Assembly: GCA_012959785.1 (NCBI GenBank) | Contig: DUCM01000018.1 | Location: 182,684-246,683, forward strand | Reading direction: 5' to 3' | Origin: Planctomycetota bacterium | Lineage (GTDB): Bacteria > Planctomycetota > UBA1135 > GCA-002686595 | DNA: 64,000 nt | Shown here: positions 1 through 64,000 of the stretch, piece by piece | Layout: the number at the start of each line of letters is the position of its first letter | Position numbering within the stretch: the stretch's first letter is position 1 | Notes under the pieces: model-generated | Seen by the model: the letters and a program-made list of their open reading frames with translations, nothing else | Told to the model about the DNA's origin: nothing | Database searches by the model: none | Position numbers and translations under genes: made by a program

Positions 1-1
1 A

Positions 2-3000
2 CTGAGCTCCCACGGGCGCCCCATCACAGGCACCCCAGATGACAGACTGTATCAGACCCAACGACAGGGCGCTCAGCTCGCCTACTCCTTCGCCCTGCCC
101 TCCGGGGACTACGAGCTGGTTTTTCACTTTGCCGAGCCCGAGCACCACCTGACCGGCCTGCGCGTCTTTGACATCGTGGCCGAGGGGCAACTCTTGGTCT
201 CCGACTTCGATGTGATCGCCCTTGCGGGTGAATGGGATCTGGCCGTATCGAGCGGCGCTCTGCAGATCACGGTGGCCGACGGCGGCCTGGATCTGCAACT
301 CACAGCTAGCGTGGGCGAGGCCCTCTTCCAGGCCCTCGAGGTGCGCTCCATTGCGGTCATCGAGACGCTCCCCGTGTTTGTGGATTTTGGCTCCGTGCCC
401 CAGGGTCTGCCCTCCCAGGCCGTGATCAATATGCACAACAGCGGCCTGCGCGAAGCAACTCTCACTCGCATCAGCATGACTCCCAACCTGGGCTCCGCAC
501 AGGATTTCACCCTGGAGGTGGATGGAGACATCTACAGCGGTTCGGGCGTGAAGGTGAATCACTTGCTGAATCAGGTGATCGCGCCCGGTGCGCTCCTCTC
601 CATGCCGCTGACCTTCACGCCAAGCGAGCACGCTCACCACCACATCGACATCACTTTTCTAGGTGACTTCACGAGTACCCAGGTAGCCGTTGATGCCGAA
701 GGCAGCGCCGAGGCCACCTGGGGTTTCCTGCATCCCGCCATCGCTCGCACCCCGCAACTCATGGTGGATTACGACGGTGACGGGCAAGAGCTCCTTCAGC
801 TCAGCGGCGCCGAATCCCACACCCATGAGCCGGGTCGGAACTTGGTGGGCTACGAGTGGGCCGTCGATGGCGCGCCCTTCTCCAGCGCTGTGGACACGAC
901 CGTTTTGCTCCCCGTGGGTACGTTCGACTTGTCTCTTGAAGTGACCGATGACGGTTTGCCGCCCTTCAGCGCCACGGCCCATGAAGCGGTCCAAGTACAC
1001 ACCGCCGATCGCGTGCCCGAAGTGCTGGCCCTCTACTACTTGGACCCCGCAGGCAGTCCTGCGAACCTGTTGGACAACCCCCCCGCACGGGCTGACTTCA
1101 TCGAGCGCACACTGACCCTCGGCGTAGCCCTTACAAATGGCACCCTGGGTGGCTCGCACCTCACGGGCTCCAGCATGGTCGAGTTGCGCTGCAACTTTAC
1201 CGTGGGAGTCCAGGCCGACTACCAGTTCATGGCCACAGGCGGCAGCGACCGGCGCGTCCTTGTGGACGGCGTGCTCCACAGCGCGCCACTCACCCTGACT
1301 CCAGGTCAGCACAATCTCGTGGCGCGCTTTGCCGTGCCCGATGCCACCTTCTTGCCGGTGAGCCTCCTTGTCTACAAGGACGGCGTGCTCATGGAGAACT
1401 TCACAGGCAGCGTGACCCATGATGAGACCAACATCCTGCCAGTCATTCACAGCATGCCCGGTGCCGGAATTGAAGCTGGCGGCACAAGGCTCACGGTCGA
1501 GGGCTTTGGCTTCGTCCCTGAAGACCAGGTGACCTTGCACTGGGGCGCGACGAGTTTTCCCGCAGCGTCTCTGTTGGGTGTTTTGCCCGGCAGCCTGACC
1601 TTGATCACGCCGTCCGGCACGGGGATTGTCAGCGTCTGGGTGGAGACCCCTGTGGGCCTTAGCAACGCTGTGGATTTCGAGTACACCTCGAGCGGCCCGG
1701 TGCCCATTGTCTGGAACTCACTCAGCGCCCAGAACATCTCCGTGCTGCAACCGACGAGCCTGGCCTTCGGCCCCGATGGCCGGCTCTATGTGGGCCAACG
1801 GCCGGGCACTATCCAAGCCTATACCCTCGACTCGGCTTGGAATGTGATCGCCGTGGATAGCTTCCTCGGCGTGTCGAATCTCAGCAACTCGGACCTCTTA
1901 GGTATCGCTTTTGATCCCTACGATGCCACCGCCGGCGGTTCGTTGCGGATTTTCGTGAGCCACGGCGAGCACTATGCCAATGGCGGCGGCAGCTTCTCCA
2001 GTACCTCGTTCTACTCCGGCCAGGTGAGCGTCCTCGAGGGCCCGAACTTCGACACGCCGCTGCCCTTGATCTGGGGTTTGCCCGTGTCAAATCACGACCA
2101 CAGCGTCAACGGCCTCGAGTTTGATCACGACGGCAACCTTCTGATCGCCGTGGGCGGCAACACGAACGCCGGCGTGACCTGGCCGATCATGGGCGACCTG
2201 CCCGAGTCGCCCCTCTCGGCGGCTATTCTGCGGGCTTGGATCAAGCGGCCCGCTTTTGACGGGCAGATTACTTACACCATCACGGCGACCGGCGCGCCCA
2301 GCAACGACCAGCGCGATGGTGAGATCGTCGACCTCGTCACCGGCGATGTTTCGGTGCTCGCGCCGGGACTGCGCAATGCCTACGACCTCGTTCTGGCCAC
2401 CTCGGGACTGATCTACGCCACCGACAACGGACCCAACGGTGGCTTCGGACCCTGGAGCACGGGAGCCAGCACTGACTCAGGAGGCCAACATGCCAACGAC
2501 ATCGACAGCTTGGAGTTGATCGAGGAGGGCCGCTATTTGGGCCACCCCAACCGTTCCCGGGGTCGCTCGGATGAACGCCAGAATGTCTTCCATTCAACCC
2601 TGGCTGCGGCGCAGCCGGGTGTTTACAGCCCGCCCTTGACGCCCCTCGATTCCTCGGTCGACGGCATCGTCGAGTACCGCTCCGAGGCGTTCAATGGTCA
2701 GTTGCGCGGCACCCTTGTCGTCCAGAAGTGGAATGAGGCCCAGCACCTCGTGGCCCTCGCTCCCGGTGGTCGCTCGGTGGAGAGCCTGATGTTCGTTTCG
2801 CCCGAAGTGCACGGGCTGGATGTGACTAGCGGCTCCGGCGGTGTGCTGATCACCGCCGATTTCACGAGCAACCTGGTGCGTTTCATCGAGCCCGCCAGCG
2901 GCACGACCGGGGTCTTGGCCGTCTACGATGTGCACCCCTGGCGCGCGCCTGAAACCGGCGGCGGTCGCTTCGTCCTTGGTGGCCGCAGTTTCGGTGACCT

Positions 3001-4081
3001 CTCCAACACCACCGTCCTCATTGGCGGTCTGCCCGCCACCCTGACCGCCGTGGAGGCCACGCGCATCGAGGGTCTCTTGCCCGCTGCGAGCGGCGCCGCC
3101 AGCGCAACCTTGGTGGACATCGTAGTGCAGGTAGGCGTAGTTCAAGACACCCTCACCGCCGCCTTCCGCTGGCTGCCCGGGGCTCCGGGCTGGTCCCGTG
3201 GCGCCTGGTCCACGGGCGTCGACCTTCCCGATGCTCTGGGTGAGGTGGCCGTGGCCAACCTCGACGGCAAGCTGTTTGTGATGGGCGAAGGCACGACCAA
3301 GACCTACGCCTTTGATCTCGCCAGCGGGGTTTGGGACAGCACATTGGCTCAACGCATCTTCGCCCAGGCGCATCATTTCGCGATCGAGGTCGTGGACGGC
3401 AAGCTCTATTGTTTTGGCGGTCTTGGCGGCTCCCAGGGTTCGTTACAGATCTACGATCCCGCCAGCGACACCTGGACCCTAGGCGCGCCCATGCCTTGGG
3501 CTGGCGGCTCTTGCTCTTCAGCGACCATCGATGGGCTGGTTTATGCCAGCGGCGGCATCGTGGGTGGCACCACCGTGGGCAACCTGGCGGTCTACGACCC
3601 AGTCCTCGACCAGTGGAACCCAAGCGGCCCGCTACCGTCCATGCCGACGCCTGTGAACCATGCGGCGTCGGGCACCGATGGCCGTTATCTGTGGGTATTT
3701 GGAGGTCGCGCCGGGCCCAACACCCCCCAGCCCGGTTTTCAGAATGTCCAACGCTATGACCCCGCGACTGCGACCTGGACGGACAGCGCTCAACCTGGGT
3801 CGCCCTTGAGCCCCATGCCCTTGGCGCGCGGTGGCAGCGGTCACGCGGTTTGGCATGGCGAGCGCTTTTTCATCTTCGGCGGCGAGAGCTCCGGCGGCCA
3901 AGTTTTCAATGATGTCCAGGCCTATACACCCGCCACCGACATCTGGACCCTGGACGAACCCATGCCCACGGCGCGCCACGGCATCTTTCCCGTGCTTGAG
4001 GGCAACCGCATCTTTCTCATCGGCGGCGGCGTGACAGCGGGCTTTTCAGCCTCCGCAGTCGTCGAGATTCTGCTGCGCTAG
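2..4081 (+). CDS. Large surface/exported protein: malectin-like, IPT/TIG, beta-propeller and kelch repeats (5' partial)
   Basis: The reading frame is open from the first bases of the window, so the true start and any signal peptide lie upstream; about 1359 residues are visible. The first ~110 residues look like a malectin carbohydrate-binding domain (FHFAE, RVFDIVAEG, then DFDV and a final LEVRSI strand). Next come PKD-like and PA14-like stretches, an IPT/TIG domain near residue 490 (GGTRLTVEGFGF), and a six-bladed glucose/sorbosone-dehydrogenase-like propeller from ~570 (LAFGPDGRLYVGQRPG). A second IPT domain lies near 975, and kelch repeats fill the C-terminus (GKLYCFGG, YLWVFGG, ERFFIFGG, NRIFLIGGG). 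The domain set suggests a cell-surface or secreted adhesion or sugar-binding protein; the substrate is unknown. Its TAG stop overlaps the stop of the convergent downstream gene. Confidence 0.85.
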   Translation: MSSHGRPITGTPDDRLYQTQRQGAQLAYSFALPSGDYELVFHFAEPEHHLTGLRVFDIVAEGQLLVSDFDVIALAGEWDLAVSSGALQITVADGGLDLQLTASVGEALFQALEVRSIAVIETLPVFVDFGSVPQGLPSQAVINMHNSGLREATLTRISMTPNLGSAQDFTLEVDGDIYSGSGVKVNHLLNQVIAPGALLSMPLTFTPSEHAHHHIDITFLGDFTSTQVAVDAEGSAEATWGFLHPAIARTPQLMVDYDGDGQELLQLSGAESHTHEPGRNLVGYEWAVDGAPFSSAVDTTVLLPVGTFDLSLEVTDDGLPPFSATAHEAVQVHTADRVPEVLALYYLDPAGSPANLLDNPPARADFIERTLTLGVALTNGTLGGSHLTGSSMVELRCNFTVGVQADYQFMATGGSDRRVLVDGVLHSAPLTLTPGQHNLVARFAVPDATFLPVSLLVYKDGVLMENFTGSVTHDETNILPVIHSMPGAGIEAGGTRLTVEGFGFVPEDQVTLHWGATSFPAASLLGVLPGSLTLITPSGTGIVSVWVETPVGLSNAVDFEYTSSGPVPIVWNSLSAQNISVLQPTSLAFGPDGRLYVGQRPGTIQAYTLDSAWNVIAVDSFLGVSNLSNSDLLGIAFDPYDATAGGSLRIFVSHGEHYANGGGSFSSTSFYSGQVSVLEGPNFDTPLPLIWGLPVSNHDHSVNGLEFDHDGNLLIAVGGNTNAGVTWPIMGDLPESPLSAAILRAWIKRPAFDGQITYTITATGAPSNDQRDGEIVDLVTGDVSVLAPGLRNAYDLVLATSGLIYATDNGPNGGFGPWSTGASTDSGGQHANDIDSLELIEEGRYLGHPNRSRGRSDERQNVFHSTLAAAQPGVYSPPLTPLDSSVDGIVEYRSEAFNGQLRGTLVVQKWNEAQHLVALAPGGRSVESLMFVSPEVHGLDVTSGSGGVLITADFTSNLVRFIEPASGTTGVLAVYDVHPWRAPETGGGRFVLGGRSFGDLSNTTVLIGGLPATLTAVEATRIEGLLPAASGAASATLVDIVVQVGVVQDTLTAAFRWLPGAPGWSRGAWSTGVDLPDALGEVAVANLDGKLFVMGEGTTKTYAFDLASGVWDSTLAQRIFAQAHHFAIEVVDGKLYCFGGLGGSQGSLQIYDPASDTWTLGAPMPWAGGSCSSATIDGLVYASGGIVGGTTVGNLAVYDPVLDQWNPSGPLPSMPTPVNHAASGTDGRYLWVFGGRAGPNTPQPGFQNVQRYDPATATWTDSAQPGSPLSPMPLARGGSGHAVWHGERFFIFGGESSGGQVFNDVQAYTPATDIWTLDEPMPTARHGIFPVLEGNRIFLIGGGVTAGFSASAVVEILLR

Positions 4082-5124
4082 CGCGCGATAGTCGTGACCA
4101 ACTTGTAGGAGAGCCGCGCCAAGCGTCGGCGCGGATCGCTGAGGGGTGTTCGCCAGTAGCGGCCGAGCTTTTCGAGGTGATAGTCCACCACCGCATCTTC
4201 CACGGCGTCCATCAAGGGGTAGGCGCCGCGGCCCGCGGCGATTTGCCGCAGGAGGGCGAGAAAGCCCACGCGTTTCATGCCATCCATCCAGGCCGTTAGC
4301 CCCGTGCCGTCGCCGCGCACGCCCATCAGGTCGCGTTCTTCAGCGTCTAGTTCGAAGGAGGCATCGCCGGCGCGGAAGGCCACGGGCCGATCGCCTTCGA
4401 GTTGCACCTCGAGGGCCAGGACGGCTTCTGATTCTCCCTGCGGGTGGTCGCTGACGACGCCTCCCTCGAACTCAAAGCGCATCTTGCCCCGAGAGTAATC
4501 GCGCGGGTCGATGATGACTGCCTCGCATTCCGTGCCCGAAGGATGGGCGAGGGATAGCCGTCGCTCGCGGCGGCCCCCAGCGAGGCTTCGTTGGCGAGCG
4601 CGCACGATTCCCTCGCAGCCCAAGACAGCCTTCGCCATGGCCAGGCCGTGGTAGGCGTAGCCAGATTCCTCCAGGCGCACCGAGCGCAGTTCCCCAAGCG
4701 TTCCCGCGGCTTGCAGCATGGCGATAGGCGCAAAACAGGGCAGACAACTCGTGTCCTCGCTGACCCACACATCAGCAAACTTTTCTAGCCGGTCGAGGTG
4801 GCCCATGTGACGGAAGAGCATCACCGGCGTTTCGATCAATAAACTCGCTCCCGAGAGAGGAGTCTCCGCCAGACGCGCCAGCACCGCGGGCACCGCCTGT
4901 TTGGCCACCACCATGTAGACGAGGTCGATGTCGTCCAGCGCTGCGGTGTCGAGGTTGGCGAGGGCTGTGACCTGGAACTCTCGGCCTTCGGATTCGATGC
5001 GTTTTTCCTGGCGCGACACGACTCCAGCGAGTTCGAAGTGCTCCGAGGCCCGGGCAAAAACCGGCAGGGCTGCTTTGCGCACGCGCTCCCCCGAGCCGAC
5101 GATGAGAACTCGGCGCTTAGCCAT
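4078..5124 (-). CDS. Gfo/Idh/MocA-like NAD(P)-dependent oxidoreductase
   Basis: A 348-residue protein opening with MAKRRVLIVGSG, a Rossmann nucleotide-binding start typical of the Gfo/Idh/MocA family, followed by strands matching the family N-domain (VVSRQEKR, DDIDLVYMVV, LLIETPV). The C-terminal half is divergent, so the substrate cannot be named. I chose ATG 5124 because the Rossmann strand begins right after it. The start overlaps the end of the GMC oxidoreductase gene by 8 bases, so the two are probably co-translated. GMC/Gfo-Idh pairs often occur in sugar-modification and surface-polysaccharide contexts; that role here is inference. Confidence 0.75.
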   Translation of the reverse strand: MAKRRVLIVGSGERVRKAALPVFARASEHFELAGVVSRQEKRIESEGREFQVTALANLDTAALDDIDLVYMVVAKQAVPAVLARLAETPLSGASLLIETPVMLFRHMGHLDRLEKFADVWVSEDTSCLPCFAPIAMLQAAGTLGELRSVRLEESGYAYHGLAMAKAVLGCEGIVRARQRSLAGGRRERRLSLAHPSGTECEAVIIDPRDYSRGKMRFEFEGGVVSDHPQGESEAVLALEVQLEGDRPVAFRAGDASFELDAEERDLMGVRGDGTGLTAWMDGMKRVGFLALLRQIAAGRGAYPLMDAVEDAVVDYHLEKLGRYWRTPLSDPRRRLARLSYKLVTTIAR

Positions 5125-6799
5125 GGCTCGCTGTTTGTGGTTGGAAGACCTCGTTGCGCAGGTGCCGTGCCAGGCGGATTGAAAGCGCCACGATGGTGAA
5201 TGTCGGGTTGGCGCAGCCGCTGGTGGGAAAGACCGAGCCTCCGGCGAGGTAGACATTGTCCACCGAGTGCAACCGCAGAAGAGGATCGCAAACCGAGGTC
5301 GTGGGGTCCTGGCCCATGCGCGTGGTGCCCAGGTGGTGAGAAGCATCCTGGCAAATGGGCCAGGGGTCTTTCGTAGCGATGTCGCTTTCGAGACGCCCGA
5401 TGTCGTTGGCTCTGAATTCCTCGGCGAGGGCCGTGTGCAGCTCGGTCAGGGTGCGGCGGTCGCGGCTTGAGGTGTCGTGCTGCACGATGGGAATTGGCAC
5501 GCCGTTGGCGTCCAGGTCCGTACCCAGGATGACGCGGTTTTCGGGGCGCGGTTCCATCTCCATGAAGTTCCGCAGGCGCACCCTTTCGATGCGCGGCTTC
5601 TTCTTGGCGACGAGGCGCCAGTACAAGTAGGAGAGCACTCGCTTGGCGTCGAAGACGATGGCGAAGAGGGCTGCGATCCACGAAAGAATCGTCTTGCGTT
5701 CGTTTTGAAAATCCGAGTCGTCGCCGGTCTCCGAGTAGTCGCGCAGCTCCACCACTTCGTCCTTGCGCCCGCTCTTCCAGCTACGCAAGACAAAGGCACA
5801 GCGTTTGACGATCAATACCAGGGCTTCGATGCCTTGGCTGTCGGACCAGGGGAAGAGGGGTTCGAGGCGTACATAGCTATTGAGCAAGCCGCGTTCGGTC
5901 TGCTGCTGCGCGCTGAAGCGCAGGCCTGCGTAACCCGCGTAGCCCTGGTGTAGGCAGCCAAAAAAGTAGGGCAATTGCTCTACCGGCCTTCTTAGGTGCA
6001 GAATGCCGCAGTAGTTCTTTGGGTGGTTCATCAAGAAGCGACCCACCACACCGTGTTCGTTACCCAGACCTTGCTCGCACATATCGCGCGATGCAAGCAA
6101 GAGCCGCGCGTTCTCAATCCCACCTGTGGCGAGCACGAAGACCCGCGCGCGCAGGAGTGTCTCGCGGCCCGAGCGCGTTCTTACCCGGGCGGCGCCGATG
6201 GCCCTGGTCGCGCCCTGGCGCACAAGCTCTGTCACCGTGGCGTCGAGGTAGGTGTCGATGCCTTCCGACTCGAATACCGCGCGTTGCTCGCGCCCAAAGT
6301 TTTGGGGCTCATCGCAGGCCAAGAAAACCTTTTCCTCCACGGCCTCCCAGAAGGGCTGCCAATCACCCTGGCCGCGCAAGACGCCGAAGCCCCCGGGGCG
6401 GTACAGGTCCTCGGGTGCGAAGCGATACCGCTCGGACGCCGCGCGCCAGTTGGGCATGAGTTCCTTGCGGCTGATGGGCCAACCGGCGTGTTCGAGCCAG
6501 GGACGCTCGGCCATGTCGATCTCATCGAGGGCGCTGGAGAGCCCCGCCCAGGTGGTCGAGGCGCCACCGAGCACGCGCTCGCGGGAGTACTCCTTGATCT
6601 TGATGCCCTCGCTCACGACCTCGCGCAGGAGATCGCCGCGGCGGGTCGTTTTCTTCAGCCCGCTCTCGAGCACACAGATCTTGAGCCCCGAACCCACCAG
6701 CTCGGCAGCCAGGGTGGCCCCCGCCGGCCCCGAGCCCACGATGCACAGGTCGTACTTCGGCAGACCGTCGAGGGCGATATCGTCAAGGTCAATGATCAT
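5117..6799 (-). CDS. GMC-family FAD-dependent oxidoreductase
   Basis: About 560 residues. The dinucleotide-binding motif YDLCIVGSGPAGATLAAEL lies close to the N-terminus, followed by LESG, the FAD-contacting segment RVLGGASTTWAG, and VLATGGIENARLLL. The C-terminal substrate domain ends with ASHHLGTTRMG and a GGSVFPTSGCANPT segment carrying the GMC signature. It probably oxidises an alcohol or sugar with FAD; the substrate is unknown. Two starts are possible: ATG 6820 and ATG 6799 (MIIDLDD). I prefer 6799 because a -10-like TAGGCT sits at 6830-6825, which would place transcription start at or just inside the 6820 codon. The gene overlaps the following oxidoreductase by 8 bases. Confidence 0.85.
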   Translation of the reverse strand: MIIDLDDIALDGLPKYDLCIVGSGPAGATLAAELVGSGLKICVLESGLKKTTRRGDLLREVVSEGIKIKEYSRERVLGGASTTWAGLSSALDEIDMAERPWLEHAGWPISRKELMPNWRAASERYRFAPEDLYRPGGFGVLRGQGDWQPFWEAVEEKVFLACDEPQNFGREQRAVFESEGIDTYLDATVTELVRQGATRAIGAARVRTRSGRETLLRARVFVLATGGIENARLLLASRDMCEQGLGNEHGVVGRFLMNHPKNYCGILHLRRPVEQLPYFFGCLHQGYAGYAGLRFSAQQQTERGLLNSYVRLEPLFPWSDSQGIEALVLIVKRCAFVLRSWKSGRKDEVVELRDYSETGDDSDFQNERKTILSWIAALFAIVFDAKRVLSYLYWRLVAKKKPRIERVRLRNFMEMEPRPENRVILGTDLDANGVPIPIVQHDTSSRDRRTLTELHTALAEEFRANDIGRLESDIATKDPWPICQDASHHLGTTRMGQDPTTSVCDPLLRLHSVDNVYLAGGSVFPTSGCANPTFTIVALSIRLARHLRNEVFQPQTASHG

Positions 6800-6824
6800 G
6801 GCGCCATTTCCAGCAGGCATGCCG

Positions 6825-6830
6825 AGCCTA
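6825..6830 (-). promoter_or_regulatory. Possible -10 element of the GMC oxidoreductase operon
   Basis: TAGGCT on the minus strand, 4 bases before ATG 6820. If used, transcription starts at about 6818, leaving a ~19-base leader to ATG 6799. No clear -35. Confidence 0.3.
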
Positions 6831-6851
6831 CTCCAAAGCGACAGCCAAGCC

Positions 6852-7859
6852 TCAGCCGTTCATGACCTGCTCAAGGAAGTCGAGCATTTCCTTCTCTTTG
6901 GTGCCGCAGGCCTTGGCGGCGGCGCCGTAGCTCTGGACGCCCTCGGCGTCGTCGAGGGGGCCAGCGCACCAGCGGCACATGGTGAAGTTCAGTTGGAAAC
7001 CGAGCTCGGTGTCCCGGAAGCCGAAAGGTGTTAGGAGGTCGAGGGAAACGCGTGCGGCCTGGGCGGCCTCGTCGCTGCGCACAGCCGAGAACTCTGCCTG
7101 GACCACCTTTTCCAACAGGCCACCCTCGTTCTTGGGATCGAGTTCACGACCCGCCGAAAGGAGTTCCTCGTCGGCCTCGCCTCGACTCAGAAGAGCCTTG
7201 AGGGCGCGCAGCTTGAGGCCCTTTTCGTTCTTGGGGTCTGCGTTGAAGCCCCAGCGGGCGGGCTCGATCAGCGGCGCGGCCAGGGCCGAGCTGTCGGGAA
7301 GCGACTCCAACAAGTCCATCACGGCTTGCCAGGCGGCGAGCTTCTCGGGCTCTGCGGCGGCCTGGAATGCACCCACGATCCGCTTGGTTTTCTCCAATAC
7401 TGGCCGTCCCTCGCTGCGCAGCTTGGCCATGTTCTCGATGTACTTCTCCGGCCCGCCGTCGCGATAGCCGGTCTTGCCGAAGACTTCGCCCTCGGCGGTC
7501 ATGAGCAGCACGCTGGGGAACCCCCCGATCTTGTACTTGTTCTTGAGTTCGTCGTTGCGCTCGGGGTTGGGAACCTTGGCCTTGGCCTCGTCGGAGCGTG
7601 GGAAGTCGAGGGCCACCAGGATGTACTGTTCGCGGGCGGCGACGAGGAAGGCGTCGTGGTCGAAAACTTCTTCGTGGAGCTTGATGCACCAGCCACACCA
7701 GTCCGAGCCGGTGAAGTCCACCAGGAGGTCCTTGCCCTGTTCCTTGGCGAGCTTGGCGGCGACATCGAAGTCGGCCTGCCAGGTTTCGCCCAGGCTGGTG
7801 GCGCCGGCCGGAATAGCGGTGAGAGTGCAGAGGCCGAGTGCCAGGGTGAGTTGTTTCAC
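6852..7859 (-). CDS. Exported thioredoxin-family protein (CGWC)
   Basis: 335 residues with an N-terminal signal peptide (MKQLTLALGLCTLTAIPAGA). The thioredoxin-fold part follows at once: KDLLVDFTGSDWCGWCIKL carries the redox pair C-G-W-C, and GGFPSVLLM carries the cis-proline segment. This matches the thioredoxin_7-like exported proteins common in planctomycetes. The remaining ~190 residues are helical and may be TPR-like. The start is GTG 7859, with an AGGAT Shine-Dalgarno-like stretch ~8 bases upstream. It probably acts in the periplasm on disulfides or as a reductant for other exported proteins. It uses Cys here, unlike the selenocysteine version at 54559-55683. Confidence 0.82.
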   Translation of the reverse strand: MKQLTLALGLCTLTAIPAGATSLGETWQADFDVAAKLAKEQGKDLLVDFTGSDWCGWCIKLHEEVFDHDAFLVAAREQYILVALDFPRSDEAKAKVPNPERNDELKNKYKIGGFPSVLLMTAEGEVFGKTGYRDGGPEKYIENMAKLRSEGRPVLEKTKRIVGAFQAAAEPEKLAAWQAVMDLLESLPDSSALAAPLIEPARWGFNADPKNEKGLKLRALKALLSRGEADEELLSAGRELDPKNEGGLLEKVVQAEFSAVRSDEAAQAARVSLDLLTPFGFRDTELGFQLNFTMCRWCAGPLDDAEGVQSYGAAAKACGTKEKEMLDFLEQVMNG

Positions 7860-8564
7860 GGGTAGATCCTTGGTTGAGTTTTCGGTTGCGCGGGGTGAGT
7901 CCAGGGGGAAGCGGGACGGGCTTGCCCAGGAAAGCGGCCACCAGCATCGCAGAAACCGCTCCCGAGAAGGGCGGCAACCTGTGAGGGTTTACGGGTTGCT
8001 GCCTGAGTGCCCTCTTGTACGGGACGATGGGCCCCACGAGACCCCGTGGCTTCGTCCGGATTGTGTGTGGGGCCGCGGAGCCTGGCGGAAAGCCATCACC
8101 TATCAGTTGGACCTCCAGGGCAGGGTTCAGGGCCATCGCCAGCAGGGGTCATTCCCACAGAAACGAAGGGCCCAGAGAGCTCTTTTCACCGATCTTTTCG
8201 ACAATCCCTGACCCGCAACTGCGCAATTGACGCTTTATAAGCGTAGGGATACCCGTTGAGCCATCTTTTGGGTGTTCCTCTTGTGCCTCCCGGTTGGCGC
8301 GGAACTGGGTCCCCCTGGGCGCATTTGCACCCACTTTGATTAGACACCACGGTCATTTCCGGGGGATTCCTTTCAGCGGCGCTGGGCCTGTCGATGCCCT
8401 TGGTTCGGGGGAGCTGAGGATTGAGAGAGTCTACTAGTGGGACGGCACAGTGAGGGGCGCGGCATCAGCTGCGCCCCTCACTTTTTGGCCCCTCACCTCT
8501 CGGGTCGTTGCCCCCTCCTCAGTCTCGAAAAAATGGGTACATGGCACCCCAATAAGCCTCATTT
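7860..8564. other. Long intergenic region (705 bases)
   Basis: No convincing gene on either strand; the short open frames have no plausible start context or composition. It holds a 15-base palindrome ACGCTTTATAAGCGT at 8230-8244 and a strong plus-strand terminator at 8450-8486. Near 8530-8550 there is a GGGTACATGGCACC stretch of a kind often seen in REP-like repeats. A small RNA ending at the terminator is possible but not shown. Confidence 0.5.
8450..8486 (+). terminator. Rho-independent terminator without an upstream gene
   Basis: A perfect 11-base-pair stem (GTGAGGGGCGC with GCGCCCCTCAC), a 10-base loop and a TTTTT run at 8482-8486. The T-run is on the plus-strand side only. The nearest upstream plus-strand gene ends 4.4 kb away, so it may end an unannotated transcript. 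Confidence 0.7.
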
Positions 8565-9020
8565 CTATCCGGCCTGGCGACCCTCCGGCCAGCTCTCCGG
8601 CTGGGGAAAATCCAGGATCTCATCGGTGGTGTAGCGCTTCTTGCACTCCAGTCGTGAGCCTTTCACAAGCCGCGTGCGAAAGGCCTCATCGCGCTCAAGC
8701 CAGATCGCGGCCGCCTCCTCCGGTATCCCGGCTTCCCGCAGGGACTCGGCCAGGAGCTGCGAGCGCAGGTCAAAGAGTTCGCCCGTGATGCGAATGTGCA
8801 TGTGGGCTGGCACGGGCAGGGCTCCATAGTAGACCGAGGGCCCTCCCAGGGTCTTGGAGATGAAATCCGTCTGCTGGCTCTCGATCAGGTCCTGGTCGAT
8901 GTCCTCGAAGAAGCGGCTCAGCCACGGATGAGCGTAGATCTTGTCGTAGAAAATCTTCTGCACGCGGCGAATCTGGATTGTGCCACCGACCTGGGAGTAG
9001 ACGCTTTCGGGCTCGAGCAT
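8565..9020 (-). CDS. Truncated haemoglobin (group I-like)
   Basis: 151 residues, close to the usual length plus a C-terminal tail. The 2-on-2 globin pattern is visible: YSQVGGTIQIRRVQKIFY at the N-terminus, PWLSRFFEDID, then QQTDFISKTLGGPSVYYG, and a histidine-containing AHMHIRIT that supplies the expected proximal haem ligand, followed by LFDLRSQLL. It probably binds O2 or NO in the cytoplasm. It lies downstream of ferrochelatase and a DUF2784 membrane protein on the same strand, but 129 bases separate it from the latter. A TATTAT -10-like box at 9051-9046 could give it its own promoter. Confidence 0.75.
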   Translation of the reverse strand: MLEPESVYSQVGGTIQIRRVQKIFYDKIYAHPWLSRFFEDIDQDLIESQQTDFISKTLGGPSVYYGALPVPAHMHIRITGELFDLRSQLLAESLREAGIPEEAAAIWLERDEAFRTRLVKGSRLECKKRYTTDEILDFPQPESWPEGRQAG

Positions 9021-9149
9021 GGGACTGGGGAGCTGGCTGAAGAAGATAATAGAGCCTTGATGAGGCGGAAAAACCGGACTTCACTAGGAGGCCGCAAATA
9101 TCTGATTCGGCTCCGGGTGGGGCTCATCTTGAGCCCCTTTGCTCGCCTT

Positions 9150-9590
9150 TCAGCGCCCTTCCTTGGGTCTTCTACGCCAGCGCACCGGTGCGAAGTACCA
9201 CGACAGGACGGTCAGGCCTGCGAAGGCCCCATAGCTCACGGCCAGCGCCAGGGGCGAGGCTTCGATGAAGAGCAGGTCGTGGGCCCACCGCGCAACGAAG
9301 CTAGTGTCATCCATCGGTACTCCCGCCTGCCAGCGCAGTTCCCTCTCCCAGATTGTCAGGGGGCAGAGCCTGCCGGCCGCTGCCTGGCTGGCGATGAAGA
9401 CGATCAGCGCCGTGTGGCCCAGGCGAAACCAGGGGTTGCCGATCCAGTGCCAGCTCCGCCAGCGCCCCACGAGGATGGCCACCAGGGACAGCACCACGAA
9501 CAGCACCACGGCGAAGTGCACGATCACGATGCCATCGGCGAGAGCCAGGGCTTCGCCTGGGTCCTTTGGGTACCAGCTCCGCTGTTGCAT
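9150..9590 (-). CDS. DUF2784 family membrane protein
   Basis: 146 residues with about four hydrophobic segments. It matches DUF2784: an early VHFAVVLFVVLSLVAIL helix with the conserved His, then RLCPLTIWERELRWQAG, the family's signature. Function unknown. It starts 3 bases after the ferrochelatase stop, so the two are almost certainly one transcript. Confidence 0.85.
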   Translation of the reverse strand: MQQRSWYPKDPGEALALADGIVIVHFAVVLFVVLSLVAILVGRWRSWHWIGNPWFRLGHTALIVFIASQAAAGRLCPLTIWERELRWQAGVPMDDTSFVARWAHDLLFIEASPLALAVSYGAFAGLTVLSWYFAPVRWRRRPKEGR

Positions 9591-9593
9591 CGC

Positions 9594-10622
9594 TTACGGC
9601 TGCTCCTCGAGCCGATCCCGCAGCATCTCCGCCAGCGCCGCGGACCACTCCGCCCGGGCGTTGAGTGCGGGCACCAGGAACAGGTCCTCGCCACCCGCCG
9701 CGCGAAAACTATCCCGCGCCGCCATCCCGATTTCCTCCAGGGTCTCCAGGCAGTCGGCCACGAACGCCGGGCAGAAGACCGCCACCCGCCTAACCCCGCG
9801 GCCTGCGCATTCCAAAATCCAGCTGTCGGTATGCGGCCTGATCCATGCTGAGCGCCCCAGTCTCGACTGAAAGCTCGTGGCGTACTCACCCTCTTCCAAG
9901 CCCAAGCGCGCCACGAGTTCCTTTGTGGTGGCAAAGCACTGGGCGCGGTAGCAATGGCGGTTTTCATCCCCGAGTGCCGCACAGCAATCCGCGCTTTCGA
10001 GGCAAACCCCGCCAGGATTGCTCTTCCTCACATGTCGTTCGGGCAGGCCGTGATAGCTAAATAGCACTTCCTCCGCGCCAAACTCCCGTAGAGCTTCTTC
10101 GGCGCAAGCCACCACCGCGTCGAGATAGCGCGCATCTTCGTGAAAGGCCTCCAATCCAGCCAGGGCCACATCCCGCCCCGACTTCCGCACCCAATCTTCC
10201 ACGGCCACCCGGGACGATTCCGTCGTGCTCTTGGCCTCTTGCGGATAGAGCGGTGCGCAGACCACCCGTTCGCAGCCCACGGCCACGAGTTTTTCCATGG
10301 CTTCGCCGACAGAGGGCTGTCCGTACCGCATGGCGAGTTCCACCGGCCAGTCTGCGCCCAGTTCCTCCCGCACTCCGTCGCAGAGATCCATCCCGTGGTA
10401 CAGGAGCGGCGACCCCCGCTCGTCCCAGATCTTCCCATAGGCTTTTGCCGAGCGCCCCGCCCGAGTCGGCACGATGATTCCATGCACCAACACCCAGCGC
10501 GCTATCCAGGGCACATCCAGCACCCGCCCATCGCACAAGAACTCCCCCAAGAACCTCCCCACCTCCCGCCGCCCCGGCCCCGCCGGCGTGCCCAATTGCA
10601 TCAAGAGTACTCCGCTGCGCAT
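9594..10622 (-). CDS. hemH: Ferrochelatase
   Basis: Inserts Fe2+ into protoporphyrin IX, the last step of protohaem synthesis. The N-terminal GVLLMQLGTP, the catalytic-His motif FSYHGLPERH and the late acidic motif CLETLEEIG are all present. A Cys-rich stretch (CCAALGDENRHCYRAQC) lies in the middle. With start ATG 10622 (MRSGVLLMQLGTP) the protein is 342 residues, the normal family length. A -10-like TATGCT at 10635-10630 lies 7 bases before it and would be inside any longer version from ATG 10697. Downstream DUF2784 and truncated haemoglobin genes suggest a haem-related unit. Confidence 0.92.
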   Translation of the reverse strand: MRSGVLLMQLGTPAGPGRREVGRFLGEFLCDGRVLDVPWIARWVLVHGIIVPTRAGRSAKAYGKIWDERGSPLLYHGMDLCDGVREELGADWPVELAMRYGQPSVGEAMEKLVAVGCERVVCAPLYPQEAKSTTESSRVAVEDWVRKSGRDVALAGLEAFHEDARYLDAVVACAEEALREFGAEEVLFSYHGLPERHVRKSNPGGVCLESADCCAALGDENRHCYRAQCFATTKELVARLGLEEGEYATSFQSRLGRSAWIRPHTDSWILECAGRGVRRVAVFCPAFVADCLETLEEIGMAARDSFRAAGGEDLFLVPALNARAEWSAALAEMLRDRLEEQP

Positions 10623-10629
10623 GTCGAGC

Positions 10630-10635
10630 AGCATA
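10630..10635 (-). promoter_or_regulatory. Possible -10 element of hemH
   Basis: TATGCT on the minus strand, 7 bases before ATG 10622. It would give a leaderless or near-leaderless mRNA and favours the short start. Confidence 0.35.
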
Positions 10636-10733
10636 ACGCGTGAGGGTGGCGGGGCGAGCGCTGGGTCGGCCATGGGCCGTGCATTCCCCGTGGCCAATCA
10701 CGGCTCGAGTCGCTAACCTACCCCGTGTTGATC

Positions 10734-10810
10734 GCGCCCGTAGCTCAGCTGGATAGAGCACGGCATTCCTAATGCCGGGGTCGTGGGTTCGAATCCCGCC
10801 GGGCGTACCA
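10734..10810 (+). tRNA. tRNA-Arg (anticodon CCT)
   Basis: A complete 77-base cloverleaf with an encoded CCA end. The acceptor stem is GCGCCCG with CGGGCGT, the D-arm GCTCAGCTGGATAGAGC, the anticodon stem CGGCA/TGCCG around loop TTCCTAA (anticodon CCT at 10768-10770), and the T-arm GTGGG-TTCGAAT-CCCGC. It reads AGG. Confidence 0.95.
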
Positions 10811-10826
10811 GCATGCGCTAGTGCGC

Positions 10827-10832
10827 TAGACT
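10827..10832 (+). promoter_or_regulatory. Possible -10 element of aspartokinase gene
   Basis: TAGACT, 10 bases before the ATG at 10843; no Shine-Dalgarno sequence between them. Confidence 0.4.
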
Positions 10833-10842
10833 GATACCTCAA

Positions 10843-12159
10843 ATGACTGCGCTCTCCCCTCTCGTGATCAAGTTTGGTGGTGCCGCTCTGGCGGACGGTG
10901 GCGGGGTGGGGAAAGTCTGTGATGTGATCGAAGGGGCGGGCGAGCGGGTGATTGTGGTGGTTAGCGCGCATAAAGGCGTAACAGCCCTGTTAGAAGAGTG
11001 CGCGAAAAAAGCGGCGGGGGGGAGCTTGGATACGGATGAAGTGCGGGTCAGACATCGCGGGCTGCTACGCGAGTTGGGCTTGAACCCGGAGTTCTTGGAT
11101 CGACACCTGTTCGAGTTGAGGCAGATCCTGGTGGGGATCAGGCACAAAGGCGTGCTGCTCGCCGGAGAGCTGGACTTTGTGCTCTCGTTCGGAGAACGGT
11201 TGAGCGCGCGAGTCGTGGCGGCCGTGCTGCAAGGACGAGGGAAAGAGGCCACGCCAGTGGATGCCTACGACCTGGGCCTGACTACCGATTCGTGTTACGG
11301 AAAAGCGCGGCCGTTGCCCGGCGTGGCGGCCAGCCTACGGGAATCCTTGGCGGGCATTCCTGGCGTTCCCGTGGTGACCGGGTTCTTGGCCAAGGATGGC
11401 GGGGGCAACTTGACCACTTTGGGCCGCAATGGATCGGACCTGACCGCCGCTTTGGTGGCGGCGGCCGTGGGCGCACAGAGATTGGTCTTCTTCAAGAGCG
11501 TAAAGGGCATCATGAGCGCCGACCCGCGGGTCGTGAAGGGCACGCACCTGCTCGAGGAATTGTCCCTGATGGAAGCGGCTGAACTCGCCTTTCACGGCGC
11601 CGATGTCCTGCACCCGCGAGCCCTCGAACCGCTATTGCACAGTAGACAACAGGGCTGCGAAATCAGCGTCGAAGTGCGCGACATCGGACGGCCAGAAGTG
11701 TGCGGTACGCGCATCGGTGGAGTCGGCCGGGGAACAAATGTCGTGGGCGTGACCGGCTGCTCAAGACTGGAAGGACTGCGGGTGAAAAGCGGCGCAGGGG
11801 GAGGCTTGGGCGCCTTGTTCGCCCTGATGCACGCCCACCATGTTCTGCCGCGGGTGCTCTCTACTTCGGCCGAGGGCGTTTGCGTCTGGGCGCCGGAAGG
11901 GGCAGGGCTGGACGGCGTGGGCCTGGAGCTGCGCGAACAGGCGCAAGTTCTGGCGCCGGTGGCCTCGGTGGCGGTGGTGGGCGGAGGGGCAAAGGCGGGC
12001 GCCGAGGCGCAGAGACTTCTTGCCCAAGCCGGGCTGGATGTGAGCTTCGCCGCCCTGGGCGATGATCGTGCAAGTGGGGTCTTTCTCTTCGAGCCCGGCC
12101 AAGGTGCTCGAGCCATGGCCGTGGTCCACAGAGGACTTTTCGCCAAAGTGGGAGTTTGA
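10843..12159 (+). CDS. lysC: Aspartate kinase
   Basis: Phosphorylates L-aspartate with ATP, the entry step to lysine, threonine and methionine. The 438-residue protein begins with the family's VIKFGGAAL, then VIVVVSAHKG, a LSFGERLSARVVAAVL segment, TGFLAKDGGGNLTTLGRNGSD (the ATP and aspartate site) and FKSVKGIMSADPR. The C-terminal third should hold the regulatory ACT domains but is poorly conserved and rich in Gly and Ala, so feedback control cannot be predicted. It follows the tRNA-Arg gene by 32 bases and has a probable -10 box of its own. The symbol is by family; a second isozyme may exist elsewhere. Confidence 0.87.
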   Translation: MTALSPLVIKFGGAALADGGGVGKVCDVIEGAGERVIVVVSAHKGVTALLEECAKKAAGGSLDTDEVRVRHRGLLRELGLNPEFLDRHLFELRQILVGIRHKGVLLAGELDFVLSFGERLSARVVAAVLQGRGKEATPVDAYDLGLTTDSCYGKARPLPGVAASLRESLAGIPGVPVVTGFLAKDGGGNLTTLGRNGSDLTAALVAAAVGAQRLVFFKSVKGIMSADPRVVKGTHLLEELSLMEAAELAFHGADVLHPRALEPLLHSRQQGCEISVEVRDIGRPEVCGTRIGGVGRGTNVVGVTGCSRLEGLRVKSGAGGGLGALFALMHAHHVLPRVLSTSAEGVCVWAPEGAGLDGVGLELREQAQVLAPVASVAVVGGGAKAGAEAQRLLAQAGLDVSFAALGDDRASGVFLFEPGQGARAMAVVHRGLFAKVGV

Positions 12160-12206
12160 CAGGCTGTGTTTCAATAGCGCTTCTTTCGTTACCGTGATCG
12201 GCAGAG

Positions 12207-13598
12207 ATGTCGGCCGACGAGCAAGAAGAACAACGCTCCGTGCGTGAAGAGTTGAGCGAGACCCTGGATGTCGCTCTGCGCGGCCCCCATGCGGGGCTGG
12301 TCAAGGCGCTCGAGGGCGTTCACGCCGCTGACTTGGCCGAAGTGCTGCTCGATGTTTCCGAGCGCGATGCCTGGCAAGTCTTCGACTCTCTCGATCTGGA
12401 ACTGAGCGCGGCTGTCCTGGCCGAAGCCGAGGATTCCTTGCGCGAAGACCTGGTGGAACAACTCACGCCGCGCCAGTTGGCGCGACTGGTCCAGGAGATG
12501 GCGCCCGATGATGTGGTTGACCTCTTGGCTTTGGTGGACAAGGCTGTGGCCGACCGTGTGCTGCACTCGGTCGACTTCGAGTTGGCGCGCGACCTGCGCG
12601 AGCTGGCAGCCTATCCCCACGACAGCGCCGGCGGCATGATGACCACCGAGTTCGTCACCGTGACCCTGGGCGCGCGCATCGGCGATGCGATCAAACAGCT
12701 CAAACAAGAGGCAGAGGATGCCGAGCACGGCGAGGGCCTGTTCGTCGTGGACGAGGATTCGCGACCGGTGGGCTATATCGCCGACCGCGGGCTCCTGACC
12801 CACTCGATCCACGAAACCGTGGACGCCGTGATGACCGACGCCATTAGCGTCAGCGTCACCCTGGACCAGGAAGATGTGGCCCATCAACTCTTGCACTACT
12901 CGTTGCAGGAGATCGGCGTCACAGATGCCGAGGGCAGGCTGGTGGGGGTGGTGTCCTACGACGACGCCCAGGATGTGCTCGAAGAAGAGGCCTCGGAAGA
13001 CATCCTGCGACTGGTGGGTACCTCGCCCCAATTGCAGACGCGCCTCGCGATCCATCGCCGCGTACTGGCACGCCTGCCCCTGCAAGGCGTCACGGTTCTG
13101 GGAGGCTTGGTCACAGCTTGGCTGATTGAGTTGGTGCTCAAGAGCCAGAGCGGCGGGGCAGAGCTGTCCGCCGGCGCGGATCTGCTGCGATTCATCCCGA
13201 TCATCATCGGACTGGCCGGCAATGTGGGCATCCAGGCCTCGACCATTCTGGTGCGCGCCTTCGCCACGGGCGAGGTGGAAAGTGATCGCGAACTCAGCGT
13301 GCTGGGATCCGAGAGCTTGGTGGGGCTCGTGATCGGCCTGATCTGCGGCGGGGCGACTTTTGCGGCCATCTTCGTCTCGGGAGACGGCGCGGACAGCTTG
13401 AATTTTGGCCTCGCCATCGGCTTGGCCATCGCTTCGGCCGTCACCTGGGCGGCTTTTCTCGGTTGCCTCGTTCCCATGACCTGCCGCCGCATCGGGATCG
13501 ACCCCGCCATCGTCGCCGGACCCTTCTTGATCACCGTCAGCGACATCTCCGGCACCGCCCTGTACCTGGGCGTGGCCAGCTTGTTGGTGGGGGTCTAA
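12207..13598 (+). CDS. mgtE: Magnesium transporter MgtE
   Basis: 463 residues with MgtE architecture: an N-terminal helical MgtE_N domain (AADLAEVLLDVSERDAWQVF), a CBS pair (YPHDSAGGMMTTEFVTV and HETVDAVMTDAISVSV), then five membrane helices starting near residue 290 (LPLQGVTVLGGLVTAWLIEL). The family pore signature GLAGNVGIQASTILVRAFATG is intact. It is a Mg2+ channel gated by cytosolic Mg2+ through the CBS and N domains. The signal peptidase gene begins 3 bases after its stop. Confidence 0.95.
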   Translation: MSADEQEEQRSVREELSETLDVALRGPHAGLVKALEGVHAADLAEVLLDVSERDAWQVFDSLDLELSAAVLAEAEDSLREDLVEQLTPRQLARLVQEMAPDDVVDLLALVDKAVADRVLHSVDFELARDLRELAAYPHDSAGGMMTTEFVTVTLGARIGDAIKQLKQEAEDAEHGEGLFVVDEDSRPVGYIADRGLLTHSIHETVDAVMTDAISVSVTLDQEDVAHQLLHYSLQEIGVTDAEGRLVGVVSYDDAQDVLEEEASEDILRLVGTSPQLQTRLAIHRRVLARLPLQGVTVLGGLVTAWLIELVLKSQSGGAELSAGADLLRFIPIIIGLAGNVGIQASTILVRAFATGEVESDRELSVLGSESLVGLVIGLICGGATFAAIFVSGDGADSLNFGLAIGLAIASAVTWAAFLGCLVPMTCRRIGIDPAIVAGPFLITVSDISGTALYLGVASLLVGV

Positions 13599-13601
13599 GC
13601 C

Positions 13602-14744
13602 GTGGCGTGGCGCTGGATGAAGCGCCTGATCTGGACTGTGGCCGGCCTCTTGGGGCTGGCCCTGTTCGTGCGCGTCTTCGTCGTGGGGCTCTACTATGTG
13701 GACAGCGGTTCCATGGAACCCACGGTGCACGGCGCGCCCAAAGGCGGCGAGTATTTGGCCGTGCGCTACGGCGGCGCCCGTGACCTCGAACGCTTTGACT
13801 TGGTTGTCCTCTTGCCAGGCGGTGGCGAAAGCGAAGCGCGCATCAAACGCTTGGTGGGGCTGCCTGGAGAGTCCTTGATCTTGCGCGGCGGCAATCTCTG
13901 GATCGACGGGCAACTGCTCGCCCCCAATGAGCCGCGACCGCCCCTGGTGCCCTGCTTCGACGATGGCCTGCTCGATGTGGAATCCTGGTTTCGTTTCACC
14001 GAAGCTTGGTCTCGCGTGGAAGACGAGTTGGTGCTCGACGCCCGGGAGGTGGAGCATGGGTCAGGCAGGGGGCTGCTCTACCAGAGACAAGTTTTCAAAG
14101 ACCACTACCTCGACCGCGATGGAGAGTTGGTCTTGGGCGAGGTGGTTGTGGCTGATGGGGCGCTGCGCTTGCAGGTGCGCCTGGACAGTCCACCCGCCAC
14201 CCTGCGCTTGGGCCTCGTGGAACAGGGCGATGTTTTTGAAGTGCGCATCACTCCCGCCGAGGGTCAGGCGCGGTTTGAATTGCTGCGACGTAACGCCGAG
14301 GGTGAGAAACGGTTGGCGATTTGCGAGGCGTCTTGGACGGCGGGATTTCATGAGCTTTTCTTTGTCAACCGCGACGATCACTTGAGCTTCAGCCTCGACG
14401 GCGAGGAGCGCTTGCAGAAGAGCTACGCAGGCAACGCCTTCCTGTCCAGCGACCACGCCCGGCGTGGATTCTCGGCTCCCACCGAGCGCGTTTTTTTTGG
14501 CGGCGAGACCGGTCGCGCCACCTTCAAAGGCGTGCGCGTCCTACGCGATCTGCACTACCTGCCGCGAGGCGTGTTTGCCCTGGACGAAGAGCTCATACTG
14601 GGGCCGGCCGAAATTTTTGTCCTGGGCGACAATTCCCGAGCGAGCCGCGACGGCCGGGATTGGGGCCCCACACTCCTCAGGGAAGTCCTGGGGCGGCCCC
14701 TGGGCGTGGTCTGGCCCCCGGGCCACATGCGCCGCCTGCCCTGA
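13602..14744 (+). CDS. lepB: Signal peptidase I with a large internal insertion
   Basis: 380 residues, longer than a typical ~250-residue enzyme. One N-terminal membrane helix precedes the catalytic-Ser box VDSGSMEPT; the general-base Lys lies in RIKRLVGLPGE; the C-terminal box reads FVLGDNSRASRDGR. Between the last two lies a ~185-residue insert (about residues 115-300) with beta-rich sequence and LSFSLDGEER, FHELFFVNR and VFFGGETGRATFKGV, reminiscent of a LamG/jelly-roll fold. It cleaves signal peptides of exported proteins, of which this genome has many. The start is GTG 13602, 3 bases after mgtE. Confidence 0.88.
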   Translation: MAWRWMKRLIWTVAGLLGLALFVRVFVVGLYYVDSGSMEPTVHGAPKGGEYLAVRYGGARDLERFDLVVLLPGGGESEARIKRLVGLPGESLILRGGNLWIDGQLLAPNEPRPPLVPCFDDGLLDVESWFRFTEAWSRVEDELVLDAREVEHGSGRGLLYQRQVFKDHYLDRDGELVLGEVVVADGALRLQVRLDSPPATLRLGLVEQGDVFEVRITPAEGQARFELLRRNAEGEKRLAICEASWTAGFHELFFVNRDDHLSFSLDGEERLQKSYAGNAFLSSDHARRGFSAPTERVFFGGETGRATFKGVRVLRDLHYLPRGVFALDEELILGPAEIFVLGDNSRASRDGRDWGPTLLREVLGRPLGVVWPPGHMRRLP

Positions 14745-14825
14745 CTCATTTGGCGCTCATCCCGGCAGAACCTTGCCGGCCCTGGCGGGTTAGTCTCCGA
14801 GGCCCCCTCCAAAGGGGATTCTTGC

Positions 14826-15485
14826 ATGACCAACAACGACTCAAGCGGCAGACACTCATCCGGCAGCTATTCCTCCGACAGGGGCGTGCAACTGATGCTG
14901 GCCTGGCAGGCCGGCGACGAAACGGCCTTTGAGCAACTGGTCGAGGAGTACTCGGGGCTTGTCTATTCGCTTCTGACCAGATTTTTGGGCCGCCGAGCGG
15001 GGCGCGAAGATTTGGTGCAAGAAGTCTTCCTGCGAGTCCTGCGGAGCCGCGAGCGCTATCAACCCACGGCACGCTTTTCGACCTGGCTGTACCGCATCGT
15101 GTTCAACATCGCGGTCAACGAAACACAACGCTCGGCAAACCGCACCCATGTGTCGCTGGACGGGCCCTCCCTGGGTGCCGAAGAGGGCAGCCTGCTCGAA
15201 TTGCAGGACAGCGACGCCGAGGATCCCTCCGAGAGTCTCGAACGAGGCGATGTGGTCCTGGCGGTGCGGGCCGCCATTGCAGCATTGCCCGAAAAACAAC
15301 GCGCCGCGATCATCCTGGCCAAGTACCACGACACGCCCTATGCCGAAATCGCCGAGATTCTGGGCTCGAGCGAAAAGGCCATCAAGTCCCTGATCCACCG
15401 CGCCCGCGAAACCCTGCGGGAAAGCCTGGCCCCCTTCATGATTGAGAGCGATGGCTTGAATGAAACCGAAGGAGGCCTGCTGTGA
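14826..15485 (+). CDS. ECF-type RNA polymerase sigma factor
   Basis: 219 residues. A Ser-rich N-terminus is followed by region 2 (FEQLVEEYSGLVYSLLTRFLG, REDLVQEVFLRVLRSRERY, FSTWLYRIVFNIAVNE) and region 4 (LPEKQRAAIILAKYHDTPYAEIAEILGSSEKAIKSLIHRARE). It overlaps the next gene by 4 bases (GTGA), and that gene encodes a zinc-finger anti-sigma-like membrane protein, so the pair is a standard sigma/anti-sigma unit. An AAAGGGG stretch lies 11 bases before the ATG, and a TAGTCT -10-like box lies at 14791-14796. Confidence 0.92.
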   Translation: MTNNDSSGRHSSGSYSSDRGVQLMLAWQAGDETAFEQLVEEYSGLVYSLLTRFLGRRAGREDLVQEVFLRVLRSRERYQPTARFSTWLYRIVFNIAVNETQRSANRTHVSLDGPSLGAEEGSLLELQDSDAEDPSESLERGDVVLAVRAAIAALPEKQRAAIILAKYHDTPYAEIAEILGSSEKAIKSLIHRARETLRESLAPFMIESDGLNETEGGLL

Positions 15486-16258
15486 AGTCTTACGAACCCT
15501 CAAGGAGCGAACGAGAGCCCTGCACCGATTTCCGCGCGGCGCTCGCCCGGGCCCTGGAAGGCCGGCCGCAACCGCGGCAACTTGTCGAACTCGGCTGGCA
15601 CGAGCACCTGCTCGACTGCGCAGCTTGCCGCGAATTGCTCGATCGGGAAGAGGCTCTGGAACTCTTGCTGGCGACCCTGCCCGAACCGCAACTGCCGCCG
15701 GAACTGAGTCGTCGCGTGGTGCGCCGCCTGGCGCCAAAGGGCCTCGATAGTCTGCTCGATCTCGATGATGCCGCCGTGCCCGCGGGTCTCGCCCAACGGG
15801 TGCAGCGCGCCATGCGCGCCGAGGCACTCCTCGATGACCTGCTCGAGCGCGACAGGGTGGTACAGCCCGTGGGGCTGGCGACCAGCGTGCTGGCGGGCCT
15901 CGAGCGCGAACGCTATGGGGCGCCGGAGCGTCCGCGCTTGCGCGCCCTGCGAAAGGTGCTGGTCTACAGCGCTGCGGCGGGACTCTTGATGGTGCTCGTT
16001 CTCAACCGGGATCTTTTCCTTGGCGCTGGGGGAACGAATCCCAAGGACGCCCCCGGCCTGGTTCGGAATGAGAGCGAGCCCGATCCGGCTCTGCTCGAGA
16101 TGCTACATGTGCTCGAACGCGAAGAGTTGTGGGACGGGGCCGCGGACGCCCAAGGTGTCGCCCTGGCTCCGACCGACTTGGAGCTTCTGCTTTCCGAGTC
16201 CGTGGACATCGATGATGAGTTCCTGCTGGCCTTCTTGGAGGACCCCTCTGATGATTAG
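15482..16258 (+). CDS. Putative anti-sigma factor (zinc-finger, single membrane helix)
   Basis: 258 residues starting at GTG 15482, overlapping the sigma gene by 4 bases. It has an intact H-x3-C-x2-C zinc anti-sigma motif (WHEHLLDCAACRELL) near residue 40, a long charged helical segment, a membrane helix near 162-180 (VLVYSAAAGLLMVLVLN), and a short acidic outer tail. By analogy it holds the preceding sigma factor inactive at the membrane. The acidic tail (DPALLEMLHVLEREELWD, VDIDDEFLLAFLEDP) may contact the basic DUF3106 protein encoded next, whose start overlaps by 8 bases. Confidence 0.75.
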   Translation: MKSYEPSRSEREPCTDFRAALARALEGRPQPRQLVELGWHEHLLDCAACRELLDREEALELLLATLPEPQLPPELSRRVVRRLAPKGLDSLLDLDDAAVPAGLAQRVQRAMRAEALLDDLLERDRVVQPVGLATSVLAGLERERYGAPERPRLRALRKVLVYSAAAGLLMVLVLNRDLFLGAGGTNPKDAPGLVRNESEPDPALLEMLHVLEREELWDGAADAQGVALAPTDLELLLSESVDIDDEFLLAFLEDPSDD

Positions 16259-17519
16259 GTTGCCGTTGACTAAGTTGCCGGTTGTCTCGACCTCGCTCTC
16301 CAGGGTCGCGGGCTTGATGATCTGTTGGCTGGCGCTTCTCATCGGCGTCGTGCCTCGGGGCGAAGCCCGGTTGCTGGCCGCGCGGGGAACCCTCATGGCT
16401 CAGAGCGGGGACAGCTCTCGGGAGCGCTGGGATTCCATGAGCGATAAGCAGCGCGAGCGCTTGCGTGCGCGCTTTGAACGCTTGCAGGCCATGGAAACGA
16501 GCGAGCGCGATGCCCTTGAGGAGCGCGCCAAGCGATTGCGGAAAATCGAACGCCGCGTGGTGGCATCGCTCTCCGCGGAGAACCGCACGCGACTGATGAG
16601 CGAGCCTCCTGAGAAGCGCTCGCAGCTCTTGCGTGAGCTCGTGGAAGCAGAAATGCGGGACCGCGGCCAGCGCGTGATGGGCAAGCTGCCGAGCCATGTG
16701 CGCGATTGGATGGACACGGCGTCGCCCGAGGAACTTCGCAAGCGGCTTGAGCTGTTCAAGCGTGATAGCCGCGAAAAAACCAGTCTCGAGGCCGTCGAGC
16801 GCGTGGCTCAGCAACTAGGCTTCGGTCCCGAGGAGATCGCGCGCTTGCAGCGCCTGCCCATCGAGGAGCGTATGCAAAAAGTGCTCGAGCTCTACCAGAG
16901 CCTGAGCAAGCGCCAGATCAAGGTCTCGGGTTTGCCCCAGGGAATCACGGCTCAGCGTTGGAAGGAGCTCGACCAGCTCTCTCCGCGGGCCTACTTCGCG
17001 GAGATCATGGCCCTGCGCGCCGAGGCTGAGTTGGGCCGCCCTGCACGGAAACAGGAGCCGGTCGCGGGATCCCGCCAAGAGCTGCGCCAATTGGGCCGCG
17101 ACATCGCGCGCGAGATGCGACCGCGTCCCACCGAACGGCTGGAACTACGGGAGCTCTCGCGAGAGGATCGCCACAGCGAACTCGGGCGCCGCAGCCGCGA
17201 GCGCGTAATGCGCTTGGTGCACAAACGGGGGGGCTTGAGCGCGCAGCAGATCCAGGTCCTCAAGGCCATGGACACTCGCGAGTTTCTGCGCAACGCGCGG
17301 CGCATCGTGAAGGCCCTGGACCGCGGCAAGCAGCCGTCCCTGCCCAGGGCGCGGGACACGGAGGGGGCGCGCCAGAAGAAGGGCACTGGGAAGAAGTCTC
17401 GCAAGCCGCAGCGAGCGGCGCCCGAGCGCGAACAGCGGGGCAAACAGAAGAGCAAGCCCCAAGGCAAACCAGAGCGCAAGCAGAAGGGCAAGCAGGGGCC
17501 CAACCTACGCCAAGGCTGA
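16251..17519 (+). CDS. DUF3106-like exported protein with a very basic tail
   Basis: 422 residues from ATG 16251, overlapping the anti-sigma gene by 8 bases. An N-terminal membrane or signal segment (VAGLMICWLALLIGVVPRGEA) is followed by DUF3106-type repeats of the form LS-x-x-QRERLRARFERLQAM and further Arg/Glu-rich helical repeats. The last ~70 residues are dominated by Lys, Arg, Gln and Gly (KKGTGKKSRKPQRAA). Its function is unknown. Its place at the end of a sigma/anti-sigma operon suggests it senses envelope conditions or binds an anionic partner, which is inference. Confidence 0.7.
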   Translation: MIRLPLTKLPVVSTSLSRVAGLMICWLALLIGVVPRGEARLLAARGTLMAQSGDSSRERWDSMSDKQRERLRARFERLQAMETSERDALEERAKRLRKIERRVVASLSAENRTRLMSEPPEKRSQLLRELVEAEMRDRGQRVMGKLPSHVRDWMDTASPEELRKRLELFKRDSREKTSLEAVERVAQQLGFGPEEIARLQRLPIEERMQKVLELYQSLSKRQIKVSGLPQGITAQRWKELDQLSPRAYFAEIMALRAEAELGRPARKQEPVAGSRQELRQLGRDIAREMRPRPTERLELRELSREDRHSELGRRSRERVMRLVHKRGGLSAQQIQVLKAMDTREFLRNARRIVKALDRGKQPSLPRARDTEGARQKKGTGKKSRKPQRAAPEREQRGKQKSKPQGKPERKQKGKQGPNLRQG

Positions 17520-17550
17520 ACTCGGGCCAGCGCGCCGGAGCAGGCCAAGC

Positions 17551-17556
17551 TACACT
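17551..17556 (+). promoter_or_regulatory. Possible -10 element upstream of mnmH
   Basis: TACACT about 30 bases before the mnmH start; no recognisable -35. Confidence 0.3.
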
Positions 17557-17591
17557 CTTGGCCCGGCGCGACTCCGCGCAACCCCTTGCCC

Positions 17592-18791
17592 GTGACTCTT
17601 GCCTCCACCTCACACCTTCAGGATCCCTGGCAGGTGCCCTTCGTCTCCATGGACGAAGTTCTCGCTCAGCCGGGTTGTTGCATCGTGGATTTGCGCAGCC
17701 CCGGTGAGTTTGCCATCGACCACCTGCCCGGTGCGCACAGTGTGCCCCTCTTCGACGATGCCGAGCGCGCTCTGGTGGGCACTCTCTACAACCGCCACTC
17801 GAGTGAAGAGGCCTTCGCCCGCGGCATTCTCATCGTAGTGCAGAACATCAGCGCCCTGGTGCAGCGAATTGCCCAGGTGTCCGGGCGCGATGCGCGCGCC
17901 AGCGATCTCGAAGCGCGGGTGCGCGCCATGGCCCAGGGCGGTCTGGCGGGCATGCAGAAGGAGTTGCAACCCGTCAGTGTGGCGCAGATATCTGAATCCA
18001 CCTTGGTCCTGCATTGTTGGCGCGGCGGCATGCGCTCTTCTTCGGTGCTGGCGCTCTTGCGCGCTTTGGGCTGGACAAATATCGTGGCCCTCGAGGGCGG
18101 CTACAAGAGCTATCGAACCCGTGTGCTCAAGGGCCTCTCCGCCTGGAGCCCTCCGCGCAGCTTTGTCCTGCGCGGAGGCACGGGCGTGGGTAAGACCCTG
18201 GTCTTGCGCGAAATCGAGCGGCTGCGTCCTGGCTTGACCGTGGACCTGGAACTTGCCGCGGGTCACCGCAGTTCGATCCTGGGCATGGTGGGACTCAAAC
18301 CTCGTTCGCAGAAGAGTTTCGACTCCGAGCTATTCTGCCGCCTGCGCCAGCCCTTTGGCCCTTGTGTGGTTTTTGAGGGCGAGAGCCGCAAGGTGGGCGA
18401 TGTGATCATTCCCGCAGCGCTTTGGAGCACTCTGAAAGCGGGCACCAACATCTACATCGAGGCATCAGACGAGTACCGCGTGGAGGTCTTGATGGCCGAC
18501 TACTTGAACGATGACGCCAGCCGCGCCGAGTTGCGTCGTCAGTTGCCCTTCATCGAGGAGCGCTTGGGTCCGCGCAAGTGGTCTGGTGAATTAGTGCGCC
18601 TGCTCGACGAGAAGCGCGAGCCGGAGCTGGTGAAAATCCTGCTGAGGGACTACTACGACCCCCTCTACCGCCACTCCGAAACCGGCCGCAGCTACGCCCT
18701 GCGGCTCACCACCACCGATCCGATCACCACGGCCCAGGACATCATCGTCTGGTTAGAGTCCCAAACAATCGAGCCAGGCTCGATTGTTTGA
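17592..18791 (+). CDS. mnmH: tRNA 2-selenouridine synthase (rhodanese-P-loop protein)
   Basis: Replaces sulfur by selenium in 2-thiouridine at the wobble position of tRNAs for Lys, Glu and Gln, using selenophosphate. The rhodanese domain shows IVDLRSPGEFAIDHLPGA and the catalytic-Cys segment LHCWRGGMRSSSVLALL. The family's P-loop follows (LRGGTGVGKT), then LAAGHRSSILG and FDSELFCRLR. Starts TTG 17586 and GTG 17592 are both possible, and neither has a Shine-Dalgarno sequence. The last ~10 codons fall in a dispersed repeat with a 13-base-pair hairpin, so the C-terminus is probably acquired. This gene shows that the organism makes selenophosphate. Confidence 0.92.
   Translation: MTLASTSHLQDPWQVPFVSMDEVLAQPGCCIVDLRSPGEFAIDHLPGAHSVPLFDDAERALVGTLYNRHSSEEAFARGILIVVQNISALVQRIAQVSGRDARASDLEARVRAMAQGGLAGMQKELQPVSVAQISESTLVLHCWRGGMRSSSVLALLRALGWTNIVALEGGYKSYRTRVLKGLSAWSPPRSFVLRGGTGVGKTLVLREIERLRPGLTVDLELAAGHRSSILGMVGLKPRSQKSFDSELFCRLRQPFGPCVVFEGESRKVGDVIIPAALWSTLKAGTNIYIEASDEYRVEVLMADYLNDDASRAELRRQLPFIEERLGPRKWSGELVRLLDEKREPELVKILLRDYYDPLYRHSETGRSYALRLTTTDPITTAQDIIVWLESQTIEPGSIV
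18762..18790. repeat. Perfect 13-bp inverted repeat at the end of mnmH
   Basis: CAAACAATCGAGC and its complement GCTCGATTGTTTG around a 3-base loop. It sits inside the last codons of mnmH and upstream of the converging chemoreceptor stop, so it may serve as a bidirectional transcript end; there is no long T-run. Confidence 0.6.
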
Positions 18792-18822
18792 GACATCGAG
18801 CCTGACGCGAAATGACCAAGTC
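18773..18822 (+). repeat. Dispersed repeat, copy A
   Basis: A 50-base unit beginning GCCAGGCTC and ending CGAAATGACCAAGTC. It matches copy B at 20498-20556 over nearly its whole length with a few substitutions and one 8-base gap. It overlaps the end of mnmH and the last base pairs of the chemoreceptor stop codon. Confidence 0.65.
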
Positions 18823-20323
18823 ACTCGTACTTGAAGCGACTGGTGAGGTCTTGGAGGGCGTTTGCCATGCGCGAGAGTTCATCAGCGGAGGTCTTGGTGT
18901 CTGCAGCACCGCTGGTGGAGGCTTCCGCCGTGGCGGCAACCTCGGAGATGTTCTCGGCAATCTCGCCCGAGCCGCGTGCGGCTTCGGTGATGCTGCGGGT
19001 GATCTCGTTGGTGGTTGCCGTCTGCTCCTCGACCGAAGATGCGATCGATGTTTGCAAGTCGTTGATGCGGTTGATGATGCCACTGATTTCGCCGATGGCG
19101 GTCACCGCTCCGTTGGTGTCGGTCTGAATCGCTTCGATCTTGCGACTGATGTCCTCGGTGGCTTTGGCGGTCTCTTTGGCGAGTTCCTTGACCTCGTTGG
19201 CGACCACCGCAAACCCCTTGCCGGCCTCGCCCGCGCGGGCGGCTTCGATGGTGGCGTTGAGGGCCAGGAGGTTGGTCTGCTGGGCGATCGAGGTGATGAC
19301 CTTGATGACCTGGCCGACCTCGGCACTCGAGTCGCCGAGCTTGGTGATGGTTTCGTTCGTGGAATTGGCCACGCTGACCGCCTCACTGCCCACATGGGCA
19401 GCTTCGGTGGCGTTCTGGGCGATCTCCTTGACGCTGGCATCCAACTCCTGCGTGGCGGTGGCCACGGTCTGGACATTTTGATTGACCTGCTCCGCGGCGG
19501 CAGCGACCACCGTGGCTTTGGATGATGTGTCGCCAGCGGCGGTGCCCATGGTCTCGCTGACAGCGGTCAACTCCTCGGCTGAAGCCGCCAGGGTGTTGGC
19601 ATTACCGTTGATCGAACTCATGCTCGTGGCGAGATTCTCGAGGAAAGTCCCGAGACTCTCTCCGAGCTGTCCGATGGCGTCGCTGCCGGAGACCGTGACC
19701 CGTTGCGTTAAGTCACCTTCGGTGGCGGCGTTGACTACGCTGAGGATCTGGTCAACCTTTGCCTGCAACTCCTCGGCGGCGGCCTTCTCGCGATCGGCAT
19801 TCATGCGCTCGCGCTCGGTGGACTCCTCGAGCTGTTTCTCTTGAAGCAGCTTATCTGTGATTATCTCCCAGGTTACAAGGGGCCCCGCATAGCTGCCATC
19901 GGAGTTGTACATGGGGTCAGCGCGCAACCGCAAAAACTCGTCGCCGAGACCGATCGTGGCCTCGTGGGGCAGGTTGGCGGGGTCGGACAGGATCTTGGCC
20001 ACGCGCGGCGCGTTCTTGTGGAAGACATCAATGCACTGGCCCTCGATTTCACTCACCTTGCAGGGCAAGAGGTGCTCGATTTGCTGCAGCGTTTCCAACG
20101 ACATGGGGTTGAGGTAGGTGACGATGCGGTCGGTGCTGGCCAGCATGATGTTGACCGGCGCGTTGCGGCTGATTGCTTCGAAGCGGTTCAGATCCTCTTG
20201 CGCGGATTGTAGCTGGGCCTGCAGCTCGAGCAGGGATTCGCTCGAGCCGGACTGCAAGGTTGTCCCATCATCGGTTGATCGGGTCGAGACAGATGCTGTC
20301 GCCTGGGTGGGTTGAGTGCTCAT
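18821..20323 (-). CDS. Soluble methyl-accepting chemotaxis protein with PAS and HAMP
   Basis: 500 residues and no membrane helix. The N-terminal ~170 residues form a PAS-like sensor (VNIMLASTDRIVTYLNP, then YAGPLVTWEIITDK). A HAMP-like stretch follows (VVNAATEGDLTQRVTVSG), then the MCP signalling domain with the conserved hairpin tip, IAQQTNLLALNATIEAARAG and GKGFAVVANEVKELA. It would control CheA kinase activity from the cytoplasm, perhaps for internal redox or energy signals. Motility or another Che-type pathway is implied, but no che genes are present here. Repeat copies lie on both sides of the gene. Confidence 0.92.
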   Translation of the reverse strand: MSTQPTQATASVSTRSTDDGTTLQSGSSESLLELQAQLQSAQEDLNRFEAISRNAPVNIMLASTDRIVTYLNPMSLETLQQIEHLLPCKVSEIEGQCIDVFHKNAPRVAKILSDPANLPHEATIGLGDEFLRLRADPMYNSDGSYAGPLVTWEIITDKLLQEKQLEESTERERMNADREKAAAEELQAKVDQILSVVNAATEGDLTQRVTVSGSDAIGQLGESLGTFLENLATSMSSINGNANTLAASAEELTAVSETMGTAAGDTSSKATVVAAAAEQVNQNVQTVATATQELDASVKEIAQNATEAAHVGSEAVSVANSTNETITKLGDSSAEVGQVIKVITSIAQQTNLLALNATIEAARAGEAGKGFAVVANEVKELAKETAKATEDISRKIEAIQTDTNGAVTAIGEISGIINRINDLQTSIASSVEEQTATTNEITRSITEAARGSGEIAENISEVAATAEASTSGAADTKTSADELSRMANALQDLTSRFKYE

Positions 20324-20476
20324 GGCTGGTGGGTGAGAGGCGTGGAATAGACAAGGGGCGTGGGGTCCCCGGGCAGACCAAATCTATCGGAGGGCGGGCG
20401 CCAGTGACTGAATCAGAGGGGGTCGCGAATTCCCTAATTTATCTGCCCTGGTTGGGGCTAACCCCGATCCGCTCTC

Positions 20477-20561
20477 CACCGACTTTGGGCGTTTCCTGCC
20501 AGGCTCAATTGTTCAATTGTTTGGGAGATCGAGCCTGGCACGAAATGACCAAAGTCGGTGG
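20477..20561. repeat. Long imperfect hairpin between chemoreceptor and radical SAM genes
   Basis: Arms of 31 bases starting CCACCGACTTTGG, with about three mismatches, flank a 24-base loop containing the direct repeat CAATTGTTCAATTG. The stem is palindromic enough to form on either strand. It may be a transcript end for the upstream minus-strand operon or a REP-like mobile repeat. Confidence 0.6.
20498..20556 (+). repeat. Dispersed repeat, copy B
   Basis: Starts GCCAGGCTC and ends CGAAATGACCAAAGTC; same orientation as copy A, 1.7 kb away, and embedded in the long hairpin 20477-20561. Confidence 0.65.
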
Positions 20562-20564
20562 AGG

Positions 20565-21941
20565 TCAGGCGTTGCGCCGGAGCAGGGCCAGGCCCTCGCG
20601 CACTTGGGCCAGGGCTTCGTGCCAACTGCCCACGGCCAAGAGGCGCCGCCCGAGAAAACTGGGGCGCAGGTAGAAACGCCGCACCATGCGTTTCTTTAGC
20701 CGCAGCATGGTGGCACGGTCGAGGGTGCTGGTGGATAGGGTGGCCTGGGTGCCAGCCTGGTCCATGACGAGATCGTTGCTGCCCGTCAAGCCGAGGTCCA
20801 GGGCGCGAGCACGGAACGGCGTACCAAAACGGGGCACGGCCATGTTGAGACTCATGAAATCCAATTCAAGCTTGAGGGCCAACTCGAGTGTCGCTCGCAA
20901 GGAGGCCTCGCTCTCCTCAGGCAATCCGATAATAAAGGTGCCCACCGTGCGCAGGCCGTGGCGCCGGACGCGGGCGAAAGCCTCGACTACCAAGCTAACG
21001 GTATAGCCCTTCTCATAGAGCGCAAGCAACTCGTCGCTGGCGCTCTCGACACCCATGATCAAGGTGTGGCAACCTGCCCGAGCCATGGCGGAAAGGAGCT
21101 CGTCACCCACCCGATCAGGTCGGCTGAAGGCGGTCCAGGAGAGATCGCCGCGCTCCTCGAGGGCCGCGCAGAGCTCCAACGCCCGCTGTTCTTGCACACC
21201 AAAGGTCTGGTCCATGAAGAACAGTTCGCGGACGCCCGCGGCGCGCAGGGCATCGATTTCCTCGAGCACATCTTCCACCGCGCGCACACGGAAGCCGAGT
21301 GTTGAGATGACACAGAAACTGCATGGATAGGGGCAGCCGTAGTCGGTCAGGACCGTAGCGAAGGTTTTCTTGCGGGAGAAGGAGAAGCGATAGCCGCGAG
21401 AAGGGAAAAGTTCGTGGCGCGGCCGGGGAACGCGAAAGCTCTTGGCCGAGCGCGGTTCTTCGCGGGTCACGATCTCACCCGAGGGAACACGGAAGGTGGC
21501 TTGCTGGACTCCAGCATGTTCTCCAGCGAGGAGCTTGATCACATCCTCGTTGGCGAAGTCATCGAGGGCCGCCTCGAGCCAGGGCTCTTCAGCCAAGCGC
21601 AGGGCAGCGTCGCCGTGCAGCACATCGCCGATGGCCAGAATCCGGCGACCCCGCCGGGCCTGGCGGGCGAGGAAAACACGGTCTTCCTCCCATGACACCG
21701 AACCCACCAAACTGACCACGGCCTCGGGAGCGACAGTGTCGATGCGCGCTTCCGCCGCCCGCGGCGAGAGGCCCTCGGCGATGCAGTCGAGCACGCTCAG
21801 TTCGTGCTCCTCGGCCAGGGTGCCGGAGAGCACCAGGAGATCCACGGGGTGGAACAGGTAGTTCGACTTGCTGGTCTTGGAACAGAAGTAGTCTCGGATG
21901 TAGACCCTCTCGCCGGGCGGGTTGAGGAGCAGGACGCGCAC
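20565..21941 (-). CDS. B12-binding domain radical SAM protein
   Basis: 458 residues from GTG 21941, which directly precedes the first strand (VRVLLLNPPGERVY). The N-terminal ~160 residues resemble a cobalamin-binding Rossmann domain. The radical SAM core begins with TDYGCPYPCSFC, a C-x3-C-x2-C [4Fe-4S] motif, followed by ELFFMDQTFG and IMGVESASDELL. It probably performs a methylation or rearrangement on a lipid or sugar intermediate; the substrate cannot be read from sequence. It starts 7 bases after the GT9 glycosyltransferase stop, so both act in one pathway, perhaps cell-envelope assembly. Confidence 0.85.
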   Translation of the reverse strand: MRVLLLNPPGERVYIRDYFCSKTSKSNYLFHPVDLLVLSGTLAEEHELSVLDCIAEGLSPRAAEARIDTVAPEAVVSLVGSVSWEEDRVFLARQARRGRRILAIGDVLHGDAALRLAEEPWLEAALDDFANEDVIKLLAGEHAGVQQATFRVPSGEIVTREEPRSAKSFRVPRPRHELFPSRGYRFSFSRKKTFATVLTDYGCPYPCSFCVISTLGFRVRAVEDVLEEIDALRAAGVRELFFMDQTFGVQEQRALELCAALEERGDLSWTAFSRPDRVGDELLSAMARAGCHTLIMGVESASDELLALYEKGYTVSLVVEAFARVRRHGLRTVGTFIIGLPEESEASLRATLELALKLELDFMSLNMAVPRFGTPFRARALDLGLTGSNDLVMDQAGTQATLSTSTLDRATMLRLKKRMVRRFYLRPSFLGRRLLAVGSWHEALAQVREGLALLRRNA

Positions 21942-21948
21942 GGCGGGG

Positions 21949-23193
21949 TTAGGCGTCGTGCCGCAGGTTTTCGCTGCCGGGAAACATGAGTAGCGCGGAT
22001 CGTCCGCGGAACTCAGTGAGCGAGCGCTCAAGGACCTCGTCCACCGAGAGGTTCACCAGGCACTCGGGCCGGCCATGGATGCAAGTGGCGACCTTGTTCT
22101 CATGCACATTGATACAAGGGCTGCAGATAGTGGGGCGATAGAGCGCCGTGGCCCGCGCGCCCAGGGGCGCGTACATCTGCGGCGTCTCGGGGCCGAACAA
22201 CCCCACAGTCGGTGTGCCCAAGGTGGCAGCCAGGTGCATGGGCCCCGAGTCGTTCGTGACCACCAGTGCCGCATTGTCTAACAGAGCCACCAACTGGCCT
22301 ATGGAGAGCTTGCCAGCCAGGTTGAGAACCCGGGGATCTTCATCGCCCAGAGCTTTCACGGCCTCGGCCACATAGGCCGCTTCCGAGGCCGCGCCCACGA
22401 AGACCAGGCTGGCTTCGGTCTCGCCCAAAAGGCGCTGCGCCAGGCCCACGAAGTTATCCATGGGCCAGCGCCGTTCGAGGGACAGGCGACCGGCGTTGAT
22501 GTTGAGCACGATCACCGCCCCCGACTCGCCCAGATGTTCAGCCACGACTGCGCGATCCTGGGCGTCGGGCTGGTAGGCCGTGATTTCTTCGCTCGACAAT
22601 TCGCGCCCGTTTTCGCCTCCAGCCAGGGCGCGAAAGTTGCGCGCTACATGCCAGTAGCGGTTGAAGGTCACCCCAGCTGTGTGAAGGCCGCCGCGCCAAA
22701 CCGAGGCGGTGGAAAAGCCCACGCTGCGCGAGGCGCCGGTTAGAAAGGAGACCACCGCCGAGAAGCGCGTGAAGAATTCAAAGTCGTAGACCACGCCGTA
22801 GCTGCGGTCGCGCAACTCCGAAACCAGCCGCAGGATGCGGCGAAAGATTTGGATCCAACTGGAACAACCCGCATCCAGGCGCAGGACTTCATCGAAGATG
22901 CCCAGACCCGTGGCGAAGTCGGCGTTTTCGGCCAGGGTGAGTAGTTCCAGCCGTGCCTTTGGGTGAGCCACTCGTAAAGCCTGCACTGCCGGCGTCAAGA
23001 GTTGCAGGCTGCCGATGCCCCAGAACTTGATCAAGAGCACCCGCCTGGGCTGGCTGCCACCCGCGCCACGCATGGACGACCGCAGCCAACGCCAGGGCTG
23101 CAACAAGACCAGCGCCAACCGGCCCAGGTGCCGGTCAGCGATTTGCAACCGTTGAATTGGGATGGAGCGGATCGGGATGGAGCGCATGGCCAT
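21949..23193 (-). CDS. Glycosyltransferase family 9 (heptosyltransferase-like)
   Basis: About 414 residues. GT-B fold elements of family 9 are clear: RRVLLIKFWGIGSLQLLTPAV at the N-terminal domain, INAGRLSLERRWPMDNF, then LVVTNDSGPMHLAATLGTPTVGLFGPE, the nucleotide-sugar binding signature. A Cys-rich C-PCINVHENKVATCIHGRPEC tail is also typical. It transfers a sugar to a lipid or polysaccharide acceptor. ATG 23202 directly abuts a -10-like TAGACT (23208-23203), so ATG 23193 or 23187 is the more likely start. The N-terminus has a direct duplication, SIPIR-SIPIQ. It is coupled to the radical SAM gene. Confidence 0.85.
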   Translation of the reverse strand: MAMRSIPIRSIPIQRLQIADRHLGRLALVLLQPWRWLRSSMRGAGGSQPRRVLLIKFWGIGSLQLLTPAVQALRVAHPKARLELLTLAENADFATGLGIFDEVLRLDAGCSSWIQIFRRILRLVSELRDRSYGVVYDFEFFTRFSAVVSFLTGASRSVGFSTASVWRGGLHTAGVTFNRYWHVARNFRALAGGENGRELSSEEITAYQPDAQDRAVVAEHLGESGAVIVLNINAGRLSLERRWPMDNFVGLAQRLLGETEASLVFVGAASEAAYVAEAVKALGDEDPRVLNLAGKLSIGQLVALLDNAALVVTNDSGPMHLAATLGTPTVGLFGPETPQMYAPLGARATALYRPTICSPCINVHENKVATCIHGRPECLVNLSVDEVLERSLTEFRGRSALLMFPGSENLRHDA

Positions 23194-23202
23194 GGCCCTC
23201 AT

Positions 23203-23208
23203 AGTCTA
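23203..23208 (-). promoter_or_regulatory. Possible -10 element of GT9/radical SAM operon
   Basis: TAGACT on the minus strand, directly adjacent to ATG 23202; implies transcription start near 23196 and translation from an inner ATG (23193 or 23187). Confidence 0.4.
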
Positions 23209-23234
23209 CAGCTCCAGCTGGAAGCTACCCCGGA

Positions 23235-24047
23235 TCAGTGGAAGCTGACCTCGTAGCCATTCGACAGGTTGAAGCCGTTGCCGCAGGGCCCGCCCACCGG
23301 GTTTCGGTACCAGGCCTGGAAGCGCCGAGTGCTGCCCGCGCTCCAGCCTCCCGCGACACCCAGCCCGGGCCCCCAAGAGGCCTGCCCGGTGCTGCCTGGC
23401 ACGGCCACGCCCAAGCGCTTCAACTGGCCTCCCGCGCAGCGCAATCCATCGCCGAAGGTCACACCGTTGCCACCATTGACAGCGTTGTCGGCGCTAAACA
23501 ACAGGGCTGGCTGTCCAGGCAGGAGCATGGTGGCCACGAAGGTCAGGTCATCGGCCACAGCGCTGGCCGAGCCGGAACCTCTGAGCTTGCCGCCCGCTCC
23601 GGTCGAGTTGGCGCATCCTTCGCCCGCGCCGCCCGGGTTGGAGCAGGGGGCGCTGATCGCCGGGCAGTCACAGAAAGCCGTGCCCGGAGGGCTGGTTACA
23701 GTCACCGTGCCGATCATACCGAACAGCCAATGCACATCACAGAAGTAGTCGTACCTGTCGCCCGGGCGCGGATGGGCCGCGAGAAAGGCTGCGTCGAAGG
23801 TGTGCTCGAAGACTGGCACGAAGGTTGTCAGCGGGCTGTGGAAGGCCTCGTTTCCATTCACAACGCCATCGGTCCCCTCGCTGACGGTGTGGATGCCGAG
23901 AGAGTGCTCCCAACGCACCGTGTCACCCACTTGGATGACGAGGTTGGCGGGGCTAAAGGTACCGCCGCCTGCTTGCACGACGATGGTGTCGGCTTGGGCC
24001 GTGGCGGCTAGGCAGATAAATGCAGCGAGGGCGATGGATCGAGTCAT
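23235..24047 (-). CDS. Exported cupredoxin (plastocyanin-like) with GEGCAN C-terminal module
   Basis: 270 residues from ATG 24047, with signal peptide MTRSIALAAFICLAATAQA. Residues ~20-125 are a type 1 copper domain: the His ligand lies in LGIHTVSEG, and the C-x2-H-x4-M ligand group in YFCDVHWLFGMIG. After a Cys-rich linker (FCDCPAISAPC) comes a ~135-residue module that begins GGAGEGCANSTGAGG and ends FQAWYRNPVGGPCGNGFNLS. The same module ends the protein at 62960. The first part probably carries electrons outside the cytoplasm; the module's role is unknown, possibly surface attachment or sorting. Confidence 0.82.
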   Translation of the reverse strand: MTRSIALAAFICLAATAQADTIVVQAGGGTFSPANLVIQVGDTVRWEHSLGIHTVSEGTDGVVNGNEAFHSPLTTFVPVFEHTFDAAFLAAHPRPGDRYDYFCDVHWLFGMIGTVTVTSPPGTAFCDCPAISAPCSNPGGAGEGCANSTGAGGKLRGSGSASAVADDLTFVATMLLPGQPALLFSADNAVNGGNGVTFGDGLRCAGGQLKRLGVAVPGSTGQASWGPGLGVAGGWSAGSTRRFQAWYRNPVGGPCGNGFNLSNGYEVSFH

Positions 24048-24331
24048 AGCTGGAGTTTCGGCAGGAAAGGGAGCAGGGAAGGCGAGCCTCCTATTGTGAT
24101 CGAGGGGGCCGGTTTTTGGGGGGGTCATTCTCGAAGAGGCTGTGGCGGCGGCTCCCTACCCATTCCTACATGCTTCCCATTCCTTATCCCCCCTACATAA
24201 CTAGCCCGGATTATTCATGCACGGGCGACCACGAGCGGCGGCGAATTGGCTAGATTGGCTGCTCTTCCCATCGGCCCTATTCCCAAAGTCCAACTTCCAG
24301 AGCGCGAACTCGGCGCTTTCCAGGAGCTTCC

Positions 24332-25816
24332 ATGTGCGGATTCATCGGAATCTACGGCCCCGACGGGGTCGATGTCGCGGGCGAAATCTATGAGGGTCTA
24401 CTCGCCGTGCAGCACCGCGGCCAGGACGCAGCGGGCATGACCACCTTCACCGATTCCTTCCATGTCAAGAAGGGTCTCGGTCTCGTGCTCGAGGTCTTCG
24501 ACGAGAAGAACATGGCGCGCCTGCGCGGCAACCTGGGCGTGGGGCATGTGCGTTACCCCACCATCGGTGGCAATCGCGGAGAGGACGCGCAGCCTTTTCA
24601 CCTGACCTACCCCGTGGGCATCGCCATGGCGCATAACGGGAATGTCTCGAACTACGCCGAGCTGGTGGAGGGCTTCTTCAAGGGCAACCGCACGCGCTTG
24701 AACTCGTCCTGCGACCTCGAGGTGATCCTGTTCGTGTTCGCCAAGGCTCTCGACAAGCGACTACGAGATCGCGACGCTGAGCAGATTGCCCCCGACGACA
24801 TCTTTCACGCGGTTAGCGCCGTCTACGACCAAGTCAAGGGTGCCTACTCCGTGGTGGCGACCCTGCCCGATGTGGGTTTGGTGGCCTTCCGCGATCCGTA
24901 TGGCATCAAGCCCATCATCTGCGGCGAGAAAACCACAGCCGAGGGGTCCTGGTTCGCCTGTGCCTCCGAGAGTGTGGTGCTCGACATCAACGGCTACAAG
25001 AAGACCCACGATGTCGGCCCGGGCGAGGCGATTTTCATCGACAACGACCGTCGGCAGCACATGGCCAAACTGGCCGATAAGCCCCACCGGCCCTGCATTT
25101 TCGAGTGGGTCTACTTCGCCCGCCCGGACTCCATGCTGGACGATATCTCGGTCTACAAGACCCGCGGCCGTTTCGGCGCCGCCCTCGCACAGCAGTGGAT
25201 CGAGGCTGGAGCCCCCATGCCGGATTCGGTCATGCCGATCCCGGACTCATCCCGCGATGCCGCCATCGCCATGGCCCAGGGGCTCGAATTGCCCTACCGC
25301 GAGGGTTTGGTCAAGAATCGTTACATCGGCCGGACCTTCCTCATGCCCAACCAAGGCGAGCGCCAGACTTCGGTGCGGCGCAAGCTGAACCCGATCCGGC
25401 TGGAGTTTGAGGACAAGGATGTGCTGCTTGTGGACGATTCGATCGTGCGCGGCAACACAGCCAAGCGCATCGTGCAAATGGCCCGCGACGCCGGCGCGCG
25501 GCGGGTCTATCTCGCCTCGACTTCGCCCCCACTTCTAGCGCCCTGCCCCTACGGCATCGACATGGCCACCAAGACCGAATTCGTGGCCAGCGGCAAGACC
25601 ATCGACGAAATTGCGGCCTACCTCTGTGTGGACCGCTTGATGTATCTTGAGCGCGAATCGATGAACGCTGCCGCGCAGGCCGGCAACCCCAAGATCGAGG
25701 CCTTCTGCAACGCTTGTTTCACCGGCGAGTACCCCACCGGCGACATCACCGCCGCCCGCCTTGGCGCTATCGCCGTCGACCGTTGTGCCCAGCGCGGCGA
25801 GCCGGTTGCAACCTGA
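24332..25816 (+). CDS. purF: Amidophosphoribosyltransferase
   Basis: First committed step of purine synthesis: converts PRPP and glutamine to 5-phosphoribosylamine. The 494-residue protein begins MCGFIGIYG, so Cys2 is the glutaminase nucleophile after Met removal; VQHRGQDAAG follows. The PRPP-binding motif is VLLVDDSIVRGNT near residue 365. A run of CAPYG-like residues and Cys (APCPYGIDM, FCNACFTGEYP) suggests the Fe-S-containing class. A CCAGGAGC Shine-Dalgarno sequence lies ~8 bases before ATG 24332. The 203-base upstream gap contains no gene. Confidence 0.97.
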   Translation: MCGFIGIYGPDGVDVAGEIYEGLLAVQHRGQDAAGMTTFTDSFHVKKGLGLVLEVFDEKNMARLRGNLGVGHVRYPTIGGNRGEDAQPFHLTYPVGIAMAHNGNVSNYAELVEGFFKGNRTRLNSSCDLEVILFVFAKALDKRLRDRDAEQIAPDDIFHAVSAVYDQVKGAYSVVATLPDVGLVAFRDPYGIKPIICGEKTTAEGSWFACASESVVLDINGYKKTHDVGPGEAIFIDNDRRQHMAKLADKPHRPCIFEWVYFARPDSMLDDISVYKTRGRFGAALAQQWIEAGAPMPDSVMPIPDSSRDAAIAMAQGLELPYREGLVKNRYIGRTFLMPNQGERQTSVRRKLNPIRLEFEDKDVLLVDDSIVRGNTAKRIVQMARDAGARRVYLASTSPPLLAPCPYGIDMATKTEFVASGKTIDEIAAYLCVDRLMYLERESMNAAAQAGNPKIEAFCNACFTGEYPTGDITAARLGAIAVDRCAQRGEPVAT

Positions 25817-25856
25817 TTCGCCCCGCCTCTGCCTCGCCACTCCGCGCCCAAGGTCG

Positions 25857-25862
25857 TACTCT
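25857..25862 (+). promoter_or_regulatory. Possible -10 element of GT4 gene
   Basis: TACTCT, 11 bases before the ATG at 25874; no Shine-Dalgarno sequence. Confidence 0.3.
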
Positions 25863-25873
25863 CGGCCTCCCCG

Positions 25874-27037
25874 ATGCGCGTTCTCATCACCTCACCGATC
25901 TTCCCGCCCGACCTCGGCGGTCCGGCGGTCTATGTGCCCAGCCTCGGTCGCTTCCTCGTGGAACGCGGGCATACCGTCAAGGTCCTGGCCTTCTGCTCGC
26001 AAGACCATCCCACAGGTCATCCCTTCGAGGTGCGCGCGATCTCCCGCGGCCCCCTGCCGCTGCGCTACCTAAAAGCCTTCTTCGCCGTCTTGAGCGAGGC
26101 TGGCCATGTTGATGTGGTCTATGTGCAGGAACACCTTGCGCTCTTGCATGTTCTCGCAGCGCGCCTGCGCGGAAAGCCCGTGATGATTCGCATCATGGTG
26201 GACGGCGCCTGGGAAATCGCGCACCGCAAGGGCTGGTGCGGCGACGATGACATCGTCACCTTCCAGGAGAAGTCCTACGGCTGGCAGGTGCGCTTGACCC
26301 GTTTCCTGCAACGGCGCTGGTGGGGATGGTGCTCACACATCATCTCGTGCTCTGAGTTTTTGCGTCAGATTCTGATCCAGCACCACGGCGTGCCGCCGGG
26401 CAAGGTGCAGCGCATTTTCAACGCTTACCACGGCCCGCCAGCGGACCAGGTGCAGCAGACCGCCAGCGCTGCTCGGGCGGAACTGGGGCTCCCAGGCGAT
26501 CGCCTCTATGTCCTTACAATCTGTCGCCTGATGGTCTGGAAGGGCGTTGACGGCATTCTTGAGGCCATGCGCGACCTGCCCGATGATGTCCATCTCCTTG
26601 TCGCGGGGGACGGCGACATGTTGGTTCCCTGGCAGGAACTCGCCCGCGAAACCGGAATTGCCGAGCGCGTGACCTTCCTCGGCAATGTGCCCCACGAGAA
26701 GATTCCGGCCTTCGTGCGCGCCGCCGATGTGTTCGTGCTGAACTCGCGCTACGAGGGCCTCTCGCACACCTTGCTAGAGGTTCTGCACCTCGATAGACCG
26801 ATGATTGCGAGTTCGGTTTGCGGGAACCCCGAAGTGGTCGAGCACGAGCACAATGGCCTCCTGGTCGACCCTCACGACTCCGCCGCCCTGGCCCGGGCGA
26901 TCCGGCGCCTGCTCGACGATCCCAAACTCGGCGAACGCTTCGTGGCAGCCAGTCGCGAGCGCCAGGCGCCCTTCAATCGCGAGTCGACCTTCGCCGAGGT
27001 CGAAGCCGCGCTGGAGCGAATCGCTGGAGAGCGCTGA
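25874..27037 (+). CDS. Glycosyltransferase family 4
   Basis: 387 residues with a GT-B fold: N-terminal MRVLITSPIFPPDLGGPAVY (Gly-rich acceptor loop), C-terminal nucleotide-sugar domain with LYVLTICRLMVWKGVDGILEA, and the retaining-enzyme E-x7-E motif in RYEGLSHTLLE. It probably adds a sugar to an exopolysaccharide, lipid or glycoprotein acceptor at the cytoplasmic membrane. It lies 57 bases after purF and just before a convergent tRNA gene; no pathway partner is adjacent. Confidence 0.88.
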   Translation: MRVLITSPIFPPDLGGPAVYVPSLGRFLVERGHTVKVLAFCSQDHPTGHPFEVRAISRGPLPLRYLKAFFAVLSEAGHVDVVYVQEHLALLHVLAARLRGKPVMIRIMVDGAWEIAHRKGWCGDDDIVTFQEKSYGWQVRLTRFLQRRWWGWCSHIISCSEFLRQILIQHHGVPPGKVQRIFNAYHGPPADQVQQTASAARAELGLPGDRLYVLTICRLMVWKGVDGILEAMRDLPDDVHLLVAGDGDMLVPWQELARETGIAERVTFLGNVPHEKIPAFVRAADVFVLNSRYEGLSHTLLEVLHLDRPMIASSVCGNPEVVEHEHNGLLVDPHDSAALARAIRRLLDDPKLGERFVAASRERQAPFNRESTFAEVEAALERIAGER

Positions 27038-27078
27038 CTCGTCGGAGGGCATCGGCTCTGCCGGCGCCAGGCCCCGGG

Positions 27079-27155
27079 TGGTGCGCCCGACAGGATTCGA
27101 ACCTGTGACTTCTTGCTTCGGAGGCAAGCACTCTATCCAGCTGAGCTACGGGCGC
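27079..27155 (-). tRNA. tRNA-Arg (anticodon CCG)
   Basis: A 77-base minus-strand cloverleaf with an encoded CCA. The acceptor stem is GCGCCCG with CGGGCGC, the D-arm GCTCAGCTGGATAGAGT, the anticodon stem CTTGC/GCAAG with loop CTCCGAA (anticodon CCG), and the T-loop TTCGAAT. It reads CGG and is near-identical in acceptor and D-arm to the tRNA at 10734. Confidence 0.95.
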
Positions 27156-27517
27156 GATGGGGGCGAGCATCCTACGGGCCAGCCTGTGGGGATGGTACGG
27201 GGAAAGGGCTAACCCGGATTGAGAGGCCTTGCCGGCCGGGGATCCTTCCATGAAGGGCCCGCTCCCTCGAACGGCCCAGGGAAGATGTCTGGGGTGCCTC
27301 GGGGGCCCCCATCCTCCGTGTTCCGAAAATCACCCGAATCCTCACCAGATTGAGCCAGAAAATAGTAGCCTCGTCCCGTTAGGGGTCTAAGAGGTATGCG
27401 TCCCGTATCAGGCCCATGCAGGCTGATGCAGACGCAGCGCCTAACCAGCTGTTTCGAACCCAGTTGCCTAGTGGCGCTGGTGCCCTGGCCACCCAGTTCT
27501 GTCTCTCCCCCACTGAC
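27156..27517. other. Intergenic region (362 bases)
   Basis: An upstream, in-frame extension of the next gene is open from 27416 but reads as non-protein-like sequence. I see no RNA gene or convincing terminator, only GC-rich sequence between two transcription units that read away from each other. Confidence 0.4.
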
Positions 27518-28567
27518 ATGAATAACGCCCCCACAAAGAGGTGCCGCAACGGCAGCCTGACTTTGAACCAAGTCAACCCGACCTGGCGCGCCACGGCATT
27601 GCCCCTGGCCCTCGCCCTGGCGGCTGGCTTTGGGGTGAGCGCCTGGTCGAGCGTGGGGGTTGGCACGGATCAGGATGCCGGGACGGATGGAGCGAGTCTG
27701 AAGGAGCGCGGGATCAACTTGGCGCCGGTAACCGTGCGCGCCTCGGGGGTGAACCCCCTGGACAGCGATCAGGACGGCTTGACCGACGCTCAGGAACAAG
27801 TCCTGGGCACCTCCCCGTTCTTCGCGGACACCGATGGCGATGGCTTCTCGGACACCGAAGAGCTCGCCAGGCACAGCCTGCCCCTCGATGTCAAGAGCGT
27901 CCCCCTGCCCGCTACGACGGACATCGCCATGACCGCCCGGGGCGAGAACGGCTCACTGAGGGCCGTGGTCGTGGCTTATCTGGGCAACGGCAACCTCGCC
28001 GGCCACAGCATTGACATCGGCCTAGTGATCGGCCGCAGGATCTTCCTGCTCAACCCCACCAGTTACCTGCCGAGCTCCCTGTTCAGCCAGGTTCCCGGAG
28101 CGGCCAACGGCAGCAGCCTGTTGGTGCTGGATGTGGCCATCAACTCAGCTCTGGTGGGCATTCGCGGCGAGATGTCGATCTTTGCTACCCTGGATTCGGG
28201 CACTCAAGCCGCGGTGCTTGGAGCCGCCAGCGCCGATCTTCTCATGCGTGACGGCGTGATCCTGCTCAAGCAGAGTTCGGGCACCGTGCGTCGCATGGTG
28301 GCCTTGCCCGGCGGCGGTACCGGTTTCGGCTCGGTCTACAACCCGATCCCGCCCAATGGCGGTGGGTCGATTCCCAGCAGCTGGGTGCCCGGCGAAATCT
28401 GCTATCAGGCCAGCATCGTCGTGGGCGTGGCGGGCGGCATCATTACCCGCGAAGTTGTGGGCGCCGACTGCCTCGACGGCTACGACGCTAGTTGCCGCGC
28501 CGATTGCTCCTCCTCGGTGGGTGAGGTGTTCAACACCTTCGACCCCATCGGGCTGGTGGGCCAGTAG
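27518..28567 (+). CDS. Exported protein with thrombospondin type 3-like calcium repeats
   Basis: 349 residues from ATG 27518. A hydrophobic segment at about residues 29-45 (LPLALALAAGFGVSAW) is the probable signal or anchor. Two calcium-binding motifs follow: DSDQDGLTDAQE and DTDGDGFSDTEE, the DxDxDGxxD pattern of TSP3/dockerin-like loops. The C-terminal ~200 residues form an unrecognised beta-rich domain with four closely spaced Cys near the end (GADCLDGYDASCRADC). Its function is unknown. It is followed after 230 bases by the ECF sigma gene. Confidence 0.68.
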   Translation: MNNAPTKRCRNGSLTLNQVNPTWRATALPLALALAAGFGVSAWSSVGVGTDQDAGTDGASLKERGINLAPVTVRASGVNPLDSDQDGLTDAQEQVLGTSPFFADTDGDGFSDTEELARHSLPLDVKSVPLPATTDIAMTARGENGSLRAVVVAYLGNGNLAGHSIDIGLVIGRRIFLLNPTSYLPSSLFSQVPGAANGSSLLVLDVAINSALVGIRGEMSIFATLDSGTQAAVLGAASADLLMRDGVILLKQSSGTVRRMVALPGGGTGFGSVYNPIPPNGGGSIPSSWVPGEICYQASIVVGVAGGIITREVVGADCLDGYDASCRADCSSSVGEVFNTFDPIGLVGQ

Positions 28568-28750
28568 CCCCCCGGAGCCCCGGCGCAGGACGCCCAGGGG
28601 AGGGGTCCAGGGTCCAATCTCGGGAGTCTCGTTTGGCGGCACCCCCGAGGTAGGGCCCAGGGGTCTGTTTAGGCCTGTTTTGGGCAGTTCTGGGTAGCCT
28701 AATAGGGCAGTTTCTGTACCACTTCTGGGGCAATTCCGGTTGAATGAAAG

Positions 28751-28776
28751 GGAACTCAGGGCATGTGCCCTGCGTC
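28751..28776 (+). promoter_or_regulatory. ECF-type promoter with palindromic spacer upstream of sigma gene
   Basis: A -35 GGAACT (28751-28756) and -10 CGTC (28773-28776) separated by exactly 16 bases match the common ECF promoter consensus. The whole spacer is a near-perfect palindrome, CAGGGCA-TG-TGCCCTG, a possible operator. Transcription would start near 28783, just ahead of GGAG and ATG 28799. Confidence 0.65.
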
Positions 28777-28798
28777 GAATATAATTGGAGTGCCCCCG

Positions 28799-29410
28799 AT
28801 GATAAGCGATCCCGACAAGCCCTTGATTGAACGCTGCCAGGCGGCTTCCCCGGCGGGGCTGGAGGGAGCTTTTCGCGACCTGTATGAGCAGTACAAGGAC
28901 CGCGTTTACAGTGTTTGCTACAGGATCACCGGCAACAACAGCGATGCCCTCGACGCTGCCCAAGAGACCTTCGGGATCCTCTTCCGCAAGATCGGCGAGT
29001 TCCGCTTCGAGTCCAAGTTCTCCAGCTGGGTCTACCGCATCGCCGTCAACGCCAGTATCGACCTCAAGCGCCGTGCCTCCAACCGCTGGGTGGCGTCCCT
29101 CGATTCGATCCGCGATGCCGAGGGCTCCCGCGAGGGCGCGCGCCTCGAGCTGCCCGATGAAGCCACCGAAGGCCCCCTTCGAGCCGCCGGTCGCCACGAA
29201 CTCGAGGAGGAGATCCAACACGCCATCCTGCGACTCTCGCCCAAGATGCGCGCCATCACGGTCTTGCGCTACATCGAGAGCCTCTCCTACGGCGAAATCG
29301 CCCAATCCCTTCAGATCTCCCTCGGCACGGTCAAATCCCGTCTGGCACGCGCCCATCAGGCCCTGGATCGGGAATTGACACCGGTTTTGGACAAGCACTA
29401 CCTCGGATAA
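28799..29410 (+). CDS. ECF-type RNA polymerase sigma factor (RpoE-like)
   Basis: 203 residues from ATG 28799, which has a GGAG Shine-Dalgarno sequence 8 bases upstream. The upstream ATG 28763 is excluded because it lies inside the promoter. Region 2 is YEQYKDRVYSVCYRITG, ALDAAQETFGILFRKIGEF and FSSWVYRIAVNASID; region 4 is LSPKMRAITVLRYIESLSYGE and LGTVKSRLARAHQAL. The ECF-like promoter ahead of it suggests autoregulation. The next gene, 65 bases downstream, encodes the likely anti-sigma factor with a large outer sensor domain. Confidence 0.93.
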   Translation: MISDPDKPLIERCQAASPAGLEGAFRDLYEQYKDRVYSVCYRITGNNSDALDAAQETFGILFRKIGEFRFESKFSSWVYRIAVNASIDLKRRASNRWVASLDSIRDAEGSREGARLELPDEATEGPLRAAGRHELEEEIQHAILRLSPKMRAITVLRYIESLSYGEIAQSLQISLGTVKSRLARAHQALDRELTPVLDKHYLG

Positions 29411-29475
29411 GGCCGACCTGTCTGTCAGGATCCACACCGCTCCCACCCCAAGCTGAAACACCCCCTAGCGTTTCG

Positions 29476-31332
29476 ATGACTCACTCCTGCAACGAACTCC
29501 GAGAACTCATGATGGCCGAGGGCCTTCGTGGGCGTCCGCTGTCTCGTGAGGTGGAGTCTCGGGTTGGGGCCTGCGAGTCCTGCGCCCGTTGGGTGGCGAG
29601 CTTTGAGCGGCAGGTTGCTGCTCTGGTGGAGCTCCCCCGGCGGCAGGTCCCTGCCAGCCTGGAAGGCCGAGTCGTGGCCGCCCTGCACCAGGGCTATCGC
29701 GAGGATCGGGCCATCAGTGAATTGAGCCAGGTGGGTGGCCCCGGCGCCCCCGCCGAACTGGATGCCAGCCTCGAGGACCTCTTCTCCGAACTGCGCGCAG
29801 AGGGGCTGCTGGCGGCCCCCGAAGTGCCGAGCGAACTCGAGACCCGAGTGGATGAGGACTTGCGGGATCTTCCCGGCGCGATCAGCGCTCACATGCTCGG
29901 CAAGCTCGAAAGTCTCTCGGCGCCGGACAGTCTAGCGGCCCGGATTGAGGCCGATCTGGCCGCAAGCCAGGGTACGCAGGCTCCCCGAACACTCAGCTTG
30001 ACCGTCAAGCGCAGGCTCGCCGCTGGCCTTGCCGCAGCGGCTGGCCTGGCCATCTGGGCTGGCTTAGGCCAGAACACGGAACTTGTGAGCCCCCCGGCTC
30101 TTACGCCCCTGGTGGTCATCAGCGTGGACGCTGGGTCGGACCTCAGTCCGGCGGCCCGTCGGCTCTTCAATTCACTCACCGGCGGCGCCTTGTCCGCCCA
30201 CGAACGGGTGCGCGTCCAGCGCGAAGAAGCCATCGCGAACTCCGGCCTGGCCGCCAGGCGCGGCGCGCGTGGCGCCACGGTGGGGGGTGGTTCCTCTGCG
30301 GCTCTCGGCGGTGGCGCCAGCGGCGCCAACCAGGCCAGCGCCCTCAGCGGTTCCCAACAGAACCCCGGAACCCGCACCGTGGGCGGCAGCCATTCGGGCA
30401 ACCAGGCCTTGACCTCCGGCGGCGCTCCGCCGCTCTTCGATCAGATCGCCTCGGCACCGCTCGTGGTGGCCACCCGAGGCGTGCGGCGGATCCAGATGTT
30501 CTTCCCTCGCAATTCGCACAGCGGCTACTCCAGCGATCTCGAGTACCTCGAGGAAATCGCCACCGACGGCCTGGGAAAATACGCGATTTTGCCCGGGGCT
30601 GTGGTGACACCAAACCTCTCGAGCACCTCCCTGGCCGAGTTCCAGCTCCTGCAAAGCGGTCGCGAGGGCTTCTTCTTCCATTCTCGTGACTTCAGTATTC
30701 GCGATGCCGCGCTCTTCGGGCAGAACTACAAGGTGACCGATACCGGGCTGCAGATGACAGTCTGCGGCGTGAACGTCACGGTCTTTGATGTCAGCCGCCT
30801 CGACGGCGGTGGTCATGTGTACCGCTTGGGCATCGACTCCAGCACGGGAATCATCTTGTTCCAGGAAGTCACCGGCCACGATGGCGTGCCCATCAGTCGG
30901 TTGACCTACGAGAGCTTTGCTTACAACGCGGACCTCAGCGATGTCGAACTCAGGGACGGAGCGAGCGTCTGGGTGCCCTTCGATATCAACAACTCCGCCG
31001 CTCTGGGATTCAGGATGATGCACCCCACGGCGCCGCCCACGGGTTACTCGTTCCAGGGAGCTGGCCTCCTCACGGGTTTCGCGAACGGCAGCGAAACCTG
31101 GGCCCAGCTCACCTACGGCGATGGGGTCGACGAAGTTTTCTTCGCCTTCTCCACCACGGAGCCCTCTCAGATGTTGTCTATCTCGGGCAAGGGCGACACC
31201 CTGCGCTCCATGAACCTCGGTCCCTGGACCATGATCGAGGGCAAGATCCGCGGCACCAAGACCATCGCCGTGGGCAAGGTCGACGAGGCCGAACTGCTGC
31301 TCATGCTGCAGTCGGCCCTCGAGACCCGGTAG
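29476..31332 (+). CDS. Anti-sigma factor fused to an RseB/MucB-like sensor domain
   Basis: 618 residues. The cytoplasmic N-terminus resembles a zinc anti-sigma domain (ACESCARWVASFERQ), but the usual His four residues before the first Cys is Arg; Cys5 and His3 may compensate. A membrane helix lies at about 176-195 (RRLAAGLAAAAGLAIWAGLG), then a Gly/Ser/Ala-rich linker. From ~330 to the end the sequence looks like the two-domain periplasmic RseB/MucB sensor: GGHVYRLGIDSSTGIILFQE and RLTYESFAYN in the first domain, VWVPFDI and TYGDGVDEVFFAFS in the second. In Proteobacteria RseA and RseB are separate proteins. Here one chain may hold the sigma factor and sense envelope lipids or damage. Confidence 0.72.
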   Translation: MTHSCNELRELMMAEGLRGRPLSREVESRVGACESCARWVASFERQVAALVELPRRQVPASLEGRVVAALHQGYREDRAISELSQVGGPGAPAELDASLEDLFSELRAEGLLAAPEVPSELETRVDEDLRDLPGAISAHMLGKLESLSAPDSLAARIEADLAASQGTQAPRTLSLTVKRRLAAGLAAAAGLAIWAGLGQNTELVSPPALTPLVVISVDAGSDLSPAARRLFNSLTGGALSAHERVRVQREEAIANSGLAARRGARGATVGGGSSAALGGGASGANQASALSGSQQNPGTRTVGGSHSGNQALTSGGAPPLFDQIASAPLVVATRGVRRIQMFFPRNSHSGYSSDLEYLEEIATDGLGKYAILPGAVVTPNLSSTSLAEFQLLQSGREGFFFHSRDFSIRDAALFGQNYKVTDTGLQMTVCGVNVTVFDVSRLDGGGHVYRLGIDSSTGIILFQEVTGHDGVPISRLTYESFAYNADLSDVELRDGASVWVPFDINNSAALGFRMMHPTAPPTGYSFQGAGLLTGFANGSETWAQLTYGDGVDEVFFAFSTTEPSQMLSISGKGDTLRSMNLGPWTMIEGKIRGTKTIAVGKVDEAELLLMLQSALETR

Positions 31333-31405
31333 GGCGCGGCTCGCTGGGGGCTGCCTCCCGCGTGGCCCTCCTGGGGCCGCAGGTGGCTCCAGAGGGGCTC
31401 CAGAA

Positions 31406-31440
31406 GGACCCATTACGGCGATTTTGGTCCGAAATTTTTT
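31406..31440 (+). terminator. Candidate rho-independent terminator after the anti-sigma gene
   Basis: A 5-base-pair stem (GGACC/GGTCC), a 15-base loop, and six T at 31435-31440. A stronger GU-containing hairpin without a T-run lies just upstream at 31369-31390. Confidence 0.4.
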
Positions 31441-31588
31441 CCTCGCCCACCCCCTGCGGCCCCTCTGGTGGCCATCGCCTTCGTTCGCCGCAGGAGGCCC
31501 GCCCCAGCCCCGGAATGCGGGTAGTTTTGAGGTGTAACGAGAGAAGGCCATCGTCGATGGCTCGCACCCCGAATGACTGCCCAGTTTC

Positions 31589-32044
31589 ATGGAAGAGAAC
31601 GAAAACAACGAAGAGCCCTTCTCCGAGGCTCACCTTGACTCCCCCGAGTACCGCGAGCGTCTGACTCGCAAGCTCAACACCCTGATCGCCCTGCTCGAAG
31701 TCGCCATGGCTCGGGTACGCCGCTCCCTCAAGGGTCCCGAACCCGATGTAGAGCGCCTGACCAAAATCCGTTCCAACCTGCAGAGCACCCTGGATGTCTG
31801 CCTGCGCGCTCGCACCGCCATCGAGCGTCAGGAACCCTTGCCCAACGATCTGCCCGACTCGCTCTCCAGCGTTTCGCGGCCAGCCGCGGCCGCAGCCTCC
31901 CCTTCGGTGCAGGACCTGGGCACCGTGATGGACGAGCGAACTCCACAAGAGCAGCAGAAGTTCGAGGCCCTGGGCGAAATTAGCGAAGCAGAGTTGCGCT
32001 CGGTGGACCTGGACGAACTCGCCCGCAAATTGCAGGGATTCTAG
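31589..32044 (+). CDS. Small hypothetical helical protein
   Basis: 151 residues, no signal peptide or membrane helix. An acidic N-terminus (MEENENNEEPF) is followed by a long predicted helix rich in Leu and Arg (YRERLTRKLNTLIALLEVAM, RLTKIRSNLQSTLDV), then a Pro/Ala/Ser linker and an acidic helical end (LGEISEAELRSVDLDELARK). No family recognised. Codon use and the stop position are consistent with a real gene; it stands alone between two transcription units. Confidence 0.6.
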   Translation: MEENENNEEPFSEAHLDSPEYRERLTRKLNTLIALLEVAMARVRRSLKGPEPDVERLTKIRSNLQSTLDVCLRARTAIERQEPLPNDLPDSLSSVSRPAAAAASPSVQDLGTVMDERTPQEQQKFEALGEISEAELRSVDLDELARKLQGF

Positions 32045-32119
32045 CCCGGCTGTCGGAGCACTCGGGCAGGAGCTCGCGGTCTCAGGACAACCAGCCTGGA
32101 TTCGGGGCGGCTCGGCCTC

Positions 32120-32125
32120 TAGCAT
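32120..32125 (+). promoter_or_regulatory. Possible -10 element of GcvT-like operon
   Basis: TAGCAT, 9 bases before the ATG at 32135; no Shine-Dalgarno sequence. Confidence 0.35.
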
Positions 32126-32134
32126 CGTCGCACG

Positions 32135-33367
32135 ATGCCGAGGAGGACCGCACTGTTTGAACGCACCGCCGCCTTGATGACCAGCGTGGCCTGGAAGGAG
32201 TGGGCGGGGTATGCGGCACCGTGCAACTTTGATGCCCATTCCGAGCGCGAGTACTTTGCGATTCGGCACAGCGCCGGTCTCTTGGACCTGAGCCCCCTAT
32301 CCAAGTACACGGTCACGGGCTCCGACGCAGCTCGCTATCTCGCGCGCCTGTGGACTCGGGACATCACGCGCCTGAAACCCGGTCGAGTAGCCTATGCGTG
32401 CCTGTGCGATGGAGAAGGCAAGTTGCTCGATGACGGCACGGTGGCCTGTCTCGACCCCGAGACCTTCCGCGTGACCTCCTCGGAAGCCTGGCTCGGCTGG
32501 TTCGAGCGCCACAGTCGCGGCTTCACGGTACAGATCGAGGACTGCACCGACCAACTCGCGGCGCTGGCCTTGCAGGGGCCGCTCTCGCGCAAGATTCTGC
32601 AAGAGATCTGTGGCGTGGACCTCGACGGCATGCGCTTTTTTGCCGTGGCCGCCGGACGCATAGCCGGCGTAAGGGGTTGGATTTCGCGCACCGGCTACAC
32701 GGGCGACCTGGGCTTTGAGATTTGGATCGCCCATGAGGATGCGCTCGCGGTCTACGACGCTTTGCTGGTGGCGGGTAAGCCCTACAATTTGGAGCCCATT
32801 GGCCTTGACGCCCTCGATGTGGCTCGCATCGAAGCGGGCTTTGTGATGCAGGGCGTGGATTACATCTCAGCCCAACATTGCTTGACCGAAGCGCGCAAAT
32901 CCACGCCCGAGGACGCCGGTCTGGGATGGACGGTGAACCTCGAGCGCGAGGGCTGGATCGGCCGCGAGGCGCTTCTGCGGGAGCGCGCCGAGGGCCCCAA
33001 GTGGGCTCTTGTGGGTTTGGAACTCGACTGGGCGGAGATTGAAGCCCTGCACTCCGAGTACGGCCTGCCGCCGCACCTCGGTCCCGTGGCCTGTCGCAAC
33101 GCCGTGCCGGTCTATCCAGGCGGCGGAGGTTCCAAAACACCTGTGGGCCAGGCCACTTCGAGCACCTGGTCGCCGACCCTCAAGAGTTATCTCATGCTGG
33201 CCCAAGTGCAGCGCAAGTTCTTGGCCCTTGGCACCGAGCTACAGGTCGAGTACACCGTCGAGTTCGAGCGCCGCACGATCACCGCCAGGGTGGTGCCCCG
33301 GCCCTTCTTCGATCCCGAGCGCAAGACCTTCACGCCCAGCGCCACACCAAGGAAAGCCTCCCAGTGA
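32135..33367 (+). CDS. GcvT-like aminomethyltransferase/folate-binding protein
   Basis: 410 residues. The T-protein fold is clear: KEWAGYAAPCNFDAHSEREYFAIRHSAGLLDLS at the N-terminus, split by VTGSDAARYLARL, then GKLLDDGTV with the Asp that contacts folate, LALQGPLSRKIL, and RTGYTGDLGFEIW. The C-terminal barrel ends in VGQATSSTWSPTLKSYLMLA. It probably moves a one-carbon unit to tetrahydrofolate. It is not beside gcvH or gcvP but is coupled through a GTGA overlap to two FAD oxidoreductases, which suggests demethylation of an amine or methylated compound rather than glycine cleavage. Confidence 0.85.
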   Translation: MPRRTALFERTAALMTSVAWKEWAGYAAPCNFDAHSEREYFAIRHSAGLLDLSPLSKYTVTGSDAARYLARLWTRDITRLKPGRVAYACLCDGEGKLLDDGTVACLDPETFRVTSSEAWLGWFERHSRGFTVQIEDCTDQLAALALQGPLSRKILQEICGVDLDGMRFFAVAAGRIAGVRGWISRTGYTGDLGFEIWIAHEDALAVYDALLVAGKPYNLEPIGLDALDVARIEAGFVMQGVDYISAQHCLTEARKSTPEDAGLGWTVNLEREGWIGREALLRERAEGPKWALVGLELDWAEIEALHSEYGLPPHLGPVACRNAVPVYPGGGGSKTPVGQATSSTWSPTLKSYLMLAQVQRKFLALGTELQVEYTVEFERRTITARVVPRPFFDPERKTFTPSATPRKASQ

Positions 33368-34971
33368 GCGCACGAGGCACGGACTCAAAGCCCTACGATT
33401 CGATCGTCGTGGGCGCCGGGCACAACGGCTTGACCTCGGCGGCCTATCTGGCACGGGCGGGACGCCGGGTGCTCGTGCTCGAGCGCCGCCACCTGGTGGG
33501 TGGCGCGGCGGTGACCGAAGAACTCTTGCCTGGCTTCAAGTATTCGGTCTGTTCCTATGTGGTCAGTCTGTTGCGCCCGTGGATCATCCGCGAATTGAAC
33601 CTCGCCCGTCATGGCCTGCGTATCGTGCCCTTGGAGTGCTCTTACACCCCCCAGATCGACAACCCCGGTCTTTGCCGTTGGCCCGATCCTCACAAGAACC
33701 GCGAGGAAATCCGTCGTCTGTCGCCCCGTGATGCGGACAACTACCCCGAGTTCGGCAAGCTAATGGGCAAGCTGGCGCGCTTTGCCAAGCCCTTCATCGA
33801 TGAGCGCGCACCGGACCCCACATCCCTGAGACCCTCGGATGTGTGGCAGCTCAAGCGCGCTGCGGATCGCTTCCGCGCCCTGGGTGATGACCTCGTCGCC
33901 TTGCAGCTCAAGTTGACAACCATGGGCGGCGTGGACTTCCTGCGCCAATTCTTCGAGTCCGACCAACTGATCGCGCCCATGTCCTGCTCGGGGATCATTG
34001 GCACCATGTTGGGGGTAAACTCGCCGGGAACCGCCTATGTGCTCTTGCACCATTACATGGGCGAGATCGACGGCAGCTCGCGGGCTTGGGGTTTTCCCGT
34101 GGGAGGCACCGGCGCGGTCAGCGATGCGATCGCCGCCAGCGCGGTCGAGTTCGGCGCCGAGATCCGTTGCAACGCGCCCATCGCCAGGATTCGCATCCAG
34201 AACGGATGTGCCACGGGAGTGATCCTGGAAAACGGGGACGAGATCGCTGCCCGTTCGGTGGTCAGCGGTTGCGATCCGAGCCTGACCTTTCTGCGCTTCG
34301 TGGGCCGGGAGCACCTGCCCGGTGACTTTGCCTTGAGCCTCGAACGCTACAAGAACCGCGGCAGTTCGGGCAAGGTGAACATGGCCCTCGACCGTTTCCC
34401 GGAATTCGCCCAGCGGCCTGGCATGGGGCCGCATGTGCGCGGGGATGTGGCGATAGCCCCCTCTACCGAGTACCTGGAGAGCGCCTATGACGAGGCCAAG
34501 TACGGGGCCTTCAGTCGGCGGCCCTTCATCAATGTGGTCTTCCCCTCCCTGCTCGATCCCACCATGGCGCCGCCGGGCAAGCATGTCATGTCCTGCTTCG
34601 TGCAGTACGCGCCCTACGACCTCGCCAGTGGTCCCGACACCTGGCCCGATCATCGCGAGGCTTTTGGGGATGCGGTGGTGGACACCTTGGCCGAGTACAT
34701 GCCGACTCTCAAGGATGACATCCTGCACCGCCAGGTCTTGTCGCCCTGGGACATCGAGCAGCAGATCGGCATCACCGAGGGGAACATCTTTCACGGCGAG
34801 TTGGGCCTCGAGCAACTCCTCTTCCAGCGTCCGGTGGCTGGCTGGGCGCGCTATTCCACGCCCATCAAGGGCCTGTGGCTGGGTTCCTCGGGCGCCCACC
34901 CCGGCGGCGGCATCATGGCCTCGCCGGGCGCCTTGGCGGCCAAGGAAATGCTGCTAAGCGGGGCGGTCTGA
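33364..34971 (+). CDS. Phytoene desaturase/PYROXD2-like FAD-dependent oxidoreductase
   Basis: 535 residues from GTG 33364. The FAD-binding start is YDSIVVGAGHNGLTSAAYLARAG with VLVLERRHLVGGAA, typical of the carotenoid-desaturase/PYROXD2 amine oxidase superfamily. The C-terminal FAD motif is LWLGSSGAHPGGGIMASPG. It also carries a TPG-like NSPGTAYVLLHHYMGE segment. The substrate is unknown. It overlaps the GcvT-like gene by 4 bases and the next FAD gene by 1 base (TGATG), so all three are translated together. Confidence 0.87.
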   Translation: MSARGTDSKPYDSIVVGAGHNGLTSAAYLARAGRRVLVLERRHLVGGAAVTEELLPGFKYSVCSYVVSLLRPWIIRELNLARHGLRIVPLECSYTPQIDNPGLCRWPDPHKNREEIRRLSPRDADNYPEFGKLMGKLARFAKPFIDERAPDPTSLRPSDVWQLKRAADRFRALGDDLVALQLKLTTMGGVDFLRQFFESDQLIAPMSCSGIIGTMLGVNSPGTAYVLLHHYMGEIDGSSRAWGFPVGGTGAVSDAIAASAVEFGAEIRCNAPIARIRIQNGCATGVILENGDEIAARSVVSGCDPSLTFLRFVGREHLPGDFALSLERYKNRGSSGKVNMALDRFPEFAQRPGMGPHVRGDVAIAPSTEYLESAYDEAKYGAFSRRPFINVVFPSLLDPTMAPPGKHVMSCFVQYAPYDLASGPDTWPDHREAFGDAVVDTLAEYMPTLKDDILHRQVLSPWDIEQQIGITEGNIFHGELGLEQLLFQRPVAGWARYSTPIKGLWLGSSGAHPGGGIMASPGALAAKEMLLSGAV

Positions 34972-36419
34972 TGGGCGTGATCGTCATCGGCGGAGGCCAC
35001 AATGGTTTGGTGGCGGCGGCGGCCCTGGCGCGTGGGGGGCAAGCAGTGACTCTCTTGGAGGGTCGCGATTGTTTCGGAGGCGTGGCCTCAGGGCTCCTCC
35101 ATGACACCGACTCGTTTTCCCCGGAGATCGCCGCCGAGTTGGATCTCGCCTCCCGAGGACTCGAGTTTCAGGAGCCGGCACCCGTGTTCTTGCCCTCGCG
35201 CGAGGGTTCCGGGCTCTTGTTGCACAGAGATCCAAGGCGCGCCGCAAAGGAGTTGGGGGAAGACGCTGAGGCTTACACCGCTTGGCGCGGGTTCTTGGAG
35301 CGCGTGCGGCCCTTCGCCGCCTCGCAACTCAACCAGCTCGCCCCCGACATTCGCACCAGCGCGCCGCTCTTGCCGCTCCTGCGCCGTGGCCTGGCCTTGC
35401 GGCGCTTGAGCAAGCAAGACATCCACGAGCTGCTTCGGATAGGGCCCGCCTGCGTGTACGACACCCTCTCCGAGCGCTTCCAAAACCCACTCCTGGTCAC
35501 GGCCCTCTCGGCCCGCGCCCTCTCTGGCACTTGGATGGGACCGCGCTCGCCTTCGTCCACGGCCACCCTGCTCCTCGGCGAAGCCCAATCCGGCCAAGAG
35601 GTCGTGGGCGGCGCCCCAGCTCTCGTCGCAGCTCTCGTGGCCGCTTGCGAGAGCGCTGGAGTGGTGCTGAGGACCTGTGCCCGCGTCCAGCGCATTCAAG
35701 TCAACCAGGGCCGCGCCGAGGGCGTGACCCTTGAGGGCGGCGAGTTCCTCAGCGCGGACCGCGTGCTCTCTTGCGTGGGTCCCCGGCGCACTTTACTCGA
35801 ATTAGTCGAGCCCGATTCCCTGCCTATTCGCGAAGCGGGCCAGATGGCCAACCTGCGCCTGCGCGGGACCCTCGCCAGAGTTTGCTTGGAACTTTCCGGG
35901 CCCATGGTCTACGCCTGTCGCCCGGACCTTCAGGTGACTCGCGCCCTCATCGCCGAAGACCCCCTCGACCTCGAACGGGCTTTCGATTCCGTCAAGCACC
36001 GCCGCATGCCCAGCGAGCTGCCCCTTGACATTCGCCAAGACGCCCGAGGCGCCACGGTCTTGATTCGCTGCGCCACGATGGAACTGAAAGGGGGTTGGAC
36101 TGCCGCGCGCCGTGGCGAACTGGGCGAGTTGACCCTCGCGTCCCTCGAACCCTTCGTTCCCACGATCCGCAGCATCGCCCGGGTCACAGGGGTCCTGACT
36201 CCGGCCGACATCGCCAGCCGCTTTGACCTCGAGGGCGGCCACGAGATGCACGGCGAAATCTCCCTCGACCAACTCGGCCCCATGCGTCCCAGCCTGACCC
36301 TTTCGCGCCACACGACACCCATCGGGGGCCTCTATCTCGGCTCATCCGGCACCCACCCCGGCGGCGCCATCAGCGGCCGACCGGGCTGGCTGGCCGCTGG
36401 CGTGCTAGGGCGCAGCTGA
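34971..36419 (+). CDS. Second PYROXD2-like FAD-dependent oxidoreductase
   Basis: 482 residues from ATG 34971, whose A is the last base of the previous stop codon. It begins with the dinucleotide motif MGVIVIGGGHNGLVAAAALA, has LLEGRDCFGGVA, and ends with the same FAD-contacting signature as its neighbour (LYLGSSGTHPGGAISG). The middle is shorter and diverged from the 33364 protein. The pair may form a heterodimer or act in sequence on one substrate; this is inference from the tandem arrangement. Confidence 0.85.
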   Translation: MGVIVIGGGHNGLVAAAALARGGQAVTLLEGRDCFGGVASGLLHDTDSFSPEIAAELDLASRGLEFQEPAPVFLPSREGSGLLLHRDPRRAAKELGEDAEAYTAWRGFLERVRPFAASQLNQLAPDIRTSAPLLPLLRRGLALRRLSKQDIHELLRIGPACVYDTLSERFQNPLLVTALSARALSGTWMGPRSPSSTATLLLGEAQSGQEVVGGAPALVAALVAACESAGVVLRTCARVQRIQVNQGRAEGVTLEGGEFLSADRVLSCVGPRRTLLELVEPDSLPIREAGQMANLRLRGTLARVCLELSGPMVYACRPDLQVTRALIAEDPLDLERAFDSVKHRRMPSELPLDIRQDARGATVLIRCATMELKGGWTAARRGELGELTLASLEPFVPTIRSIARVTGVLTPADIASRFDLEGGHEMHGEISLDQLGPMRPSLTLSRHTTPIGGLYLGSSGTHPGGAISGRPGWLAAGVLGRS

Positions 36420-36616
36420 TTTGGTGCTCGCCGCGCTGTTGGCAGCGAGGGCTGGGCCGCGGGCAGCGGGCGTTTGTGGGGATGGGAGGGGGGGGCAGGG
36501 CCAGGAAACAGCTCGAATGGCGTCCTGGGGCCGAAGAGGTCACGATTCTGCCTCTTCGGAGGGCACTCCGGGACACATCTGAGGTCAACAGGTTCCTGGA
36601 CCGCCGCAGAGTTCTC

Positions 36617-36622
36617 TACAAT
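36617..36622 (+). promoter_or_regulatory. Possible -10 element of nitronate monooxygenase gene
   Basis: TACAAT, 7 bases before ATG 36630, with TTCCTG 18 bases further upstream as a weak -35. Suggests a leaderless transcript and rules against any longer N-terminus. Confidence 0.45.
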
Positions 36623-36629
36623 CTGGGGC

Positions 36630-38084
36630 ATGAGCGCCAAACCTCTTCCGAAGATCATCCAGGGAGGCATGGGGGCCGGGGTTTCTGCCTGGTCTCTGGC
36701 CAACGCCGTTTCCAAGGCCGGCCAGCTCGGGGTCGTGGCGGGTACGGCCCTCGATGTCATCCTGGCCAGGCGTTTGCAAGTGGGCGATCCCGGCGGGCAC
36801 ATGCGCCGCGCCCTGGCGCAGTTCCCGATTTCCGGCGTGGCCGAGCGCATCCTGGAACGCTACTTCGTGGACGGTGGCAAGGAACCCGACGCGCGCTTCA
36901 AACCCAGCCCCATGTTGGCGATGAAGCCTTCCAAACACCTCCTGGAACTGATCGTCGCCGGCAGTTTTGTCGAGGTCTTTCTGGCCCGCGAGGGACACGA
37001 CAATGCCGTGGGCATCAACCTCCTGGAGAAGATCCAACTGCCCACCCTGCCTGCGATCTTCGGCGCCATGCTCGGCGGCGTGGGCTATGTGCTCATGGGC
37101 GCGGGGATTCCCAAAGCCATCCCCGGAGTCCTCGACCGCCTGGCCCAAGGCCAATCCGTCGAGCTGCGCGTGGATGTCAAGAATGCCGGTCCCGAGGATT
37201 CCTTCACCACGCACTTCGACCCCAGCGATTTCTGTGGCGGCAGCGCCCCGACCCTCCACCGACCGGACTTTCTGGCGATCATCTCGTCCAACACCATGGC
37301 GATCATGATGGCCAAGCGGGCCAGCGGTAAGGTCAATGGCTTCATCGTTGAAGGTCCCTCAGCCGGCGGACACAACGCGCCGCCGCGCGGCAAAATGCAG
37401 CTCAGCGAAAGCAAGGAACCACTCTATGGCGAGCGCGATGTGCCCGACCTCGCAGCTCTGAAGAAGCTCGGCATTCCCTTCTGGCTGGCAGGCGACTACG
37501 CCCGGCCCGAACGGGTGGTGGAAGCCCTCGAACTCGGAGCAGCGGGGGTCCAGGTGGGCACGGCCTTCGCCTATTGCGCCGAGTCCGGCTTCTCCAAGAA
37601 GTACAAAGAGCAGGTGCTCGACCTGAGCCGTCGCGGCGAAGCGCGCATCTTCACCGACCCGGTGGCTTCACCCACGGGCTTTCCCTTCAAGGTCGTCCAG
37701 GTCGAAGGCACCATCTCCGAAGAGTCCACCTACCAGGCGCGCACGCGCATCTGCGACCTCGGCTATCTGCGCCACGCTTACAAGAAAGAAAACGGCGACC
37801 TCGGTTGGCGCTGCCCCTCGGAGCCCATCAAGGATTTTCTGCGCAAGGGCGGCCCGATCGAGGAGACCGAAGGGCGCAAGTGCGTTTGCAACGGCCTGCT
37901 AGCCAATATCGATCTCGGCCAGTCGCGCAAGGGTGGCTACGAAGAGCTGCCCATGCTCACTTCGGGCGATGATGTGCAGAATGTCGCCCGCTTCCTCTCC
38001 AAGGGTGGCGATTCGTACCACGCAACGGATGTCCTCGACTACCTCTTGAGCAAGCTGGAAACCGGCAGCCCGCAGTGCTCCTAA
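36630..38084 (+). CDS. Nitronate monooxygenase/2-nitropropane dioxygenase-like flavoenzyme
   Basis: 484 residues from ATG 36630 (MSAKPLPKIIQGGMGAGVS). The TIM-barrel FMN-binding family pattern is visible: IIQGGMGAG, GVVAGTALD, the catalytic-His region IVEGPSAGGHNAP, and the phosphate-binding GAAGVQVGTAFAYCAES. It is longer than the classical ~350-residue enzyme; the extra C-terminal ~110 residues contain several Cys (RICDLGYLRHAYKKE, CVCNGLL) as in a planctomycete-type long variant. It may oxidise propionate-3-nitronate or act as an enoyl reductase relative. It stands 32 bases before the TPR/mod operon. Confidence 0.82.
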   Translation: MSAKPLPKIIQGGMGAGVSAWSLANAVSKAGQLGVVAGTALDVILARRLQVGDPGGHMRRALAQFPISGVAERILERYFVDGGKEPDARFKPSPMLAMKPSKHLLELIVAGSFVEVFLAREGHDNAVGINLLEKIQLPTLPAIFGAMLGGVGYVLMGAGIPKAIPGVLDRLAQGQSVELRVDVKNAGPEDSFTTHFDPSDFCGGSAPTLHRPDFLAIISSNTMAIMMAKRASGKVNGFIVEGPSAGGHNAPPRGKMQLSESKEPLYGERDVPDLAALKKLGIPFWLAGDYARPERVVEALELGAAGVQVGTAFAYCAESGFSKKYKEQVLDLSRRGEARIFTDPVASPTGFPFKVVQVEGTISEESTYQARTRICDLGYLRHAYKKENGDLGWRCPSEPIKDFLRKGGPIEETEGRKCVCNGLLANIDLGQSRKGGYEELPMLTSGDDVQNVARFLSKGGDSYHATDVLDYLLSKLETGSPQCS

Positions 38085-38115
38085 GGTGGGCAGCCAGAAT
38101 TGCGCTTGACCTTGC

Positions 38116-40347
38116 ATGACTGGCCGCACAACTCCCGGATTCGTGCGGTTCGCCGCCGCGCTGCTCTTGATCGTTGCGTTTGCCCTCGCTAGCGGGGCGC
38201 AGACGCCGAGAGTCAACCGCGAGCAGATGTGGCCGGCGCCGAGCGCCGAGGACTGGGCGCGGCCTTGCCTGATTTCCTGGCAGCGCACCTGGCAGGACGC
38301 CGTGGAAGTTTCCCGGAGGACCCAGCGGCCGCTCATGATCGCGGTCAATATGGACGGTGAGATCGCCAGCGAGCACTGGGCCGGGATTCGTTATCGAGAG
38401 GCCGACACGGCCCGCTTGTACGAGCCCTTCGTGTGCGTGATTGCCTCGGTCTACCGCCACAATGCGCGCGACTACAACAGCCGCGGTGAACGCATCCTCT
38501 GCCCGCGTTTCGGCAGCGTGACCTGCGGCGAACACATCTCCATCGAGCCCGAGCTGTACCAGACCTACTTTGAAGGCAAGCGCATCGCTCCGCGCCACAT
38601 AGGCGTCGAGTTGGACAAGCGCGAGATCATGGATGTGTACTACGCCCTCGACATCCAATCGGTCAAGTTGGCGATCCATGCAGGTGCCGCGGACCGTCCC
38701 TACACGCCCAGGGTGGACACCAGCGGCGACCGTTCCTTGGTGCAGCTCGTGGCCAGCCCGGACATGGCCCACCGCAGAATCGTCGAGCAGGCCTACAGCA
38801 AGGGCGACTTTGCCGTGCGCCAGGAACTGCTCCAGGCCGCTGCTAGGATCCACGATATCGATCACATTGATCTCTTGCGCCGCGCGCTCTTTGGCGACGA
38901 TGCGGAACTCTCCGCGATTGCCTTTGCGGTGCTGTGCCAAACGAATAGCGAGAGCGCGGTCGACCTCTTGGCCGCCGTCCTGCGCTTGCCCATGAGTGCA
39001 GAAGATCGCCAGCCGCTGCTCGAGGCCCTCGAACGCCTCTCCGCCACCTGGCCGCGGGCGGGAGACATCGCCACGGTGCACCGTGGCCTGGCACAACCGT
39101 CAACGGCGCTGGCGGAACAGGTTGGGGCTGGCGAGCCCGTGGGTAGCGCCTCGTACGCCACCCATGTTGCACTCGAGTCGCGACTCGAGCGCACGGCGGA
39201 CCAGGCCCATCGCGAACCGCTCGACGCAGACCATCAACTCGACATCGCCGGCGCTTTTTTGGCCCTGGCCGTGCGCCCCGAAGCCTCGGCGCGGCACGCT
39301 CGTGTCCTGTTCGACGACGCCCTGCGTGCGGCCCGGAAGGCCGAGGAGTTGGGCGCCACGGGCTGGCGGGTGGACTCGATTCTGGGCCTGGTGAATCACT
39401 ACATGGGCCAGCGCGGCAAAGCTCAGCGGCGCATCGAACGGGCCCTGACCGTGTTGCCAGCGGGGGCCGACGACTGGAACTCCATGGCGGTCCTGGAACT
39501 CTTCGCCCAGTCCCGCGAGGCGCGCATTCGGCGCGCGGCCGAACGGCGGCGGCAGTGGCCGGCCGAGTGGCTCAGCGATTTGCAGGCGGCCTTTGAGACC
39601 CTCGCTTGCCATCCCTTCGGCACCGATGGGCAGGTCGCGGCGCACCATGATTTTCTGCTCGAGTTGGGAGCCGGCGCCCAGGCCGCGATAGCCCTCGACC
39701 GGGGCCTTGCGCGCTTCAAGGATTCGTGGCTGCTCCACGATCGTCTGCGCGGACGCGCGCTCGAAAGCGCTCTCGATGGCAGCCTCGAAGCAGGCCTCGG
39801 GGGCGGCTCAGGTGGACTCGAAGCGATCTACGCCGCGATGCTCGCCGAACCCGATGCATCCCCCAATCTGCCCTGGTTTGCTGGTTACGCTTCCTTTGTG
39901 GCGGCGGAGTACCTGCGCCGCGCAGGCGCGGCGGCAGAAGCCGGCGAGGCATACGAACGCGCCATGGCGCATTTTGAACGGGCTGCAACCCAGGTGCCAA
40001 AGAACCGCAGCAGTTCGGATCACTACATCGCCCTGGCCATCGCCGCCCAGGCGCGCATGGCCCTGGAAGAGGGGCAATACCACGAGGCCCATGGACTGCT
40101 CTTGGAGTCCTTTGGCCGAAGCCCGGGCGCGGCCGGCCACCTCGACGGGCTCAACCTGACGCCGGTAATGAGCGCCAAGGCCCTGCTCGAAAGGCTCGCG
40201 AAGGAGGGGCATGAAGACCTCGTCGCGTCCCTGCAAGAGGCCCTTGAGAACCTGCCGGAGGAAGCCCGCGAGGCGCCGGAGTTCGAGCGAAATGCCCGTG
40301 GTCAAGAACCTTCGCGGGACGCTCGGCGTTTCGGTGGCGGCCGGTGA
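38116..40347 (+). CDS. Exported thioredoxin-fold and TPR/HEAT protein
   Basis: 743 residues with a signal peptide (FAAALLLIVAFALASGAQ). Residues ~50-190 resemble a thioredoxin-like domain (AVEVSRRTQRPLMIAVNMDG) in which the usual C-x2-C is absent, so it is unlikely to be a disulfide enzyme. The remainder is helical: HEAT-like repeats to ~330, then TPR-like repeats (AAEAGEAYERAMAHFERAAT, YHEAHGLLLESFGRSPG). Probably a periplasmic scaffold. The stop overlaps modA by 4 bases (GTGA), so it is translated with the molybdate transporter, an unusual partner. Confidence 0.68.
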   Translation: MTGRTTPGFVRFAAALLLIVAFALASGAQTPRVNREQMWPAPSAEDWARPCLISWQRTWQDAVEVSRRTQRPLMIAVNMDGEIASEHWAGIRYREADTARLYEPFVCVIASVYRHNARDYNSRGERILCPRFGSVTCGEHISIEPELYQTYFEGKRIAPRHIGVELDKREIMDVYYALDIQSVKLAIHAGAADRPYTPRVDTSGDRSLVQLVASPDMAHRRIVEQAYSKGDFAVRQELLQAAARIHDIDHIDLLRRALFGDDAELSAIAFAVLCQTNSESAVDLLAAVLRLPMSAEDRQPLLEALERLSATWPRAGDIATVHRGLAQPSTALAEQVGAGEPVGSASYATHVALESRLERTADQAHREPLDADHQLDIAGAFLALAVRPEASARHARVLFDDALRAARKAEELGATGWRVDSILGLVNHYMGQRGKAQRRIERALTVLPAGADDWNSMAVLELFAQSREARIRRAAERRRQWPAEWLSDLQAAFETLACHPFGTDGQVAAHHDFLLELGAGAQAAIALDRGLARFKDSWLLHDRLRGRALESALDGSLEAGLGGGSGGLEAIYAAMLAEPDASPNLPWFAGYASFVAAEYLRRAGAAAEAGEAYERAMAHFERAATQVPKNRSSSDHYIALAIAAQARMALEEGQYHEAHGLLLESFGRSPGAAGHLDGLNLTPVMSAKALLERLAKEGHEDLVASLQEALENLPEEAREAPEFERNARGQEPSRDARRFGGGR

Positions 40348-41117
40348 TCCGCGCCCCGGGCGCAGGGCGGGCCGCCTGGACTCTAGCCGCGGTCTTGGTC
40401 ACCGCGAGTTGCACGCGGGACGCTGGGCCCGAGTCCCTGATCGTCTTTGCCGCGGCCAGCACCGCTGATGTGCTGGGGCCCATCGCACGGGCAACGCGAG
40501 GCATTGATGTGCGCTTGAGCGTGGGGCCTTCGAGCGCCCTGGCTCGGCAGATCATGGCTGGCGCGCCGGCGGGAGTTTTCGTCTCGGCCAGCGCTGCTTG
40601 GATCGCTGAACTCGAGCGGTCCGGAGTCACAGAGGGCGAAGCGCTCCTGCTCGCGGGCAACCGTGTGGTCTGCGTGGTTGCGCCAGGGGCGCGGCCAGCC
40701 CTGGGTGGCGTGGGCAATGCCCTCGAGTTGGCTCAAGAGTTGGAACCCCACGATTTGGTGGCCGTTGCAGACAGCGGTGTGCCGGTGGGAGAATACGCTC
40801 GCCTGAGTCTTCGGGCAGAGGGCGCGTGGGAGGGCTTGGCCGGTCATCTAGTCGGTCAGGCGGACGCCCGCGACTGTCTGCGGCTCGTGCAACGGGGCGA
40901 GGCCGTGGCGGGTTTCGTCTACGCCACCGATGCCCGCGCGGGCGGCCTCGCCGTGCTCTTTGAATTGGACCGCGAAAGCCATGAGGCGGTGCAGGTTTGG
41001 GCTGTGGCGATCTCGAAAGAGCGCGCTGCGAGGGACTTTCTCGAACGCCTCGCGGGAAAAGACGCGCGAGCCAGTTTGATCGCGGCCGGTTTTCTTCCGC
41101 CAGGGCAGCAACCGTGA
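40344..41117 (+). CDS. modA: Molybdate-binding lipoprotein ModA
   Basis: 257 residues from GTG 40344. A lipobox (VLVTASC) places the mature protein on the outer face of a membrane. The substrate-binding pattern includes LIVFAAASTADVL at the start, VGPSSALARQI, GAPAGVFVSASAAWI and AVADSGVPVGEYARLSL, as in ModA/WtpA. It binds molybdate or tungstate and delivers it to ModBC. It overlaps both neighbours by 4 bases. Confidence 0.88.
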   Translation: MIRAPGAGRAAWTLAAVLVTASCTRDAGPESLIVFAAASTADVLGPIARATRGIDVRLSVGPSSALARQIMAGAPAGVFVSASAAWIAELERSGVTEGEALLLAGNRVVCVVAPGARPALGGVGNALELAQELEPHDLVAVADSGVPVGEYARLSLRAEGAWEGLAGHLVGQADARDCLRLVQRGEAVAGFVYATDARAGGLAVLFELDRESHEAVQVWAVAISKERAARDFLERLAGKDARASLIAAGFLPPGQQP

Positions 41118-41800
41118 GCTCCGAAGAACTCGAAGTCATCGCGCTCTCCCTGCGCGTGGCCGCTTGGGCGGTGGTTTTTTCGGCGCTGCCAGCGGTGATC
41201 GTGGCACGCATTCTGGCCCGTTGGCGCTCGCCCTTGCGCGGACTCTTGCAGGGCGTGGTCATGTTGCCCCTGGTCATGCCGCCGGTGGTCACCGGCTATC
41301 TGCTGCTACATTTCCTTGGGCGCACGAGTTTCCTGGGCCGCTTCTGGTTCGAGCTCACCGGGAGCCATGTGGCCTTCACCACCGGCGCCTGTGTCGTGGC
41401 TGCGGCGCTGGTGGCCTTTCCGCTTTTTGTCGAGAGTATCCGCCTCTCCATGGTGGGCGTCGACCAACGCCTGGAACTCGTCTCGCGTTGCCTGGGTCGC
41501 GGTCCCTGGCAGACTTTCTGGCGCGTGACCTTGCCCCTCGCCGCCCCGGGCTTGATCGGTGGCGCGGTCCTGTGTTTTTCCCGATCCCTCGGCGAGTTCG
41601 GAGCCACGATCATCTTCGCCGGCAATATCGAGGGCGAGACGCGCCAGATCCCCCTTGCCGTATACAGCTTGCTCAATGTGCCCGGTGCCGAAGCGAGCGT
41701 TTGGCGTTTGGTGGGGCTCAGCGTGGCCCTGGCCCTCTTGGCCATGTTGACCTCGGCTTGGATGACCAATGCCCACAGCCGGCGGATGGCGGAACGATGA
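41114..41800 (+). CDS. modB: Molybdate ABC transporter permease ModB
   Basis: 228 residues from GTG 41114, overlapping modA by 4 bases. About five membrane helices and the inner-membrane-component EAA motif (RCLGRGPWQTFWRVTLPLAAPGLI) are present, as is the ModB-typical MLPLVMPPVVTGYLLLHFLG and RSLGEFGATIIFAGNI. It forms the channel for molybdate import. Confidence 0.93.
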   Translation: MSSEELEVIALSLRVAAWAVVFSALPAVIVARILARWRSPLRGLLQGVVMLPLVMPPVVTGYLLLHFLGRTSFLGRFWFELTGSHVAFTTGACVVAAALVAFPLFVESIRLSMVGVDQRLELVSRCLGRGPWQTFWRVTLPLAAPGLIGGAVLCFSRSLGEFGATIIFAGNIEGETRQIPLAVYSLLNVPGAEASVWRLVGLSVALALLAMLTSAWMTNAHSRRMAER

Positions 41801-42873
41801 TCGCGGCCCACATCGAGCAGCGCTGGCGGGATTTTTCCCTCGATGTCGCCTTTCAATCCCAGGGCCCGGTGCTGGGCTTATTCGGCCGTTCGGGATCGGG
41901 CAAGACCACCGTGCTGCACGCCCTTGCGGGCCTCTTACGGCCCGAAGTGTGCTCGCTCTCTGTGGACGGCGAGGAGCTTTGCAAACGACCCGGCGGGATT
42001 TGGGTGGCGCCTGAAGGGCGCGGCCTGGCTCTCGTGCCCCAGGACGCCCTCTTGTTCCCGCACCTTTCGATCCGCGCCAACCTGGTCTACGCCCCAGGCG
42101 CCGCAGCCGAACTCGCGGGCCCTTGGGGCCAGAAGGTGCTGGATGTCTTGCGCCTTGGGCCGCTCCTGGAGCGCGAACCTGGAAACCTCTCCGGCGGCGA
42201 GCGTCAGCGCGTGGCTTTGGGGCGCGCGTGGCTTTCGAAGCCGCGGCTCTTGTTGCTTGACGAGCCGCTCTCTGGCCTCGATGGTGAACTCGCCCGCGAA
42301 GTGCTCGTGTTGCTCTTCGAAGCCAAGCGCAGTCTCGGTGTGCCCATGGTTTTTGTGACACATCGCGCCTCCGAGTTGATCGCCCTCGCCGATGACTGCT
42401 TGGTCTTGGACGAGGGCCGCGTCGTTGCGCAAGGGCCTCCCCTCGATGTTCTGTCTCGGCCACAGGCCACGGGACCCGCGCCATTGATCGGCGTGGACAA
42501 CCTCCTGCGCCTCGAAGTCTTGCGCCACGACGAAGCGAGCGGCGTAACGCTGCTCGATCTCGGCGGCGGCCAGGAACTCGCCAGCCCCCTTTGTGCTGCC
42601 AATCCAGGAGAGAGCCTCGTCGTGGGCGTGCGAGCCGAGGACATTCTGCTCTGCCGGGCGGCGCCTTCGGCCACTTCGGCGCGCAATGTTCTCGAGGGCC
42701 GGATCGACGCCACCGACGCCATCGGCCACGAGGTCCTGATTTCCATGCGAGTGGGCTCGCAGAGATTGCGCGTGCGGGTGACCCCCGGCGCCCTGCGCGA
42801 GCTCGACTTGAGGGTCGGCTGCGCAGTCTTTGCCCTTCTCAAAACCACGGCCTGCCACCATCTTGAGGGTTAG
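41797..42873 (+). CDS. modC: Molybdate ABC transporter ATPase ModC
   Basis: 358 residues from ATG 41797 (ATGA overlap with modB). Walker A is GRSGSGKTT, the signature is NLSGGERQRVALGRAWL, Walker B is LLLLDEPLSGLD, and the switch His is in VTHRASE. The C-terminal ~110 residues carry a TOBE/Mop-like oxyanion domain (ARNVLEGRIDATDAIGHEVLI). It powers molybdate import; molybdopterin enzymes elsewhere in the genome are implied. Confidence 0.94.
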   Translation: MIAAHIEQRWRDFSLDVAFQSQGPVLGLFGRSGSGKTTVLHALAGLLRPEVCSLSVDGEELCKRPGGIWVAPEGRGLALVPQDALLFPHLSIRANLVYAPGAAAELAGPWGQKVLDVLRLGPLLEREPGNLSGGERQRVALGRAWLSKPRLLLLDEPLSGLDGELAREVLVLLFEAKRSLGVPMVFVTHRASELIALADDCLVLDEGRVVAQGPPLDVLSRPQATGPAPLIGVDNLLRLEVLRHDEASGVTLLDLGGGQELASPLCAANPGESLVVGVRAEDILLCRAAPSATSARNVLEGRIDATDAIGHEVLISMRVGSQRLRVRVTPGALRELDLRVGCAVFALLKTTACHHLEG

Positions 42874-42920
42874 CTTCGGAGCTGCTTGCGGGGAAAGGCG
42901 GGTTGGGGGAAGATGGGCCT

Positions 42921-45900
42921 GTGAGTTTCCCCCCAACGAAAAAGTGCGCTTGGCTTTTGGCGGTTTGCCTGGCCAGTGCAACCGTCCAAGTTGAGGCCGC
43001 CACAACCGATGAAGAGGTTCGTTACGGCCGCGATATTCGCACGCTGCTTTCAGACCGCTGTTTTGAGTGCCATGGTTCCGACAGCGCCGCCCGCGAGTCC
43101 GGCCTGCGCCTCGACCAGCGCGCCGAGGCCACGGCGGACCTCGGAGGGTACGCGGCCATTGTTTCCGGTGATGTCGACGCCAGCGAGCTATGGCTGCGCA
43201 TCAACAGCACCGATCCCGAAGAACAGATGCCGCCGCCGAGCGCCAAGAAGCGGCCGTTTACACAAGAGGATCGGGCCCGGATTGCCCGCTGGATCGAAAC
43301 TGGCGCGACCTACGAGGAGCACTGGGCTTTTGTCGCACCCGTGCGGCCGGAGCTGCCCGGACTCAGTCGCGAGGACTGGCCCCGTGGTGGCATCGACGCT
43401 TTTATCTTGGCGCGCCTCGAAGCCTTGGGCATTGCCCCCGCGCCCGAGGCAGAGCGGGCTACCCTCTTGCGCCGGGTGTACTTCGATCTCTCCGGCCTGC
43501 CGCCCACGGTAGAGGAACTCGATGCCTTTTTGGCGGACACAGATCCCGAGGCCTATGAGCGTGCTGTCGAACGCCTGTTCACTGAAGAGCCCTTCGCTTC
43601 GCGTCTGGCCGAGCACTTCGCGACTCCCTGGCTGGACGCGTCGCGCTACGCCGACACCTGCGGCATCCACATGGATAACGGCCGCCAGGCCTGGCATTGG
43701 CGCGATTGGGTGCTCGATGCCCTGCGCAACAACATGCCCTACGATCAGTTCATCCGCGAACAACTCGCAGGCGACCTGATCGAGAACGCGACCAAGGCGC
43801 AACAGGTGGCCACGGGCTTTCATCGCAATCAAGTCACCACCGATGAGGGCGGGGCGATTGACGACGAGTACCTTGTGGAGTACGCCATCGACCGCGTGAC
43901 CACCACCGGAGCCGTGCTCTTGGGGTTGACCGTGGGCTGCGCGCGCTGCCATGACCACAAGTACGATCCCGTCTCGATGGACGACTTCTACTCGCTGGTT
44001 TCATTCTTCAACTCCGTGGAGCAACCCGGGCTCTATTCGCAGACCCCCGATTCCAATCGCGCCTACGAACCGTTCATCGAGGTGCCCAGCGAAGAGCAGA
44101 CCACCCAACTCGCTGAACTCGAAGCCCACCTGGCCGCCCTGCGCGAAGCCATGGACGCGCCGCTGCCCGGCGAAGAAGGGGCGCGGGCGGAGTTTTCTTC
44201 CGAGGTGACAGGGGCCAGCGGCGTGGATTGGTCGATCCCGCGGATCTTGCGGGCTGAGTCCTCGGACGAGCGCGTGACGCTCACTGCCCAGCCCGATGGC
44301 ATCATCGTGGCGGAGGGACCCCAGCCCGCCGCCGAGGACTACATCTTCGTGCTTGAGACCGAGGCCGCGTCTTCGCGCTTGCTGCTGCTCGAAGCGCTCT
44401 CCCTCAGCGAGGAACACCCCGGAGCCGGCCGTGCCAGCCACGGCAACGCCGTTGTCAACCACGCCACCCTCGAGGTTCGCCCACTCCATTCGAAAGAGGA
44501 GTTCCAATCCGTGGCCCTTTCCTGGGCCTGGACCGAACACACCCAGGCCGGGGGCGATTTCTCGGCCTGTTGTTTGCTCGAGGACGACAGCCGCGGCTGG
44601 ACGGTGGACGGCAATGCCAACGCGGGACCACGCACTTTGCTGCTCCTCGCCGACGAGTCCTTCGGCCACCCCGAAGGCAGCGAAGTGCGCGTGGTCCTGT
44701 CGTTCCGTTCGATCTACTCAACCCACTCGCTGGGCCGTTTGCGTTGGCGAATCTCGCCCCTTGCAAGCGCGAAACACCTGCCGGTGGCCTACGGACGCTG
44801 GTATTCGCTTGACGCCTTCCCGCCCGAAGTCGCGGGCGACCGGACCAGCATCTACGAGACCCTGCACGGCCCCGAGTCGGTGACTCGCATCGACCTCGAA
44901 CAGACTTTTGGTCCCGACGAGCGCCGCTGGACCTTCGAGGACCGTCTGCGCGATGAAGTTGTGGTCAGTCTGGCCCCGGAAATCAGTGCGATTTTCCTGG
45001 GGCGTATGTTGTATGCACCAGAAGCCCGCGAGTTGGAGCTCTCACTTGGGAGTGACGATGGCTTGATCGTCTACCTCAATGGCAAACAGGTCTTTGAGAG
45101 GCGCGTGGACCGCGGCGCTTTGCCCGATCAGGACCGGCTCACCCTGGCTCTCCAAGAAGGCGCCAACAGTTTGGTCTTGCGCGTGGTGAACACCGGCGGC
45201 CTTTCGGGTTACTACCTCAAAGCGCTGCCCCATGAACAGGTTCTGAAGGGGGTCATGCCCCTCTTGGTGCTGCCCGAGGAGGCCTTGCCCGCGGCTCAGA
45301 ATGATTCCTTGACTCGCGAATGGCGGCGCGGATTCTTCGACGGCTACCGCGTCCTCGACGATGATTTGCAGGCCAAGCAGGCCTTGACGGTGGAGATCAC
45401 AGCCAACATCCCGCGGGCCATGGTGATGAAGGAGCTCAACGAGCCGCGCCAGACCTTTGTGCTCATGCGCGGCAACTACGAGACTCCCGACGAGTCGCGG
45501 CCGGTGGGGCGCGCCACGCCGGGCTTCTTGCTGCCCATGCCAGCTAGTGCGCCCCAGAATCGTTTGGGTTTCGCCCAATGGCTGGCACTGCCCGAGCACC
45601 CGCTCTTCGCCCGCGTGGCGGTCAACCGCTTGTGGCAGACCATCTTTGGCCGCGGGATCGTGACCACGCTGCAAGACTTTGGCTTGCAAGGAGCCTGGCC
45701 TACGCACCCCGAGTTACTCGACTACTTGGCGGTCGAGTTCCTGGAGTCGGGTTTCGATGTACAGGGTTTGCTGCACCGCATCGTGCTCTCGAGCACCTAT
45801 CGCCAGAGTTCACGCATGCGGCCAGAGTTGACCGAGATCGACCCCGACAATCTGCTCCTGGCGCGCTACCCACGGCGGCGCTTGAGCGCAGAGCAGATCC

Positions 45901-46505
45901 GCGACCAGGCCCTCTACACCTCTGGCCTCTTGATCGAAGAGTTCGGTGGCGCCAGCGTCAAGCCCTATCAGCCTCCTGGCTTGTGGCAGGAAGTGTCCAT
46001 GCTGGCATCCAACACCCGCATCTTTGAGCGTGGGGGTACAGGCGATCTCTGGCGCCGCAGCCTGTACACCTACTGGAAGCGCGCCGTGCCTCCGCCCGCC
46101 TTGCAGACTCTTGATGCACCCACCCGCGAGTCCTGCGTGGTCGCGCGGCAGATCACCAACACACCCTTGCAGGCCCTGGTGCTCTGGAACGATGACCAAT
46201 TCGTCGAGGCGGCGTTGGCCCTGGCCTCGCGAACGCTTGCCCATTCCGAGGACCGCGGCGAGCGCCTGGTCTGGATCATGCGCACCGCTACCGGCCGCGC
46301 TCCCCTGACTGACGAGCTGACCCTTTTGGGCGACGCCCTGGCGAGCTTTCTTGAGCGCTACCTCGCGGACTCCGAGGGCGCCTTGGCCCTGACCAGCGTG
46401 GGGGAGTTCGAAGCGCCCGAAGGCACCGACACCGCACAACTTGCAGCCTGGACCCTGCTCGCGAGTTCCGTCATGAACCTGCACGAGACCCTTACCCAGG
46501 ACTGA
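42921..46505 (+). CDS. Planctomycete cytochrome protein (PSCyt1-DUF1549-DUF1553)
   Basis: About 1194 residues from GTG 42921, with GGGGAAG upstream; a signal peptide follows (WLLAVCLASATVQVEA). The PSCyt1 haem motif CFECHG lies near residue 46, then PSCyt2/DUF1549 (EEHWAFVAPVRPELP to GCARCHDHKYDP, a second C-x2-CH). A ~450-residue middle includes a PA14-like segment (LGSDDGLIVYLNGKQVFERR), and PSD1/DUF1553 ends the protein (HPLFARVAVNRLWQTIFGRG). These multi-domain proteins are a planctomycete hallmark and are thought to sit outside the cytoplasm, linked to polymer breakdown. A DUF1501 partner follows after 13 bases. Confidence 0.92.
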   Translation: MSFPPTKKCAWLLAVCLASATVQVEAATTDEEVRYGRDIRTLLSDRCFECHGSDSAARESGLRLDQRAEATADLGGYAAIVSGDVDASELWLRINSTDPEEQMPPPSAKKRPFTQEDRARIARWIETGATYEEHWAFVAPVRPELPGLSREDWPRGGIDAFILARLEALGIAPAPEAERATLLRRVYFDLSGLPPTVEELDAFLADTDPEAYERAVERLFTEEPFASRLAEHFATPWLDASRYADTCGIHMDNGRQAWHWRDWVLDALRNNMPYDQFIREQLAGDLIENATKAQQVATGFHRNQVTTDEGGAIDDEYLVEYAIDRVTTTGAVLLGLTVGCARCHDHKYDPVSMDDFYSLVSFFNSVEQPGLYSQTPDSNRAYEPFIEVPSEEQTTQLAELEAHLAALREAMDAPLPGEEGARAEFSSEVTGASGVDWSIPRILRAESSDERVTLTAQPDGIIVAEGPQPAAEDYIFVLETEAASSRLLLLEALSLSEEHPGAGRASHGNAVVNHATLEVRPLHSKEEFQSVALSWAWTEHTQAGGDFSACCLLEDDSRGWTVDGNANAGPRTLLLLADESFGHPEGSEVRVVLSFRSIYSTHSLGRLRWRISPLASAKHLPVAYGRWYSLDAFPPEVAGDRTSIYETLHGPESVTRIDLEQTFGPDERRWTFEDRLRDEVVVSLAPEISAIFLGRMLYAPEARELELSLGSDDGLIVYLNGKQVFERRVDRGALPDQDRLTLALQEGANSLVLRVVNTGGLSGYYLKALPHEQVLKGVMPLLVLPEEALPAAQNDSLTREWRRGFFDGYRVLDDDLQAKQALTVEITANIPRAMVMKELNEPRQTFVLMRGNYETPDESRPVGRATPGFLLPMPASAPQNRLGFAQWLALPEHPLFARVAVNRLWQTIFGRGIVTTLQDFGLQGAWPTHPELLDYLAVEFLESGFDVQGLLHRIVLSSTYRQSSRMRPELTEIDPDNLLLARYPRRRLSAEQIRDQALYTSGLLIEEFGGASVKPYQPPGLWQEVSMLASNTRIFERGGTGDLWRRSLYTYWKRAVPPPALQTLDAPTRESCVVARQITNTPLQALVLWNDDQFVEAALALASRTLAHSEDRGERLVWIMRTATGRAPLTDELTLLGDALASFLERYLADSEGALALTSVGEFEAPEGTDTAQLAAWTLLASSVMNLHETLTQD

Positions 46506-46518
46506 TCGCTTGAACCCC

Positions 46519-47973
46519 ATGGACGAACGAAAGTTGGGCCTGACTCGGCGTCGTTTCTTCGGCGCATGCGCCGGGGGACTCTCGGGCGCTTTGGGCACGG
46601 CGGCGCTGGGCTCCATGTTCGCCAGAGAGGCCCTCGGCGGTCCCGGCCTGCTCGACACTTCTGGTCGCGGCACGCACTTTCGACCGCGGGCCAAGCGCGT
46701 GATCTACATGCACATGGAGGGCGGGCCGAGTCAGATCGACCTGTTTGACCACAAGCCGCGCCTGCGTCGCCACTACGGCGAGGAACTGCCCGATTCCATT
46801 CGTCAGGGCCAACGCCTGACCGGCATGACCAGCGGCCAGGACCGCTTTCCCGTGGCGCCGTCCCTTTTCCGTTTCAGCCGCTACGCCAATCGCGAGGACG
46901 GCCTTTGGATCAGCGAACTCATGCCGCACACGGCCAAGATCGCTGACCGCTTGTGTTTTGTGCACTCGGTGCACACCGAGGCGATCAATCACGAGCCCGC
47001 GATCACTTTCTTTCAGACTGGCACCCAGCAACCCGGTCGGCCTTCGTTTGGCGCCTGGGCGAGTTATGGCCTGGGCAGCTCCAACGCCAACCTGCCCTCG
47101 TTCGTGGTGCTGATTTCGCAAGGACTGGGAAACATGCAGGCACTTTCGGCGCGTTTTTGGGGCAGCGGTTTTCTGCCCGGCGAGCACCAGGGTTGCCGCA
47201 TGCGCAGCAGCGGCGATGCGGTGCTCTACCTGGCCGATCCAGCTGGTGTCAAGCGCACGGATCGGCGGCGGATGCTGGACCTCTTGGCTGAGTTGAACGA
47301 GCGCGAAGAGGAGCGTTCCCTCGATGCGGAAGTTCAAACGCGACTGGCCCAGTACGAAATGGCCTATCGGATGCAAATGTCCGTGCCCGAGCTGACCGAT
47401 ATATCCGACGAGGATCCAGCAACTCTCGAGATGTATGGCCCCGAGGTCACTAAACCAGGCAGTTTTGCCTCGAACTGCCTCATGGCGCGACGGTTGGCCG
47501 AACGGGATGTGCGTTTCATCCAACTTTACATGCGCGGTTGGGATGCCCACAACAATCTGCCTTCCGAGATCCGTCTGCAATCGGCAGCCGTGGATCAACC
47601 CCAGGCGGCGCTGATTCTGGACCTCGAACGGCGTGGTCTCTTGGACGACACCTTGGTGTTGTGGGGCGGCGAGTTTGGCCGCACGGTTTACAGCCAGGGG
47701 CAGTTGACCGAGAGCAACTACGGCCGCGACCATCACCCGCGTTGCTTTACCATCTGGATGGCTGGCGGTGGCGTCAAACCCGGCGTGAGCGTGGGGCGTA
47801 CCGATGACTTCTCGTACAACATCACTGAGAACCCAATTGATGTGCACGACCTGCACGCGACTCTTCTGCACCTCATGGGTCTCGACCACGAACGGCTCTC
47901 CTTTCGCTACCAGGGCCGCGGCATGCGCCTGACCGATGTCTTTGGTCGCGTGCGCCAGGAACTCCTCGCCTGA
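46519..47973 (+). CDS. DUF1501 family Tat-exported protein
   Basis: 484 residues from ATG 46519. A twin-arginine signal (LTRRRFFGACAGGL) indicates folded export. The DUF1501 domain, related to the alkaline phosphatase/sulfatase fold, shows VIYMHMEGGPSQIDLFDHKP, LPSFVVLIS, and near the C-terminus LWGGEFGRTVYSQG and YGRDHHPRCFTIWMAGGGVKPG with possible metal-binding His and Asp. It is nearly always encoded next to DUF1549/DUF1553 proteins in planctomycetes and likely works with the 42921 protein on the same substrate. Confidence 0.92.
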   Translation: MDERKLGLTRRRFFGACAGGLSGALGTAALGSMFAREALGGPGLLDTSGRGTHFRPRAKRVIYMHMEGGPSQIDLFDHKPRLRRHYGEELPDSIRQGQRLTGMTSGQDRFPVAPSLFRFSRYANREDGLWISELMPHTAKIADRLCFVHSVHTEAINHEPAITFFQTGTQQPGRPSFGAWASYGLGSSNANLPSFVVLISQGLGNMQALSARFWGSGFLPGEHQGCRMRSSGDAVLYLADPAGVKRTDRRRMLDLLAELNEREEERSLDAEVQTRLAQYEMAYRMQMSVPELTDISDEDPATLEMYGPEVTKPGSFASNCLMARRLAERDVRFIQLYMRGWDAHNNLPSEIRLQSAAVDQPQAALILDLERRGLLDDTLVLWGGEFGRTVYSQGQLTESNYGRDHHPRCFTIWMAGGGVKPGVSVGRTDDFSYNITENPIDVHDLHATLLHLMGLDHERLSFRYQGRGMRLTDVFGRVRQELLA

Positions 47974-47979
47974 ATTTGC

Positions 47980-49497
47980 ATGGAAACACCCTGGCTGATC
48001 TTCATGGGCCGTTTGCACCCCTTGGTGCTGCACCTGCCCATCGGTTTTCTGGCGGCCCTTTTGGCCCTGGAGGCCTGGGGCAAGGTTTTTGAACGGGCGC
48101 AGGTGACGCCCATGCAGCGAGGGTTGCTGGCCGTGCTCTTTTGGCTCAGCGCCCTTGCGAGTGCTGGCTCGGGCTGGTTGCTCGGCCTCGAAGACGGGCA
48201 CGCGAGCGGCGACCTTTTCCTGCATCAGGGTCTGGGGCTCGTGGCCGCGACCACCTTGACTGCTCTGGCCGCCCTGGGCCAGCGTCGCGGGCTTTACCGT
48301 TTGTCCCTGGCCCTCTCGATCCTGGCGGTTTTGGGAGCCGGGCACCTGGGGTCATCCATGACCCAAGGTGAGGCTTTTTTGGCGAAACCGGAGAGCGAGA
48401 TCGTCGCAGTCGCCCAGGAGCAGCCTGACCAGACGCCGGCTCCAGTCATCCCGACCTGGTACGAGGCGCGCATCGCGCCGATCCTCCATGACTACTGCAT
48501 CAAGTGCCACGGCGAGAAGAAACAAAAGGGCGACCTTGCCCTGCACACCGGCGAGATCATGCTGGCGGGCAGCGAGTTCTTGCAAGTCGTGATTCCCGGT
48601 GATGCGGAAGCCAGTCCGCTCATTCAGCGATTGCGGCTTCCCAGGGACCACGAGGACCACATGCCTCCCGAGGCCAAGGACCAGCCGCGACCGGAGGACT
48701 TGCGCGAACTCGCCCGTTGGATCGCTGCCGGCGCGTCTCTTGTCGCGGCGGCGCCCGAGGCTCTTGCGGATGAAGATCTACAAGCTCCAGGTGTGGTTGC
48801 CGAACCCGCGCCCGCCGTGCTATCCGCGCAAGCAGTGGAAGCGCTGCGCCGTCTGCAAGTGCATGTGGAGATCATCGATCCCAGCTCGCAGCTTTTGTGG
48901 ATCAATTGCAGACCCCGTCCCGGCGTCGATGACGAGTTCTTGGCGGACTACCTGCAACCCTTGGCGGGCTTTGTCGGTGAACTCTCCTTGGCTGGCACCG
49001 CGCTCGGGAACGCCGGTCTCGCGGCCCTGGAGGGCATGACGCGGCTCGAGCGGCTGGACCTCTCGGCCACGGCTTGTGGAGCCGAGGGCCTGGCACGGCT
49101 TGTCGGTCTGCCTGCTCTGCGATCCTTGAACCTGACGAACACGGCCCTCGGCGATGAGGCCATCGAGATCCTGGTCGCCATGTCGGCTCTCGAGCGGGTC
49201 CAGCTCTGGGGCACGGGTTTGAGTGCGGAGGGCCTTGCTCGCTTGCGCGAGGCGCGGCCCGCCCTGCGCCTGGAAGTGGGGGCCCTCGCCACTCTTCTGG
49301 CACTCGAAACCGAACCCCCGGTGTCCTTCTCCAAGCATCCCGAGCTCGATGCTCATAACGGTTCCTGCCCCGTGACCCAAAAGCCCGTGGACCCGCGCTT
49401 CCGGGTGGTCCACGACGATAGGGTGGTGGGCTTTTGCTGCCCGAACTGCCCATCCGTGTTCCTGAACGCGCCCGAGGAGTATCCCCTGGGAGAGTGA
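47980..49497 (+). CDS. Membrane PSCyt1 cytochrome with DUF2231, leucine-rich repeats and YHS-like end
   Basis: 505 residues, starting 6 bases after the DUF1501 gene. Four N-terminal membrane helices (LHPLVLHLPIGFLAALLALEAW) resemble DUF2231, followed by a PSCyt1 domain with haem motif CIKCHG near residue 173 and MPPEAKDQP. Short leucine-rich repeats run ~320-440 (LERLDLSATACGAEGLARL). The last ~45 residues form a metal-binding YHS-like unit (GSCPVTQKPVDP, FCCPNCPSVFL). It is probably the membrane electron-transfer member of the three-gene cytochrome block. Confidence 0.85.
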   Translation: METPWLIFMGRLHPLVLHLPIGFLAALLALEAWGKVFERAQVTPMQRGLLAVLFWLSALASAGSGWLLGLEDGHASGDLFLHQGLGLVAATTLTALAALGQRRGLYRLSLALSILAVLGAGHLGSSMTQGEAFLAKPESEIVAVAQEQPDQTPAPVIPTWYEARIAPILHDYCIKCHGEKKQKGDLALHTGEIMLAGSEFLQVVIPGDAEASPLIQRLRLPRDHEDHMPPEAKDQPRPEDLRELARWIAAGASLVAAAPEALADEDLQAPGVVAEPAPAVLSAQAVEALRRLQVHVEIIDPSSQLLWINCRPRPGVDDEFLADYLQPLAGFVGELSLAGTALGNAGLAALEGMTRLERLDLSATACGAEGLARLVGLPALRSLNLTNTALGDEAIEILVAMSALERVQLWGTGLSAEGLARLREARPALRLEVGALATLLALETEPPVSFSKHPELDAHNGSCPVTQKPVDPRFRVVHDDRVVGFCCPNCPSVFLNAPEEYPLGE

Positions 49498-49509
49498 GGT
49501 TCGCCGTCG

Positions 49510-49515
49510 TATCCT
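49510..49515 (+). promoter_or_regulatory. Possible -10 element of selenocysteine peroxiredoxin gene
   Basis: TATCCT, 7 bases before the ATG at 49523; no Shine-Dalgarno sequence. Confidence 0.35.
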
Positions 49516-49522
49516 GGGGTCC

Positions 49523-50014
49523 ATGTTCGGCGACCTGGTGCGTAGGTTCCTGCCCGTGGGCGGAGCCAAGATCACCCTCCAAGCGGGGGACTCTGCACCT
49601 GTTTGGAACTGCTTCGATCACCAGGGAGAAGAGCGCAGCTCTGAGGAGCTGCGCGGCAAACGCTACATCCTGTGGTTCTACCCGCGGGCGGCGACTCCCG
49701 GCTGAACCCGCCAGGCCAAGGGGTTCCGTGATCGAACCCCGGACTTTGCAGCCCTCGGTGTCGAGATTCTGGGCGCTTCATTTGATAGCCCACAAGCCAA
49801 CGCCGCCTTTGCCGAGAGCCACGGAATCAAGTTTCCGTTGCTGTGCGACACGAGCCGCGGTTTGGGCTTGGCTTTCGGCGCCTGCGTGAAGAAGAGCGAC
49901 GGCTTTGCCGCGCGCTTCACCTTCGTCATCAGTCCCGAGGGGCTTATCGAACAGACACTCGCGACCCGCGACCCCGCGCGTCAAGCAGAATCGTTGTTGG
50001 CGGACTTGTCCTGA
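49523..50014 (+). CDS. Selenocysteine peroxiredoxin (PrxQ/Bcp type), TGA read as Sec61
   Basis: Read through the in-frame TGA at 49703-49705, the frame encodes 163 residues, the normal length for PrxQ/Bcp. The TGA falls exactly where the peroxidatic Cys belongs: YPRAATPG-U-TRQAKGFRD, against the family's TPGC-x5-RD. After it the fold continues without a break (FAALGVEILGASFDSP, GIKFPLLCDTSRGLGLAFG, RFTFVISPEG) to a true stop at 50012. The resolving Cys usually five residues after the active one is Lys here. A SECIS-like hairpin follows the TGA. It should reduce hydroperoxides with a thiol partner, possibly the Sec thioredoxin at 54559. Stopping at the TGA would leave a 60-residue fragment without an active site. 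Confidence 0.88.
49720..49740 (+). promoter_or_regulatory. SECIS-like hairpin of the Sec peroxiredoxin
   Basis: A perfect 7-base-pair stem GGGGTTC/GAACCCC with 7-base loop CGTGATC, starting 14 bases after the TGA. G is the second loop base, as in bacterial SECIS elements, and the loop lies within the usual 16-37 base distance. Confidence 0.72.
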
Positions 50015-50035
50015 GTGCCTGCTAGCAGCGGCGGG

Positions 50036-51298
50036 CTAGCGTTTGCGGTAGGTCTTCTTGACCCACTTGCACCAGGCCTTGTCGAACTCCTCGGGCGTTA
50101 GACCAAAATGGTCTTTGAGGGCCTTCTTTTGGCGGTTGACCAGCTCGTCGTCGTTCTGGTTCGTGGAGAACCCGCCGCTCGCATTACAGATGGCGGAGAG
50201 AAAGGCACGCTTGTCGCCCTCGAGCTCGTCCATCAGAAACTCGGTCTTGGACCAGGAAACCATGTGGTCGCGTTGGTGCAAATCCTCATATTTCTTCCAG
50301 GTGAACATGTCGTTGGCTGAGGCGTAGAAGCCGTTGTCGACCAGGTTGTAGACTCTGGGCGACCACTTCCAGGCATCCCACTTGCTGCCCTGGTTTTCCT
50401 TGCGGCCGTCAAAGAGCGTCCAGTGTGGATCGATGCGACGCAGGTTCCGGTGCGACATGCCGTACACGAACCAGCGCGGCGCCGAGAACATGTTGTCCTG
50501 GTATCCGTCCATGAAGGTGGTGGTGAGGTTCGAGGCCAGCATATTGTGCAGCATGGTGTCGAAGGGCAGCTCGGTTTCCATCTCCCGGCCTTCTTTTATG
50601 GCCTCGATGTTGATCGCAACGAAAAGAGCATCGTTGCGCATGACGGTCCGGTAGGCATATTCGATGTCCGAGTTGTGATAGTTGCGCACATAGCGGCCAA
50701 ACTCGCTCTTGCGCTGGCAGACGACGAGCACGATCTTGTTGGGATAGCCCATGTGGGGTCCGGACTTCTTGAAGTCGCTCTCGGTCAGACTGAAGTCCTC
50801 ACAGAACTCGGCGTAATGGTCCTCGGCCCGTTGGGCAAAGATGTGCAGCCGGAGCCACGGGTCGAGTTTCTTCTTGGGTTCCTTGAGCCGGCCCAACTTT
50901 TTCTTGAGGCGCTTGATCTCGTCCTTGAGCTTGCTCCGTTCGTCGCGGTTGTTGGGGATCTTGTAGGTCCCCAGGGTTGAAGCGATGCAAAAGTGCTCGG
51001 TTTCGGCGAACAGCATGTCGATGCCGCCCAGATTCATTTGCAAGGTGCGCGTGTCTTCACCGGGTCGCCAGGGACCGTGCCCCAAGCGCACATAGCCGAG
51101 CTTCTTGACAAGCTCGTCCTTGCCCTTGGTGTAGGGGTCCTCTTCTTCGAACTCCTCCATGCCCTCCTTTTCACCCTTGCCCTGGCCCTGGGTGTTGGCC
51201 AGGGTGAGATTGCAGGAGAAGAGTAGAATCGAGAGGGCCGTGAGTCCTCCAGGGAAGACCCTCGAGGGAAGGCGCGAGGCGCGGAGCGCATTCAGCAT
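50036..51298 (-). CDS. Exported hypothetical protein with a peptidase-like C-terminal half
   Basis: 420 residues from ATG 51298 with a signal peptide (GGLTALSILLFSCNLTLA). It is followed by an acidic and Lys-rich linker, a helical charged region (KLKDEIKRLKKKLGRLKE) and a C-terminal ~270-residue domain with MLHNMLASNLTTTFMDGYQDN and RWFVYGMSHRNLRR, which has the layout of a peptidase-associated or helical metalloprotease-like fold; no HExxH is visible. It ends LTPEEFDKAWCKWVKKTY, a tail seen in DUF1570-like planctomycete proteins. Function unassigned. It lies 105 bases downstream of the Sec-Sec protein on the same strand and may share its transcript. Confidence 0.65.
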   Translation of the reverse strand: MLNALRASRLPSRVFPGGLTALSILLFSCNLTLANTQGQGKGEKEGMEEFEEEDPYTKGKDELVKKLGYVRLGHGPWRPGEDTRTLQMNLGGIDMLFAETEHFCIASTLGTYKIPNNRDERSKLKDEIKRLKKKLGRLKEPKKKLDPWLRLHIFAQRAEDHYAEFCEDFSLTESDFKKSGPHMGYPNKIVLVVCQRKSEFGRYVRNYHNSDIEYAYRTVMRNDALFVAINIEAIKEGREMETELPFDTMLHNMLASNLTTTFMDGYQDNMFSAPRWFVYGMSHRNLRRIDPHWTLFDGRKENQGSKWDAWKWSPRVYNLVDNGFYASANDMFTWKKYEDLHQRDHMVSWSKTEFLMDELEGDKRAFLSAICNASGGFSTNQNDDELVNRQKKALKDHFGLTPEEFDKAWCKWVKKTYRKR

Positions 51299-51403
51299 GG
51301 CGGTGCGGCGGTGGGCGGAACGGGGGGGGCAAAAGAAGAGAGCGACGAACACCGCGTGCTCGTCGCCCTCTGATTCTATGCAGGTGGAACCTCGGAGGGT
51401 TGC

Positions 51404-52354
51404 TTAGTTGCTGGCAACCTCGGTTTCACTCTTGTCCGCGCGTTGGCGCTTGAGCTCGATCTTGTAGGCATTGACGGCCTTGGCGTCGAGTTCATCGCGT
51501 GCCGCTTGGGCTTTGAGGATCTTCTTGGCGATCTTGGGCAGCTTCTTCGACTTCGGGCCATCCTCTTCGAGAATCTCGTTTTGGCGTCCGATCAGGTGGG
51601 CCAGGCGGCTATCCGCATTGTCCATCTTGTCGAGAAGTTTGGCGATCGACTTCAGGGGGGCGTCGGGCTTTTTCTTGTACTCCGTGGCGAGCAGGTCTCG
51701 CATGGAGTTCCACAACTCGGTGCGCGAAGTCTGGGACTCGAGCGGGTCATGGTTGCTGCCGTCGACCGAACACACGAACAGGTGTTCGGGGCTCTTGTCC
51801 TGAACGAAGAGAACATGGAAGGGGTGATCTTCTTCGAGAACATCCACGGGCAGCTTCACGCAGTGGAACCAGCGCGAAAGCAGGAATGTCTTCTCGTTGT
51901 CGATACCGCCCTTGAGCAGTGCCTCGTCGGTGCCGTTACAGACCTTGCACTCACGCAAGACAAGCAGCGGGCGCGGATCGTCGCCAGCGATGACGGCGAT
52001 GGCGTCAGTGCGGCTCAGAGCCGAGCGCTTGACTTGGGCCACCGTGCGACCGTCCTTGGCTTCGACCTTGGGGGCGTAGACCGGATAATCCCATTCGATA
52101 CGCAGGTAGTTGCGCGCACTCGGGCCACGCACAACCGGCGGCATACTGGCCGGACCGGCGGGACTCGAAGTCGGACCGCCTGCGGGCGGCGGGCTAGTGG
52201 GGCCACCAGAGGGAGGGGGAGGAGTTGAACCAGGAGCCGCACCGGCTCCAGCGGAGGGACCGCTTCATCAGCCGGGGACGGCGCCGGAGGGGGCACCCAT
52301 CATGGCGATCATGGCGGCGCTAAGGCTTGCAGCCCACAGCTTCTTGGAGAACAT
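51404..52354 (-). CDS. Exported protein with tandem in-frame TGA (predicted Sec29-Sec30), thioredoxin-like core
   Basis: Read through two adjacent TGA codons (52270-52265), the frame gives 316 residues. ATG 52354 has GGAG 9 bases upstream and opens a signal peptide (MFSKKLWAASLSAAMIAMMG, then APSGAVPG). The two TGA codons follow at once. The same frame then continues as a Gly/Pro/Ser linker (SGPSAGAGAAPGSTPPPP) into a folded domain with strand-helix order like thioredoxin (RPLLVLRECKVCNGTDEALL, LFVCSVDGSN) and a helical basic tail. Without read-through there would be only a 28-residue signal peptide, and the domain would lose its export signal. A SECIS-like hairpin lies at the right distance. 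Activity unknown; a vicinal diselenol suggests redox or metal binding. Confidence 0.72.
52233..52249 (-). promoter_or_regulatory. SECIS-like hairpin of the Sec-Sec protein
   Basis: On the minus strand GGAGCC-GGTGC-GGCTCC: a perfect 6-base-pair stem and 5-base loop starting with GG. It begins 15 bases after the second TGA, so the loop is ~22 bases from it and ~25 from the first. A smaller AGCGG/CCGCT hairpin lies between. Confidence 0.62.
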
Positions 52355-52677
52355 GGTCTTGGCTCCTGTTGTTGTTCGTGAATCTTGGCAACTAAAATAG
52401 GGTCCGGAAGTCGCAGAGGCCCGAGGGGCTCTGCGGCAACGGACACGGGTCCTAGTAGAACTATCGGCTGCGGATTCTGAAAGGCACGAATTGAAAGCCC
52501 TTGGGACGGATCTCAAAGACGCCCTGAATTGGTCGATCTGGAGTCTTGTAAAGTAAGTGTAGGCAAGGAGTTAGGGGTATTTTTGTATTCCTTGCCGCCT
52601 CCGTATTGGGAAGGAATCTTACGCTGTAAGGCCTGCCTCCGCGCAAAGCCCCCTCACTTCCCGCCTCCTCCAAGCCC
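52355..52677. other. Divergent intergenic region (323 bases)
   Basis: Separates the Sec-Sec gene (minus) from the phosphoesterase gene (plus). It holds a GCAGAGG/CTCTGC hairpin at 52416-52437, which would lie in or near the leader of the Sec-Sec gene, and an 8-base-pair hairpin GGCAAGGA/TCCTTGCC at 52562-52596 with a T-rich loop. No gene or known riboswitch recognised. Confidence 0.45.
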
Positions 52678-54555
52678 ATGCTCTCGACCTCCATCGCTGC
52701 CCTCTGCGCCGCTCTTCTCGCCTCAAGCCACGACGGCCCCGACCCGATCGGCAGTTGGTCGCTCTCCTCGGCGGACTTCGATGGTGCCCGACTCGAAGCC
52801 GTGTTGGGCGTCCATGGCCGCGCCGAGGGCCCCCTGGCCTTCGTCGAAGATGCCCATGGCGACGCCCTGTACTTCGACGGCCGTGCGACTCGTGTGGTGC
52901 TCGCAACCGACCACGCCACTTCAGAGCAGCGCCTGCCCACACGCCACATGACCATCGAGGCCTGGGCTTCGGTCAACACACCTGCGGCTTGGGGCGGACT
53001 CTTGGGTCTCTTGCAGGACAATGGCGATGCCGAGGCGGGTTGGATCCTCGGTTACGACGGCAAGGTTTTTACCTTTGGCCTAGCCAGCAAAGGGGCGGAC
53101 GACGGCAACGGCCAGATCACATACATGCAAGGCAAGACGCCCTACGAGATCGGCGTCCTGCACCATGTGGTCGGTACCTTCGACGGCGAGACGATGAAGT
53201 TGTATGTCGACGGCGAGCTCGATGCCGAGAGCGAAGCGCAGTCCGGCGATATCCTCTACCCCGACCACGCCGAGCTCGTTCTGGGCGGCTATGTCGACCG
53301 CAACGAGAGCTTCTTTCACAACGGTCGCCTGCGCTCGGTGCGGCTCTTCGATCGCGCCGCAAGTTCCGGGTGGGTGCGCGCCGGCTTTGCCCACGGCCGC
53401 GAGCTGCGTCACGCCGATCCCTACCTTTGGATCGATCCAGAGTTGCGTTGGGTGGTGCAGCCCTATTTGCAGTGGGCGACCAAGGACGGCATGACCATCC
53501 GCTGGGAGACTTCGCGGCCGGGCTCCAGCGAGATTCGCTTTGGACGGGCCGTGGAGTTTAGCGGCGAAGGCGACGCACGGGTCGGCCTGCTTCCCAAGCT
53601 CAAGAGTGACGCGAGCCTCGTTCTGCACCACGAACTGCGCCTCGAGGGACTCGAACCCGAGACGGCCTACTACTACCAGGCTGTGACCCACGACGACCTC
53701 GGCCGCGAGTTGGCTTCGACCTTCCTCAGTTTTCAGACTGCCTGTGTTGGGGACACACCTTTTGCCTTCGCGGTTATCAGTGACACCCAGGGCAATCCCT
53801 CCGTCAACGGCAGAATCGCCCAGTTGGCCTGGGCTCAACGCCCGAGCTTCGTGTTGCACCCCGGCGACCTAGTGGACACCGGCTCGGTCAAGTCCCAGTG
53901 GGTGCACGAGTTCTTCGGCAGCATGCAGCCCCTGTTCGAACGCGTGGCGTTCTTCCCCGTGCTCGGAAACCACGAGCAGGACGCGCGGCTCTACTACGAA
54001 TACATGTCCCTACCGGACCCGGAGTACCACTACACCTTCGTCTACGGCAATGCCCAGTTCTTCATGCTGGACTCGAACCGTCAGGTGGGCCCTGGGACGC
54101 GGCAGTACAAGTGGTTGTCCGGGGAACTAGCCCGCAGCCGCGCCACCTGGAAACTCGTCATCTACCACCATCCCGCCTACACCTCTGACGAAAACGACTA
54201 CGGCGACACCTGGAGCGGCCCGTCTACCCGCGGCGACATGCGCGTGCGCGCCCTCGTGCCGCTCTTCGACAAGCATGGTGTCGATATCGTCTGGAACGGC
54301 CACATCCATTCCTACGAACGCACCTGGCCTCTGCGAGACGACCGCGCCCGCCAATCCCAGGACGGCACCGTCTACATGATCACCGGCGGCGGCGGAGGCT
54401 CATTGGAAACCGCCGGACCCATCCGGCCCTTCTTCCAGAACAATGTCCGCCATGGCCACCACTACTGCATGGTGGCCATTAGTGGCAAGACCCTTGAGAT
54501 GAAGGCCTTCGACCTCGACGACCGCTTGTTCGACTCCCTGGTGATCGGGAAATAG
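52678..54555 (+). CDS. Exported LamG and purple-acid-phosphatase-like metallophosphoesterase
   Basis: 625 residues with a short signal peptide (MLSTSIAALCAALLASS). Residues ~25-240 form a LamG/concanavalin-like domain (ATRVVLATDHATSEQ, MKLYVDGELD, LVLGGYVDR). A fibronectin-like PAP N-terminal domain follows (IRWETSRPGSSEIRFG, LEGLEPETAYYYQAVTHDD). The calcineurin-like catalytic domain shows all metal-binding blocks: VISDTQGN, HPGDLVDTG, VLGNHEQD, IYHHPAY and NGHIHSYERTWP. It probably hydrolyses phosphate esters outside the cytoplasm, with the LamG part targeting a polymer. It converges on the Sec thioredoxin gene with 3 bases between stops. Confidence 0.9.
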   Translation: MLSTSIAALCAALLASSHDGPDPIGSWSLSSADFDGARLEAVLGVHGRAEGPLAFVEDAHGDALYFDGRATRVVLATDHATSEQRLPTRHMTIEAWASVNTPAAWGGLLGLLQDNGDAEAGWILGYDGKVFTFGLASKGADDGNGQITYMQGKTPYEIGVLHHVVGTFDGETMKLYVDGELDAESEAQSGDILYPDHAELVLGGYVDRNESFFHNGRLRSVRLFDRAASSGWVRAGFAHGRELRHADPYLWIDPELRWVVQPYLQWATKDGMTIRWETSRPGSSEIRFGRAVEFSGEGDARVGLLPKLKSDASLVLHHELRLEGLEPETAYYYQAVTHDDLGRELASTFLSFQTACVGDTPFAFAVISDTQGNPSVNGRIAQLAWAQRPSFVLHPGDLVDTGSVKSQWVHEFFGSMQPLFERVAFFPVLGNHEQDARLYYEYMSLPDPEYHYTFVYGNAQFFMLDSNRQVGPGTRQYKWLSGELARSRATWKLVIYHHPAYTSDENDYGDTWSGPSTRGDMRVRALVPLFDKHGVDIVWNGHIHSYERTWPLRDDRARQSQDGTVYMITGGGGGSLETAGPIRPFFQNNVRHGHHYCMVAISGKTLEMKAFDLDDRLFDSLVIGK

Positions 54556-54558
54556 CGG

Positions 54559-55683
54559 CTATTCGTTGGCAGTCTGCGCCACGAGCTCCTTGGCAATTTT
54601 GGTGGCGGCTTCGCCATTGTGGCCGCGGTAGCGGATCCGCATTTCGGCGTCGAGGACCACGATGGTGGGCCAGCCGGTCACGAACCACTCGCTTGAAATG
54701 GACGCCTCGGCGCCAGCGGGGGAGTTTTGGAAGCTGCGCCAATTGAGCTTGTTGGAAGCCACGGCCTTCTTGGCTGTCTCGAGTTCGTCGGAGTTCACGC
54801 CGATGAGCGCGAAGGGCTGGTCTTTCATCTCTTCCACAAGCGACCGCTCGTGGGGGTATAGCGCCCGGCAGGGGCCTCACCAGTCGCCCCAGAAGTCGAG
54901 GAAGATGACCTGGCCGCGATAATTGGAGAGCTTGAAGGATTGGCCGTCGAGGTCGACTCCCTCGATGTCTGGCGCCACCATGCCAGTGGAGAATTTCTCG
55001 CGCACTTCGATGCCTTGGGCGATCTGTCCCTTGAGGTAGGGGTCGTCGACGCCTTGCATGGCGGCACGGATCTCCTTCTTGGCGGCTTCGTGCAGGTCGG
55101 AACCCAGGGGGGCCTTTGCGAGGGGATCGGCCACGCGGGCGAAGACCGCCCAGGCTCGCACGCTCGCCACGGGGCTCTCCCGTTGCAGCTTGCCGAGCAT
55201 GCCGAGGGCCTCTTCGGCGGAAAAGAGGTTTAGGAGCTGCGGCAGGCTGTAGGAAATCTGCGCCAGGCTAGGGCTCTTGGCGTGGTTCTCGACGAGCGTC
55301 ATGATGGCTTGCTTACCGGCTTCCTGGTCGGCGCCAATACCTCGGCTTGCAATCCAGATTAGGAATGGGACCGCGTCCTCACTACCGGCGTAGTCCTCGG
55401 CCGCAGCCAAGAAACGAGGCACGAACTTGCCGTAGGGCGGCATCATCGAGAGCGCGGGCATGGACTCGCCGGGTTCAGCCTGTTCTGCCTTCTCGACCAG
55501 AACGCGCTGCTCTTCACGCCAGGCGTCTTCGGCCGCTGCGACTTCTTCTTCGAGAGCGTCGAAGTGTTCGCTGGGCGTGACCTGGGGTTCTTGTGCTTCG
55601 GCTGCGTCTTGCGCGACGAGGCTGCGGCTGCCTGCGGCGAACAGCATGGCCAAAAGCAGCGTGGGAATCAGGCGGGCTTGCAT
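54559..55683 (-). CDS. Exported TlpA-like thioredoxin with selenocysteine (U-G-P-C), TGA read as Sec269
   Basis: Read through the TGA at 54879-54877, the frame encodes 374 residues from ATG 55683 with a signal peptide (MQARLIPTLLLAMLFAAGS). A helical N-terminal ~220 residues precede a TlpA/ResA-type thioredoxin domain: GQVIFLDFWGDW-U-GPCRALYPHERS, then FALIGVNSDE, WRSFQNSPAG and the cis-Pro segment VTGWPTIVVLD. The TGA replaces the first Cys of the canonical C-G-P-C. Both halves are incomplete alone: the upstream part ends at GDW and the downstream part lacks the first strand. A SECIS-like hairpin follows. It should act as a strong reductant in the periplasm. Confidence 0.88.
54834..54853 (-). 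promoter_or_regulatory. SECIS-like hairpin of the Sec thioredoxin
   Basis: On the minus strand, an 8-base-pair stem CCACGAGC/GCTTGTGG (one G-T pair) closes tetraloop GGTC. It starts 23 bases after the TGA, so the loop with its leading G lies 32-35 bases downstream, inside the usual SECIS range. Confidence 0.68.
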
Positions 55684-55891
55684 GGTGGTTTGTTTGTATG
55701 GGTGAGGCTCTACAAGAGGAGCCCGAAGCCTATCAGACTCATCTCTTGCGCGGCTGGATGATGAGGTTCTCGTCGCGTGCAGGCTATTTGGTGATCCACC
55801 CGTCACCGGTCTTGCGCAGAACTTGAGTTTGCCTGCCCGCAAGTGATTGTGCGCCCTGGCCGCTTCTGTGGCGCGATTGTTGGGCTAACCC

Positions 55892-55897
55892 TATAGT
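55892..55897 (+). promoter_or_regulatory. Possible -10 element, leaderless gene
   Basis: TATAGT, 6 bases before ATG 55904, which would put transcription start at the start codon itself. Confidence 0.45.
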
Positions 55898-55903
55898 CTT
55901 GCC

Positions 55904-58315
55904 ATGGTGCCCCCCCAGTCGATCATGGTGACCGCCTTACTGGCCCTGCCGCTCGCCGCCCAGCCTCTCGCGATCTCTCCTGAAGCTCATGGCGTAACCT
56001 GGGATCCTTGGATGTTGCTCGTGCCCATCGACCATCCCGAGGGGTCCGGTCAGATCGCACCTGCGCACTCGCCCGAGGAGGAGTTGCGCTTCATGGGCGC
56101 CGGCAAACAGGGCCCCGATCTTGAAGCAACCCATCCGGGCAAGGGCGGCCACAAACTGCATTGGCAGCGGCTCGACCCAGAGAGCCAACCGAGGGCCGAG
56201 CCCAGCACGGCACACATCAAGTTTGCCGAGCACTTTCCTGAGGGAATCAACAACACTGGGTTGACTGATAACGCGGCGGCGTACCTCTACCGCGCTGTGC
56301 GCGCCGAAGAGAAGACCAGCCTGACAGTCGAGCTCGGCAGTGATGACGGTTGCCGGGTTTGGCTCAACGGCGAGCTGGTTTACAGTGCCAACATGGAGAG
56401 GGGTGTGATCTACCGTGATGACTCCCTCAAGCTCGAATTGGAAGAGGGATTGAATCACCTTCTGGTCAAGGTTGCCAACGGTGGCGGGGCGTGGGGTTTT
56501 CAGTTGTGGAGCAAGCTGGAATTCACGCCGGCAGTGCGCCAAAAGATGCAGCTCGGTATAAACGCAGCCATTGATCGCGGCGTGGAGTTTCTCTTCAGAA
56601 CTCAGCAGCGCGATGGATCCTGGGCTTTTCATGCGGGTCGCTATCGCAATGGCCAGACGGCACTTTCGCTCTACGCCATACTCAAGAGTGGCGTCAGCGT
56701 CGAGCATCAGTCCGTTCAGCGAGCGCTGGCCTACTTGCGCCAACGGCGTCCGCGCATGACCTATTCCACGACCACGGAAATCCTGGCCCTGGCTGCGGCG
56801 CACCGCGATGGCGATGGCGAGAGAATCGAAGCTCTCGTGGAGCAGCTTGTGGACTGGCAGCAGGGGAGTTTTGGCTACCCGGCCGGTGAGCACGATCTTT
56901 CCTGCACGCAATACGGCGCCCTCGGCTATTGGATCGGGGATTCCCACGGTTATGCCGTGCCCGAACGCTCTTGGAACCACCTTGCCCGCAGCGCGCTCAA
57001 GTTCCACAACCCCGACGGAGGCTTTTCCTACAAACCCAACGGAGCGTCCACCGGTGCCATGACTGTGGCTGGTCTGACGGTGATCGCCGTGTGCCGGCAG
57101 CACTTTGGTGAGGATGATTTCCCCAAGCGCGATCGAGAAAAGCTAGAAAAGGCTCACTCCACGGGTATGGATTGGCTCGCCGAGCACTTCACGGTGAGCA
57201 CGAATCCCCATGCAAGTGGAGACGGAAACACGCAACACAAGTACTACTATCTCTACGGCCTGGAACGCCTCGCAGCTCTGCTTGGCGCTTCTGAGTTTGG
57301 GACCCACAACTGGTACTGGGAGGGTGCCAGCCATCTCCTCCAGATTCAGGGAGACGAAGGCCAGTGGGCGTCGGCCTATGGCGAGCCCGAGCCGAATACC
57401 GCCTTTGCCCTCCTGTTCCTCAACCGCGCCACCGGCACCATCAGCGGGCCCGGCGCGTCGTCGGGCCAACGCAATCTCTATGCGACCTCGGGCGAGGATG
57501 CCCAGGTCATCATGCGCGCCAAGGGCGACACACCACTTAGCCTGTGGCTAAGCGAGATCCAGCCCAGTGTGCGCGCATCTCACAGGCGCGAGGGCGAAGA
57601 GGGCCAGGGACTCTACCTCGAAGCCGTGGAGTATTTTGCCAACGGCATGAGCATCGCACGCATGGCAGCAGACTCGACGAAACTTTGGCGTGGCGAGACC
57701 TTCGCGATGCAGCACACCTTTAGCCGGCGTGGCGTGCACACACTGCAGTTGAAACTTCACTTCGCCGATGTGCCCGGCGCCGAAGGCGGCCGTCCAGCGA
57801 CCGTGAGCTCTGCTCTGCTTGAAGTTCGTGTGGACGCCTTGATGGAGGACTGGATGCTCGACTACACCGATGACCAGCGCGCCAGCCTGGCGATTTCAGC
57901 TCGCAAGGAGATGCGCGCCAGCTCAACGCGCGGCGGGAATGGCGCTGCACTGGCCTTCGACAACTTGCAGTCCACGGCCTGGGTCTGTGCGGCTGACGAT
58001 GGGGAGCCCTCGGTCACCGTCGAGTTCCGCCGCGCCCTGCGCATTGATCGCGTTGTCTTGAGCCACTGCTCCGGCACCCAAATCCACTTTGGCAAGTACG
58101 ATCGCGCCACACGTGTATCGATCGACTTGGGCGGCAAGCGCAAACCTATTCTCTTCGACATGAACCCCGACGAGTTTCGCAAGACTATCTGCGTGCTGCC
58201 ACGCAAGGTGCGTGTGACCAGATTGACCGTGCGCGTACTAGATCGCCTTCCTGGCAGAAAATTCCCTGGTAGCGTGGGCTTCTCAGAAGTCGAATTGCGG
58301 TTGGGCGACGAGTAG
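55904..58315 (+). CDS. Exported PA14-like and squalene/prenyl-cyclase-fold repeat protein
   Basis: 803 residues with an N-terminal signal (IMVTALLALPLAAQP). Residues ~110-200 resemble a PA14-like fold (LTVELGSDDGCRVWLNGELVYS). The centre is an alpha-alpha toroid of the prenyltransferase/squalene-oxidase-repeat kind (GVEFLFRTQQRDGSWAFHAG, RALAYLRQRRPRM, KFHNPDGGFSYKPNG, YYYLYGLERLAALLGA). The last ~150 residues look like a discoidin/NPCBM-like domain (AALAFDNLQSTAWVCAADDG). No DxDD catalytic motif of a true cyclase is visible, so it is more likely a binding or structural protein. Its stop codon is immediately followed by the stop of a convergent gene. Confidence 0.75.
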   Translation: MVPPQSIMVTALLALPLAAQPLAISPEAHGVTWDPWMLLVPIDHPEGSGQIAPAHSPEEELRFMGAGKQGPDLEATHPGKGGHKLHWQRLDPESQPRAEPSTAHIKFAEHFPEGINNTGLTDNAAAYLYRAVRAEEKTSLTVELGSDDGCRVWLNGELVYSANMERGVIYRDDSLKLELEEGLNHLLVKVANGGGAWGFQLWSKLEFTPAVRQKMQLGINAAIDRGVEFLFRTQQRDGSWAFHAGRYRNGQTALSLYAILKSGVSVEHQSVQRALAYLRQRRPRMTYSTTTEILALAAAHRDGDGERIEALVEQLVDWQQGSFGYPAGEHDLSCTQYGALGYWIGDSHGYAVPERSWNHLARSALKFHNPDGGFSYKPNGASTGAMTVAGLTVIAVCRQHFGEDDFPKRDREKLEKAHSTGMDWLAEHFTVSTNPHASGDGNTQHKYYYLYGLERLAALLGASEFGTHNWYWEGASHLLQIQGDEGQWASAYGEPEPNTAFALLFLNRATGTISGPGASSGQRNLYATSGEDAQVIMRAKGDTPLSLWLSEIQPSVRASHRREGEEGQGLYLEAVEYFANGMSIARMAADSTKLWRGETFAMQHTFSRRGVHTLQLKLHFADVPGAEGGRPATVSSALLEVRVDALMEDWMLDYTDDQRASLAISARKEMRASSTRGGNGAALAFDNLQSTAWVCAADDGEPSVTVEFRRALRIDRVVLSHCSGTQIHFGKYDRATRVSIDLGGKRKPILFDMNPDEFRKTICVLPRKVRVTRLTVRVLDRLPGRKFPGSVGFSEVELRLGDE

Positions 58316-59281
58316 CTACTTGAACAAGCCCTTGGGCGCGAGCTCGGCTTCGGCGGCGATAAAGCCAAAGGCAGCCCATACATCCGTCTCGATGGCCAGG
58401 CGATAGGCCCGGCGCGCTTGGATGAGGGCTCCGTGGTGAGCGTGCCAGGCTCCCAACCCGTTGGCCAGGGTGGAACTCTTCAGGTCACGACTCGTGAGTT
58501 CGCTCTGCAGTTGCGTTTCGCCCTGGCCGGACTTGAAGAACAAGAGCAGTCTGTAGTACTGGTCGTTCTCGAGGATTTGCATCTTGTTTTGGACCTCGCC
58601 CAAGAGTTGTTGGGCTTCCTCCTCAAGGCCGAGTTTCCAGGCCACGAGCACTCTCCAGTAGAGCGTTGCCACAAGCATGTCGTCGTTGACGCGAGCGAAG
58701 AATAGGCAGTCCTGCCAGGCGGCGCGTGCGCTCTTGAAGTGGCCGAGCAAGTACTCGGCCAACCCTAGGTGGTAGTGGATGTTGGACTGGATCGTGGAGC
58801 GCGGGATGCCGTGGGCGTTGGGGGCGCCGTCGGCTTCGTAATAGTCCGGGACATGGCGTGCGAGTTCCGCAGCGCGTTGCAGATCCCTGACGGCCAGGTC
58901 GAAGCGTCGCAGGGTGATGTAGCGATGGCCACGGTGGCGCAGTAGCCGAAAGCTCTGGGGGTGTTCTCGCAATCCATCGCTGTAGATCTCCTGTGCCTGG
59001 CGGTAGCGGCCGAGATAGGCCAGGCGGCGGCCGTGCCAGATGGTTGCCTCTTCGTCGCGGGGTGCTTGCTCGTGGTGCTCGGCAGCGGTTCTGAGATTCG
59101 CCTCGAGTTGCTCGCGGCGTGTTGCGCCGAGCTCGGGAGCCTTGAGCGCGACTCCCAGGAGGGACACGCATTCGATATCCGGATCATCCGGCGCGTGGGA
59201 GGCGAACGCGGCGCAGGAATGCCCCGCCAGACCGCTCAAGAGGGTCCAGAATAGGATGGGGGAGAGGGTTTGCGTGCGCAT
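58316..59281 (-). CDS. Exported TPR-repeat protein
   Basis: 321 residues with a signal peptide (ILFWTLLSGLAGHSCAAFA). Tetratricopeptide-like helical repeats fill most of it (WHGRRLAYLGRYRQAQEIYS, LRHRGHRYITLRRFDLAVRD, IHYHLGLAEYLLGHFKSARA). Probably a protein-protein interaction module outside the cytoplasm; no enzymatic motif. It is the last gene before the divergent promoter of the aromatic pathway gene and converges with the 55904 gene with no bases between stops. Confidence 0.75.
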   Translation of the reverse strand: MRTQTLSPILFWTLLSGLAGHSCAAFASHAPDDPDIECVSLLGVALKAPELGATRREQLEANLRTAAEHHEQAPRDEEATIWHGRRLAYLGRYRQAQEIYSDGLREHPQSFRLLRHRGHRYITLRRFDLAVRDLQRAAELARHVPDYYEADGAPNAHGIPRSTIQSNIHYHLGLAEYLLGHFKSARAAWQDCLFFARVNDDMLVATLYWRVLVAWKLGLEEEAQQLLGEVQNKMQILENDQYYRLLLFFKSGQGETQLQSELTSRDLKSSTLANGLGAWHAHHGALIQARRAYRLAIETDVWAAFGFIAAEAELAPKGLFK

Positions 59282-59480
59282 GGGCGGAGGGCGGCGGGAC
59301 GGTGCCTACCCTTGTTTCCGAGGTGTGGAGGGCCGCAGGTCCCAGGAATCTGTCGCAGAGATGGTCCCTGCGCCCGTTCTGAGTACAAGAACAATCCAGG
59401 CTGGGTCGATTATACCTCACCCCTTGCGCTCGGCCACCCCGTCCCAAACTCCCCCCGTTCCAAAGCCTCGCCCGCGACAC

Positions 59481-59486
59481 TAGTCT
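59481..59486 (+). promoter_or_regulatory. Possible -10 element of the aromatic fusion gene
   Basis: TAGTCT, 9 bases before ATG 59496, overlapping a TATATT; no Shine-Dalgarno sequence. Confidence 0.4.
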
Positions 59487-59495
59487 ATATTTCCC

Positions 59496-61565
59496 ATGAC
59501 CCAGTTTGAAGACGCCCGCACGGACATCGATCGCATCGACAGCGAATTGATTCGCTCCCTGGCTGCTCGCATGGAGGTCGTGCGCGCGATCGCTGCCATG
59601 AAGCGCGACAACCCCGATCTGCCCCTCTGCAACGAGGCGCGCGAACGCGATGTCTTCGAGAAGTGGAGCGCCGAGGGCAAGCAACTCGGCCTTTCGCCCT
59701 ATTTTGTGGGCCGCATCCTGCGCGAGGTTCTGAACTACTCGCGCCGCGACCAGGAAAGTGTGCTGGTCCGAGTCGATGATGACTCGAAAGAGACGCGCAA
59801 GGTGCGCGTGGGCTATCAGGGCGCGCCAGGAGCCTACAGCGATCTCGCCATCGAAAAGCTATTCATCTCACGGCCTATGGCAGTCCGGGAGCGCGCCGGT
59901 TTTCACAGCTTTGCCGCAGCTCTCGATGCCCTTGAGGCCAAGGACCTGGACTATGTGCTACTGCCCATCGAGAACACCATCGCGGGTTCGATCAACGATG
60001 TCTATCGGCTCCTGGCCGAGCGCCATGTGCACATCGTCGATGAAGAGGTATGGCATGTGGAGCATGTTCTCGCGGGACTGCCCGGGGCAGAACTCGAAGA
60101 CATCAGCACAGTTCGTTCTCATGTCGTGGCCCTGCAACAGTGCCAGGCTTTCATCGAGGAGCTGGTGGGTTGCGTTGCCGAGAGCCACTACGACACCGCG
60201 GGTTCGGCGGTTTCGGTGGCCGAAGCTGGACAGGCTGGCGTGGCCGCGATCTGCTCCGAAGAGGCTGCCAGGCGTGCGGGCCTCGAGGTGATCAAGCGCG
60301 ATATCGCCGATCGACCGAACAACATGACGCGCTTTGTGCTCGTGGCTCTCGCCCCCGAGCGTGTTGACCCGCGAGTGCGTTCGCGCACCTCGCTCCTGTT
60401 TACGGCCGACCACCGCCGCGGCGCATTGGCGGAATGCCTGCAATACTTCGCGGGTCAGGGCCTGAATCTGTGCAAACTCGAGAGCCGGCCCCTGCCCGAG
60501 ACACCATGGGAATACCTGTTCTATATCGATCTTGAGGGCAATGTTGAGGACCCACGCCTCGCCGACTCGCTCAAGAAGCTCGCCGAGCACACCAACCATC
60601 TGCGTGTCCTGGGCTGTTACCCCGATCGCTCGACCGAGGGCGGCTCGGCCAATGACTGGATGGATACCGACGAGGCCCAGGAGACGAGTTCAGCGCCGCC
60701 CAAGGCTCCCGCCCTCAAGAGCACCGCTGGTCCGCTCGTGACCATCCTGCGCGAAGATTCCAGCGAGCGCGAGCCTTCCGTGGTGCGCATCGGAACAGCG
60801 AACATAGGTGCTCGAGACGAGTTCACCCTGATCCTTGGACCATGCGCTGTGGAAAACCGTGAACAAGTGATGGAAGCCGCGGCTATGGCCCGCGAAGCCG
60901 GCGCCCAAGTCCTGCGCGGCGGCGCTTTCAAACCGCGTTCTTCTCCCTATTCCTTCCAGGGGCTCGGTTGGGAAGGACTCGACCTGCTGGTCGAGGCTGG
61001 CCGCACCTACGGCTTGCCCGTTGTGACCGAGGTTTTGCGTCCCGAGGATGTACAGCGCATGGCCGGGTCGGCCGATATGCTTCAGGTGGGCGCGCGCAAC
61101 ATGCAGAACTTTGCACTCTTGACCGAGCTCGGCAAGGTGCGCCGGCCGGTGCTGCTCAAGCGCGGCATGAGCGCGACGATTGGCGAGCTGCTCGCGGCTG
61201 CCGAGTACATCCTCGCCGGCGGCAACCAACAGGTGATCCTCTGCGAGCGCGGCATCCGCACCTTCGAGACGGCGACCCGGGCGACATTGGATCTGAGTGC
61301 TGTGCCGGTCTTGAAAGCTCGCACACACCTGCCCGTGATTGTCGATCCGTCCCACGCGGCGGGTCGTCGAGATCTCGTGATACCCCTGGCCGCCTCTGCT
61401 GTTGCCGTGGGCGCGGATGGGCTCATCATCGAGTTGCACCCCAATCCCGAAGTGGCCCTGTGCGACAAGGACCAGGCCCTCTGCCGCAGCGACCTGGAGG
61501 ACTTGCGGGCACAGCTCGAGCCCCTGACCAGGGCCATGGGGCGTCGGCTGGGCCAGCCTGGGTAA
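59496..61565 (+). CDS. Trifunctional chorismate mutase-prephenate dehydratase-DAHP synthase
   Basis: 689 residues carrying three enzymes of one pathway. Residues 1-85 are an AroQ chorismate mutase ([20 protein letters not shown]). Residues ~104-285 are prephenate dehydratase ([34 protein letters not shown], catalytic NNMTRFVLV), followed by an ACT domain with the Phe-binding [18 protein letters not shown]. After a linker (~385-425), residues ~440-680 are a type I-beta DAHP synthase ([72 protein letters not shown]). One chain thus holds the shikimate entry step and both steps to phenylpyruvate, so phenylalanine bound by the ACT domain could inhibit all three. Confidence 0.93.
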
Positions 61566-61708
61566 CCCCTGGCAGCCTTGATGCCCGCTGGAGGCCACCT
61601 GGGGCGGCCCAGCTTCAGTCCCCGCCGAATTGATCCGATGGGAAAAACACACCATCTGGCCCGAGCTATTCATACATGGCCCGGGCTCGCGCCCTGGCTC
61701 GGGAGAAA

Positions 61709-62914
61709 ATGACCGTGAAACTGCCCCGTTGGACAACCTACCCCGCCCTCGCCGTGCTGATCGGCATGGCCATCCTCGCTGTTCCCAAACCCAGGCGCGC
61801 ACCATCTCATGGCGCGGCAGCCCGGGCGCGAGCCCAGCGGCTCGAACTTACCGACCTCAAGGCCGATCAAAGCCAAGCTGCTGGCTTTGCAATTTTGGTG
61901 CGGGATTTTCTCCCCGATGGCCATGTCACCGACGGTAGCGTGGACTACCGCGCCGAGGTGCAGGCCGTCCTGGATGCGAGTTCCGGTGAAGTTGTGCGTT
62001 TACCCAACTTCCCCCTGCGCATGGATTCCCGCGAGGGGACGGGTTTCGCTTTGATGTTGCCTCCCGGCCTGCGCCTTGAAGGTTCTGGAGAATCGGAACT
62101 TGTCAGCGTTCAGCCTGGAATCCAGCTGCTGCGCGCCGAGGGCGTCGATGGCATGCTGCTCGAAAACTTCATCCTGCGAGGCGTAGACCAAGAAGGGCGC
62201 AACATGTCCCACGGCCTTGTGCAGATTACAGGTGGCACGGATTTAGTGATGCGCGGTCTGCGCGTTGTGGGTGCCGACGCGGATGGGATTACCGTCACCC
62301 ACGTCAGCGCTGTGAGCGTGGAGAACTGTGTCGTTAAAGGCGTTTCCGGTGCGGGCATTCACCTCAACGATTGCGCTGGCGGAGTCGTGCACAACAACCG
62401 CGTGAGCGACTTCGGCGGCCATGAGTGGGGAGGCCAAATAGTGGGGGCTGGCATTCAATTATCGAGTTGCAGAAACATCATCTGTAGCGACAACGAGATC
62501 TCACGGGGCACCGGTGCGGGGATCCTGTGCGACACCACGAGCGTTGGTCAGGCCCCCGAGCTCAATGTGCTGCGCGGCAACACCATCGAGTTCGTGAACA
62601 ACCCCGGCAACCCCGCTCATTCGGGTGGTATTCGCTGTATCAACGACACGGACAGGCAGGGGACTGGCACGCGGATCACGGGCAACAGGGTGCGCGATTG
62701 CGGCCAACACGGCCTCTACATCGAGGGCCACGGCGGATCCATGGTGAGAGGCAACACCTTTCTACGAAGCGCGCGCTCGGCCCTGTATGTCGGACGCATC
62801 GACGGCTTGGAACTGATCGGCAACGAGATCGATGGCCAGCAAGGCAGCGGCGGGCGCTGGAGTTCAGTTGAACTCTCATCCGCCGCCACGAATGTGATCC
62901 AAGGGCCGCGATGA
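61709..62914 (+). CDS. Right-handed parallel beta-helix protein
   Basis: 401 residues from ATG 61709 with GGGAG 4 bases upstream; the N-terminal hydrophobic stretch (YPALAVLIGMAILAV) is a signal or anchor. From ~130 the sequence is a series of short beta-helix turns, typical of pectate-lyase-like or polysaccharide-modifying folds: GLRVVGADADGITVTHVSAV, ENCVVKGVSGAGIHLNDCAG, RNIICSDNEISRGTGAGILC, GNRVRDCGQHGLYIEGHGG. Catalytic residues cannot be assigned. It may bind or cleave surface polysaccharide. Confidence 0.78.
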   Translation: MTVKLPRWTTYPALAVLIGMAILAVPKPRRAPSHGAAARARAQRLELTDLKADQSQAAGFAILVRDFLPDGHVTDGSVDYRAEVQAVLDASSGEVVRLPNFPLRMDSREGTGFALMLPPGLRLEGSGESELVSVQPGIQLLRAEGVDGMLLENFILRGVDQEGRNMSHGLVQITGGTDLVMRGLRVVGADADGITVTHVSAVSVENCVVKGVSGAGIHLNDCAGGVVHNNRVSDFGGHEWGGQIVGAGIQLSSCRNIICSDNEISRGTGAGILCDTTSVGQAPELNVLRGNTIEFVNNPGNPAHSGGIRCINDTDRQGTGTRITGNRVRDCGQHGLYIEGHGGSMVRGNTFLRSARSALYVGRIDGLELIGNEIDGQQGSGGRWSSVELSSAATNVIQGPR

Positions 62915-62959
62915 GCATCGTCCGCCCTCGCTATCGAGGACGGACGAATCCCAGTCCGA

Positions 62960-64000
62960 TCAGGGGGTGAAGGTCACCGCAAGGCCGCTCGTCAGGTTGA
63001 AGTTCTGACCGCAGGGCGAGCTGTTGGCGTCGCGGTACCAACCCTGGAAGTTGCGTTGAGTACCGCTTCCCCAACCGTGGGCGGCCACGAGACCCGCGCT
63101 CCATGAAGCCTCGCCACTGGCGCTGGCGACGCGGATGCCGTGGCGTCTGATGTCGCCGCCCGTGCAACGCAGGCCATCTCCAAAGACCACTCCGGCCCCG
63201 CCGTTGAGTTGGTTCAAGCCGCTGAAGAGCAGTACCATGGCGTTCCCTGGCAGTTGGTGGGCGTGCAGGGTCATGTCGTCGGCGGCCACGCTGTCGGTGC
63301 CGCCGGCGTCGAGGGTTCCACCATTACCCGTCCCGTTCGCGCAGCCTTCGCCAGCGCCGCCGATGTTTCCGCAGGGGCAAGGTGTGCCGCTGCCGTCACC
63401 GAAGCAGAAGGATGTGCCGGGCGTGCACTCATCGGGGATTCCGTTGCCATCTGTGTCCTGGCTGGTGCCGCCGGCGATGTCACAGAAATCGGGCACTCCG
63501 TTTTCGTTGCAGTCCGGGAGGTTCTCGCAATCGTCGGGCGTTCCATTGATGTTGCAGTCGGGGTCGCACTCATCGGGAACTCCATTCAGGTTGCAGTCGT
63601 TGCCGACCAATTCGCACTCGTCCGGCGTACCGTTCAGGTTGCAGTCCACGAGGGTTTCGCAGTCATCGGGGATGCTGTTGGCGTTGCAGTCCGTGTCGCA
63701 CTCGTCGGGTACACCGTTCAGGTTGCAGTCGTTGCCGACCAGCTCGCAGTCATCGGGCACACCGTTGAGGTTGCAGTCGGGTCCGGTTTCGCACACATCG
63801 GGCGTGCCGTTGAGGTTGCAGTCGACGAGGTTTTCGCACTCGTCCGGAGTACCGTTCAAGTTGCAGTCGGCCAGCCCTTCACAGTCATCGGGAATGCCGT
63901 TGAGGTTGCAGTCCACTTCGCAATCGTCCGGGATGCCGTTCAGGTTGCAATCGTTGCCGACCAGCTCGCAGTCATCGGGCACGCCGTTGAGATTGCAGTC
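62960..64000 (-). CDS. Secreted DCNLNG-repeat protein with GEGCAN C-terminal module (5' partial)
   Basis: The frame is open to the window edge, so the N-terminus lies beyond 64000. At least 347 residues are visible. The first ~170 are tandem 12-17 residue repeats of the form DCNLNG-x-PD-x-CE, rich in Asp and paired Cys, which suggests a calcium- or disulfide-stabilised stalk. After FCFGDGSGTPCPCG comes the ~135-residue module that also ends the cupredoxin at 23235: GGAGEGCANGTGNGG, LNGGAGVVFGDGLRC, FQGWYRDANSSPCGQNFNLT. Probably a surface or secreted protein. Confidence 0.85.
   Translation of the reverse strand, partial: DCNLNGVPDDCELVGNDCNLNGIPDDCEVDCNLNGIPDDCEGLADCNLNGTPDECENLVDCNLNGTPDVCETGPDCNLNGVPDDCELVGNDCNLNGVPDECDTDCNANSIPDDCETLVDCNLNGTPDECELVGNDCNLNGVPDECDPDCNINGTPDDCENLPDCNENGVPDFCDIAGGTSQDTDGNGIPDECTPGTSFCFGDGSGTPCPCGNIGGAGEGCANGTGNGGTLDAGGTDSVAADDMTLHAHQLPGNAMVLLFSGLNQLNGGAGVVFGDGLRCTGGDIRRHGIRVASASGEASWSAGLVAAHGWGSGTQRNFQGWYRDANSSPCGQNFNLTSGLAVTFTP
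63480..64000. repeat. In-frame tandem repeat tract
   Basis: Repeats of about 36-51 bases, each encoding DCNLNG-x-PD-x-CE, with units such as GTTGCAGTC recurring. The units vary in length and sequence, so the tract is old or under selection; length polymorphism between strains is likely. It continues past the window. Confidence 0.85.

Follow-up and report, generated by a model that had tools for sequence, protein, structure and literature searches.

Two adjacent TGA codons in a predicted exported protein

Within the window, the 64,000-nt stretch of Planctomycetota DNA analysed here, one long frame meets two consecutive TGA codons shortly after its start, raising the question of whether these end a short peptide or are read as a vicinal pair of selenocysteines (Sec, U), and what such a pair would do on an exported protein. 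The frame lies on the minus strand (the original prediction gave none) and runs from ATG 52354-52352 to TAA 51404-51406, with 317 codons including the TAA, TGA at codons 29 and 30, and no other internal stop. The predicted 28-codon signal peptide, Shine-Dalgarno sequence and 286-codon continuation were all recovered, with 28 codons ahead of the pair, 286 from the pair to the TAA, and AGGAG upstream of the start.

51404..52354, minus strand: gene of the UU protein, 316 residues, two in-frame TGA codons and a TAA stop (sequence and homologues)
52363..52367, minus strand: AGGAG, Shine-Dalgarno-like (sequence)
52280..52354, minus strand: predicted signal peptide MFSKKLWAASLSAAMIAMMGAPSGA (sequence, cleavage by eye)
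52265..52270, minus strand: TGA-TGA (52270-52268 and 52267-52265), predicted Sec29-Sec30 (sequence and homologues)
52115..52264, minus strand: linker rich in Gly, Pro, Ala and Ser, with low pLDDT in the structure model (sequence and model)

Judged by eye, cleavage probably falls between SGA and VPG, and a small-x-Ala site lies 1 to 5 residues ahead of the pair in 77 of the 105 homologues described below. At the loci of family code f6 (L091 and others), the segment ahead of the pair is nearly invariant (LARPAAPQUU), and cleavage may instead occur between VLA and RPAAPQ. Coverage of the read-through query was at most 82% in the 120 of 799 database matches listed; entries for this protein apparently begin after the TGA pair with their start missing, and extracellular selenium chemistry of planctomycetes would therefore be under-counted.

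Recurrence and apparent Sec/Cys exchange at the pair

A search with the UU protein, in which stops were translated through, covered 199 related genomes and gave matches in 107 of them. Within the source genome's class, 105 of 154 genomes had a match, with two weak partial matches being the only ones among the other relatives searched. From the 150 match rows listed, 118 frames were analysed in full, 24 weaker rows were inspected later and stand outside the SECIS, tree and dN/dS counts, and 8 were never extracted. Two wrong assignments (one with a single Cys) and 11 siteless rows were dropped, leaving a main set of 105 homologues; of the siteless rows, 2 were truncated at contig ends, 7 showed a single Cys to the eye, 1 lacked one and 1 was unclear.

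All 105 carry the site directly after a signal-peptide-like segment, as UU in 67, UC in 26, CU in 5 and a single U in 7, in keeping with the original prediction of an exported protein bearing a Sec pair. The UU form alone spans 64 genomes, 34 genus codes and 4 family codes, and the recurrence of TGATGA at this one place after such a segment is far beyond chance. The weaker rows add UU (2), UC (7), single Cys (9), none or cut (5) and one unclear case (L179). Homologues with CC, CU or UU had been suggested as forms to look for; UU and CU were found, along with UC, single-U and single-Cys forms, but CC was absent from all 142 homologous rows (118 plus 24).

Of the 38 non-UU rows, 31 have TGC or TGT as the partner codon and the other 7 a G, R or N codon; 3 of these 7 single-U rows have a Cys three to five residues past the U. 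Both pair columns are at least 90% U or C among 54 aligned homologues, and none of the 105 has a further TGA on the way from the pair to the CxxC region. A quick tree of 104 domains (one of the 105 was too short) requires 13 changes among UU, UC and CU, or 20 including single-U rows, with well-supported branches alone forcing fewer (6 for UU versus the rest). Such repeated exchange of apparent Sec with Cys is a classic sign of selenocysteine.

Homologues also keep the frame through the TGAs rather than breaking it or starting separately after them. Pooled dN/dS (11 close pairs, some sharing members) is 0.21 in the signal peptide, 0.14 in the linker and 0.15 in the domain, which indicates one kind of selection both ahead of the TGAs and after them. 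Since TGA is the ordinary final stop in 64 of the 118 extracted frames, the genetic code is not reassigned. The gene is also present in two sequenced isolates, Planctomycetes bacterium Poly30 (CP036434.1, with the UU form; presumably Saltatorellus ferox) and Pla86 (CP036296.1), and its presence in Poly30 makes the family open to testing. Given the homologues, tree, dN/dS and two isolate genomes, we reject a pseudogene or frame artefact. We additionally considered and rejected a lipobox in which Sec replaces the lipidated Cys: a loose lipobox fits 18 of 105 homologues, with Pro-Gln ahead of the pair in 65. A broad DNA pattern for PGUU-like genes gave 73 matches in the source genome, including the UU gene, and 14 in a reversed control.

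A SECIS-like hairpin downstream of the pair

A SECIS-like hairpin at the proper distance had also been proposed.

52233..52249, minus strand: SECIS-like hairpin GGAGCCG-GTG-CGGCTCC (sequence and position test)

Its loop starts 22 nt past the second UGA and 25 nt past the first, compared with 16-37 nt in the bacterial SECIS model of a 2026 review, which also places G within the first two positions of the loop (PMC13188914). Under a strict test (perfect stem of at least 6 bp, bSECIS-type loop, 16-22 nt beyond the pair), 63 of 105 homologues pass and 42 fail, against 6.9 expected from synonymous-codon redraws (sd 2.4, maximum 20, 200 draws). Shifting the same test 24, 36, 48, 60 and 75 nt downstream yields 9, 5, 6, 2 and 3, respectively. 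The stems vary in sequence yet still pair (GGAGCC/GGCTCC, GGGGCG/CGCCCC, TACCAG/CTGGTG, CACCCC/GGGGTG), with AGTT, GTG, AGTTC, GTC and GGTC as frequent loops. With a less strict RNAfold test the contrast shrank greatly (91 of 107 versus 56.8 expected, the 107 including 2 wrong rows); because the linker is GC-rich, overall folding energy carries little signal, and the position-specific test was used instead. Rfam had no match within 48000-57000 of the window.

In a wider search for loops 10-30 nt past the pair, the loop lies 15-19 nt past it in 16 of 26 UC forms and 19-25 nt in all 5 CU forms; 47 of the 67 UU forms have a stem, and 43 of these place the loop at 18-22 nt. The spacing agrees with a hairpin positioned to suit whichever UGA needs it, although the shift is small, and in UU forms a single hairpin would then serve both UGA codons. 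At the sequence level, the frame is conserved, U and C exchange at both positions, and a covarying hairpin follows at near-fixed spacing.

Selenocysteine machinery and nearby candidate selenoproteins

SelA, the SelB wing domain and tRNA-Sec are all found above cut-off in the source genome, although the tRNA-Sec model also matches all 14 control genomes, 5 of them above cut-off. SelA occurs in 177 of the 199 relatives and is so nearly universal that comparing selA with family presence gives no contrast. The two further selenoproteins described nearby are indeed present as candidate genes, each with a PF00578 match and both within 3 kb of the UU gene, and likely represent selenoproteins of known kind.

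49523-50014, plus strand: peroxiredoxin-like gene with in-frame TGA at 49703-49705 (ATPGUTRQ; PF00578, E 2e-29)
55842-54559, minus strand: TlpA/AhpC-TSA-like gene with in-frame TGA at 54879-54877 (WUGPC; PF00578, E 2.8e-15)

A 689-residue frame elsewhere in the window (59496-61565, plus strand) resembles by eye a chorismate mutase/prephenate dehydratase/DAHP synthase fusion.

We consider it very probable that the UGA pair is decoded as Sec.

A likely thioredoxin-like domain and its conserved neighbour

The Gly/Pro linker and thioredoxin-like domain with CKVC survive our analysis, the fold being likely on the basis of the structure model.

51671..52102, minus strand: likely thioredoxin-like domain, residues 85-228 (structure model and structural comparison)
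51938..51949, minus strand: CKVC, C136 and C139 (sequence and homologues)
51467..51664, minus strand: C-terminal helical hairpin, residues 231-296 (model)

In the model, the CxxC follows a strand (130-134) and precedes a helix (143-147), and it lies about 105 residues after the Sec pair in the same chain. R(E/D)CxxC occurs in 104 of the 105 main-set homologues and a third Cys is kept in 101. Sequence searches gave little to set beside the model: the UU protein has no match above cut-off in Pfam or NCBIfam and no Pfam match to an FAD or NADPH domain; no Pfam thioredoxin family matched it or appeared among the 25 of 45 weak families listed for 54 homologues; and a PDB sequence search returned coiled-coil-like noise only. 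Matches listed in a second structural comparison fall on the C-terminal helices.

A conserved gene lies directly downstream.

50036..51352 (alternative ATG 51298), minus strand: conserved neighbour with a predicted collagenase/gluzincin-like fold and no HExxH (predicted fold and homologues)

It adjoins at least 82 of the 118 homologous frames, counted from 90 rows on contigs of family matches with gaps measured between match ends. Its predicted structure is collagenase/gluzincin-like, and the HExxH zinc motif is absent from all 43 neighbour proteins.

Paralogues with altered arms

Six short UC paralogues (L169-L173 and L175) keep the arm on a domain without CxxC, and two others (L174 and L176) have neither; each genome holding one of the six also holds a main-set member. 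In these six, the predicted arm outlasts CxxC and is, by sequence, the more durable feature. A reset of the arm by CxxC in the same chain therefore cannot be general, and either reset by another protein or another role for the arm has to be considered.

Single-Cys forms were also seen. A single Cys is visible by eye in 8 of the 13 frames, among the 118, that lack the site, 7 of them with CxxC. In the single-Cys paralogues L065, L056, L109, L110, L111, L114, L158 and L160-L165, the Cys comes just after the signal peptide with the same CxxC, and a copy of the neighbour gene adjoins some of them.

A proposed redox arm and competing explanations

From the evidence above we infer Sec insertion, export, a fold and a chemistry for the UU protein, as follows. 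One downstream SECIS hairpin would allow both adjacent UGA codons to be decoded as Sec, and export would leave the pair close to the N-terminus of the mature protein, carried by a flexible Gly/Pro linker and free to swing as a redox arm for the likely thioredoxin-like CxxC domain. The vicinal selenols, or Sec and Cys in UC and CU forms, could then attack an oxidised extracytoplasmic substrate (a disulfide, selenylsulfide or peroxide), closing to a vicinal diselenide or selenylsulfide. Where present, the CxxC of the same chain would reset the pair, its distance of about 105 residues being enough for the arm to fold back; in the six CxxC-less paralogues, another protein would do so. The collagenase/gluzincin-like neighbour, lacking HExxH, may hold a substrate peptide. 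As a whole, this account, in which an exported selenol-disulfide oxidoreductase swings a Sec-Sec arm that a CxxC resets, seems to us somewhat more probable than its negation. We put only a little better than an even chance on the broader proposal of a first bacterial family built on adjacent Sec, in which one SECIS serves two UGA codons, the arm cycles between diselenide and diselenol, and a thioredoxin-like enzyme and a pseudo-metallopeptidase form an exported redox system.

The main rival to a redox arm accepts the Sec-Sec pair but gives it a non-catalytic task, the capture of a soft metal or metalloid (Hg, Cu, Ag, Cd) or of electrophiles. Vicinal chalcogens on a disordered exported tail would suit metal capture, single-Cys arms occur, and HgcA and MbdU are among the known CU families named in the 2026 review (PMC13188914). 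The UC paralogues that carry the arm without CxxC lower our confidence in the relay and raise it in this alternative. Conservation of CxxC (104 of 105) and of the third Cys (101 of 105) in the main set nevertheless points to a redox relay, and no His/Met cluster was noticed by eye in the arm; we regard metal capture as unlikely, though deserving serious weight. Less probable still is a structural role in which interchain diselenides fix the protein in the planctomycete envelope. The predicted exported, disordered, proline-rich tail would be compatible with such cross-linking, and cysteine-rich planctomycete wall proteins are known, but a conserved CxxC domain next to a conserved neighbour gene looks more like an enzyme than like wall material, making this role improbable.

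We give very little credence to TGA-TGA being a true stop that ends a short signal-peptide frame ahead of a separate gene from ATG 52144: database proteins do apparently begin past the TGAs (among the matches listed) and TGA does end many family frames, but TGC and TGT are its usual replacements at the site, purifying selection acts on the signal peptide in frame with the rest, the hairpin sits at the site, and no second signal peptide could be seen by eye past the pair in the stretches inspected from the 118 frames. Equally far-fetched is readthrough with an amino acid other than Sec, which would also keep the frame open across both TGAs but leaves the U/C exchange, the SECIS-like hairpin and the selA, selB and tRNA-Sec of the genome unaccounted for.

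If the redox-arm protein and its decoding were confirmed, bacteria would be able to insert two consecutive Sec using one SECIS, and the family would test the extent to which SelB and the ribosome can use a hairpin again for a codon only three bases further on. With its UU, UC, CU, single-U and single-Cys forms, the family would likewise provide a series of natural mutants in which to ask what selenium is for and what a second atom of it contributes.

Comparison with known systems

The family had been proposed to be undescribed and adjacent Sec-Sec to be rare. The first part stands insofar as Pfam and NCBIfam give no match and the consulted part of the 2026 review, which counts 119 prokaryotic selenoprotein families or subfamilies, has no UU motif in its table (PMC13188914), while the second must accommodate an algal precedent. 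This is PDI_e, whose GUGUU motif holds two consecutive Sec and is called the first Sec-Sec by its source (PMC7539508). It was the sole case found by full-text searching, which covered few subscription papers, and the consulted parts of papers on deep-Sep (PMC12013277), GOS (PMC2398784) and a Porphyra planctomycete (PMC4807772) contained nothing of the kind. By the literature searched, adjacent Sec-Sec has thus been reported so far only in algae. PDI_e (PMC7539508) resembles the UU family in having a consecutive Sec pair in a thioredoxin-superfamily protein; it is, however, a eukaryotic PDI, whereas the UU family is bacterial and carries its pair in an arm at the N-terminus, ahead of the linker, with a bacterial-type SECIS-like hairpin directly downstream. 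By motif comparison, GUGUU occurs in none of the 118 UU-family frames.

The nearest entries in the review table, as far as it was consulted, are CU motifs and VPGUxxT (PMC13188914). The CU selenoproteins HgcA, SaoL, SaoC, MbdU and KCU-star have vicinal Cys/Sec as in the CU and UC forms here, but in other domains, and UU is absent from that list (PMC13188914, in part). The VPGUxxT family (NF041383) is a thioredoxin-like selenoprotein sharing the PGU tripeptide; its model (cut-off 275 bits) does not match the UU protein, is absent from the 25 of 30 families listed for 54 homologues, and has one weak match in the source genome at another locus.

Two better-known systems bear on the proposed chemistry and fold. 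Animal thioredoxin reductase ends in a C-terminal GCUG arm, a vicinal Sec/Cys pair on a flexible end that passes electrons. The UU arm would chemically resemble it from the opposite end of the chain, differing in that its pair is N-terminal and mostly Sec-Sec and that the protein has no flavin or NADPH domain match. With the DsbD gamma domain and thioredoxins, the UU protein shares the position of CxxC and would share the likely fold, and it departs from them in lacking a Pfam thioredoxin match and in carrying an extra helical hairpin and the predicted Sec-Sec arm.
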